Positions 1 to 35,941 of a DNA stretch of 35,941 bases are shown here, one piece after another; positions within the stretch are counted from its first letter, which is position 1, and the number at the start of each line of letters is the position of its first letter. The notes below the pieces were generated by a model. The model searched no databases. It saw nothing but the letters and a program-made list of their open reading frames with translations, and was not told the DNA's origin. Source of the DNA: Ferrithrix thermotolerans DSM 19514 (GTDB lineage Bacteria > Actinomycetota > Acidimicrobiia > Acidimicrobiales > Ilumatobacteraceae); NCBI GenBank assembly GCA_945861325.1, contig CAMATY010000006.1, positions 1 through 35,941 on the forward strand, given 5' to 3'. Position numbers and translations under genes: made by a program.

Positions 1-1049
1 TTGCTGTGGCCGCGCACAAAACGCTCGCCGCCTTCGACGATGCTTGCACCTGCATCACACAACGCACTCAGGTCACATAGTTCGCTAATACTTGACGACT
101 CACTAAAACGTTTTCGCAGTTCACCACCGACTGGATATCCAGTTAGATACCAGCCAGCGTGCTTTCGAAACTCACGAATGCCACGACCAGGTGGAAAGTG
201 TGCTTCAAGTGCGGTTGCATGGCGCAACATCACATCAAGAACCCAACCGAGTTTTGGCGTTGCTGGTATCGGCTCGCCATTAAACATCGCCACCATGTCA
301 CGAAATAGCCATGGCTTACCGAGACATCCACGACCAATTACAACGCCGTCGCATCTAGTCACGCGCATCATTTCTTGTGCGTCGTTGGCTTCCCAAATAT
401 CGCCGTTGCCCAGCACGGGTATATCAGTCACTGCATTTTTTAGTTCAGTGATTGCTTCCCACCTTGCAAAAGGTGCATAGTGTTGCTGCGCGGTTCGCGC
501 ATGCAACGCGATTGCTGAAACACCAGCGTCTTGGCAGATCAATCCAGTGTGAATAAAAGTCAAGAGATCGTCATTTAATCCCATCCGAAATTTACATGTC
601 ACCGGAATACCAAATGCACTCGCGGTCTTGACTGCAGTCGTAACAATTTCACGCAATAAATTTTTCTTCAGTGGTACTGCTGCTCCACCACCACGACGAG
701 TTACTTTTGGTGCAGGGCAACCAAAATTCAAATCAATGTGATCAACTGCATTGCGTCGACCGAGTTGAGTAATCGCGTTCGCCATGATCGTTGGGTCGCT
801 GCCATAAAGTTGCAAACTGCGAAACGATTCATCCTTGCCAAAAGCAATCATCGCTTCAGTCTTTGGATTTTTATAGACAAGTGCAGCGGCCATGACCATC
901 TCGTTGACATAAACAAGACCGGGCCCAAACTCGCGGCAAAGTGTGCGAAACGGTTGATTGGTTACGCCAGCCATCGGCGCGAGAACGACTGGCGGCCAGA
1001 TACTTTTTTCACCAAGTTTCAGAGGTTTGGCGACAATCAAATCTTTCAT
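1..1049 (-). CDS. dusB: tRNA-dihydrouridine synthase, DusB-like (partial, C-terminus outside window)
   Basis: Flavoenzyme that reduces uridines in the tRNA D-loop. I translated it directly from the minus strand; 349 complete codons are visible and no stop is reached before base 1. Seen: the N-terminal FMN-barrel motif APMAGVTNQPFR at about residues 24-35, the catalytic cysteine in NFGCPAPKV (Cys111), a CKFRMG strand, and GNGDI and GRG phosphate-binding turns further on. These are hallmarks of the Dus family, and the order fits DusB best. The ATG overlaps the tsaD stop as ATGA, so the gene is the last visible member of the tsaE-tsaB-rimI-tsaD operon and is probably translationally coupled to it. 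Subfamily assignment is by motif only. Confidence 0.93.
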   Translation of the reverse strand, partial: MKDLIVAKPLKLGEKSIWPPVVLAPMAGVTNQPFRTLCREFGPGLVYVNEMVMAAALVYKNPKTEAMIAFGKDESFRSLQLYGSDPTIMANAITQLGRRNAVDHIDLNFGCPAPKVTRRGGGAAVPLKKNLLREIVTTAVKTASAFGIPVTCKFRMGLNDDLLTFIHTGLICQDAGVSAIALHARTAQQHYAPFARWEAITELKNAVTDIPVLGNGDIWEANDAQEMMRVTRCDGVVIGRGCLGKPWLFRDMVAMFNGEPIPATPKLGWVLDVMLRHATALEAHFPPGRGIREFRKHAGWYLTGYPVGGELRKRFSESSSISELCDLSALCDAGASIVEGGERFVRGHS

Positions 1050-2086
1050 TTTTGCGCCACCGTCAACCCAAGATTCGGGTACGCCCCAGCATCAAGAGCA
1101 GTCGCCCCTGTCAAGCGCAGTCGATGCCAACCAGCCGACGCAATCATCGCCGCATTATCTGTGCACATGGTTAATGACGGTAACACCACGCGAAAATCTT
1201 TTCGGGCACACGCCACAGAAATCTCACTGCGCAGATACGAATTGGCTGCTACTCCTCCGCCAATTGCCACAGTCCGAGCACCTAAATTCTCGGCCGCACG
1301 CAAAGTTTTAGCAACGAGAACATCTACAACTGCTGCCTGAAACGAAGCAGCGATGTCTTTGGTTTTTGACTCAGGATATTTTCGAACATGATTAATCACC
1401 GCGGTTTTTAATCCACTAAACGAAACATCAAGCCCGTCATTAAGCATCGCTCGCGGAAAGTCAATTGCTGCAGCGTCGCCTGTTTTAGCCAACGCATCAA
1501 TTGCTGGTCCACCTGGATAACCCAGATCAAGAAACCGTGCGACTTTGTCAAATGCTTCGCCAGCGGCATCATCGCGAGTTTGCCCAACTATTTTGTAAAC
1601 ACCATGCTCACGAACTTCGACTAGCAAAGTGTTTCCACCCGAAACAAGAAGTACGAGTAATGGAAACTCAACATTGGGATCATCCAACATCGCGGCGTAA
1701 AGATGAGCTTCAAGATGGTTAACGCCGACGAACGGCACGTCTAGAACAAGTGCAACAGACTTTGCAGCCGCAACGCCAACTAATAGTGCGCCAATTAGCC
1801 CAGGCCCAACAGTTGCAGCAACTGCATCAACACGGTCAAAACTCAAACCAGATTTCTCAACTGCTTGGCTGATCACGGGCGTGATTGCCTCAAGATGAGC
1901 GCGACTTGCGATCTCGGGTACGACACCGCCAAAGCGAGCGTGAATTTCTAATTGCGATGCCACAACCGATGACAGCACATCGTTGCCACCGATTACTAAT
2001 GATGCTGCAGTTTCATCACAACTTGTTTCGATACCGAGCACAACGGTTGAACTATCAATCGTTAGATCACTAATCGTCGAGCTCAC
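1046..2086 (-). CDS. tsaD: tRNA N6-threonylcarbamoyladenosine (t6A) transferase TsaD
   Basis: Transfers the threonylcarbamoyl group to A37 of ANN-decoding tRNAs, working with TsaB and TsaE. The protein has 346 residues, near the family norm. Seen: the ASKHA N-terminal motif LGIETSCDETAA (about residues 17-28), GPGLIGALLVG, the metal-binding pair in NHLEAHLYA (His124 and His128), and the C-terminal TDNAAMIA motif. The start is a GTG whose bases overlap the rimI stop (GTGA), giving a 4-bp overlap; dusB overlaps the other end. The first 14 or so residues before VVLGIETS are longer than usual, so a slightly later start is possible. TsaC, the enzyme that makes threonylcarbamoyl-AMP, is not in this window. 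Confidence 0.97.
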   Translation of the reverse strand: MSSTISDLTIDSSTVVLGIETSCDETAASLVIGGNDVLSSVVASQLEIHARFGGVVPEIASRAHLEAITPVISQAVEKSGLSFDRVDAVAATVGPGLIGALLVGVAAAKSVALVLDVPFVGVNHLEAHLYAAMLDDPNVEFPLLVLLVSGGNTLLVEVREHGVYKIVGQTRDDAAGEAFDKVARFLDLGYPGGPAIDALAKTGDAAAIDFPRAMLNDGLDVSFSGLKTAVINHVRKYPESKTKDIAASFQAAVVDVLVAKTLRAAENLGARTVAIGGGVAANSYLRSEISVACARKDFRVVLPSLTMCTDNAAMIASAGWHRLRLTGATALDAGAYPNLGLTVAQK

Positions 2087-2661
2087 ATTCGACTTCTCTC
2101 AATTTGTCGCAGTCGGGATGCGAATTCTTGTTGTTGCACATCGGAACACCACATCACGATTGCGTCATCACGATTTTCGTAATATTTCTCGCGGATTCCG
2201 GCTGGTACAAAACCAAACCGCTGGTACAACTGTTGTGCTGAAGTGTTGGTGTTGCGCACCTCAAGAGTCATTGCTGCACACCCGCGTCGATTTGCTTCCC
2301 ATGCCAGATCCAGCAATAACTCGGTAGCGATTCCGCGACTTCGCCACATTGGATGCACTGCAATATTGGTTAGATGCGCGTCTTGTTCTACATAGAGCAG
2401 GCCGCCATATCCAACGAGTTGATCTGCAATCGTGCCAACTAGATAGTGGCGCTTACCACTTCGCATTTGTTCGAGTTCTTCGACGAAAACTTGTGCTGTC
2501 CACGGTCGCGGATAAACCTGTTGCTCGATTGGCATAATGCTGCGAATGTGGGCGCGACGCATCTGCGCAATCTCTAATGCTGGCGAAACATTTAATTCGT
2601 CTAAATTTTCTGAACTTTTATCACTTGAGTTTGTTCGAATAAATCGATCTCGAATGCTCAT
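2083..2661 (-). CDS. rimI: GNAT N-acetyltransferase, RimI-like
   Basis: A GNAT-fold acetyltransferase of the type that acetylates the N-terminal alanine of ribosomal protein S18. Seen: the central GNAT strand HLTNIAVHP followed by the acetyl-CoA loop RSRGIATELL (about residues 107-116), then LEVRNTNTSAQQLYQRFGF and the C-terminal YYENRDDAIVM, a very RimI-like ending. At 192 residues it is about 35 longer than a typical RimI because of a polar N-terminal segment. The start is kept because its ATG overlaps the tsaB stop by 4 bp (ATGA); an internal ATG at 2562 would give a normal-length RimI. It lies between tsaB and tsaD as in many Actinobacteria. The true substrate cannot be read from the sequence. 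Confidence 0.92.
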   Translation of the reverse strand: MSIRDRFIRTNSSDKSSENLDELNVSPALEIAQMRRAHIRSIMPIEQQVYPRPWTAQVFVEELEQMRSGKRHYLVGTIADQLVGYGGLLYVEQDAHLTNIAVHPMWRSRGIATELLLDLAWEANRRGCAAMTLEVRNTNTSAQQLYQRFGFVPAGIREKYYENRDDAIVMWCSDVQQQEFASRLRQIERSRM

Positions 2662-3371
2662 GAGTTGACTCTCGTTTGCCAGTTAATTTCTGCGTCAGGT
2701 GCCCGAAGATATAACGCCTGCACTTCAACACAAGTTTGCCACTGCTCGTGCAACGCAAGTTCTGCAGCAATGATCGCCAAAACATTTGCACTTGGTTGTG
2801 CTAACTGCTCGCTCGCCCACTCAATTGACAGACCTGTTGCTTCGAGCGATTCGCTCATCGCGTTTTGATGTCGCTGTGCGCCATTGCCAACGATCAATGC
2901 CGATTGACCGCGATCAACGAGGTCTGCCACGCAATCGCTGACCTTGCCAACAACTGGTGGCTTGACTTCAATGCTCGGACCAAGATCATTGCGATACATC
3001 GCCCAATAAAGTTCTCCGCGTCGTGCATCTATTGTCGCCAAAACGACTCGTTGCGTTGCGACAACCGAGCGTGCCAAAATATCCAAACTTGAAATACCAA
3101 TTATTGGGATATCAAGAACTTGAGCGATTGTCTTGGCGCTGGCGATACCAACACGCATGCCAGTAAACAAACCAGGCCCAATATCTACTGCGACAACATC
3201 TATTTCGAACATCGCAATATCTGCTTGTTGGCTAACACTTTTAATCATCGGTGTGAGCAACTCAGCATGGCGCCGATCACTCGTCACATGAGCACTGGCC
3301 AAAAGTTGCTTTGAGTTGTTGATCGCCACACTGACAGCGTCGGTTGAAGTATCAATTGCTAAAACAATCAC
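2658..3371 (-). CDS. tsaB: t6A biosynthesis scaffold protein TsaB
   Basis: Non-catalytic ASKHA paralogue of TsaD that forms the TsaB-TsaD heterodimer for tRNA t6A modification. The protein has 237 residues, as usual. Seen: N-terminal MIVLAIDTST, RHAELLTPMI (about residues 39-48), and the conserved DIGPGLFTGMRVGIASAKTI block (about 67-86), which is the most diagnostic TsaB segment. The metal-binding HxxxH of TsaD is absent, as expected. It lies 5 bp after tsaE and overlaps rimI by 4 bp. Confidence 0.96.
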   Translation of the reverse strand: MIVLAIDTSTDAVSVAINNSKQLLASAHVTSDRRHAELLTPMIKSVSQQADIAMFEIDVVAVDIGPGLFTGMRVGIASAKTIAQVLDIPIIGISSLDILARSVVATQRVVLATIDARRGELYWAMYRNDLGPSIEVKPPVVGKVSDCVADLVDRGQSALIVGNGAQRHQNAMSESLEATGLSIEWASEQLAQPSANVLAIIAAELALHEQWQTCVEVQALYLRAPDAEINWQTRVNS

Positions 3372-3376
3372 TGGCT

Positions 3377-3877
3377 TTAGCCTCGCACCAAATCACTAAA
3401 TTTTGTGGCAAGTTCATCGCTTATTTTTTGCCAACGACTCAGCCATTGCTGACCACGCAGCTCAATTTCGACACGGCGCGAATTAATCACCTCAACATCA
3501 GTTGAATGTGAGAACCGAATAATTAAAGCATCACCCAGTTCATTGCCAACTATGTCGCCCCACTCAACCACAATGACGCCGCCGATGTCTTGCAATTCAT
3601 CCAAGCCAAGGTCGGCCAATTCTCCGGTGCGTTCAAGTCGATATAGATCGGCATGGTGTAAAGCCATCCGACCACTTCCGTAATTGTGCAGCAAATTAAA
3701 TGTTGGCGAAGTGATCGGCTCGGTGATGCCCAGTGCCTGACCAAAAAATTGTGTGAAAGTAGTTTTGCCAGATCCGATATCTCCGGCCAAGACGATCATG
3801 TCGCGCGGCCTTAAATGTGCGGCTAAGACTTCGGCTAGGTACGCAGTGTCTTTTAACGAGGTAACAGAAAATTTCAT
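3377..3877 (-). CDS. tsaE: t6A biosynthesis ATPase TsaE
   Basis: Small P-loop ATPase that binds and resets the TsaB-TsaD complex. The protein has 166 residues. Seen: Walker A GDIGSGKTT (about residues 32-40, Lys38), then SPTFNLLHNYG and LHHADLYRL, the usual TsaE SPTF and DLYRL signatures, and the acidic VVEWGD motif. It lies 5 bp after alr and 5 bp before tsaB, so it belongs to one alr-tsaE-tsaB-rimI-tsaD-dusB transcription unit. Confidence 0.96.
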   Translation of the reverse strand: MKFSVTSLKDTAYLAEVLAAHLRPRDMIVLAGDIGSGKTTFTQFFGQALGITEPITSPTFNLLHNYGSGRMALHHADLYRLERTGELADLGLDELQDIGGVIVVEWGDIVGNELGDALIIRFSHSTDVEVINSRRVEIELRGQQWLSRWQKISDELATKFSDLVRG

Positions 3878-3882
3878 GATTG

Positions 3883-5016
3883 CTATTTTTTTGAAGTGAT
3901 GTAACGGCGTGGGACGCGAGAACTTATGCCGCAGACAATCTCATAACCAATTGTCTCAAGACTTGTTGCAATCTGATTGGCAGTAATTGTTTGACTAACT
4001 TGTGTGCCAAGCAAGACTGCATGATCACCAATCTTGATCGGCATTTCACCACAATTAACCATCAGTTGGTCCATTGTTACGACACCAACGATTGGGCAAC
4101 GCTTGCCATTTATTAATACATCTCCGCCGACAGACCAAAGTCGTCGGGGTATGCCATCGGCATACCCAATCGGCAATGTGGCAATTGTTGCTGGACGATC
4201 AAGTTTGTAACGCAGGCCATATGAAATACCTTCACCAGCACCAAGACGTTGCAGATGTGCAACACGGGCGTGAACCGACATCACTGGTTTCAATTTTGTG
4301 GAAATTGATTCAAGTTCAATACTTGGAGCGATGCCATAAATTGCAATTCCGACTCGCACAATATCTGTGGTCAAATCTAAGTTGCGCAACGACGCCGACG
4401 AATTAGCGGTGTGAACATATTTTGGCCGTAGTGAGTTTTGTTCAAGCAACTTCACGATTTCGCGAAACTTCGTGAGTTGCAAATCTGTCTGGCTATGTTC
4501 AGGCAAATCAGCCGCCGCAAAATGTGTATAAACACCTTCGAGTTTCAATGATTGCAGTTTGCTGACCTGTTTGGCACGCGCCAACGCATCTTCAATTGGT
4601 GCACCAACCCGATGCATTCCAGTGTCAACTTTCAGATGCACTTTACCAATCACTCCGAGTCGTTCAGCAGTTGCCCCATAACTGGAGATATTTGCTTCGT
4701 TATATACGGTTGCACAAACATCGTCTAGCAACATTTGTTCGTGTTGGGCTTGTGGTTGCTCGCTAACAATAAGTATCGGTGCGGTAATTTTTGCGCGGCG
4801 CAACTCGTGCGCCTCATCGGCGAGCGCCACACATAATCCACGAGCCCCAGAATCCAAGGCTGTTCGCGCAACTTCAACTGCGCCGTGTCCGTATCCATTT
4901 GCTTTAACAGTTGCCCAAAGTTCTGCTTGACCCGCTTGCGCGACAAGAGTTTCGACGTTGTTGGCTAGTGCACTTAGGTCAATCTCGGCCCAAGCCCAAC
5001 GATTAGTTGTACTCAT
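3883..5016 (-). CDS. alr: alanine racemase (PLP-dependent)
   Basis: Interconverts L- and D-alanine for peptidoglycan. The protein has 377 residues, normal for the family. Seen: the PLP lysine in TVKANGYGHG (Lys38), the substrate-binding arginine in MHRVG (Arg136), HTANSSA, the IYG-containing strand before residue 230, and the second catalytic base in GISYGLRY (Tyr266). The C-terminal beta domain includes TLPIGYADG and VTMDQLMVN. The order acpS-alr-tsaE is common in Actinobacteria. It begins 18 bp downstream of acpS. Confidence 0.97.
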   Translation of the reverse strand: MSTTNRWAWAEIDLSALANNVETLVAQAGQAELWATVKANGYGHGAVEVARTALDSGARGLCVALADEAHELRRAKITAPILIVSEQPQAQHEQMLLDDVCATVYNEANISSYGATAERLGVIGKVHLKVDTGMHRVGAPIEDALARAKQVSKLQSLKLEGVYTHFAAADLPEHSQTDLQLTKFREIVKLLEQNSLRPKYVHTANSSASLRNLDLTTDIVRVGIAIYGIAPSIELESISTKLKPVMSVHARVAHLQRLGAGEGISYGLRYKLDRPATIATLPIGYADGIPRRLWSVGGDVLINGKRCPIVGVVTMDQLMVNCGEMPIKIGDHAVLLGTQVSQTITANQIATSLETIGYEIVCGISSRVPRRYITSKK

Positions 5017-5034
5017 CGCAGAACGAATGCGAAC

Positions 5035-5400
5035 TCAGTGGCTCGCGACGATGGCCACGGCCGTGTCATGAGTGTGCGAAAGCGAAACATGCCATGCAGT
5101 GACGCCTTGTTCACGCGCAAGTTCTGCCGCTCGGCCTGTGACGATTAATTCGGGGGCACCAGAAGCGTGGCTACGAATCGAAACATCCTGCAAATCAAAT
5201 GCACCAAGACCGACACCGAGTGCCTTCATTGTTGCCTCACGAACTGCAAATCGTGCGGCCAGATTAGGGGCCGAATCTTGACGATCGGCGACTGAATCTA
5301 ATTCTTGTTGTGTGAAGACTCTGGTGCGCAATGTCGGCGTGCGCTCTAATGCATCGCGAAAACGCGAAACACTTACTGCGTCAATGCCGAGGCCGATCAT
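5035..5400 (-). CDS. acpS: holo-[acyl-carrier-protein] synthase
   Basis: Transfers 4'-phosphopantetheine from CoA to acyl carrier protein. The protein has 121 residues from the ATG at 5400; a GTG codon directly upstream (5403) could also serve. Seen: IGLGIDAVSVSRF, the N-terminal metal-binding Asp motif; ARFAVREATMKALG, containing the metal-binding Glu and the Lys of the family signature; and the C-terminal VSLSHTHDTAVAIV. It lies 14 bp from glmS and 18 bp from alr in the same orientation. It is a complete, ordinary copy. Confidence 0.96.
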   Translation of the reverse strand: MIGLGIDAVSVSRFRDALERTPTLRTRVFTQQELDSVADRQDSAPNLAARFAVREATMKALGVGLGAFDLQDVSIRSHASGAPELIVTGRAAELAREQGVTAWHVSLSHTHDTAVAIVASH

Positions 5401-5414
5401 CACTGTTTGACTTT

Positions 5415-8400
5415 CTAGCGCGAACGCCAGTGGTCGGCCATCTCGCTGATCGGCAAAATCAACAAGTCAGCAACAGGAACTTCGGCAAGCCGGTCTTCGC
5501 GAAATGAACCTTCGGTTTCTGTTACCCAGTCAACTAGACGGTCGTAACGACGGTCGTATCCTTGCAACACCGCTCGCATTGCAGTTGCCGCAAGATGATC
5601 GTGAAACATCACATGCAACAAGGTGATACCAGTTGTCTCTCCACCTTTAGTTTCAGGAACCATAATCACGGTGCGGTTATCGCTGCGACCGCGAGCAACT
5701 AGCACCTCTTGATCACTGGCTACTCTTCGCTTTGTGCCAACTAGTGCAGAGTTGCGATCAACTCGTGACGAAAGATTTTTTGACATTCCACCACGATCAA
5801 CAATTGTGATCGTGCCAGAGTTGCTGGCGATATCTCCTTCAATGCGATATCGCGTGAACCCAGTCACCGAACTCACCGCAGCGTCTAGATCAGCGACTAT
5901 TTTTAACACGCGATATGAAAGTCGTTCGCGAGCAACACCAGCCTCAAGCAACGCCTTGACCAACGGTCGATCGAACAAACCTTCGTCGCTGCGCGAAATA
6001 CCGACAGTGACAGTTTTGGCTTGATGCTTAATTGCGTCAACTGGACGAGTTAATTCGTCGACACCGCGAGTTAGCGCACTTGTTAGATCATCTAACAATA
6101 ATTCTGGCGAAGCGATCTTGCCAGAAGTTTGCTGATAAGACTGCACAGGATCACTTGAAAGTGTGTCGCGCAACATCGTCACGATGCGCACTGCAGTGCT
6201 GGCTTCAAGATTGCCGTCGTAATTGCCCGTTGCCAACGCATCGGTGAACCTTGTGGCTGGCACAGGTAACAAGGCACGAATCTTGGTCAGCAATACATTT
6301 GCATCCCCGCCTCGTTCAACTGCATGTTCAATAACTTCGCGCGCTTCACGCAATGGACGGGCAAGTGCATCAATCGCCAGTGCAGCCTCATAGCCAAATA
6401 AATGTCCCACCATCACACTCAAAATGAAAGCAAGACTCGACTCAACATTTGGTACTAGGAGCACGGCCGCTGCTGCATCAAATCGATGCTGACCAGCCGA
6501 AGCGACAACGATCGGCAACGCTTTATGCGCTCGATAAATTGCGATTTCTTTGGCCACATCAGATGCGGTGCCCTCAAGCAGGCCAGTTGCGCAAACAAAA
6601 ATCAACGGCTCACATGACAGGTCAATATGTTTTTTGTCTTCAGTTGTGTCACTCGAAATTGATTTGTAGCAAAGTTCAGACAATTTAATGCGAACCTCTT
6701 GTGCCGCAATCGTGTTCATCCCATTACCAACAACTGTCCAATAACGACGAGCCGATGCAAACTGCTTTGCTGCTGTCGCAATTGCTGGTCGTGTTGCAAG
6801 CACTTCAACTAACGCATCTGGAATCGTGCGTAAGCCGGCAAGCAACTCATGTCGAGCTTTATCGGTTGACTTACCAGCCGCACTTGACAACGCACATGCA
6901 TACAACGCACCAGCCGCAACCTGTGCATAGAACGCTTTTGTACTGGCAACACTCATCTCAACATCGCGACCATCTGATGTATACATCACGCCGTCGGCCT
7001 TCATCGAGAGTTCAGTGCCACGACGATTGACGATCGCTAAAACACTTGCACCGCGAGCGCGAGCAAGATCTACTGTGCGATTTGTATCTGTTGTCGTGCC
7101 ACTTTGACTGATTGCAACAATCAAAGTGTCGCTCATGTCAAGCGTTAATTCAAAACCAGAAAGTTCGCTGGCGGGCAACGCATCAATGTTGAGGTGGATA
7201 TCAACAAGTTGCTTGAGAAGTCTTGCCAGCGCTTGCCCAGCAATAGCAGCCGTGCCTTGCCCGATTACGCGAACTTTAGTAATCGCACCAGACGCAAGTC
7301 GATCGCGCACCGTTTTCGGAAGAACTGCTTCACCAAGTTCGGCAACCAGTAAGCCATTTTTCTCGACGATTCGACCGCGCAGAGTTTTGTGAAAGCTCTG
7401 CGGTGCTTCTTCGATTTCTTTTGATAAAAAGTGCTTGTGTTCACCACGATTGATATCGCGAGTTGTAATTTCTGCTGTCAAAATATCGCTCTCGCTCAGC
7501 GCAATTTGGCTGCCGTCATAAGACTGCAAAACAATTCCGCTTAGTTCACCAGCATCAGCGACACAAAGTGTTACGACTTGCCCGCGACTTGAAGGATTAT
7601 CTGGGTCGGCAAGTGCTTCGCCGTCCATCCGCACATACTTGAGCGTCTCTTCGACAACTCCGTATGGTTCGCTGGCTACGACATAGCGATCTTCGGCAAG
7701 ACCGATGCTCAGTCCTTGACCACTGCCGTGCAATGCAAGTAGAAGTTTTTCTGGTTCGTTGGCACTGGCTACCGCAATTGCAACTGATCCTTCGAATTTT
7801 GCGACAGTTTCACGAAATGCATCAGTCAAAGAACTAGTAGTTGCCAAACGCCGTGAGACCAAAGCCGGAATAACTTTTGCATCGGTAGTAATTGGCCCGG
7901 CAACTCGCAAACTATTTTGAGCCCGAAGATCTGCGTGATTGTCGACATCGCCATTAAGTGCAGCAACCAAATATGCATCATTGTGTTTGCGCTCAAGTTC
8001 TTCGCTATTTACTGGATGAGCATTTGGCTCCGAGATGATCCCGACGCTTGCCCACCTTGTGTGCGCTAAAACTGCAACCTGCGAATTTGGTTGCGAAATA
8101 CACAGGCGCAACAAATTATCTGTCTGCACTGCGTTACGCATCACTCGAGTGTTGTCACCCAGTTCACCAATTTCGGCCGCTGCTTTATAGACAAAAGACC
8201 AGGCATTTTCGGTGAGACGCACTGCACCCGACATAAACAACGCGTCATCACTGCGATTGGCAAGTAAAGACTTCACATTTTTATCTGTGCTCTTTAAGCC
8301 GTGACCCCAAACCAAAACATGCACGCCTGCCGAATCACGCCCACGCACCTCAAGACGATCTAGTCCCGAGAACGCTTGCTGGATAGAAAAATAACCACTG

Positions 8401-8822
8401 CGTGCCGATTTTGAAGCACCCTGTCCCGCCAATGCATCTACAAGTCGAGCCGTTCGAATTCGATCATTGCGCAACTCCCACAACGCATCTTTCGCGTTGA
8501 TGATCTGTTTCAAAACCAATTCTGCTGATGGATTTTGTACTTGCTCTGAACTTTCTACAGTCGCTTCAAAACTAGTGACAAACGCATCTAGTTGATCTAA
8601 TCGCGAAGTCATCTCAGCAACGAGTTGATGATTATCGGCCAAGCAGAACTGTCCAGCGTCTCCGCGTAAAAGCAGATCGGCATTTGCTACCAGACTTCCA
8701 ACCTCAGCAATTTTGTTTTGAGTGCTGTCACTAATTGCGCGGTCTAGAAGTTCAAGGACTTCTTTTGAGGTTGGCGTCGCGCGTCGGGTTGGTCGACTTA
8801 GCACGCAGATAATTCCGCACAT
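5415..8822 (-). CDS. glmS: enlarged glutamine-fructose-6-phosphate aminotransferase (GlmS-type, 1135 aa)
   Basis: Makes glucosamine-6-phosphate from fructose-6-phosphate and glutamine, first step to UDP-GlcNAc. The start is set at 8822 because this exposes the required N-terminal nucleophile (Met-Cys2-Gly-Ile-Ile); an upstream in-frame ATG would bury it. Glutaminase part: Cys2, RGRDSAGVHV (about 160-169), AHTRWAS (253-259) and the Asn290-Gly291 pair. Isomerase SIS domains: KHFLSKEIEEAP (463-474), SQSGTTTDTN (572-581), VASTKAF (625-631), then Lys713, Glu716 and His732 lining up with E. coli K485, E488 and H504, and AKTVTV (935-940) matching the C-terminal lysine 603 motif. E. coli GlmS has 609 residues; here there is an insertion of about 120 residues after strand 1, further insertions, and about 195 extra residues after the normal C-terminus. 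Catalytic residues are intact, so it is probably active. Confidence 0.88.
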   Translation of the reverse strand: MCGIICVLSRPTRRATPTSKEVLELLDRAISDSTQNKIAEVGSLVANADLLLRGDAGQFCLADNHQLVAEMTSRLDQLDAFVTSFEATVESSEQVQNPSAELVLKQIINAKDALWELRNDRIRTARLVDALAGQGASKSARSGYFSIQQAFSGLDRLEVRGRDSAGVHVLVWGHGLKSTDKNVKSLLANRSDDALFMSGAVRLTENAWSFVYKAAAEIGELGDNTRVMRNAVQTDNLLRLCISQPNSQVAVLAHTRWASVGIISEPNAHPVNSEELERKHNDAYLVAALNGDVDNHADLRAQNSLRVAGPITTDAKVIPALVSRRLATTSSLTDAFRETVAKFEGSVAIAVASANEPEKLLLALHGSGQGLSIGLAEDRYVVASEPYGVVEETLKYVRMDGEALADPDNPSSRGQVVTLCVADAGELSGIVLQSYDGSQIALSESDILTAEITTRDINRGEHKHFLSKEIEEAPQSFHKTLRGRIVEKNGLLVAELGEAVLPKTVRDRLASGAITKVRVIGQGTAAIAGQALARLLKQLVDIHLNIDALPASELSGFELTLDMSDTLIVAISQSGTTTDTNRTVDLARARGASVLAIVNRRGTELSMKADGVMYTSDGRDVEMSVASTKAFYAQVAAGALYACALSSAAGKSTDKARHELLAGLRTIPDALVEVLATRPAIATAAKQFASARRYWTVVGNGMNTIAAQEVRIKLSELCYKSISSDTTEDKKHIDLSCEPLIFVCATGLLEGTASDVAKEIAIYRAHKALPIVVASAGQHRFDAAAAVLLVPNVESSLAFILSVMVGHLFGYEAALAIDALARPLREAREVIEHAVERGGDANVLLTKIRALLPVPATRFTDALATGNYDGNLEASTAVRIVTMLRDTLSSDPVQSYQQTSGKIASPELLLDDLTSALTRGVDELTRPVDAIKHQAKTVTVGISRSDEGLFDRPLVKALLEAGVARERLSYRVLKIVADLDAAVSSVTGFTRYRIEGDIASNSGTITIVDRGGMSKNLSSRVDRNSALVGTKRRVASDQEVLVARGRSDNRTVIMVPETKGGETTGITLLHVMFHDHLAATAMRAVLQGYDRRYDRLVDWVTETEGSFREDRLAEVPVADLLILPISEMADHWRSR

Positions 8823-8894
8823 GGTTTCTAGTCTACTTTCGCAATTAACCCAGTCGTGCTGCGATCGCATCGGCCAGCGCAGTCGCAACAGACT
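8789..8894. repeat. left copy of the 106-bp glmM/glmS junction direct repeat
   Basis: Identical to 11978-12083 except for one base (8823 G against 12012 A), in the same orientation, 3189 bp apart. The copy contains the first 11 codons of the intact glmS, the 22-bp spacer, and the last 17 bp-triplets (including the stop) of glmM. Outside it the two loci are unrelated: to the left is the rest of real glmS, to the right is island DNA. It marks the left edge of the island. Confidence 0.95.
8845..8894 (-). pseudogene. glmM 3'-end fragment (last 16 or so codons plus stop)
   Basis: In the glmM frame this stretch reads [15 protein letters not shown] followed by TAA, identical to the C-terminus of the intact glmM at 12034. 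It has no upstream coding sequence, being cut at 8895. It is a by-product of the junction duplication and shows that glmM once ended 22 bp before glmS. Confidence 0.93.
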
Positions 8895-8935
8895 CCTATT
8901 GATTTCTCATTCGAACCAATAACGGATTCAAGGCC

Positions 8936-8963
8936 TTAATACAAAATACTCCGACTTTTACAA
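8936..8963 (-). promoter_or_regulatory. weak candidate promoter for glmS
   Basis: Read on the minus strand, a TTGTAA element (8958-8963) is separated by 16 bp from TATTAA (8936-8941), about 115 bp before the glmS start. It lies in island DNA just outside the left repeat. It is proposed mainly because the island separates glmS from glmM, so glmS now needs a promoter here. The match to consensus is modest (4 of 6 in each box). Confidence 0.22.
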
Positions 8964-9022
8964 CCAAGGTTGCCTGATACGTTATGTTATAGCGCGATAG
9001 TAAACTATGGCGCCAAAATTTT

Positions 9023-10084
9023 ATGTCTGAAGATAAAGTGTTGAAGGCAATCTCGAGAATTACAGATAGGGACGACTGGCGCAAGTCTTTTATCGCTCAG
9101 ATTGTGGCTTTTGAGCGCGCGATTGAATCAGACGGCGTAGATGTGCGTGAGGAAATCTCTGGGCCTCTCGTGGACTCACTCTACGACGATGACAAGGTCG
9201 TTCGAAAAATACTCTCAAATGGAGTGACCTTTGAATTCTTTTATCGATCAAAGATCGCGCGCGACTTCGTTATGTCCACACCTGAGCATCCCGATCACGC
9301 ATGGGAGCCCCAGACCAGCAGAATCCTCGTGAGGCTAGCGAAGTCTGCTCAGCAAGTCGTAATCGGTGGCGCTTATTTTGGAGACCATGCAATTTTGATC
9401 GCGAGGGAAATTCAAGTGGCGGGCGGAGTAGTTCATGCATTTGAGCCCAACAACGATCAACGAAGTATGTTGATTCGTAACGCCAAATTGAATAATCTAA
9501 CCAACATCGTTGCACGACCGGAGGGCCTCTGGTACAACAGCACAACGAACCTTAAACTCGTGGGCTATGACAGTTTCGCGACTACTGAATCCGTTGACGA
9601 GGGTCCAGATTCATTTAAGACCGTTACAATAACTGAGTATCTGAAGTCCAATGACGTTGAAACTGTGGATTTGATTGTTTTGGATATTGAAGGGTCCGAG
9701 ATTGACGCTCTACGGGGGGCGGAAAAATTTCTAGGCCAGCCGAAAGGTATTGCTCCAAATATCCTCTTCGAAGTGCATCGCCACTATGTCGACTGGACGA
9801 ACGGCTTAGCTGAAACTCCGATCGCTCAATTGCTTCTCAACTACGATCATACGCTCTATGCCTTACGAGATTCCAACTCCAATTACGACCTCGTCGGCAG
9901 GCCGATTGAGTTGATTCCCATTGAGTCGATCTTTCTTGAGGGCCCTCCACACGGTTTTAATATGGTTGCTGTGAAGGACCCGAAGATATTTGAGGATCAA
10001 GCCTACAAAATCGTTAGTAATGTCAGCCCAAAATATCTTCGCCACAAAGACCCTGCGCTACATCACCCCGTCGGCGGCCTATAG
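9023..10084 (+). CDS. FkbM family SAM-dependent methyltransferase
   Basis: Probably O-methylates a sugar or other component of a surface glycan; the substrate is not evident. The protein has 353 residues. Seen: a 110-residue N-terminal part without recognised motifs, then the SAM-binding motif VVIGGAYFGDH (about 112-122), FEPN (140-143) ending the second strand, and VDLIVLDIEGSEIDALRGAE (about 215-234), the most typical FkbM block. It is the only plus-strand gene in the window, divergent from glmS and convergent with the acetyltransferase. An ATG at 9007 opens a 7-codon frame only, so 9023 is taken; no clear Shine-Dalgarno precedes it. The 3' end abuts the glmM fragment, with 11 bp between stops. 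Confidence 0.9.
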   Translation: MSEDKVLKAISRITDRDDWRKSFIAQIVAFERAIESDGVDVREEISGPLVDSLYDDDKVVRKILSNGVTFEFFYRSKIARDFVMSTPEHPDHAWEPQTSRILVRLAKSAQQVVIGGAYFGDHAILIAREIQVAGGVVHAFEPNNDQRSMLIRNAKLNNLTNIVARPEGLWYNSTTNLKLVGYDSFATTESVDEGPDSFKTVTITEYLKSNDVETVDLIVLDIEGSEIDALRGAEKFLGQPKGIAPNILFEVHRHYVDWTNGLAETPIAQLLLNYDHTLYALRDSNSNYDLVGRPIELIPIESIFLEGPPHGFNMVAVKDPKIFEDQAYKIVSNVSPKYLRHKDPALHHPVGGL

Positions 10085-10095
10085 GCAAGCAGAGG

Positions 10096-10321
10096 TCACC
10101 GTTGTCGTGCTGCGATCGCATCAGCAAGCGCAGTTGCAACAGATTTTGCAGTTTCATATTGAGCCACTTCGACCATTACGCGAACCATTGGTTCGGTGCC
10201 ACTAGATCGCACAAGGACTCGGCCATTACCTGCCAAGGTCTCCTGCGCCTCCAAAATTTAGGTTGCAAAAATTTCTTGAATATTTTCAGTGCTCTTGGCG
10301 ATACGAACATTTAATAGCATC
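10096..10321 (-). pseudogene. decayed glmM 3' fragment inside the island (about 75 codons)
   Basis: Aligns without gaps to the end of intact glmM (12042-12259, constant offset 1938); by hand count about 35 of 216 bases differ, about 84% identity. In frame it reads MLLNVRIAKSTENIQEIFAT, then a TAA at 10258-10260 where glmM has GAG, then [20 protein letters not shown] and a C-terminus in IAARQR plus TGA. The substrate phosphate-binding SSGTEP loop is still recognisable. The most diverged feature is the very end. It has no start and cannot make phosphoglucosamine mutase. Its divergence says it came from a relative or is older than the flanking repeats. Confidence 0.92.
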
Positions 10322-10349
10322 GAAGAACCGCGTAATTTGAATATTGGTG

Positions 10350-10979
10350 TCAGCTCCGAAAATATTCTGATAGTAAATCGGTGGGCGTGTCCCGAAAAGA
10401 GAGTCCTCCACTAGTGCCCGTAGAAGCCAGCCGATGGCTTGGAACATTAGCGTCCAGTACACTAGTGCCCTGGCTGACCACCGCGCCGTCGCCGATGTCG
10501 CAGCGACCAATAATGGCTGAATTCGGATAGACCACAACTCCGTCGCCAATTAATGGACTTCGGTCCTTGTGGCGTCCGATTGTTACGTTTTGGTAAATCA
10601 CTAGACGGTTGCCGTAGGTGGCCTTGGCTAAAACGATTCCCACGGTGTGGCCAATGTAGAAAATCGGTGGCATAGCGATTTCGTAGAACAGATCAATTCC
10701 GTTAAATGCCTTGTTCACCAGAAATAAGCGGGTCGCAGCATCCGCGTTTCCAGACGTCTTAAAAATAGAATTCGATAGAAAATAAAGAAAGATGGAATGT
10801 TGAGATGATTGCATCACGTTGAACTGATCGGCTCTCCAAGGGGCGCAGGCATTTATGCAGAAGTGCATACGAGCCAGTGCATCATCAATGTGAGCATTGA
10901 CTGCTGACCGGAGTGCAGACTCGCGCCCATCAGGGACTACGTGGTTGCACTGGGCAGTTACGTATTCGATAAGACTCAT
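10350..10979 (-). CDS. hexapeptide-repeat O-acetyltransferase, serine acetyltransferase (CysE)-like
   Basis: Left-handed beta-helix acyltransferase, probably acetylating a sugar, given its neighbours. The protein has 209 residues. Seen: an alpha-helical N-terminal half of about 100 residues, then the CysE-like run FYIGHTVGIVLAKATYGN, with the expected catalytic His at 111, IYQNVTIGRH, and hexapeptide turns IGDGVVVYPNSAIIGRCDIGDGAVV up to residue 168. A true cysteine-pathway CysE is less likely because the gene is in an island with fkbM and an epimerase and has no cysK neighbour. It lies 20 bp downstream of the epimerase gene, probably co-transcribed. Its 3' end stops 28 bp from the glmM fragment. 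Confidence 0.85.
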   Translation of the reverse strand: MSLIEYVTAQCNHVVPDGRESALRSAVNAHIDDALARMHFCINACAPWRADQFNVMQSSQHSIFLYFLSNSIFKTSGNADAATRLFLVNKAFNGIDLFYEIAMPPIFYIGHTVGIVLAKATYGNRLVIYQNVTIGRHKDRSPLIGDGVVVYPNSAIIGRCDIGDGAVVSQGTSVLDANVPSHRLASTGTSGGLSFRDTPTDLLSEYFRS

Positions 10980-10999
10980 GCGGGTATGGCCTACCAGTT

Positions 11000-11797
11000 T
11001 TAAAATTTAAGCCCCCTCAAAAAGTCGCGAATAACATCTTCGACGGACTTCGCCGTGACCCCTAAGTCTAATAGTCGCTCAACAGAAACATTAGGTGGGG
11101 GTTGCATCTCGGCTACACCCGTGAACGAGACAAACCAGCCTTCTGACTTAAAAATTTCGGCAATTTCTGCGTTTGAGATCAGCTGCCCGCACGCCACATT
11201 ATAAATGCCGGAACCACTTGCGATTGCTATCAGTGATGCGACAGCATCATCTAAATGAATATAATCACGTTGGGTACTGGGGCTGGAATCCAGAATTATT
11301 TCACGACTTAAAGTTGCCTTGTTCAGCAACTCCGACAAAAACTCGGGAGAACCACCGTGTCCGTTAAATACCTTGGAAAGTCTAGCAACCACGCCTCGCC
11401 CTTCCGATCGGGCGAGCGTAAGATTTTCACCCAGTGCCTTCGATAGATCGAAGACCTTTCGAGGGTCGGCTGAATTAAAGACTAACGGCGTCGATTCGTC
11501 AACATCTATTTGTGAAAGACCATCATAAAGTCGCGTGGAGGAGCAATATATTAGCCACTCAAAATTACCCGCACTGATTATCTCACTGACAAGGCAGGCG
11601 CGAGCATCAACAGTATCAAAAGGTCGCTGATCGTAATCTGCGGTAGTACCAGCACAGTACCAGAGAACCCCGAGATCGCGCTCCAATAATTCGGGATCAC
11701 CCTTAGTAGGAGTCCAGGGCAACTCACCCTCGGCAGTGAGGTACTGAGCCAACCTACCGCCGATGAACCCCTGCGCGCCGACAACGGTGACGCTCAT
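11000..11797 (-). CDS. NAD-dependent epimerase/dehydratase-like protein with altered catalytic Tyr
   Basis: Extended short-chain dehydrogenase fold of the nucleotide-sugar epimerase type, 265 residues. Seen: the Rossmann motif VVGAQGFIGG (Gly7, Gly10, Gly13), a YCSST strand end (84-88) typical of SDR epimerases, and FDLSKALGEN (116-125), which occupies the place of the usual YxxxK. Lys120 is there but the catalytic Tyr is Phe116 (codon TTC). It also has QRDYIHLDDAV, the usual RDYIHVDD motif. A good GGAG lies 9 bp before the ATG. It is the first gene of a two-gene minus-strand unit with the acetyltransferase. Fold assignment is firm; activity is doubtful. Confidence 0.85.
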   Translation of the reverse strand: MSVTVVGAQGFIGGRLAQYLTAEGELPWTPTKGDPELLERDLGVLWYCAGTTADYDQRPFDTVDARACLVSEIISAGNFEWLIYCSSTRLYDGLSQIDVDESTPLVFNSADPRKVFDLSKALGENLTLARSEGRGVVARLSKVFNGHGGSPEFLSELLNKATLSREIILDSSPSTQRDYIHLDDAVASLIAIASGSGIYNVACGQLISNAEIAEIFKSEGWFVSFTGVAEMQPPPNVSVERLLDLGVTAKSVEDVIRDFLRGLKF

Positions 11798-11969
11798 ATC
11801 AAGCGTTCTCCGATTAGTCTGGCCCTGACGTATTCTAAGATGACATTGACTTTCAAATCGTCACGCACTGTGATCCCATTGATGATCACTACACTTTTTC
11901 GAATTATGGAATCGCACATTACGAACAAACTTGATCTGAGGTGATATCATCGTTTAACATAATAGTCGT

Positions 11970-12011
11970 CTAGTTTCTTGGTCGACTTAGCACGCAGATA
12001 ATTCCGCACAT
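11970..12011 (-). pseudogene. glmS 5'-end fragment (11 native codons, then stop)
   Basis: On the minus strand the ATG at 12011 begins MCGIICVLSRP, identical to real GlmS, then runs into island sequence (Arg-Asn) and a TAG at 11970. The reading frame is 13 residues long. It sits 22 bp after the glmM stop, where the intact glmS should be, and so confirms that the island split an ancestral glmM-glmS pair. It may still be translated as a small peptide, but no function is proposed. Confidence 0.9.
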
Positions 12012-12083
12012 AGTTTCTAGTCTACTTTCGCAATTAACCCAGTCGTGCTGCGATCGCATCGGCCAGCGCAGTCGCAACAGACT
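11978..12083. repeat. right copy of the 106-bp glmM/glmS junction direct repeat
   Basis: Mate of 8789-8894 with a single mismatch. Here the glmM side is continuous with the complete glmM, and the glmS side is broken at 11977. It defines the right edge of the island. Confidence 0.95.
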
Positions 12084-13380
12084 TTGCAATTTCGTGTTGT
12101 ACCGCTTCGACCATAACACGGACTACTGGTTCTGTGCCACTAGATCGCACGAGGACCCTGCCATTATCCGCCAAAATCTTCTGCGCCTGCAGAATCTCTG
12201 TTGCAAAAATCTGTTGAATATTTTCAGTGCTCTTGGCGATCCGAACATTTATTAACACCTGAGGAAAACTCGTCATCGCTTCGCCGGCAATCTCACTTAA
12301 TGTCTGTGAAGAACTAGCGACAAAAACAGCCAATCGAATCGCAGCCAGCAAACCGTCACCTGTGGTTGCTTGATCGTGATAGATAATGTGTCCGCTCTGC
12401 TCGCCACCCAACGCCAGATCATTTTCCTCAATTGCGGCTAAAACGGCTCTGTCACCAACTGGAGTTGTGATTACTTCGATCTCGGCTCGTTGCATTGCTT
12501 GATGAAATCCAATATTTGTCATCACGGTGACCACGACTTTATTGTTGCGCAGCGCGCCAGTGCTCTTCATCTCTCTGGCGCTAATCGCTAATAAATGATC
12601 GCCGTCGACTATCAAACCATCGTTGTCTGTAGCAATCAGTCGGTCGCCATCGCCATCAAATGCGATACCTAAATCGGCTTTCAAATTCTTGACTGACTCA
12701 CTGAGCGAAAGCGGGTGCGTTGCGCCGCACTCGTCGTTAATATTTTTGCCGTTTGGCGTCGTGTGAATTGTTGAAACGGTTGCACCAAGCGCAACAAAAA
12801 CTTCCGGGGCGACGCTACTCATCGCGCCGTTGGCACAATCTAAAGCAATCTTAAGATTCGCAAGTGCATTTTTTGGTGCTGTTGCAATCAGGGTCGCACA
12901 ATATTGCGCTAAATATTTGGGATGAAAAGTTGCTTGACTTTGTGAAACTGACTGGCCAGAGTTCTGAGTTGACTGGCCAGAGTTCTGAGTTGCGATGGCA
13001 TTGATTAGTTCGATTTCGATTCGAGATTGTTCATCGTCAGAAAGTTTGCGCCCGCCGTTGCCAAAAATTTTCACACCATTATCTGTATATGTGTTATGTG
13101 AAGCAGTAATCGCAAAAGCCACTAAGTCACCTGTTGCTGCAGCATGCGCAATTGCCGGTGTCGGAGCAACGCCCATTAAGTGCACTTCAACACCACACTC
13201 AATTAGTGCTTGGGCGATTGCCTGTTCAAGCACGGGGCCAGACTCGCGTGTGTCTCGACCGATCACCACGAGTTTGCATTGCAGAACTTTGGCCGCAGCC
13301 CGAGCAAGTGCAGCAACATAAGTCGTAGTTAGTTCGGTGCCAAATTCGCCACGAACACCATCTGTTCCAAATTTCAACAT
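12034..13380 (-). CDS. glmM: phosphoglucosamine mutase
   Basis: Converts glucosamine-6-phosphate to glucosamine-1-phosphate for UDP-GlcNAc. The protein has 448 residues, as expected. Seen: N-terminal LKFGTDGVRGEFG, the phosphoserine loop AFAITASHNTYTDNG, the metal site AFDGDGDR, the sugar-binding GGEQSGH, and the C-terminal phosphate-binding RSSGTEPVVRVMVE. An AGG about 7 bp before the ATG can serve as ribosome binding site. A 14-residue Gln/Ser/Thr-rich stretch (TQNSGQS twice) sits between domains. It lies 80 bp after rpsI. Its natural downstream partner glmS is now 3.2 kb away because of the island. It is complete and should be active. Confidence 0.97.
   Translation of the reverse strand: MLKFGTDGVRGEFGTELTTTYVAALARAAAKVLQCKLVVIGRDTRESGPVLEQAIAQALIECGVEVHLMGVAPTPAIAHAAATGDLVAFAITASHNTYTDNGVKIFGNGGRKLSDDEQSRIEIELINAIATQNSGQSTQNSGQSVSQSQATFHPKYLAQYCATLIATAPKNALANLKIALDCANGAMSSVAPEVFVALGATVSTIHTTPNGKNINDECGATHPLSLSESVKNLKADLGIAFDGDGDRLIATDNDGLIVDGDHLLAISAREMKSTGALRNNKVVVTVMTNIGFHQAMQRAEIEVITTPVGDRAVLAAIEENDLALGGEQSGHIIYHDQATTGDGLLAAIRLAVFVASSSQTLSEIAGEAMTSFPQVLINVRIAKSTENIQQIFATEILQAQKILADNGRVLVRSSGTEPVVRVMVEAVQHEIAKSVATALADAIAARLG
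12951..12992. repeat. 21-bp tandem repeat within glmM (2 perfect copies)
   Basis: Two identical 21-bp units, 12951-12971 and 12972-12992, in frame. They encode the heptad TQNSGQS twice on the minus strand, in a polar linker of GlmM (about residues 136-149). The frame is kept, so copy number can vary without breaking the gene. Confidence 0.95.
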
Positions 13381-13460
13381 TTATTTACCTGCAGTTTCTA
13401 GCGCACGAAACTAAAACTCGGCTTAGCAGCACGGCACTACCCATGCTTTCGAAATAAGAA

Positions 13461-13856
13461 CTAACGCTTGGTGTACTGCGGTGCTTTTCGCGCTTTTTTG
13501 AGACCATACTTCTTGCTCTCTTTACGACGAGAGTCGCGAGTCAACAAGCCGGCTTTTTTTAAAGTAAGTCGTTTCTCTGGATCAAGTTCTACGATTGCAC
13601 GCGCAATCGCCATGCGCAACGCTCCAGATTGACCAGCGATGCCACCACCAACGATGTCGGCGTCAATGTCGTATGTATCAATCATGTTTGCAACACGCAA
13701 TGCTTCTGTCGAAGAGTTGCGTTGTACTTCGGATGGAAAATATTCTTCAAACACGCGGTCGTTAATTGTGACGATGCCTGTTCCTGGTCGCAAGCGAGCG
13801 CGACAAATTGCATGTTTACGTCGACCTGTTGTTTGAGTAAGTGGCTTTGTTCCCAC
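13461..13856 (-). CDS. rpsI: 30S ribosomal protein S9 (uS9)
   Basis: Small-subunit protein whose C-terminal tail reaches the P-site tRNA. The protein has 131 residues. Seen: TTGRRKHAICRARLRPGTG near the start, GGGIAGQSGALRMAIARAI in the middle, and the basic KKYGLKKARKAPQYTKR C-terminal tail ending in the conserved Arg. It follows rplM by 39 bp, the universal rplM-rpsI pair. Confidence 0.98.
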   Translation of the reverse strand: MGTKPLTQTTGRRKHAICRARLRPGTGIVTINDRVFEEYFPSEVQRNSSTEALRVANMIDTYDIDADIVGGGIAGQSGALRMAIARAIVELDPEKRLTLKKAGLLTRDSRRKESKKYGLKKARKAPQYTKR

Positions 13857-13895
13857 GAGTTTGTCTCTTTTCTCTAATTTTTTCTAAAGCTTGGC

Positions 13896-14342
13896 TCAAC
13901 GAGCCTTGGCGTGTGGAAACTCAAGCACTTTTGGTGATTGCGCCGCGTGCGGATGTTCTGCACCTGGATAAACCTGTAACTTGCTCAACATCTCGCGACC
14001 GAGAGTTCCCTTTGGCAACATTCCGCGTATCGATCGACGAATTGCATCGCCTGGTTTGCGGTCTAGAAGATGTGCATATGTTTCTGATTTCAATCCACCT
14101 GGGTAACCGGAGTAGTCATAAACCATTTCGCGATCAGCCTTGCCAGAAGTAAGAACAATTTTTGATGCGTTGATAATTACAACATGATCGCCAGTGTCCA
14201 TGCTTGGCGTGTACATCGGTTTGTGTTTGCCGCGAAGCAAAGTTGCGGTCTCTGTGCATAGACGCCCGAGCACGAGTCCTTCGGCGTCGATTAAATGCCA
14301 AGCGCGCTTAACGTCGGCTGGTTTTGCAGAATATGTACGCAT
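13896..14342 (-). CDS. rplM: 50S ribosomal protein L13 (uL13)
   Basis: Early-assembly large-subunit protein. The start is taken at 14342 (MRTYSAKPADVKRAW), since the family begins there and an AAGGA lies 7 bp upstream; a longer frame from 14372 lacks such support. The protein has 148 residues. Seen: WHLIDAEGLVLGRLCTETATLL, HVVIINASKIVLTSGK, and RSIRGMLPKGTLGR, the usual L13 signature. It leads the rplM-rpsI-glmM unit. Confidence 0.97.
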   Translation of the reverse strand: MRTYSAKPADVKRAWHLIDAEGLVLGRLCTETATLLRGKHKPMYTPSMDTGDHVVIINASKIVLTSGKADREMVYDYSGYPGGLKSETYAHLLDRKPGDAIRRSIRGMLPKGTLGREMLSKLQVYPGAEHPHAAQSPKVLEFPHAKAR

Positions 14343-14405
14343 GAAAAGTTCCTTGAGATTTAGATTTAGCAACCGTCAGAGAGCTTTTACACTCGTTCAA
14401 ACGAC

Positions 14406-14434
14406 CTAGTAAGGATAGGGCGCAAGCCGGTCAA
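14406..14434 (-). promoter_or_regulatory. candidate promoter for rplM-rpsI-glmM
   Basis: On the minus strand TTGACC (14429-14434) is followed by a 17-bp spacer and TACTAG (14406-14411), 64 bp before the rplM start, in the only sizeable gap (14343-14464) between truA and rplM. The -35 is 5 of 6; the -10 is weak. Confidence 0.42.
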
Positions 14435-14464
14435 ATTACAATCCGACCAACAAAAATATGGGCT

Positions 14465-15286
14465 CTAGCTAGATCTATCGCTCGTTTCATAGCCCACTTC
14501 AACTAAACATAAGCCTTGCGGCGGGGCCAACTGCGAAGCTTCGGCTCGGTCCCCCGAGCGAACCAAAGTCATCATGTCACTGCTGGGTCGCTTTTTCACA
14601 CCAATATCAACGAAGGTGCCGACTAGTGACCTAACCATCTGATGGCAAAAAGCATTCGCCCGAATGTCAAAAGTAAAAATGCCACCACCCGCGTTGCGCC
14701 AAGTGGCTTGCATAACACAGCGCTTTAATGAAACTTCGCGGTCATCAAACTCGCCAGACTGTGGGTCTTGTCGATCAGGTTCAAGATCTGAATTAGTTTC
14801 TGGTTTTGGTCGGCGACAAAATGCCGAGAAATCATGCGTGCCAATGATCGGGTCGCAAGCCAACTGCAGTGCTCGCAAATTCAGCGGTGCAATGACATGC
14901 CACGAAGTTGCCACCAAAAATGGATCTGGGAACTCAGCGTTATAAATCGTGTATTGATAGTGACGCCAAATTGCCGAGAACCTCGCGTGAAAGTCATTGC
15001 CTACCCACGACGCATCCCGAATAATAATTTCAGGTCCACACATTGAATTCAGTTGCTTCTGTAAAACCTTCAGGTCAACATCATCGTCTAAGTCGCAACT
15101 GACTACTTGCCCCTTGGCATGTACGCCCGTGTCGGTGCGACCTGCAGGAACAATCGCCACAGGTTTTTGAAAAATCTGTTGCAATGCCCCACCAAGTGCG
15201 CCGGCAATTGTCGACACACCGGGATTTATTGCAAAGCCATGAAAAGATTCTCCGTTATAAGCGACGACCAGTCGTGCGCGACGCAT
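14465..15286 (-). CDS. truA: tRNA pseudouridine synthase A
   Basis: Makes pseudouridines at positions 38-40 of the tRNA anticodon stem. The protein has 273 residues. Seen: LVVAYNGESFHGFAINP at the start, the catalytic AGRTDTGVHAKGQVV with nucleophile Asp52, FHARFSAIWRHYQYTIYN, and FCHQMVRSLVG near the end. It follows rplQ by 24 bp, the usual end of the rpoA operon. An insertion of about 20 residues rich in Pro, Glu and Asp (after FCRRPKPE) is not typical but lies in a variable loop. Confidence 0.97.
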   Translation of the reverse strand: MRRARLVVAYNGESFHGFAINPGVSTIAGALGGALQQIFQKPVAIVPAGRTDTGVHAKGQVVSCDLDDDVDLKVLQKQLNSMCGPEIIIRDASWVGNDFHARFSAIWRHYQYTIYNAEFPDPFLVATSWHVIAPLNLRALQLACDPIIGTHDFSAFCRRPKPETNSDLEPDRQDPQSGEFDDREVSLKRCVMQATWRNAGGGIFTFDIRANAFCHQMVRSLVGTFVDIGVKKRPSSDMMTLVRSGDRAEASQLAPPQGLCLVEVGYETSDRSS

Positions 15287-15310
15287 CGGCGATGATGCTA
15301 TTTATTCGAT

Positions 15311-15682
15311 CTAAATAAGTTCGATGCGCGCCATTGGAGCATTGTCACCATGGCGTGGGCCGAGCTTCAAGATTCGAAGATAGCCACCGTTGCGTTCTGT
15401 GTAACGAGGTGCAACAACGTTGACAAGTTTGTTTGTCATTTCTTTATCACGCAAATAACTCTGAATCTGACGAATACGGTGCACCCGCATCGGGCTTGTA
15501 CCCTGCGCTTTTTTGGCTTTAGTAATTAGTTTTTCAGCAATTGGACGAAGCGCTTTGGCTTTTGTCTCTGTTGTTACGATGCCTTCAGCAGCAAACAACG
15601 AGGAAGCAAGGTTCGCCATCATCAATCGTTCGTGCGATGAGCTACCACCAAAACTTGGTCCGCGTCGTGGTCTTCCTGGCAT
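15311..15682 (-). CDS. rplQ: 50S ribosomal protein L17 (bL17)
   Basis: Large-subunit protein, 123 residues. Seen: SSSHERLMMANLASSLF, the helix GIVTTETKAKALRPIAEKLI, and the C-terminal GGYLRILKLGPRHGDNAPMARIEL, all typical of bL17. It lies 67 bp after rpoA and 24 bp before truA. Confidence 0.98.
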   Translation of the reverse strand: MPGRPRRGPSFGGSSSHERLMMANLASSLFAAEGIVTTETKAKALRPIAEKLITKAKKAQGTSPMRVHRIRQIQSYLRDKEMTNKLVNVVAPRYTERNGGYLRILKLGPRHGDNAPMARIELI

Positions 15683-15749
15683 AGTTGATCGTCTCCTTGA
15701 TTATTTAGATATTTAAATTCAGTTGATTCTCGGCAAAAATCTCGTTGGC

Positions 15750-16682
15750 TCAGATGCGCAACGAGAGTCCTCGCTCATCAAGTTTCTGTTTGATCTCATC
15801 AAGACTCTTTTGACCGAAGTTCGTGATGTTCATAAGGTCTTCTTCTGAATGAGTAAGCAACTCACCAATTGTGTTGACCTGACCGCGCTTCAAGCAATTG
15901 CGTGGGCGCTCTGAAAGATCAAGATCTTCAATTGGCATGTCAAGATCGCCACTACCGCTCGAGTATCCGACAACTTCGCCAAGTTCAAGTCCAACTGGCG
16001 CATCAGTCAGATTGGCAACAAGCTCTACCAATGAACGCAAGGTTGCACCTGCCGAAGCAAGCGAATCAACTGGAGTGATCGAACCATCTGTCTCGATGTC
16101 AATAACAAGTTTGTCGTAATTAGTTGATTGCTCAACACGAGTTGGTTCAACTTCAAAAGTCACTCGACGAATTGGAGAAAAAATTGCATCAATCGGAATT
16201 ATGCCGATTGTTCTGCGAGAACTGTCACGATCAGACGACAAGTACCCTTTGCCCTGCTCAACTGTGAGGTCAAATACAAGTTTGCCTTTTGCCGAAAGAG
16301 TTGCAATTTTTTGCGACTTGTTAAGAATCTCAACATCTGGCGGACACTGAATGTCGCCCGCTGTAAGATCGGTTGGCCCTTTTACGTCGACATGAAGCAC
16401 GATTGGCTCATCTGATGTGGACACCAAAACGATGTCTTTCAAGTTGAGAATTATTTCGGTGACATCTTCGGAAACACCTTCAATAGTGTCGAATTCATGC
16501 AACGCAGATTCGAACTTTACTGATGTGATCGCCGCACCAGGAATTGAAGACAACAACATTCGGCGCAAAGAGTTGCCGATTGTATGACCAAGACCTGGTT
16601 CTAATGGACCAACCGAAAATTTTTGACGGTTGTTTTGTGCTGTGCCGATTGCTTCGACTGTCGGGCGCTGGATTACAAGCAT
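15750..16682 (-). CDS. rpoA: RNA polymerase alpha subunit
   Basis: Assembles RNA polymerase and contacts activators and UP elements. The protein has 310 residues, usual for Actinobacteria. The N-terminal domain includes LEPGLGHTIGNSLRRMLLSS, the dimer and beta-binding region, and IDAIFSPIRRVTFEVEPTRV. The C-terminal domain from about residue 245 contains RPRNCLKRGQVNTIGELL and NFGQKSLDEIKQKL, the DNA-binding helices. It follows rpsD by 30 bp as normal. Confidence 0.98.
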   Translation of the reverse strand: MLVIQRPTVEAIGTAQNNRQKFSVGPLEPGLGHTIGNSLRRMLLSSIPGAAITSVKFESALHEFDTIEGVSEDVTEIILNLKDIVLVSTSDEPIVLHVDVKGPTDLTAGDIQCPPDVEILNKSQKIATLSAKGKLVFDLTVEQGKGYLSSDRDSSRRTIGIIPIDAIFSPIRRVTFEVEPTRVEQSTNYDKLVIDIETDGSITPVDSLASAGATLRSLVELVANLTDAPVGLELGEVVGYSSGSGDLDMPIEDLDLSERPRNCLKRGQVNTIGELLTHSEEDLMNITNFGQKSLDEIKQKLDERGLSLRI

Positions 16683-16712
16683 GATTTCTCCTTAGACCAT
16701 TCTTATTAGGGG

Positions 16713-17330
16713 TTACTTTGAATAAAGCTCAACGATTAATTGTTCGCGTACTGGTACATCAATCTGCTCTCGTACTGGTAATTCGCGAACTGTTACTTGC
16801 TTGCCACCTTCTGCAACATCAAGCCAGCCGACCAACTTACGACCAAGAGTGTCAATGTTGTGCTGGACGAGGATCATGTTGCCGGCTTTTTCAGAAAGCG
16901 TGACAACTTCACCTTTTTGCAGTGTGTATGAAGGAATATCAACTCGTTTGCCATCAATTTTGATCAAACCGTGACTCACGAACTGACGAGCTTGCGGACG
17001 CGATGCTGCCCAACCTGCTCGGTAAACCACATTGTCAAGACGCAACTCAAGAAGGCGCAACAAGTTTTCGCCCGTTGGGCCAGTTAATCGAACTGACTTC
17101 TCGTAGAGGTTGCGAAACTGACGCTCAAGCAAACCGTAGATGTATTTTGCTTTTTGCTTCTCTTGCAACTGAGCGAGGTACTCACTGCCTGCTCCCTTGC
17201 GGCGCGAACGACCGTGGTGACCAGGTGGGAAAGGACGACGCTCAAGAGCCTTCGAGCCTTTTGTGTTCTCAAAAATGTTTACGCCAAGACGTCGCGAGAT
17301 GCGAACTTTTGGACCGGTGTAGCGAGCCAT
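16713..17330 (-). CDS. rpsD: 30S ribosomal protein S4 (uS4)
   Basis: Primary 16S rRNA binder, 205 residues. Seen: MARYTGPKVRISRRLGV, the S4 domain around RLDNVVYRAGWAASRPQARQFVSHGLIKIDGKRV, and PVREQLIVELYSK at the end. It has no cysteine cluster near the N-terminus, so it is the zinc-free type. It lies 3 bp after rpsK. Confidence 0.98.
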   Translation of the reverse strand: MARYTGPKVRISRRLGVNIFENTKGSKALERRPFPPGHHGRSRRKGAGSEYLAQLQEKQKAKYIYGLLERQFRNLYEKSVRLTGPTGENLLRLLELRLDNVVYRAGWAASRPQARQFVSHGLIKIDGKRVDIPSYTLQKGEVVTLSEKAGNMILVQHNIDTLGRKLVGWLDVAEGGKQVTVRELPVREQIDVPVREQLIVELYSK

Positions 17331-17333
17331 GAT

Positions 17334-17729
17334 TTACGGCCTCTTTCTCTTTGGCGCAAGGCATCCGTTATGTGGAACTGGAGAAACATCTTTGATTCCT
17401 GAAACTTCAATACCGAGGTTTTGAATTTGACGCAACGCGGTGTCGCGACCTGAGCCTGGACCTTTTACATGTACTTCTGCGCGACGAAGACCTAACTCCA
17501 TTGCGGCGCGACCAGCTTTTTCTGCAGCCATTTGTGCAGCAAACGGCGTCGACTTGCGTGACCCACTAAATCCAACACCACCAGATGACGCCCACGCAAT
17601 TACATTGCCCTCGGTGTCGGTGATTGAAACGATCGTGTTATTAAACGAACTCTTAATATGCACAATGCCAGTTGAGACGTTTCGTCGCTCGCGCTTGCGC
17701 TTGCGAGTCTTTGGTTTTGGTTCAGCCAT
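17334..17729 (-). CDS. rpsK: 30S ribosomal protein S11 (uS11)
   Basis: Platform protein of the small subunit, 131 residues. Seen: [38 protein letters not shown], and [17 protein letters not shown] at the C-terminus, typical of the family. Its stop and start lie within a few bases of rpsD and rpsM. Confidence 0.98.
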
Positions 17730-17731
17730 GG

Positions 17732-18112
17732 TTACTTCCTCACTGCCATCTTCTTGTTAGCGACCGTCTTCTTTGGACCTTTTCGTGTGCGCGCATTTGT
17801 GTGAGTGCGCTGACCACGAACAGGTAATCCTTTGCGATGACGAGTGCCTTGGTATGAACCAATTTCGATTTTTCGCTTGATATCTGTTTGAACATTTCGA
17901 CGACGATCACCTTCGACGCTGAGGTTGTTCTCGATGAACATACGAATCTTGTTGACTTCAGAGTCGGTCAGATCTCTTACGCGAGTGTCTGGGCTGATGC
18001 CAGTTTCACTACAAAGTTTTTTTGCGGTTACTCGACCAATCCCGAAGATATAGGTCAGACCTATCTCGAGGCGCTTCTCGCGCGGAATGTCGACTCCTGA
18101 AATACGTGCCAT
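17732..18112 (-). CDS. rpsM: 30S ribosomal protein S13 (uS13)
   Basis: Head protein of the small subunit that contacts the large subunit and P-site tRNA, 126 residues. Seen: [21 protein letters not shown], the helix-hairpin-helix [13 protein letters not shown], and [20 protein letters not shown]. It lies 14 bp after rpmJ and 2 bp before rpsK. Confidence 0.98.
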
Positions 18113-18126
18113 CTTGTCTCTCTCGC

Positions 18127-18240
18127 TCAGCCTTGTCGTTGCTTATGACGTGGGTTTTCGCAGATCACCATAACGCGACCCTGCCGACGAATAATCTTGC
18201 ACTTCTCGCATATTTTTTTAACACTGGTTCTTACTTTCAC
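18127..18240 (-). CDS. rpmJ: 50S ribosomal protein L36 (bL36), GTG start
   Basis: Translated by hand because of its small size, 37 residues: it starts with GTG (18240) and reads [19 protein letters not shown], then [18 protein letters not shown], then TGA. The zinc ligands Cys11, Cys14, Cys27 and His32 are present, so it is the zinc-binding form. It lies 17 bp after infA and 14 bp before rpsM, its universal position. Confidence 0.97.
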
Positions 18241-18257
18241 TGCACGCCTTCTTGTCT

Positions 18258-18482
18258 TTATTTAAATCGGTAAGTAATACGACCTCTTGTGAGGTCGTAT
18301 GGTGTTAGTTCTACTTGCACTTTGTCGCCAGGAAGGATTCGAATGTAATTCATTCGCATCTTTCCTGAAATGTGAGCCAAAACTGTATGTCCGTTTTCTA
18401 ACTCAACTCGAAACATTGCGTTGGGTAGGGATTCAGTAATCTTGCCTTCCAGCACGATTGCGTCTTCCTTATTTTTGGGCAA
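18258..18482 (-). CDS. infA: translation initiation factor IF-1, TTG start
   Basis: S1-type OB-fold factor that occupies the ribosomal A site during initiation, 74 residues. Seen: [53 protein letters not shown] and the C-terminal [11 protein letters not shown]. The start codon is TTG at 18482 with GGAG 5 bp upstream; no other in-frame start gives a full protein. It is the first gene of infA-rpmJ-rpsM-rpsK-rpsD-rpoA-rplQ-truA, after a 155-bp gap following adk. Confidence 0.97.
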
Positions 18483-18556
18483 AGTTTCTCCGAACTATTT
18501 CTTGACTTGTTGCATTCATTGCCCGACGATTAGATAACCGTTTAGGGCGACTTGTT

Positions 18557-18585
18557 AGGCTATCGCCCACAGTTGTCGCTCTCAA
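18557..18585 (-). promoter_or_regulatory. candidate promoter for the infA-rpoA operon
   Basis: On the minus strand TTGAGA (18580-18585) is separated by 17 bp from TAGCCT (18557-18562), 75 bp before the infA start. Both fit an actinobacterial vegetative promoter (TTGAcA, TAnnnT). An inverted repeat GGGCGA/TCGCCC (18545-18550 and 18563-18568) overlaps the -10 box and could affect it. Confidence 0.45.
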
Positions 18586-18637
18586 ACCCCTGTCGTACAA
18601 CGATTTAAAACGAATCTCAAAAATCTGAGAGTTCAGG

Positions 18638-19294
18638 CTATCTCCCTGAATCGACTACCGATTTAAGCCGATTAAATACCTCATCAGGCGAGCCAACCCC
18701 ATCTACTACATGAAGCGAGCCGCGCCCGTGATAGAACGAAATCAAAGGGGCCGTTTGAGCCTCGTAAACATCGAGTCGGTGATTGATCGCCTGTTGGGTG
18801 TCATCTGTCCGCTGAACGACACCTCCTCCACATTTCTCACAAATCCACGGCTTTGGCTCGTTTTCTGGGGCTGAGTAGTTCGTCGAACACGACTCGCAGA
18901 CTCGCCGACTCGATAACCGAACGAGCACGATCTCGCGTGCAACATCTAAGTCAATTACAAAGCCAACTGGCCGCGCTTCAGTCAGAGAGTCAAAGGCTGA
19001 TGCTTGGCCAATCGTGCGAGGAAAACCATCTAAAACATAGCCAGCCATGCGCGCGTCTTCTTGGCCGATTCGACCCTGAACAAGTGAAACCATCAAGTCG
19101 TCATCAACTAGTTCGCCACGATCTAAAACTTTTTTCGCTGCACGCCCGACAACTGAGTCTTGCTTGACTGCGTTGCGCAACATTTCTCCGGTCGAGATGT
19201 GAGGAACTCCGAAATGCTGAGCGAGTCTCGCACTCTGCGTGCCTTTGCCCGCGCCTTGACGGCCGAACATTATTATTCTCACTCCACCGCTCAT
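18638..19294 (-). CDS. adk: adenylate kinase (zinc-LID long form)
   Basis: Converts AMP and ATP to two ADP. The start is placed at the ATG at 19294 (MSGGVRIIMFG), 218 residues; an upstream TTG at 19318 would add 8 residues. Seen: P-loop GRQGAGKGTQ, in which Gln replaces the usual Pro of GxPGAGKGT; GYVLDGFPRT; and a long LID with CESC and CEKC pairs (four cysteines, spaced 2 and 2, about 15 residues between pairs), the structural zinc site. It follows secY by about 57 bp, the classic secY-adk pair. No methionine aminopeptidase gene follows. Confidence 0.96.
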   Translation of the reverse strand: MSGGVRIIMFGRQGAGKGTQSARLAQHFGVPHISTGEMLRNAVKQDSVVGRAAKKVLDRGELVDDDLMVSLVQGRIGQEDARMAGYVLDGFPRTIGQASAFDSLTEARPVGFVIDLDVAREIVLVRLSSRRVCESCSTNYSAPENEPKPWICEKCGGGVVQRTDDTQQAINHRLDVYEAQTAPLISFYHGRGSLHVVDGVGSPDEVFNRLKSVVDSGR

Positions 19295-19351
19295 GAGTTT
19301 TTTCCGATCCTTGGCCAATAAAACGTTATTTATAGTTACGCGTTTAATGAG

Positions 19352-20671
19352 TTATTGCTTGAGGAAACCTTCATAGTTGCGTTGCATTAGCTGACTATCT
19401 ATTTGACGCATCAGTTCAAGTGCAACACCCACGGCGATTAATACGGTTGTTCCGGCAAATGGAAACGACCGAACATTGCCGACCCACAAAACGATGTATG
19501 GCAAAATTGCGATCACAGCAACAAACGTTGCACCTGGCAAAGTGATCCGGTTGACGGTCTTTCCGAGGAAAGATTCAGTTTGCTGACCGGGACGAATTCC
19601 TGGGACGAATCCGCCTTGCTTGCGCAACTGGTCGGCCTGACGAATTGGATCAAAAGCAATTGAGTTATAAAAATAAGCAAACGCAATAATTAACAGCCCA
19701 AAGACAGTTACATACAGCAAGTTTTGACTATTAATAAGGTATTGATCAACAAACCGAGCAATCGATCCACGCCAACCTTCGCCACTGCCGAGCATGTTTG
19801 ACATCAAAACTGGCAACAACAACACCGAGCTTGCGAAAATAATTGGAACGACACCCGACTGGTTTACTTTCAACGGAATATATGTGTTCTGACCACCGTA
19901 CATTTTTCGACCAACTACACGTTTGGCAAATTGCACTGGAATGCGTCGTTGACCAAGTTCTACCCGCACTACGGAAATGATGATGCCAATCGACAGCGCA
20001 ACCAGAATTATAAATACAAGAGTCTTTCGTGTTTGCAACAACGAGTAATAGTTATAAGGCAAATCACTGACAACTGAAGCAAAGATAACCATTGACATTC
20101 CGTTGCCGATGCCTCGTTGACTGATTAATTCACCAAGCCACATCAGCAATGCGGTGCCAGCAACAAGTGACGGAATCACAAGCAACGCCCGTGGCATAAA
20201 CGGATCGAGCAACACAACATCTGGTGCGTTGTTACTAGCGCTGAAGAAGGCCGATCCACGACCTTGTCCAAAGATAAAAGTTAATCCTGCGCCTTGCAAA
20301 GTTGCGATACCGATAGCAACATAGCGAGTCCATTGAGTAATTTTGCGTTGGCCGGTTGCTCCTTCTTGCTGCCACTCTTCAAGCTTTGGAATCACAACAG
20401 TAAGAACTTGCATGATGATGCTTGAAGTGATGTACGGCATGATGCCGAGAGCAAAAATAGAGAAACTGCCGAACGCACCACCTGAAAATAGGTTAAGAAA
20501 ACCAAGTGCACCCTGCGACTTTGATGCCTCACGAAGTTGACTAATGGCCTGAGCATCAACGCCAGGCACGCGCAATGAACTGCCGAGACGATAAATCGCC
20601 AGCATTGCGAGTGTGAACAGAATCTTGTTTCGAAGATCTGCAACCTTGAAGATGTTGCTAATTTTTGCCAC
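19352..20671 (-). CDS. secY: protein translocase subunit SecY
   Basis: Central channel of the Sec translocon in the cytoplasmic membrane, 439 residues with about ten hydrophobic segments visible. Seen: N-terminal helix ILFTLAMLAIYRLGSSLRVPGVD, GIMPYITSSIIMQVL, SQRGIGNGMSMVIFASV, and QRRIPVQFAKRVVGRKMYGG in the large cytoplasmic loop that binds SecA, then FAYFYNSIAFDP. It lies 47 bp after rplO and just before adk. Confidence 0.98.
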   Translation of the reverse strand: MAKISNIFKVADLRNKILFTLAMLAIYRLGSSLRVPGVDAQAISQLREASKSQGALGFLNLFSGGAFGSFSIFALGIMPYITSSIIMQVLTVVIPKLEEWQQEGATGQRKITQWTRYVAIGIATLQGAGLTFIFGQGRGSAFFSASNNAPDVVLLDPFMPRALLVIPSLVAGTALLMWLGELISQRGIGNGMSMVIFASVVSDLPYNYYSLLQTRKTLVFIILVALSIGIIISVVRVELGQRRIPVQFAKRVVGRKMYGGQNTYIPLKVNQSGVVPIIFASSVLLLPVLMSNMLGSGEGWRGSIARFVDQYLINSQNLLYVTVFGLLIIAFAYFYNSIAFDPIRQADQLRKQGGFVPGIRPGQQTESFLGKTVNRITLPGATFVAVIAILPYIVLWVGNVRSFPFAGTTVLIAVGVALELMRQIDSQLMQRNYEGFLKQ

Positions 20672-20718
20672 GAAATTGCCTCGCTATTTGTTGTGTGAGC
20701 CGAACCAAACGAACTTTA

Positions 20719-21207
20719 CTAGCGGTTAGTGAACTGACTACCCTTGGCCGGTGGTCGAACGCCCCTAAATGTTGGGGGCAAGATAATTACTGATCCACCA
20801 GCGGCAACAATTGCTTGTTCTGCCGACTTAGAAACGGCGTGGGCCGAGACTTTTACTGCTCGCGTAATTTTGCCACGACCAAGAACTTTGATCATTTGGC
20901 CTTTGTGCGCGACGCCACCAGAAACTAGTGACGCTGGATCTACTTCGGTAACGCCAAGTGAATCGACGGCATCAAGATTGACCGCATAGTACTCAACACG
21001 AAACGGGTTATTAAACCCCTTCAACTTTGGCACGCGTTGCTTGAGTGGCATCTGTCCACCTTCAAAACCGCGAGCAACTGTGTTACGCGCGTACTGACCT
21101 TTTGTACCGCGACCCGCAGTCTTTCCACCTTTACCACCAGTACCACGACCGACGCGCTTTGGCTTCTTTCGTGCTCCGTGGCGTGGCCCAATTTCGTCAA
21201 CGCGCAT
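20719..21207 (-). CDS. rplO: 50S ribosomal protein L15 (uL15)
   Basis: Large-subunit protein, 162 residues. Seen: the Gly/Lys/Arg-rich N-terminus KRVGRGTGGKGGKTAGRGTKGQ, and the C-terminal globular domain with GRGKITRAVKVSAHAVSKSAEQAI. A GGAG lies 7 bp before the ATG. It lies 2 bp after rpmD. Confidence 0.97.
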   Translation of the reverse strand: MRVDEIGPRHGARKKPKRVGRGTGGKGGKTAGRGTKGQYARNTVARGFEGGQMPLKQRVPKLKGFNNPFRVEYYAVNLDAVDSLGVTEVDPASLVSGGVAHKGQMIKVLGRGKITRAVKVSAHAVSKSAEQAIVAAGGSVIILPPTFRGVRPPAKGSQFTNR

Positions 21208-21209
21208 GA

Positions 21210-21521
21210 TTATGCTCCTTTTCGATTTACTTCAATGAGGTGAGGAACGCGTGCAATCATGCCGCGAATCTCTGGACGATCTGGAAGTGTGTTGACATCA
21301 CCAATTTTGCGCAGACCAAGTGCACGCATTGTTGCTTTTGTTTTTGGCATGATGCCGATTTGTGAACGCAATTGCTTAACAACAACTGTCGGTCCTGTGT
21401 GGGCCTTGCGTGTTGCTTTGACTGCAGCAGTTTTCGGTGCAGCAGTTTTTTTAACTGCTGCTTTTTTAACCGCTGCTTTTTTAACTGCTTTTGGTGCTGC
21501 AGCTTTTTTGGTAACGGCCAT
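21210..21521 (-). CDS. rpmD: 50S ribosomal protein L30 (uL30) with Lys/Ala-rich N-terminal extension
   Basis: Large-subunit protein. The C-terminal 60 or so residues are a normal uL30: VVVKQLRSQIGIMPKTKATMRALGLRK through RGMIARVPHLIEV. The N-terminal 43 residues are an unusual basic extension built from KKAAVKK-type repeats with a few Pro, resembling histone H1 tails; total 103 residues against about 60 usually. There is no internal ATG before the uL30 core, and the gene begins 2 bp after rpsE, so the extension is part of the gene. Confidence 0.94.
   Translation of the reverse strand: MAVTKKAAAPKAVKKAAVKKAAVKKTAAPKTAAVKATRKAHTGPTVVVKQLRSQIGIMPKTKATMRALGLRKIGDVNTLPDRPEIRGMIARVPHLIEVNRKGA
21451..21495. 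repeat. 15-bp tandem repeat in the rpmD extension (about 3 units)
   Basis: Units start at 21451, 21466 and 21481. The first two differ at a single base and the third diverges in its second half. On the minus strand they code for a repeating Lys-Lys-Ala-Ala-Val pentad, explaining how the uL30 tail was expanded. Confidence 0.85.
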
Positions 21522-21523
21522 GA

Positions 21524-22180
21524 TTATTTAGCTCCGAGACTTGAAATAGTTTTTTGACGCTCGGTGTAGGCCCGCAGCATTCCTTTTGGAACGAAATCTT
21601 CAGCTGGTATTCCGCGACGCTTTGCAACTTCGTCTGGGCGTTGTAATCCCTTGAGACCATTGATAGTTGCGCGAGCAACGTTGATCGCATTTGGCGAACC
21701 AAGTACCTTTGCAAGTACATCTTTGATTCCGGCTTCTTCAAGAATGATTCGTGCAGCACCACCAGCGATAACACCAGTACCTGGTGCTGCAGGCTTGAGC
21801 ATTACGCGACCTGCGCCGTTAACACCAATTGTTGCGTGCGTGATCGTTGTTCCTGCGAGGGCGACATGAAAAATATTTCGCTTGGCTTCTTCTGTTCCTT
21901 TTTGAATTGCCAATGGAACTTCTTTTGCCTTGCCGTATCCAAGACCTACGCGGCCATTGCGATCGCCGATTACGACGAGTGCAGTGAACGAGAATCGCCG
22001 ACCGCCCTTAACAACTTTGGCGACGCGATTGATGTGCACGACTCGTGAGTCGCCGATTTCGCCGACCTTTGCTGGCGGTCGTGGCTCTCGCTTCTCGCGC
22101 GGTTCACGACGATCGCGACGCTCGCGTCGGTCGGTGACTTCTGCACCTGGAACTGCTGGAACTGGGGTGACATTACTCAT
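21524..22180 (-). CDS. rpsE: 30S ribosomal protein S5 (uS5)
   Basis: Small-subunit protein for decoding fidelity, 218 residues. Seen: a charged N-terminal extension ([18 protein letters not shown], about residues 18-35), then the S5 core [45 protein letters not shown], and [26 protein letters not shown]. It is directly adjacent to rplR and 2 bp before rpmD. Confidence 0.97.
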
Positions 22181-22549
22181 TTAGAACTCCAAGCCTTCTT
22201 CTCGAGCAGCCTGCGCTGCCGCTGCGATACGACCGTGGTACAAAAATCCTCCACGGTCATAAACAACTTTCTTTATTCCGATTTGTTTGGCGCGTTGAGC
22301 AACTGCTTTACCAACTCGTGCTGCAGCCTCAACTGTTGAACCAGAACCTGCTTTTCGCAAATCTGCCTCAAGCGACGACGCTGCTGCGATTGTTCGACCG
22401 GCATCGTCATCAATTAATTGTGCTGAAAGATGTTTGTTGCTTCGAAACACAGCCAAGCGTGGACGATCAGCGGTGCCATGAATTTTCTTGCGCACACGGC
22501 GTTGACGGCGCAATCGGCCGGTGTGTCGTTTTTCTGCTGCACTAGTCAT
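22181..22549 (-). CDS. rplR: 50S ribosomal protein L18 (uL18)
   Basis: 5S rRNA-binding protein, 122 residues from the ATG at 22549 ([20 protein letters not shown]). A longer frame from 22621 would run into rplF and is not used; GGAG lies 11 bp before the chosen ATG. Seen: [28 protein letters not shown], and the C-terminal [28 protein letters not shown]. Confidence 0.97.
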
Positions 22550-22577
22550 AAAAGTTAAATCTCCAGTTTTCCTGTTG

Positions 22578-23120
22578 TTACTTCTTGCCGGTCTTGCCGG
22601 CCTTTCGACGAACGCGCTCATTCAAGTAACGCACACCCTTGCCCTTGTAAGGCTCTGGTTTGCGCATGCTGCGAATATTCGCAGCAACTTGACCGACAAC
22701 TTCTTTATCGTTTCCCTTGACCACAATCTTTGTCTGGGCAGTCACTTCGAAAGTCACTCCGTCTGGTGCGGTGTAAACAATCGGATGCGAAAAGCCGAGC
22801 GCGAGTTTCAATTTGTTTGGACCTTGCGCTTCGGCGCGGTAACCGACTCCTTGAATGTCAAGTTCTTTGGTGTAACCATCTGTGACACCAATAATCATGT
22901 TCGACAGCAATGTGCGACTGAGTCCGTGACGCGATCGTGAATCACGCTCGTCATTTATCCGCTCAACGACTAAATTATTTTCTTCGCGACGCGCAGAGAC
23001 ACCAACTGGAAGTTCGCGCTTGAGAGTGCCTTTTGGTCCTTTGATTGTGACCGCTGCGCCAGAGATCGAAACTTCGACCCCTGTTGGCACTGCGATTGCA
23101 GATTTTCCTATGCGTGACAT
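22578..23120 (-). CDS. rplF: 50S ribosomal protein L6 (uL6)
   Basis: Two-domain large-subunit protein near the factor-binding site, 180 residues. The start at 23120 ([12 protein letters not shown]) matches the family and has GGAG 7 bp upstream; a longer frame from 23177 overlaps rpsH. Seen: the second-domain signature [19 protein letters not shown] and a basic [10 protein letters not shown] tail. Confidence 0.97.
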
Positions 23121-23145
23121 TTGATTGCTCCGTTCGACTCTTGAA

Positions 23146-23547
23146 TTACCACACGAAACACATGACTTCGCCACCAACGTTGCGCTTGCGCGCTTCGCGG
23201 TCGGTCATGAGTCCATGACTTGTAGAAAGAACTGCAACGCCGAGGCCACCAAGAACTCGTGGTACTTCTGTTGCACCGCGATAAACGCGAAGACCAGGAG
23301 TTGAAATGCGCTTGATTCCAGAAATTGTTCGCTGACGATCTTGACCGTACTTCATGCTGATCTTGAGCACTTTTCCAGGACCTTCGGAGTCTTGAGCAAT
23401 TGAATAGTCAGCGATAAAACCTTCTCGCTTGAGAACTTCGGCGAGTGCAGATTTTTGTTTAGACGCAGGCATCATCACTTCTTCTCGCATCGCAACGTTG
23501 CCGTTGCGAATACGTGTGAGCATGTCGGCGATTGGGTCAGTCATCAT
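23146..23547 (-). CDS. rpsH: 30S ribosomal protein S8 (uS8)
   Basis: Primary 16S rRNA binder, 133 residues (two ATG codons in tandem at the start, either possible). Seen: [24 protein letters not shown] and the C-terminal [26 protein letters not shown], the universal S8 ending. It lies between rpsN and rplF as in all spc operons. Confidence 0.98.
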
Positions 23548-23553
23548 GACGGT

Positions 23554-23739
23554 TTACCAACTTGCCTTTGTGATACCAGGGATCTCACCAGCGTGTGCAA
23601 GCTCGCGGAAGCAAATACGGCATAGTCCGAATTTTTGATATACCGCACGCACGCGACCACATCGTTGACAACGTGTGTAGCTACGTACCTTGAACTTAGG
23701 CTTTCTTGCTGCTTTGATCATGAGTGATTTTTTTGCCAT
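23554..23739 (-). CDS. rpsN: 30S ribosomal protein S14, zinc type (uS14 type Z)
   Basis: Short zinc-binding S14, 61 residues. Seen: [21 protein letters not shown] and two CxxC pairs (Cys24, Cys27, Cys40, Cys43), then [18 protein letters not shown]. The gene is in the spc operon position between rplE and rpsH. Confidence 0.98.
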
Positions 23740-23777
23740 GTTAAGTAGGTCTCCGATAGTTCCTGTGACTCTGACGA

Positions 23778-24386
23778 CTATTTCTTCTTAGATTTCTTGG
23801 CTTTAGTTACTGAAGTTGGCTCTTCGCCCTTGCGAAATGGAAAACCGAATGCATCGAGCAGAGCCTTGCCTGCAAGATCGTCTTTAGCGGTCGTGACAAT
23901 TGTGATGTCCATTCCGCGAGGAACGTCAACTTGATCAACGCGCACTTCCATAAACATAAGTTGCTCGGTGAGACCAAATGTGTAGTTGCCGTTTCCATCC
24001 CATGAGCGACCCGACAAACCGCGGAAGTCACGAATTCGAGGAATCGCTACTGACAACAAACGATCAAAGAACTCCCACATTCGGTCTCCGCGCATCGTGA
24101 CCTTGCAACCGATCGGCTGATCTTCACGAAGTTTGAATGATGCGATTGCAATGCGTGACTTTGTGATCAACGGCTTTTGTCCAGAGATCGCAGTTAAGTC
24201 AGCAACAGCGCCATCAAGAAGTGATGCTTGCTGAGTGGCACGACCAACACCCATGTTGATTACGATCTTTGAAATCGTTGGAACCTGCATTGGGTTGGTC
24301 AACTCTAATTGCTTCATTAAATCTGTGCGCACAGTGTTGAGGTAGTGCACCTTCATGCGTGGTGTAGAAATTGTTTTAGCTGTCAT
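23778..24386 (-). CDS. rplE: 50S ribosomal protein L5 (uL5)
   Basis: 5S rRNA-binding protein of the central protuberance, 202 residues. Seen: [57 protein letters not shown], and the lysine-rich tail KAKKSKKK. The start ATG overlaps the rplX stop by one base (TAATG). Confidence 0.98.
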
Positions 24387-24688
24387 TAGATTTCTGCTCC
24401 GGTGCTTTTCGCAATTCGTACTTTCTTGCCTTTTTTATCGACTTTGTATCCGATCTTTGAAGGCTTGCCGCCCTGATCGATCATCACATTTGAAGCGTGA
24501 ATCGGCATCGCCTTGTCAATGATCTCGCTCTTAGTGGTTCGTCCACGAGCAACCGAATGTCGCTTGGCCACGTTGACGTTGTCGATAATAACTTTTCCCT
24601 TGGCTGGGAGGACCGCAGAGATGACGCCCTTAGCGCCTTTATCTTTGCCTGCAATCACTATGACACTGTCGCCTTTTTTAAACTTCAT
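24386..24688 (-). CDS. rplX: 50S ribosomal protein L24 (uL24)
   Basis: Assembly-initiator protein with a KOW motif, 100 residues from the ATG at 24688 ([23 protein letters not shown]). That ATG has a strong GGAGG 9 bp upstream, placed at the end of rplN; a longer frame from 24778 overlaps rplN and is rejected. Seen: [10 protein letters not shown] and [20 protein letters not shown]. Confidence 0.97.
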
Positions 24689-24689
24689 T

Positions 24690-25058
24690 TCACAAAACCT
24701 CCGGGGCGAGCGAAACAATTCGCATGAATTTTTTATCGCGCAACTCGCGACCAACTGGGCCAAAGATTCGAGTTCCACGCGGAGTGAGATCTTCTTTGAT
24801 TAGCACAGCTGCGTTTTCGTCGAACTTGATATAGCTGCCGTCTGGACGACGCTTTTCTTTTGCAACACGCACAACGACGCAACGCACTACTTCACCTTTT
24901 TTAACGGCAGCGCCAGGAATTGCATCTTTGACTGTTCCGATGAACACATCACCAATAGATGCATAACGACGGCGAGTACCACCGAGCACCTTGATTACGA
25001 GAACTTCGCGGGCTCCGCTGTTGTCAGCGACGCGAAGACGGGTTTCTTGTTGAATCAC
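24690..25058 (-). CDS. rplN: 50S ribosomal protein L14 (uL14)
   Basis: Intersubunit bridge protein, 122 residues, the standard length. Seen: [56 protein letters not shown] and the C-terminal [24 protein letters not shown]. It overlaps rpsQ by 4 bp and ends 1 bp before rplX. Confidence 0.98.
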
Positions 25059-25336
25059 TTTGCACGCTCCAAGATTTCAGTTACTCGCCAACGCTTGAGC
25101 TTTGACATAGGTCGGGTCTCCATTACACGAACGCGATCGCCGACTTTTGCATCGTTGGTCTCGTCGTGTGCGTAAAGTTTCTTTGTTCGAGTGATGAACT
25201 TCTCGTACTTTTGGTGACGAATGCGCTCAACGATTGCAATCACAATCGTCTTGTTCATTTTGCTTGACACGACAACGCCCTCTCGCGATTTGCGAATATT
25301 GCGCTCTGGTGCTGCTGAATTAGTTGTATCGCTCAT
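25055..25336 (-). CDS. rpsQ: 30S ribosomal protein S17 (uS17)
   Basis: Primary 16S rRNA binder with an OB fold, 93 residues from the ATG at 25336. A GTG at 25348, which overlaps the rpmC stop as GTGA, would add four residues and is a real alternative; I could not decide. Seen: [40 protein letters not shown], the family core. Confidence 0.95.
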
Positions 25337-25344
25337 AATTTTGC

Positions 25345-25563
25345 TCACTTCCCTGCGGCTTCTGCGGCGACAATTTCTCGCTCACGAATCAACATGCTGA
25401 TTCGAGCGATTTGACGACGTGCTTTGGTGATCGCAGCAGTGTCATCAAGTTGGCCAGTTGCATTACGAAAACGCAGATTAAGCGCTTCTTGCTTTGTGGC
25501 GCGCAACTCTTCAACCAAAGTTGCAAGATCCATTTCGCGAAGTTCTGTTAGTTCACGAGTCAT
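25345..25563 (-). CDS. rpmC: 50S ribosomal protein L29 (uL29)
   Basis: Small helical protein at the polypeptide exit tunnel, 72 residues from the ATG at 25563 (MTRELTELREMD), with GAGG 9 bp upstream inside the end of rplP. A longer frame from 25695 is an overlap artefact. Seen: LVEELRATKQEALNLRFRNATGQLDD and IARISMLIREREI. Confidence 0.97.
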   Translation of the reverse strand: MTRELTELREMDLATLVEELRATKQEALNLRFRNATGQLDDTAAITKARRQIARISMLIREREIVAAEAAGK

Positions 25564-25564
25564 A

Positions 25565-25981
25565 TCAGATCGCCTCGTTTCGAGAAATAATGCGTGTCTT
25601 GATTGGTAATTTTTGGGCTGCACGGCTGAGCGCCTGATGAGCAGTTGCTGCAGTTGGATATGACAATTCGAATAGAACTCGACCTGGCTTGACAACTGCT
25701 ACCCACAACTCTGGGTTTCCTTTGCCAGAACCCATGCGAGTTTCGGCAGGCTTTTTTGTAACGGATTTGTCTGGAAATACGTTGATCCAAACTTTTCCAC
25801 CGCGCTTGATGTGACGAGTCATCGCGATTCGCGACGCTTCAATTTGGCGTGCAGTGATCCAACCTGGTTCGAGAGCTTGAATGCCGTACTCACCAAAAGC
25901 CAAATCGTTGGCTCCCTTTGAGACTCCAGCCATTCGACCGCGATGTTGCTTGCGGTGTTTAACTTTGCGTGGTTCTAACAT
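25565..25981 (-). CDS. rplP: 50S ribosomal protein L16 (uL16)
   Basis: Large-subunit protein near the A-site and peptidyl-transferase region, 138 residues. Seen: [45 protein letters not shown], and [19 protein letters not shown]. It ends 2 bp from rpmC. Confidence 0.98.
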
Positions 25982-25987
25982 GACAAC

Positions 25988-26869
25988 TTATCCCTCTCGC
26001 TTAAAATGAGGCGTTTCGTGACTGTCGTGACTTCGACGCTGAATATCTTCTTCTTCGTCCAACAATCGCTCGAACTCTGGATCTGCTTCTTTGACTAGAG
26101 GCACTAATGCGACATCTTCAATATCTGTTGGCTTTGGTCCGGCTGAAGTAACGACTTTTCGCGCAGCATCTGAGTGACCAGATGTTTCACCTGCAGCCAT
26201 CGCCGCTTCGCGAGTGATGCGGTCGTCGGTCTGTGATTTGTAAGGAAGAATTTCACCTTTGTACAGCCAAACTTTGACACCAATGCGACCAGAAGTCGTT
26301 GCTGCTTCACGGAAGCCGTAATCAATATTGGCGCGAAGCGTGTGTAGTGGAACTCGACCTTCGCGATACCACTCGCGACGGCACATTTCTGCTCCGCCAA
26401 GTCGGCCTGAACACTGCACTCGAATACCTTGTACGCCTTGCTTCTGAGCATTCTGCACCGCACGCTTCATCGCACGACGAAAAGCGATTCGGTTGACAAG
26501 TTGATCTGCAACTCCTTGAGCAACGAGAGCTGCGTCAAGTTCTGCATCACGGATTTCTGTGATGTTGAGTTGTACTTTGTTGTTGCCGGTGAGTTTTGTT
26601 AAGCCGGCGCGAAGCTCCTCGGCCTTTTGTCCTTTGCGACCGATGACGATTCCTGGGCGCGCAGTGTGGACATCAATTCGAAGTTTGTCGCGAGTTCGTT
26701 CGATTTCGATGCGACTGACAGCAGCATCCGAAAGTTGCACCTTGAGATAGTCGCGAATCTTCCAGTCTTCGGTGAGATACGCCTTGTAGTCCTTGGTGCT
26801 GAACCACTTGCTCTTCCAGTCGGTTGTTACACCGAGGCGAAAGCCGTACGGATTAATCTTTTGGCCCAT
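25988..26869 (-). CDS. rpsC: 30S ribosomal protein S3 (uS3)
   Basis: Head protein with mRNA-helicase role at the entry site, 293 residues. The start at 26869 ([14 protein letters not shown]) is the family start and has AGGAAG just upstream; a longer frame from 27055 overlaps rplV. Seen: the KH domain motif [15 protein letters not shown], then [33 protein letters not shown]. The C-terminal tail of about 60 residues is acidic and polar ([12 protein letters not shown]) and ends in HFKREG; such tails vary widely in Actinobacteria. Confidence 0.97.
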
Positions 26870-26870
26870 G

Positions 26871-27437
26871 TTACTTCCTAGTCGCTGTTTGAGTTTCGGC
26901 ATCAACTGGCGCATCTGCATTTGCATCGGCATCTGTTGTTGCTGGCTTTGATTTTTGTGAGCGTGCGCGACTTGCTTCAACGCGATCTCGACGACGAGCA
27001 GACTCTGCTCCACCGCGTGCTTCACTTTGTGTTTCGCGAATTGCGAGCGCAGCATCGCTCAATTTGTCAACGACGATCGTGATGTGACTGGTGCGCTTGA
27101 AAATTGCAGCGGAGCTACCTTTGGCGCGTGGACGAAAACGCTTGAGGGTTGGGCCTGCATCAGCGAAACAAGCTTTGATGTAAAGCTCTTCGGCATTTTG
27201 CTCAAAGTTATTTGTTGCGTTGGCGATTGCCGAGGCAAGCAACTTGCGCACGATGTGTGCTGAGTCGCGATCTGTTAAACGCAACAAGTCGTCGGCTGAT
27301 TTAACATCCATGCCACGCACAAGATTTAAAACCACGCGAACTTTTGACGGTGACAATCGAGCAAATCGCGTCGAAGCGCGAAAACCACTCGATACTCCAG
27401 CAACTCGTGTTGCTTCGTTTAGTTTTGGACCGGTCAT
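26871..27437 (-). CDS. rplV: 50S ribosomal protein L22 (uL22) with long C-terminal tail
   Basis: Lines the exit tunnel by a long beta-hairpin, 188 residues. The core has [33 protein letters not shown] and [23 protein letters not shown], the hairpin end. After about residue 135 there is a tail of roughly 50 residues, Arg/Ser-rich and then Ala/Asp/Thr-rich, absent from E. coli L22 (110 residues). It overlaps rpsS by 4 bp. Confidence 0.96.
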
Positions 27438-27745
27438 GACATACCTGATGGGCCGGCTGCCGCTGCGGCCGCTGCCGCTGCTTTTTCTTGACTTTGGTGA
27501 AATCTAAATGTTCGTGTTGGTGAGAATTCGCCAAGTTTGTGTCCGACCATTGACTCACTGATATAAACCGGCACGTGCTTGCGTCCGTCATGCACTGCAA
27601 AGGTGTGTCCGAGCATGTCGGGAATAATCGTGCTTCGACGGGACCAAGTCTTGATGACTTTGCGATCGCCACTTGCATTCATTGCATCTATCTTTTTGAG
27701 AAGGTGCTCGTCAACGAACGGACCTTTTTTAAGACTGCGTGACAT
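27434..27745 (-). CDS. rpsS: 30S ribosomal protein S19 (uS19) with poly-alanine tail
   Basis: Head protein, 103 residues. Seen: [47 protein letters not shown], and [16 protein letters not shown]-type motif near residue 80. The last 15 residues include nine consecutive alanines followed by GPSGMS, longer than usual (92-93 residues). It lies 3 bp after rplB. Confidence 0.97.
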
Positions 27746-27748
27746 TAA

Positions 27749-28585
27749 TTAACCTCGTGCCTTTCCGGATCGACGACGACGAACAATCATTTGTTGCGAC
27801 GACTTGTTCTTATTGCGAGTACGACGCTCTGGCTTACCCCATGGAGAAACTGGTGGACGACCTCCAGAAGTCTTTCCTTCGCCACCACCAAGTGGGTGGT
27901 CAACTGGGTTCATTACAACACCACGAGATTGTGGGCGAACGCCCTTCCAACGGTTGCGACCAGCTTTACCAATTTTGATCTGCTCGTGTTCTGAGTTTCC
28001 GATTTCGCCAACAGTTGCACGACAGTCAATTGGTACGCGACGCATTTCGCTTGATGGCATTCGCAAAGTTGCATACAAACCTTCTTTTGCCACCAACTGA
28101 ACTGCCATGCCGGCCGAGCGAGCAATTTTGCCACCTTGACCAGGACGCATTTCAATGTTGTGAACAGTTGTACCGACTGGCATGAAACGAAGTGGCAACG
28201 CATTACCAACAACGATGTCGGCTTTTGGTCCGCTCTCTACTCGAGCACCGACTTCTAGACCTTTTGGCGCAAGAATGTAAGACTTTGTTCCGTCGTTGTA
28301 ATGCAGTAACGCAATACGACATGTGCGGTTCGGGTCATATTCAATTGCTGCAACTTTTGCACCGCACTCATCTTTGCCGCGCTTGAAGTCGACCATCCGA
28401 TATTGCTGTTTGTGTCCGCCACCTTGGTGACGAGAAGTTATTCGACCTGCAGAGTTGCGACCACCGCGAGATGGCTTTGGAGCAAGCAGAGTTTTTTCTG
28501 GCGTTGTCTTTGTAACTTCACTGAAGTCTGAAACTGTTTGAAATCGGCGGCCTGGGCTCGTCGGGCGGCGTTTACGAATTGGCAT
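27749..28585 (-). CDS. rplB: 50S ribosomal protein L2 (uL2)
   Basis: Core large-subunit protein required for subunit association and peptidyl transfer, 278 residues. Seen: [39 protein letters not shown], and the C-terminal [15 protein letters not shown] with the conserved histidine, then [17 protein letters not shown]. Standard length and position. Confidence 0.98.
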
Positions 28586-28606
28586 CTGGTGTCGGTCCTT
28601 GCTTGA

Positions 28607-28897
28607 TCAGTTCTCGAACAACGGGATTTGGCTTCCCGCTTCTAATGTGACAATCGCGCGCTTTGATCCATCACGCACACCGATTCGGTTTGTGCCACGC
28701 GTAATGCGGCGCTTTCCTGGGCGGTTAATCGTGTTGACGCGAGTTACTTTGACGCCCCAAATAGATTGCACGGCATCGCGAATCTCAGGCTTTGTTGCAT
28801 CTTGATGTACTTCAAACGTGTATGTGCCTTTATCAATTAACGAATAACTTTTCTCACTAACTACAGGCCGAAGAATAATGTCGCGTGGGTCTTTCAC
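28607..28897 (-). CDS. rplW: 50S ribosomal protein L23 (uL23)
   Basis: Exit-site protein that docks trigger factor and SRP, 96 residues. Seen: DIILRPVVSEKSYSLID, TYTFEVHQDATKPEIRDAVQSIWGVKVTRVNT, and GKRRITRGTNRIGVRDGSKRAIVTL. It overlaps rplD by 4 bp. Confidence 0.98.
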   Translation of the reverse strand: MKDPRDIILRPVVSEKSYSLIDKGTYTFEVHQDATKPEIRDAVQSIWGVKVTRVNTINRPGKRRITRGTNRIGVRDGSKRAIVTLEAGSQIPLFEN

Positions 28898-29514
28898 TTT
28901 GCAGCCTCCATTGCCGGCAGACTGGCTTTTGTAAACACGATCCAGTCATTGCACAAGATGTCGTATGCGTTGAGTTCTGGTGTGCTGAGCACATGAACAT
29001 CTGTGAGATTACGGAAACTCTTCCAGGCGCTCTCGTCTTTGCGCTCGAGAACGATCATTACGCGACCCGACATGCCGAGTGCAGTTATTGCTGCTGATGC
29101 TGCTTTCGTACTTGGAGCATCAAAGCCCCAATCTTCTACAACGACAACTTTGTTCTCGCTCATGCGATCTGACAACGCTGAGCGCAAAGCAAGTTGGATC
29201 ATTTTCTTTGGTGTGCGCTGAGAATATTTGCGCGGCTTTGGCCCAAGTGCCACACCACCACCGCTGAAATGAGGTGCACGAATTGAACCCTGACGAGCAT
29301 TACCCGTGCCCTTTTGCTTGAACGGTTTTTTACCGCCACCGCGAACTTCTGAGCGAGTCTTCGTGCTCTGAGTTCCCGAGCGACGATGCGCAAGTTGAGC
29401 AACAACGACTTGGTGCATCACAGGAATGTTTGGTGTGATACCGAACATTGAATCGGCAACTTCAATTGATGCGGCTTTTTTGCCGGCTGCACTCTTCATT
29501 TCAATCTTTGCCAT
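28894..29514 (-). CDS. rplD: 50S ribosomal protein L4 (uL4)
   Basis: Large-subunit assembly and tunnel protein, 206 residues. Seen: QVVVAQLAHRRSGTQSTKTRSEVRGGGKKPFKQKGTGNARQGSIRAPHFSGGGVALGP, the extended tunnel loop, then PKKMIQLALRSALSDR. In E. coli L4 represses its own operon; whether it does so here is unknown, though the rplC leader upstream is structured. Confidence 0.98.
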   Translation of the reverse strand: MAKIEMKSAAGKKAASIEVADSMFGITPNIPVMHQVVVAQLAHRRSGTQSTKTRSEVRGGGKKPFKQKGTGNARQGSIRAPHFSGGGVALGPKPRKYSQRTPKKMIQLALRSALSDRMSENKVVVVEDWGFDAPSTKAASAAITALGMSGRVMIVLERKDESAWKSFRNLTDVHVLSTPELNAYDILCNDWIVFTKASLPAMEAAK

Positions 29515-29516
29515 GG

Positions 29517-30188
29517 CTACTCCTTGGCCCCTTGGCTAGTTGGAGCTTTAACAGCGTTGCGAATAATCACAACACCACCATTTGGACCAGGAACAGAACC
29601 TTTAACGAGTAATAAATTTCGCTCGAGATCTGCTTGTACAACTTCAAGATTGAGAGTCGTAACTTGCTCGTGACCCATGTGGCCAGACATTCGCAAACCC
29701 TTGAAGACTCGACCAGGAAATGTGCACGAGCCGATTGAACCAGGTGTGCGATGGTGCTTGTGGTTACCGTGACTCGCTCCTTGACCACTGAAGTTGTGAC
29801 GCTTCATTGTTCCGGCGAAACCTTTACCACGACTAACGGCAGTTACATCGACTCGTTCGCCAACAACAAGAGTGTCAACTTTGATCTCTTGGCCGACTTC
29901 AAAGCCATCTACCGAATCAAGACGCAATTCAATCAGTCTGCGACCTGCAGCCACATTGCGGGCACCGCTCTTAGGGGCGAAGTGTCCTGCTTCTGCTTTA
30001 GTAAGTTTTTTTGGATCTCGTTGTCCGTAGGTAACTTGCAACGCGGTGTAACCATCAGTAGCGCCAGTTTTTACCTGCACAATTCGAGCTGGCTCAATTC
30101 TTAACACGGTGACAGGCACGACGCGTTGGTCGTCACTCCACACTTGTGTCATGCCGACCTTTTCGCCGACGATCGCTTTTTGTGCCAT
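29517..30188 (-). CDS. rplC: 50S ribosomal protein L3 (uL3)
   Basis: Large-subunit assembly protein close to the peptidyl-transferase centre, 223 residues from the ATG at 30188 (MAQKAIVGEKVGMTQVW). A longer frame from 30260 runs into the leader hairpin and is rejected; an AAGG lies about 10 bp upstream of the chosen ATG. Seen: SRGKGFAGTMKRHNFSGQGASHGNHKHHRTPGSIG, the signature block. It is first in a block that runs to secY and is separated from rpsJ by two foreign-looking genes. Confidence 0.97.
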   Translation of the reverse strand: MAQKAIVGEKVGMTQVWSDDQRVVPVTVLRIEPARIVQVKTGATDGYTALQVTYGQRDPKKLTKAEAGHFAPKSGARNVAAGRRLIELRLDSVDGFEVGQEIKVDTLVVGERVDVTAVSRGKGFAGTMKRHNFSGQGASHGNHKHHRTPGSIGSCTFPGRVFKGLRMSGHMGHEQVTTLNLEVVQADLERNLLLVKGSVPGPNGGVVIIRNAVKAPTSQGAKE

Positions 30189-30244
30189 GAGGCCAAAACC
30201 TTTTCTCGAAATGATTAATAAAATAATTCTTGTATTCGCACAAA

Positions 30245-30273
30245 TGCTCCGCGCGGCCAAAGCCTGCGGAGCA
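30245..30273 (-). other. GC-rich hairpin in the rplC leader
   Basis: Perfect 8-bp arms TGCTCCGC (30245-30252) and GCGGAGCA (30266-30273), with an inner GGC/GCC pairing. On the minus strand it is followed by TTTGTGCG, a poor U-tract, so it is more likely a leader structure or weak attenuator than a strong terminator. Confidence 0.6.
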
Positions 30274-30388
30274 CTTTTATAGTTTTCGCTGTGAGGTACT
30301 CGCTAATCACACGGGCGCACACAGACATCAATTTTTAGGATTGATCTCTTCATTTGCAACCATTAAAAATGGCTACGAACGAAGTATT

Positions 30389-30417
30389 ACTCTATCCCCC
30401 TAGAACCCAGTCCCCAA
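30389..30417 (-). promoter_or_regulatory. candidate promoter for the rplC operon
   Basis: On the minus strand TTGGGG (30412-30417), 17 bp, then TAGAGT (30389-30394). The -10 fits TAnnnT. It is proposed because the insertion upstream should leave rplC without the rpsJ promoter. Confidence 0.4.
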
Positions 30418-30457
30418 ACGATAAAACCCAATAAAATTTGATTATTTCGACTGGCTT

Positions 30458-31714
30458 TTAGTTGCTTCGGGCTACCAGGGTGGCCTCGAAAGACAGGCGC
30501 TTGCCAGCCCTCGAAATTTCAATTTTGACTTTTTGACCTGGCACCGCATCGCGAATCGCCGCAACAAGACCGGCCTGGCCGTCAATCGGTTCGCCATCTA
30601 CTGAAAGCACGATGTCGTTGACAACAATTCCGGCGATTTCGGCTGGAGAACCGACCCGCACATCGGTGATAATCGCACCTTGTCCGCCATCTTCACGACC
30701 AGTCAGACCCACACCCAAGAAACCTTCAAGGCGCTCGACTCCGTTTGCTTGAGCACGAAGTTGCTCAATGACGATCAATACTTCATCTACCGAAATCGAA
30801 AACCCAATGTTCGTGGCAGCCGATTCAGAGTCGCCACGGGCTACAGCAGTATTGATGCCGACTACTTCGCCTTGGAGATTAACTAAAGGCCCACCAGAGT
30901 TTCCGGACGAAATTGCCGCGTCAGTTTGGATCAGCGAATTCAATGCCCCAGACTCGGTTTCGATAGTTCGCTTAATTGCCGAGACAATTCCCGAAGTAAC
31001 CGTCGGCCCGCCGTCTAATGCCAGCGCATATCCGATTGCAATTACCGAATCACCAATATTTACGCTGCCCGGTTTAGCAAAGGTAGCTACGATCAGACCA
31101 GTTGCGTCAACTTTGATTAATGCCAAGTCGTTGCCGACGTCAGTTGCTAATACTTTTGCAATTCGTGGCTCGGTCTCGCCAGCCAAACGCACGACAACTT
31201 CGGTTGCACCTTCAACCACATGGGCATTCGTCAATATTTCGCCGTTCGATGTAAGCACGAGTCCTGTGCCAACTGCGCGACCGTTTCCATTTGCGTCACT
31301 AAGAGTCGCAGTGATCGTGACAACGCTATTAGCGAGGCGCAGTGCAACTTTTGCGATCAATGAGTCAACTTTTTGGCTTCCGTCTGTCGAAACAATAATT
31401 GGTGGAGATATCAACTGAGTTACCGATTTTTTTGAACCGTATCCCTGAAAATTGATTTCGTTGGCAACAAAAGTGCCAGAAATTCCGCCGATTAGACCGA
31501 ACAAGGTCGAGACCCCCACAACCACAAAAGGCAACCGAACTCGTTTTGGCTTGTTTGAGTTATATCTAGATGCCTGTTGATTGCCGGCGAACTGCGATAG
31601 CGATGGTGGCGGCAACTTTGTTGAACCAGAAGAATTTTCAAGTTGGCTAGTTGATTGGCTAACGGACTCGTTAGTTGACTGGCTGTCTGAATCAAACCGG
31701 GAGTAATCGCTCAT
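30458..31714 (-). CDS. membrane-anchored HtrA/DegP-type trypsin-like serine protease with PDZ domain
   Basis: Envelope protease of the DegP/HtrA family for protein quality control, 418 residues. Domains: a Ser/Gln/Thr-rich cytoplasmic N-terminus (about 1-58), one membrane segment VVVGVSTLFGLIGGISGTFV (about 64-83), the protease with the complete triad His165 (LTNAHVVEG), Asp196 (GNDLALIKV) and Ser273 (SGNSGGPLVN), then a PDZ domain (about 325-415, GFLGVGL and AGIVVNDIVLSVDG). The active site faces outside. It lies in a ribosomal protein cluster, between the methyltransferase gene and rplC, which is not a usual place; both adjacent gaps are large enough for own promoters. Confidence 0.93.
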   Translation of the reverse strand: MSDYSRFDSDSQSTNESVSQSTSQLENSSGSTKLPPPSLSQFAGNQQASRYNSNKPKRVRLPFVVVGVSTLFGLIGGISGTFVANEINFQGYGSKKSVTQLISPPIIVSTDGSQKVDSLIAKVALRLANSVVTITATLSDANGNGRAVGTGLVLTSNGEILTNAHVVEGATEVVVRLAGETEPRIAKVLATDVGNDLALIKVDATGLIVATFAKPGSVNIGDSVIAIGYALALDGGPTVTSGIVSAIKRTIETESGALNSLIQTDAAISSGNSGGPLVNLQGEVVGINTAVARGDSESAATNIGFSISVDEVLIVIEQLRAQANGVERLEGFLGVGLTGREDGGQGAIITDVRVGSPAEIAGIVVNDIVLSVDGEPIDGQAGLVAAIRDAVPGQKVKIEISRAGKRLSFEATLVARSN

Positions 31715-31729
31715 GACTTAGTTTCTATC

Positions 31730-31751
31730 GCGAAATGGCTTTATATTTCGC
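31730..31751. repeat. 7-bp inverted repeat just before the htrA start
   Basis: Arms GCGAAAT (31730-31736) and ATTTCGC (31745-31751) with an 8-bp loop that contains TATAAAG on the minus strand. It is 15 bp upstream of the htrA ATG, where no Shine-Dalgarno is evident. It may be an operator or an mRNA hairpin that limits translation. Confidence 0.5.
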
Positions 31752-31811
31752 TGAGAATGCGCAAATCTTAATGGATTCTTAGATCTCATCGTTTTGAACT
31801 GAGCAGAATCT

Positions 31812-32936
31812 CTAGTCAACACTTGGTGGAACTGCCCATAGCACTTCACTGCCGTTGAGTCGTGTGGCAATTTTCTCAGCAAGCGACGGAATGAAAGGCA
31901 GATAAACGGTCGCCCCTGGCAAAACTTCACTCGGGTTTATCACCGGTCGGCCATATAACTTCTTACCTACTCGGGAGAGATCTTCGTCAACGAAAAACTT
32001 AACATCCAACTCACATTCACCAAACAACCACAATGCGTTGATCGATGTTCCAAAAATTCCAAAAGATTTCGACTTGGCCAGTTGCATCGCATGCTTTCTT
32101 ACTTCAGTCAGCCAACGAATCGAGTCACCAACCCAAGCAGTATCTGGCAAGCCAGAATTTCTCGAATTAGCCGATGTTTTCAAAGGTTTACATACAGCCC
32201 AACATTCTCGTGTTTCAAGACGAGACTCAATTCGCACAACTTCAAAGCCAGCTCGCTCAAGAAATAGCGTGAGGGTCGGCGTTGAAAAATGCGAACAATG
32301 GTCAGCGATCAGCAACTTAAACGGATCCTTCGAGCAATCAGGGACGGCGATTACTAAATGACCATTTTCGTTCAGCATCGTGCTCAGCAATTTCATGGTT
32401 TCAAATGGCGAAGTTAGGTGCTCAAGCGAGTGGGACATCGAAATCAAATCGAACTTTAAATTTTGATCAAGTTCTCCAACAATCAGTTTCTTAAAATTTG
32501 GGATCTGTGAAACTTTATTTAGTTCACGATCATCAAGGTCGAACCCAAACAGATTGAAGTCACTTCTCAACTTGGAGAATGACCAAAGTAAAGTGCCTGC
32601 GCCGCAACCAAAGTCAAGAACTGATCCACCTGTTCGGGTTTGGCAGGTTTTTACCACTGAATCAACGAACAGTTCCCCGCGCCCAGACGATGCGCCATCA
32701 ATAAACACCGTCTGATCGTTATCGCTGGTCTGATAATACGAGGCGTAATCGCTGTAGATTTCGGATGCAGATTTCTGCCACTCATCATTTACTTCAGCCT
32801 GCGGAAACCCACAATCTTTGCAAATAGCGATGTTCAAACCCCGACGCCATGGTTTAACGTCTGAAGTAATCGTGCGAAAGTCAGAGAATGAAGGCTCTCT
32901 GACCAGATTTTCGCTCTCACAATAAATGCACTGCAT
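31812..32936 (-). CDS. SAM-dependent C-methyltransferase-like protein (NovU/TylC3-type architecture)
   Basis: Probably methylates a nucleotide sugar or other small glycan precursor; the substrate is not known. The protein has 374 residues. Seen: an N-terminal zinc-type knuckle (Cys3, Cys6, Cys39, Cys42), the SAM motif SVLDFGCGAGTLLW (about 104-117), GFDLDD, MSHSLEHLTSPFE, DHCSHFSTPTLTLFLERAGF, and a second Rossmann-like C-terminal part with FGIFGTSINALWLF. This three-part layout matches sugar C-methyltransferases of the Methyltransf_13/11/14 type. It lies 66 bp after rpsJ, separated by tandem repeats, and 97 bp before htrA. It is not part of the usual S10 operon and so is likely acquired. Confidence 0.88.
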   Translation of the reverse strand: MQCIYCESENLVREPSFSDFRTITSDVKPWRRGLNIAICKDCGFPQAEVNDEWQKSASEIYSDYASYYQTSDNDQTVFIDGASSGRGELFVDSVVKTCQTRTGGSVLDFGCGAGTLLWSFSKLRSDFNLFGFDLDDRELNKVSQIPNFKKLIVGELDQNLKFDLISMSHSLEHLTSPFETMKLLSTMLNENGHLVIAVPDCSKDPFKLLIADHCSHFSTPTLTLFLERAGFEVVRIESRLETRECWAVCKPLKTSANSRNSGLPDTAWVGDSIRWLTEVRKHAMQLAKSKSFGIFGTSINALWLFGECELDVKFFVDEDLSRVGKKLYGRPVINPSEVLPGATVYLPFIPSLAEKIATRLNGSEVLWAVPPSVD

Positions 32937-32941
32937 CGATT

Positions 32942-32992
32942 TAAAACTAGATCCAAAAACTAGATCTAAAAATTAGACCCAAAACTAAACCC
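32942..32992. repeat. degenerate 13-bp tandem repeat, 4 units, between rpsJ and the methyltransferase
   Basis: Units 32942-32954, 32955-32967, 32968-32980 and 32981-32992 (last one 12 bp), each close to AAAAACTAGATCC. They fill nearly all of the 66-bp gap between the methyltransferase start and the rpsJ stop. Four units is too few, and the units too short, for CRISPR. Confidence 0.85.
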
Positions 32993-33002
32993 AATGTTGT
33001 TG

Positions 33003-33317
33003 TTAAGAGTTTTGGATTTTGATTTCGATGTCAACGCCAGCAGGAAGTTCTAAGCGTTGGAGGCTGTCAATTGTTTTGGCGTTTGGATCAACAATGTCAA
33101 TCAAGCGTTTGTGAATTCGCATTTCAAAATGTTCGCGCGAATCTTTGTCAACGTGCGGACCACGAATAACCGTGAACCGATGCTTGTCGGTAGGCAATGG
33201 AATCGGTCCACGCACCGTCGCACTCGTGCGAGTCACAGTCTCAACGATTTTCTTTGCTGACTCGTCGATGTTCTGGTGATCAAACGCCTTGAGACGGATA
33301 CGGATGCTTTGTGCCAT
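33003..33317 (-). CDS. rpsJ: 30S ribosomal protein S10 (uS10)
   Basis: Small-subunit head protein, 104 residues. Seen: [28 protein letters not shown], the [29 protein letters not shown] loop and [21 protein letters not shown]. It lies 25 bp after tuf, the usual tuf-rpsJ order, but rplC does not follow it. Confidence 0.98.
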
Positions 33318-33342
33318 CAGTGTGAACCGGTTCTAAAACGAT

Positions 33343-34527
33343 CTACTTGAGAATCTTCGTTACGCGACCAGCACCTACTGTGCGACCGCCTTCACGAATT
33401 GCGAAGCGAAGACCTTCAACCATGGCGATTGCCTTGCCGAGTTCGACAGTCATTGTCACGTTGTCGCCAGGCATAACCATTTCTGTGCCCTTTGGAAGTT
33501 CAACGGTTCCAGTTACGTCAGTTGTTCGAAAGAAGAACTGTGGCCGGTAATTGTTGAAGAAAGGCTTATGGCGTCCGCCTTCTTCTTTCTTCAATACGTA
33601 GACCTGACCTTCGAAGTTCGTGTGCGGGGTAATTGAACCTGGTGCACACAACACTTGACCGCGCTCAACTTCTTCTTTTTTAGTTCCACGAAGAAGGGCA
33701 CCAATGTTGTCGCCTGCTTGACCTTCGTCGAGCAACTTGCGGAACATTTCTACTCCGGTGCAAACAGTCTTTTGTGTGTCACGAAGACCAACGATTTCAA
33801 TTTCGTCGCCGGTGTGAACTTTGCCTTGCTCAACTTTGCCAGTAACTACGGTTCCACGACCAGTGATCGTGAACACGTCTTCAATTGGCATCAAGAAAGG
33901 CTTGTCAAGTTCACGCTTTGGCTCTGGGATTGAGTTGTCACAAGCATTCATCAGCTCCATGATCTTTTCTTGCCATGCTGCATCGCCTTCGAGGGCTTTG
34001 AGCGCCGAGACGCGAACGACTGGGCAATTCTTGCCGTCGAACTCGTACGAGGTGAGCAAGTCACGAACTTCTTCTTCAACAAGTTGCAACATGTCTTCGT
34101 CATCAACTGAGTCTGACTTGTTAAGAGCAACAACGATGTATGGCACACCAACTTGACGAGCAAGAAGAACGTGCTCACGAGTTTGTGGCATTGGACCGTC
34201 AGTTGCTGCTACTACCAAAATTGCACCGTCTACTTGAGCAGCACCAGTGATCATGTTCTTGATGTAGTCAGCGTGACCTGGCATGTCAACGTGTGCGTAG
34301 TGACGCTTCTCGGTGTTGTACTCAATGTGAGCAATCGAGATAGTAATACCACGAGCCTTCTCTTCAGGTGCCTTGTCGATTTGATCGAAAGGTGTGTACT
34401 CGGCAAGACCCTTGCCTGCGAGTGTCTTTGAGATCGCTGCTGTCAATGTTGTTTTGCCGTGGTCAATGTGACCCATCGTGCCGATGTTGACGTGTGGCTT
34501 GACGCGCTCGAATTTCGCTTTACTCAT
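33343..34527 (-). CDS. tuf: elongation factor Tu
   Basis: GTPase that delivers aminoacyl-tRNA to the ribosome, 394 residues. Seen: G1 GHIDHGKTT (19-27), the effector segment [11 protein letters not shown]3 DMPGHADY (Met where E. coli has Cys), G4 NKSD, and domains 2 and 3 with [14 protein letters not shown] and [10 protein letters not shown] strong AGGGAGAA precedes the ATG. It follows fusA by 61 bp. One complete copy is seen here. Confidence 0.98.
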
Positions 34528-34588
34528 TGTTCTTCTCCCTATTAATTGTCGTTATCTGTAGTTACTTCTGAAACTTTGGCAGGCTTGG

Positions 34589-35941
34589 CTATTCGCCACG
34601 CACGCGCTTGATGATTTCTATTGATATTGCTTCGGGCACTTGCTGATACGAATGAAACTGCATCGTATAAGTCGCACGCCCTTGTGTGCGAGAACGCAAG
34701 TCTGTACTGTATCCGAACATTTCGGAAAGCGGAACCTGTGACTTTACGATTTGTGCGTTTCCGTTTGCTTCCATGCCTTCAATCCGACCTCGACGGCTTG
34801 AGAGATCGCCAATCACATCACCCATGTAGTCCTCTGGAGTAACAACTTCGACGGCCATTATCGGTTCAAGAAGTACTGGTTTGGCAAGTTGTGCTGCCTT
34901 GCGGAAGACCATCTGACCGGCGATTTTGAACGCCATTTCACTTGAGTCAACATCGTGGTATTGGCCATCCATAAGTGAAACTTTTACGTCAACTGTTGGG
35001 TAACCAGCGAGCACACCATTGTCGAGTGCCGACTGAATACCTTGATTTACAGGCTGAATGTATTCACGCGGAATTCGTCCGCCGGTGATTTCGTCTTCAA
35101 ATTGATAGCCGCCGCCCGGGCCACTTGGCTCGATCGTTACTTTGACAACTGCGAACTGACCAGAACCACCAGTTTGTTTAATGTGTCGGTATTCGATGTT
35201 TTCAATTTTCTTGGTAATCGTTTCGCGATATGCAACTTGTGGTTTGCCAACAGTTGCGTCAACGGCGAACTCTCGTTGCATGCGGTCAACAAGAATTTCA
35301 AGGTGTAACTCGCCCATTCCTGAAATTACGGTCTGACCAGTTTCAATATCTGTGCGAACTCTGAAGGTTGGGTCTTCGTCAGACAACGACTTAAGTGCTT
35401 TGCCAAGTTTGTCTTGATCGTTTTTGGTTTTTGGCTCAATTGCCACGTGAATAACTGGCTCCGGAAAAATCATGCGCTCCAAAATAATTGGATCGTTGCG
35501 ATCGCAAAGTGTGTCGCCAGTTGTTACATCTTTGAAACCAAGACCAGCAACGATGTCTCCAGCCATTGCAAATTCGATGTCTTCGCGTTGGTTGGCATGC
35601 ATCAACAACAAACGACCGACGCGCTCACGCTTTTCTTTTACTGAGTTATAAACCTCATCACCCTTAGTGATCGTGCCTGAATAAACGCGGAAGTACGTCA
35701 AGCGACCAAATGGATCGGCAACAATCTTGAACGCGAGCGCGGCAAACGGACCTTTTTCATCGGAAGTGCGTGAAATATGTTCGTCACCCTTAATGTTGGT
35801 GCCTGCGGCTGGCGGAATATCTAATGGGCACGGCATGTAGTCAACAATTGCGTCCAACATTTGTTGTACACCTTTGTTTTTGAAAGCTGAACCACAAAGA
35901 ATCGGCACGAAACTAAACGACAAAGTTCCCATGCGCAGACC
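34589..35941 (-). CDS. fusA: elongation factor G (partial, N-terminal GTPase part outside window)
   Basis: Translocation GTPase. 450 residues up to the stop are visible, starting within the end of the G domain ([26 protein letters not shown]), then domain 2 ([26 protein letters not shown]), domain 3 and 4 ([45 protein letters not shown]) and domain 5 ([27 protein letters not shown]). The reading frame continues to the window edge, so the first methionine visible is internal. It lies upstream of tuf in the str operon. Confidence 0.97.

Follow-up and report, generated by a model that had tools for sequence, protein, structure and literature searches.

The window, a stretch of 35,941 nucleotides from a freshwater acIV-type actinobacterium, raises the question of how three genes, probably sugar-decorating or glycan genes, came to lie between two copies of the glmM-glmS junction while both neighbouring genes remained whole.

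Structure of the Duplicated Junction

A repeat search and alignment gave a direct repeat of 106 bp, at positions 8789–8894 (left copy) and 11978–12083 (right copy), in which 105 of the 106 bp were identical. On the minus strand, the repeat contains the last 50 bp of glmM, a 22-bp spacer, and the first 34 bp of glmS (MCGIICVLSRP). The sole mismatch, G at 8823 and A at 12012, is located directly before the start codon of glmS, on its upstream side. The two copies enclose an insert of 3083 bp. The glmS-type gene (5415–8822, minus strand; 1135 amino acids, SIS and GATase_6 domains) is intact and starts in the left copy, and glmM (12034–13380, minus strand; 448 amino acids, from its open reading frame and a profile match) is intact and ends in the right copy. 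Among the 159 contigs of the genome, the only other match to the junction was a 40-bp partial match within the island. A 106-bp repeat within 36 kb cannot arise by chance. The first-pass annotation had described these two stretches as identical but for one base, and the junction as duplicated around inserted DNA with neither gene broken; both descriptions were confirmed.

The two copies were aligned with the junctions of five relatives. The base at 8823 is that of all five, and the base at 12012 is derived. Furthermore, bases specific to this lineage are present in both copies, which indicates that the recipient's own target was duplicated. The identity to the congener G020 was 94–98% in the four 300-bp windows closest to the site, and the flanks were normal on both sides. 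The lineage-specific bases and the normal flank identity together indicate that the junction was not brought by a diverged donor.

The insert begins with an AT-rich leader (8895–9022, 37.5% GC) between the left junction copy and the gene for an FkbM-family methyltransferase (9023–10084, plus strand; 353 amino acids; PF05050, E 6e-13; TIGR01444). The leader is a possible divergent promoter region for glmS and the FkbM gene, and a sigma-70 scan gave no site in it. On the minus strand follow the genes for a hexapeptide acetyltransferase (10350–10979, 209 amino acids), which is similar to serine acetyltransferases and EpsC but below the cut-offs of those models, and for an NAD-dependent epimerase/reductase of the SDR type (11000–11797, 265 amino acids, from profile matches). 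A second AT-rich leader (11798–11977, 39% GC) lies upstream of the SDR-acetyltransferase pair. In promoter and terminator scans, the number of sites in the island was similar to, or lower than, that in shuffled sequence.

Single Junctions in Related Genomes

The closest relatives were compared at this region, as the first-pass annotation had proposed. A single junction with no island, and with a glmM-glmS spacing of 25–33 bp, was present in 25 of 28 congeners; the other three (G009, G015, and G016) gave no usable junction. Two junction copies without the island, which the annotation had named as evidence against its reading, were observed in none of the 25 informative congeners.

We extended the comparison to 113 genomes of the family in which the glmM and glmS matches listed share a contig and a strand. 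Among the matches listed, the median gap between the two genes was 49 bp, versus 3214 bp in this genome, and the gap exceeded 200 bp in 12 of the 113 genomes, this one included. A family-wide hot spot at glmM/glmS was rejected: 12 other loci (11 with gaps greater than 200 bp and one with a gap of 113 bp) were examined, and none contained a duplicated glmM or glmS end. Several of these 12 loci contain short local direct or inverted repeats.

Similar Islands at Other Loci

Three further islands with flanking duplications at gene ends, which the first-pass annotation had not noted, were found in this genome, of which less than half was sampled. The rumA/rpe island has a 70-bp duplication (copies 98.6% alike) at the gene starts of rumA and rpe, the ftsY island has a 48-bp duplication with identical copies at the ftsY 3′ end, and the gatB island has a 62-bp duplication at the gatB 3′ end. 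G020 has single-copy empty sites at the three loci, with overlaps of 66 bp (rumA/rpe), 48 bp (ftsY), and 68 bp (gatB). The rumA/rpe insert with duplicated ends is also present in G008, where the copies are 93% alike, and the gatB insert is also present in G024 with an exact 62-bp duplication and the same edges as in this genome. G021 has a related gatB insert for which only one junction copy was detected. The presence of the inserts is patchy among the relatives at these loci. Because the rumA/rpe copies are 98.6% alike here and 93% alike in G008, the near-identity of copies may be a result of gene conversion and not of a recent origin. In this genome, the gene on the far side of the right gatB copy is diverged (75–84% identity to the relatives), which indicates that homologous exchange acts at such loci too.

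These islands bear on whether the duplication is an assembly artefact, either a chimeric contig or a graph loop at a shared junction. The assembly consists of 159 contigs and is 79% complete, and the duplicated glmM/glmS junction itself is known from this one assembly only. However, a one-base difference separates the two copies, the insert has clean edges and open genes, and a like anatomy is reproduced in other assemblies at two other loci (rumA/rpe in G008 and gatB in G024). An artefact is therefore very improbable.

In a pairwise survey of nine distinct insertions, the target overlaps were 106, 66, 48, 15, 10, and 2 bp, with none in three insertions. Some insertions with little or no duplication were thus found, which indicates that the duplication is not obligatory. 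The ftsY overlap versus G024 was 11 bp in one alignment and 47 bp in another, and the smaller value arose because the alignment ended early.

Repeats meeting the criteria in 10 sampled genomes (approximately 2.3 Mb) comprised 22 direct and 0 inverted repeats, the 22 including entries that are not islands. In 100 kb of G063, which belongs to another genus, there were 5 direct repeats, four of them on one stretch, and 0 inverted repeats; the excess of direct repeats is therefore not special to this genus. For this genome, 9 of the 10 counted entries are listed, and three entries in a repetitive gene (L169), a second sighting of the ftsY repeat (L203), and the partial match between the glmM piece described below and the junction were dropped before islands were called. 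Further candidate direct repeats are located in G020 (L237, 120 bp, and L231, 155 bp, 88%), G026 (L267, 33 bp), and G004 (L220, 25 bp). Judged by eye, the repeat at L273 of G033 resembles a repeated tRNA 3′ end and that at L281 of G063 a repeated palindrome; both were set aside, as were four entries on L282 of G063. Visual comparison of the insertion sites revealed no motif common to their edges.

Mechanism of the Insertion

We consider it probable that foreign DNA was inserted and that a long stretch of the recipient's own target was duplicated along with it, a process termed "insertion with long target duplication". Relatives keep one target copy, both at glmM/glmS (25 of 28 congeners) and at three more sites, and the insert is bounded by long direct target copies of variable length (106, 70, 62, and 48 bp), which carry own-lineage bases at glmM/glmS. 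The incoming DNA, perhaps acquired via transformation, would have joined the chromosome by an illegitimate, replication-linked event. The target would be copied either by a template switch that left the target and returned approximately 106 bp behind, or by fill-in of a gap staggered by approximately 106 nt. Given spacers of a few tens of base pairs, an insertion would survive where the copied stretch spans a gene end, and long duplications would then be favoured by selection. In a simulation run on the mechanical open reading frames of the island-free window, the tolerated insertion positions amounted to 5.4% without duplication, 10.8% with a duplication of 48 bp, and 17.8% with one of 106 bp. 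The copies may later permit clean loss of the insert, and gene conversion may maintain their similarity.

The long and variable lengths, together with the lack of an inverted repeat of at least 12 bp at the ends of this island, also led us to disfavour a DNA transposon, in agreement with the first-pass annotation, which had regarded 106 bp as outside an ordinary transposon footprint. Ku-type end joining of a staggered break is disfavoured, because Ku (PF02735) was found in none of the 29 genomes of the genus, most of which are incomplete; the control search matched 1 of 14 named genomes, B. subtilis.

The same lengths bear on an integrase-type element that would use the 3′ end of glmM as its attachment site; the repeats would then be attL and attR, and the integrase would have been lost or supplied in trans. 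Such an element would account for direct repeats on both sides of an insert at a gene 3′ end, with that gene left intact, and for the third glmM 3′ piece inside. However, none of the seven main inserted genes that were scanned, including the three of the glmM/glmS island, was recognized as a recombinase gene, and there is no constant core, since the repeats differ by site in both sequence and length (106, 70, 62, and 48 bp). Moreover, the repeat continues into the neighbouring gene, and the one at rumA/rpe spans the starts of two genes. We regard this explanation as extremely improbable.

The annotation had offered two origins: a junction duplication captured at insertion, which is the better half of its proposal, and a fragment carrying a junction that joined by homologous recombination, for which a circle is possible only if conspecific. 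In the latter case, a circle of the island and one junction copy would have been released by repeat recombination in a conspecific cell and re-entered by a single crossover, which gives exactly the observed two-copy structure. The patchy presence of the inserts, the gatB insert common to this genome and G024 with the same edges, and the rumA/rpe insert common to this genome and G008 are consistent with such transfer. A ComEC-family (competence) gene, found in 26 of 29 genomes of the genus, points the same way; 10 of 14 control genomes also match, and the support for DNA uptake is therefore weak. On the other hand, the circle presupposes an earlier event that placed foreign genes beside this junction, and it would have to be conspecific, the junction copies being of this lineage. 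Other insertions overlap by 15 bp or less, which is too short for a homologous crossover (the threshold for E. coli is 30 bp, as cited in excerpts of PMC2884548), and a circle does not explain why the overlaps of related insertions range from none to 106 bp. These results make a circle unlikely at this locus.

A decayed foreign glmM 3′ end, here called glmM′ (10104–10319, minus strand; 216 bp), was identified within the island by sequence comparison; the first-pass annotation had not noted it. It is 84% identical to glmM of this genome and 90% identical to that of G008, with which it groups; it contains an in-frame stop, and its last two codons are replaced (the end is QR-stop). It has foreign DNA on both sides and is not joined to the resident glmM. 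When the four edges of the island were tested for exact matches, only one was obtained, of 13 nt, in which the left edge of glmM′ matches the SDR start in inverted orientation; this may be a mark of rearrangement, or chance.

A 216-bp piece homologous to the target gene suggests homology-facilitated illegitimate recombination, homologous at glmM′ or a flank and illegitimate on the other side, or else ordinary homologous recombination of the whole island and its flanks from a conspecific strain. The gatB right copy and the next gene, which are donor-like in this genome, are consistent with such events. As described in excerpts of PMC3240628, PMC2884548, and PMC5361080, the homology-facilitated process occurs in transformable bacteria and resembles the present case in that foreign DNA is captured via a homologous piece; displaced gene ends are left behind (PMC5361080), and glmM′ may be one of these. 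However, the process in these excerpts combines homologous anchoring at one end with illegitimate joining at the other, which does not by itself yield two recipient-type target copies. A diverged donor predicts one donor-like junction copy and flank, whereas the copies and flanks at glmM/glmS and ftsY are all recipient-like, and the foreign DNA on both sides of the unfused glmM′ is likewise unfavourable. We judge this group of explanations to be improbable. For insertion with long target duplication, glmM′ suggests that part of the DNA came from a G008-like relative in which an insertion had already taken place at this gene end, and homology to glmM may have directed the incoming DNA to the present site.

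Comparison with Known Systems

Insertion with long target duplication was reportedly described in Helicobacter pylori by Nobusato et al. in 2000 (Gene 259:99–108). As far as the excerpts of the literature extend, the process is tied to restriction genes of Helicobacter and put forward as a proposed mechanism of gene mobility; it is characterized by "long and variable target duplications" (PMC3031569), is frequently associated with restriction-modification genes in Helicobacter (PMC1643837), and is also treated in PMC2869330. The same excerpts contained no worked-out molecular route for it. The present case is similar in that the insert was seen by comparison with close relatives and has long direct target copies at both sides. 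In contrast to the restriction-modification cargo of Helicobacter as excerpted, the families here are mostly methyl-, acyl-, and sugar-modifying, the host is a compact freshwater actinobacterium, the sites are gene ends, and the insertions recur in several relatives.

In excerpts of PMC2884548, the variable segments of E. coli, S. aureus, and S. pyogenes are likewise short and strain-variable, and some have direct repeats that permit deletion to the empty site. Flanking repeats were found there in 10–18% of the segments, and 66–94% of those repeats were shorter than 30 bp, versus repeats of 48–106 bp at four sites of one sampled genome here. The transposed genes of Arabidopsis (PMC2869330, in excerpt) also have flanking direct repeats of host target sequence, and both circle and target-duplication models are discussed for them; they differ in being eukaryotic and often tied to tandem gene families.

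The several cases found in this compact genome, together with the empty sites, the shared inserts, and the decayed older piece, form a natural series for working out the mechanism. They suggest a way in which foreign genes can enter a genome whose spacers measure a few tens of bases, in that the neighbouring genes are spared when the target is copied. If recombination between the copies lets cassettes be lost and regained, this would be a simple means of varying the cell surface, which could matter for resistance to phages and grazers in lake bacteria. We tentatively propose, with low confidence, that compact freshwater acIV actinobacteria recurrently capture single glycan-decorating genes at the ends of essential genes together with a target copy. 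The essential genes would stay whole and the inserts would be cleanly removable, and the population would hold scattered, reversible surface-decoration cassettes without a recombinase of their own.

Inserted Genes and Possible Sources

The seven main inserted genes that were scanned belong to the FkbM, Methyltransf_23, acyltransferase-3/SGNH, hexapeptide, epimerase, and GDSL families, with one gene outside any Pfam family, and no restriction-modification genes were found among the seven. Phage was rejected as the vehicle: scans of viral contigs gave one weak relative of the FkbM protein only (23% identity over part of its length) and no relative of the SDR protein or the acetyltransferase, and the FkbM protein, the only island protein compared with phage records, had no match there. 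No donor molecule or intermediate was found. The SDR gene product probably acts on a nucleotide sugar. It is 48% identical to a homologue on a Cupriavidus replicon, and the island acetyltransferase is 53% identical to the product of the gene adjoining that homologue.

Duplication of the glmM/glmS junction

The glmM/glmS junction occurs as two direct copies, at window positions 8789–8894 and 11978–12083, that were identical at 105 of 106 positions in a repeat comparison of the window. Each copy consists of 34 bp of glmS and 50 bp of glmM separated by a 22-bp spacer. The reading frames of glmM and glmS are open, and the first-pass annotation was right that the junction is present twice with a one-base difference and that neither gene is broken. 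The sole mismatch (8823/12012) is at the base just before the glmS start codon. In the junction alignment, each of the five relatives has the base found at 8823, which indicates that the right copy, in which the glmS start is unused, carries the change. The glmM–glmS region was compared in the relatives, as that annotation had proposed; the genes were side by side in 25 of 28 congeners, and the other three had no usable junction. The genome under study (1.70 Mb in 159 contigs) is 79% complete, and the window is the entire contig 6.

The spacer and glmM-end bases common to both copies differed in the junction alignment from those of three congeneric genomes, G020, G024, and G008. Around the site, identity to G020 was 93–100% in 20 windows, each of 300 bp; our genome was closer to G020 than to G008 in all 20 and closer to G024 than to G008 in 16 of the 17 windows having data. 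The lineage's own bases in both copies and the pattern of flank identity indicate that the recipient's own target was copied; judged from these sequences, a diverged donor did not supply the junction or a long flank. Of the two origins suggested earlier, capture of a junction duplication at insertion is the better supported, and a fragment bringing the junction is disfavored as far as a diverged donor is concerned. Integration of a conspecific circle would produce the same picture. We favor target-copying insertion, against which it counts that no donor or intermediate was found and that in several insertions the duplication is short or absent.

Genes of the island

Family profile matches identified an FkbM-family methyltransferase gene (first in the island, + strand), a hexapeptide acetyltransferase gene beyond an internal glmM piece (− strand), and an NAD-dependent epimerase/reductase gene beyond the latter (− strand). 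Against 28 congeners the island DNA matched at the glmM piece only, and its three proteins gave only distant matches (identity ≤38%) in 200 family genomes. Homologues of the epimerase (48% identity) and acetyltransferase (53%) are adjacent on a Cupriavidus campinensis replicon in the same order as in the island, and a Desulfolutivibrio plasmid carries an epimerase homologue beside rfbF, rfbG, and genes for a sugar epimerase, a methyltransferase, and an acyltransferase. A surface-glycan role of the island genes fits these neighborhoods. An AT-rich leader of 128 bp separates the divergent FkbM and glmS genes, and glmS may thus have gained a candidate promoter with the island; a consensus scan of the leader found no promoter.

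The glmM piece (10104–10319) matched the glmM 3′ end with 90% identity to G008 and 84% to our genome and G020. In a 7-sequence tree it grouped with G008 on a long branch, with an ultrafast bootstrap of 94 on the separating branch. The piece contains an in-frame stop; the final two codons of glmM are missing from it, and its end reads QR-stop. The last codon of gatB is likewise altered by an insert in our genome and G024 (KRP-stop to KRT-stop). We infer an older insertion in a relative resembling G008, whose gene-side edge survives as this piece and later moved on with the FkbM gene. A 13-nt exact inverted match between 10095–10107, at its left edge, and 11779–11791, at the epimerase gene start, may be a rearrangement mark or chance.

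Further islands and empty sites

A direct-repeat survey of our genome (811,677 bases of stretches, overlaps counted, window included) gave three more islands. On contig 15, a 1.84-kb insert with a Methyltransf_23 gene (Pfam) is flanked by a 70-bp repeat (69 of 70 identical); it separates the start of a uracil-methyltransferase gene with a TRAM domain (called rumA) from that of a gene that we take to be rpe. On the same contig, a 48-bp identical repeat at the 3′ end of the SRP-GTPase gene ftsY, beside what is presumably ffh, encloses 2.84 kb with a 263-aa gene without a Pfam family and an acyltransferase-3/SGNH gene. On contig 5, a 62-bp repeat (92% identity) at the gatB 3′ end encloses an approximately 1.1-kb insert with a GDSL-lipase gene (Pfam). 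The corresponding empty sites of G020 are single-copy, with target overlaps of 66, 48, and 68 bp, respectively. The rumA/rpe insert is also present in G008, with ends 93% alike, and the gatB insert recurs in G024, where the 62-bp duplication is exact and the flanks are G020-like. In G021, part of the gatB insert matched at gatB, with only one junction copy detected. Candidate cases are a 30-bp repeat at the rpe 3′ end of G004, where a related gene of G020 occupies the equivalent site (10-bp overlap), and a 33-bp repeat at the rumA 3′ end of G026.

Homologous exchange also acts at such loci, a further point against the favored reading. At our gatB site, the right copy showed 87–90% identity to the three relatives compared and the next gene (L194, 15336–16400) 75–84%, versus 91–96% to G020 and G024 on the gatB side; the right side of the G024 site is 97% like G020. 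The contrast in divergence is a sign of a homologous replacement tract.

Contig 15 also holds a strain-variable insert of approximately 1.46 kb without target duplication (L168, 5972–7431). Its DNA has matches in G004 and G025 and weaker ones in G015, G021, and G027, and the site is empty in G008, G026, and G028. In G020, a 120-bp repeat (99% identical) flanks a gene on contig 9 that encodes 497 aa and has no Pfam family (L237, 15862–15981 and 17847–17966), with a more diverged copy at 2340–2671, and an acyltransferase-like gene (by eye) lies between convergent gene ends on contig 8 (L236, 16690–18660), with a 15-bp overlap versus our genome.

Repeat and insertion surveys

Repeats of ≥24 bp and ≥88% identity, 0.25–12 kb apart, were collected from ten sampled genomes (approximately 2.3 Mb); 22 were direct and none was inverted. 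The sampled lengths and direct repeats were 812 kb and 10 (our genome), 388 kb and 2 (G004), 372 kb and 2 (G020), 210 kb and 1 (G008), 68 kb and 0 (G024), 74 kb and 1 (G026), and, at 100 kb each, 0 (G029), 1 (G033), 5 (G063), and 0 (G088). Not every direct repeat marks an island: three fall in one repetitive gene, one is a site seen twice, one is the match of the glmM piece, and one is a likely tRNA end. Because G063 belongs to another genus, the direct-repeat excess is not special to this genus, and the case for the islands rests on the empty sites. The 35-bp repeat of G033 (L273, 4764–4798 and 6116–6150), which by eye looks like a tRNA 3′ end and has approximately 1.3 kb between the copies, resembles ordinary tRNA-site integration.

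Of nine distinct insertions in a pairwise survey, six had overlaps of 106, 66, 48, 15, 10, and 2 bp, and three had none; these values are from alignments of ≥250 bp, with the largest overlap taken among G020, G024, and G008 where the relatives disagree, and the overlap is smaller in some alignments that are broken or to more distant genomes. The gatB case is additional to this survey. Unlike a transposase or integrase footprint, the overlaps spread from none to 106 bp.

Proposed mechanism of insertion

Insertion with long target duplication is a known kind of event (Nobusato et al. 2000, as cited in PMC1643837, PMC3031569, and PMC2869330). Among the papers listed in literature searches on long target (site) duplication, acIV/Ilumatobacter islands, and flexible islands of streamlined freshwater actinobacteria, no title or abstract opening reported such insertions for these organisms or for glycan genes. 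Their occurrence here, with probable glycan genes, would thus be new.

The insertions duplicated the recipient target over a variable length and are located at gene ends. In a family scan, none of the seven main inserted genes was a recombinase, and Ku had no match in any of 29 genomes of the genus, most of them incomplete. A ComEC-family gene was present in 26 of the 29, and its presence says little because 10 of 14 control genomes also have one. The insert would have been joined illegitimately in a replication-linked event, with the target copied via template switching or fill-in of a staggered gap. In a simple tally over mechanical ORFs of the window with the island removed, tolerated insertion positions rose from 5.4% without duplication to 10.8% at 48 bp, 13.4% at 70 bp, and 17.8% at 106 bp; even a process that yields duplications of every length would therefore tend to leave long ones in a compact genome. 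The insert may be lost cleanly between the copies, which could account for the patchy presence in relatives, and gene conversion may keep the copies alike, so that their identity is no clock.

GlmS-type protein

The GlmS-type protein (5415–8822) has 1135 aa, about twice the usual GlmS length, with a long C-terminal part and some 240 residues between its start (MCGII) and the recognized amidotransferase domain at 250–385. It was matched in 187 of 200 family genomes, and many matches align over residues 1 to ~1134.
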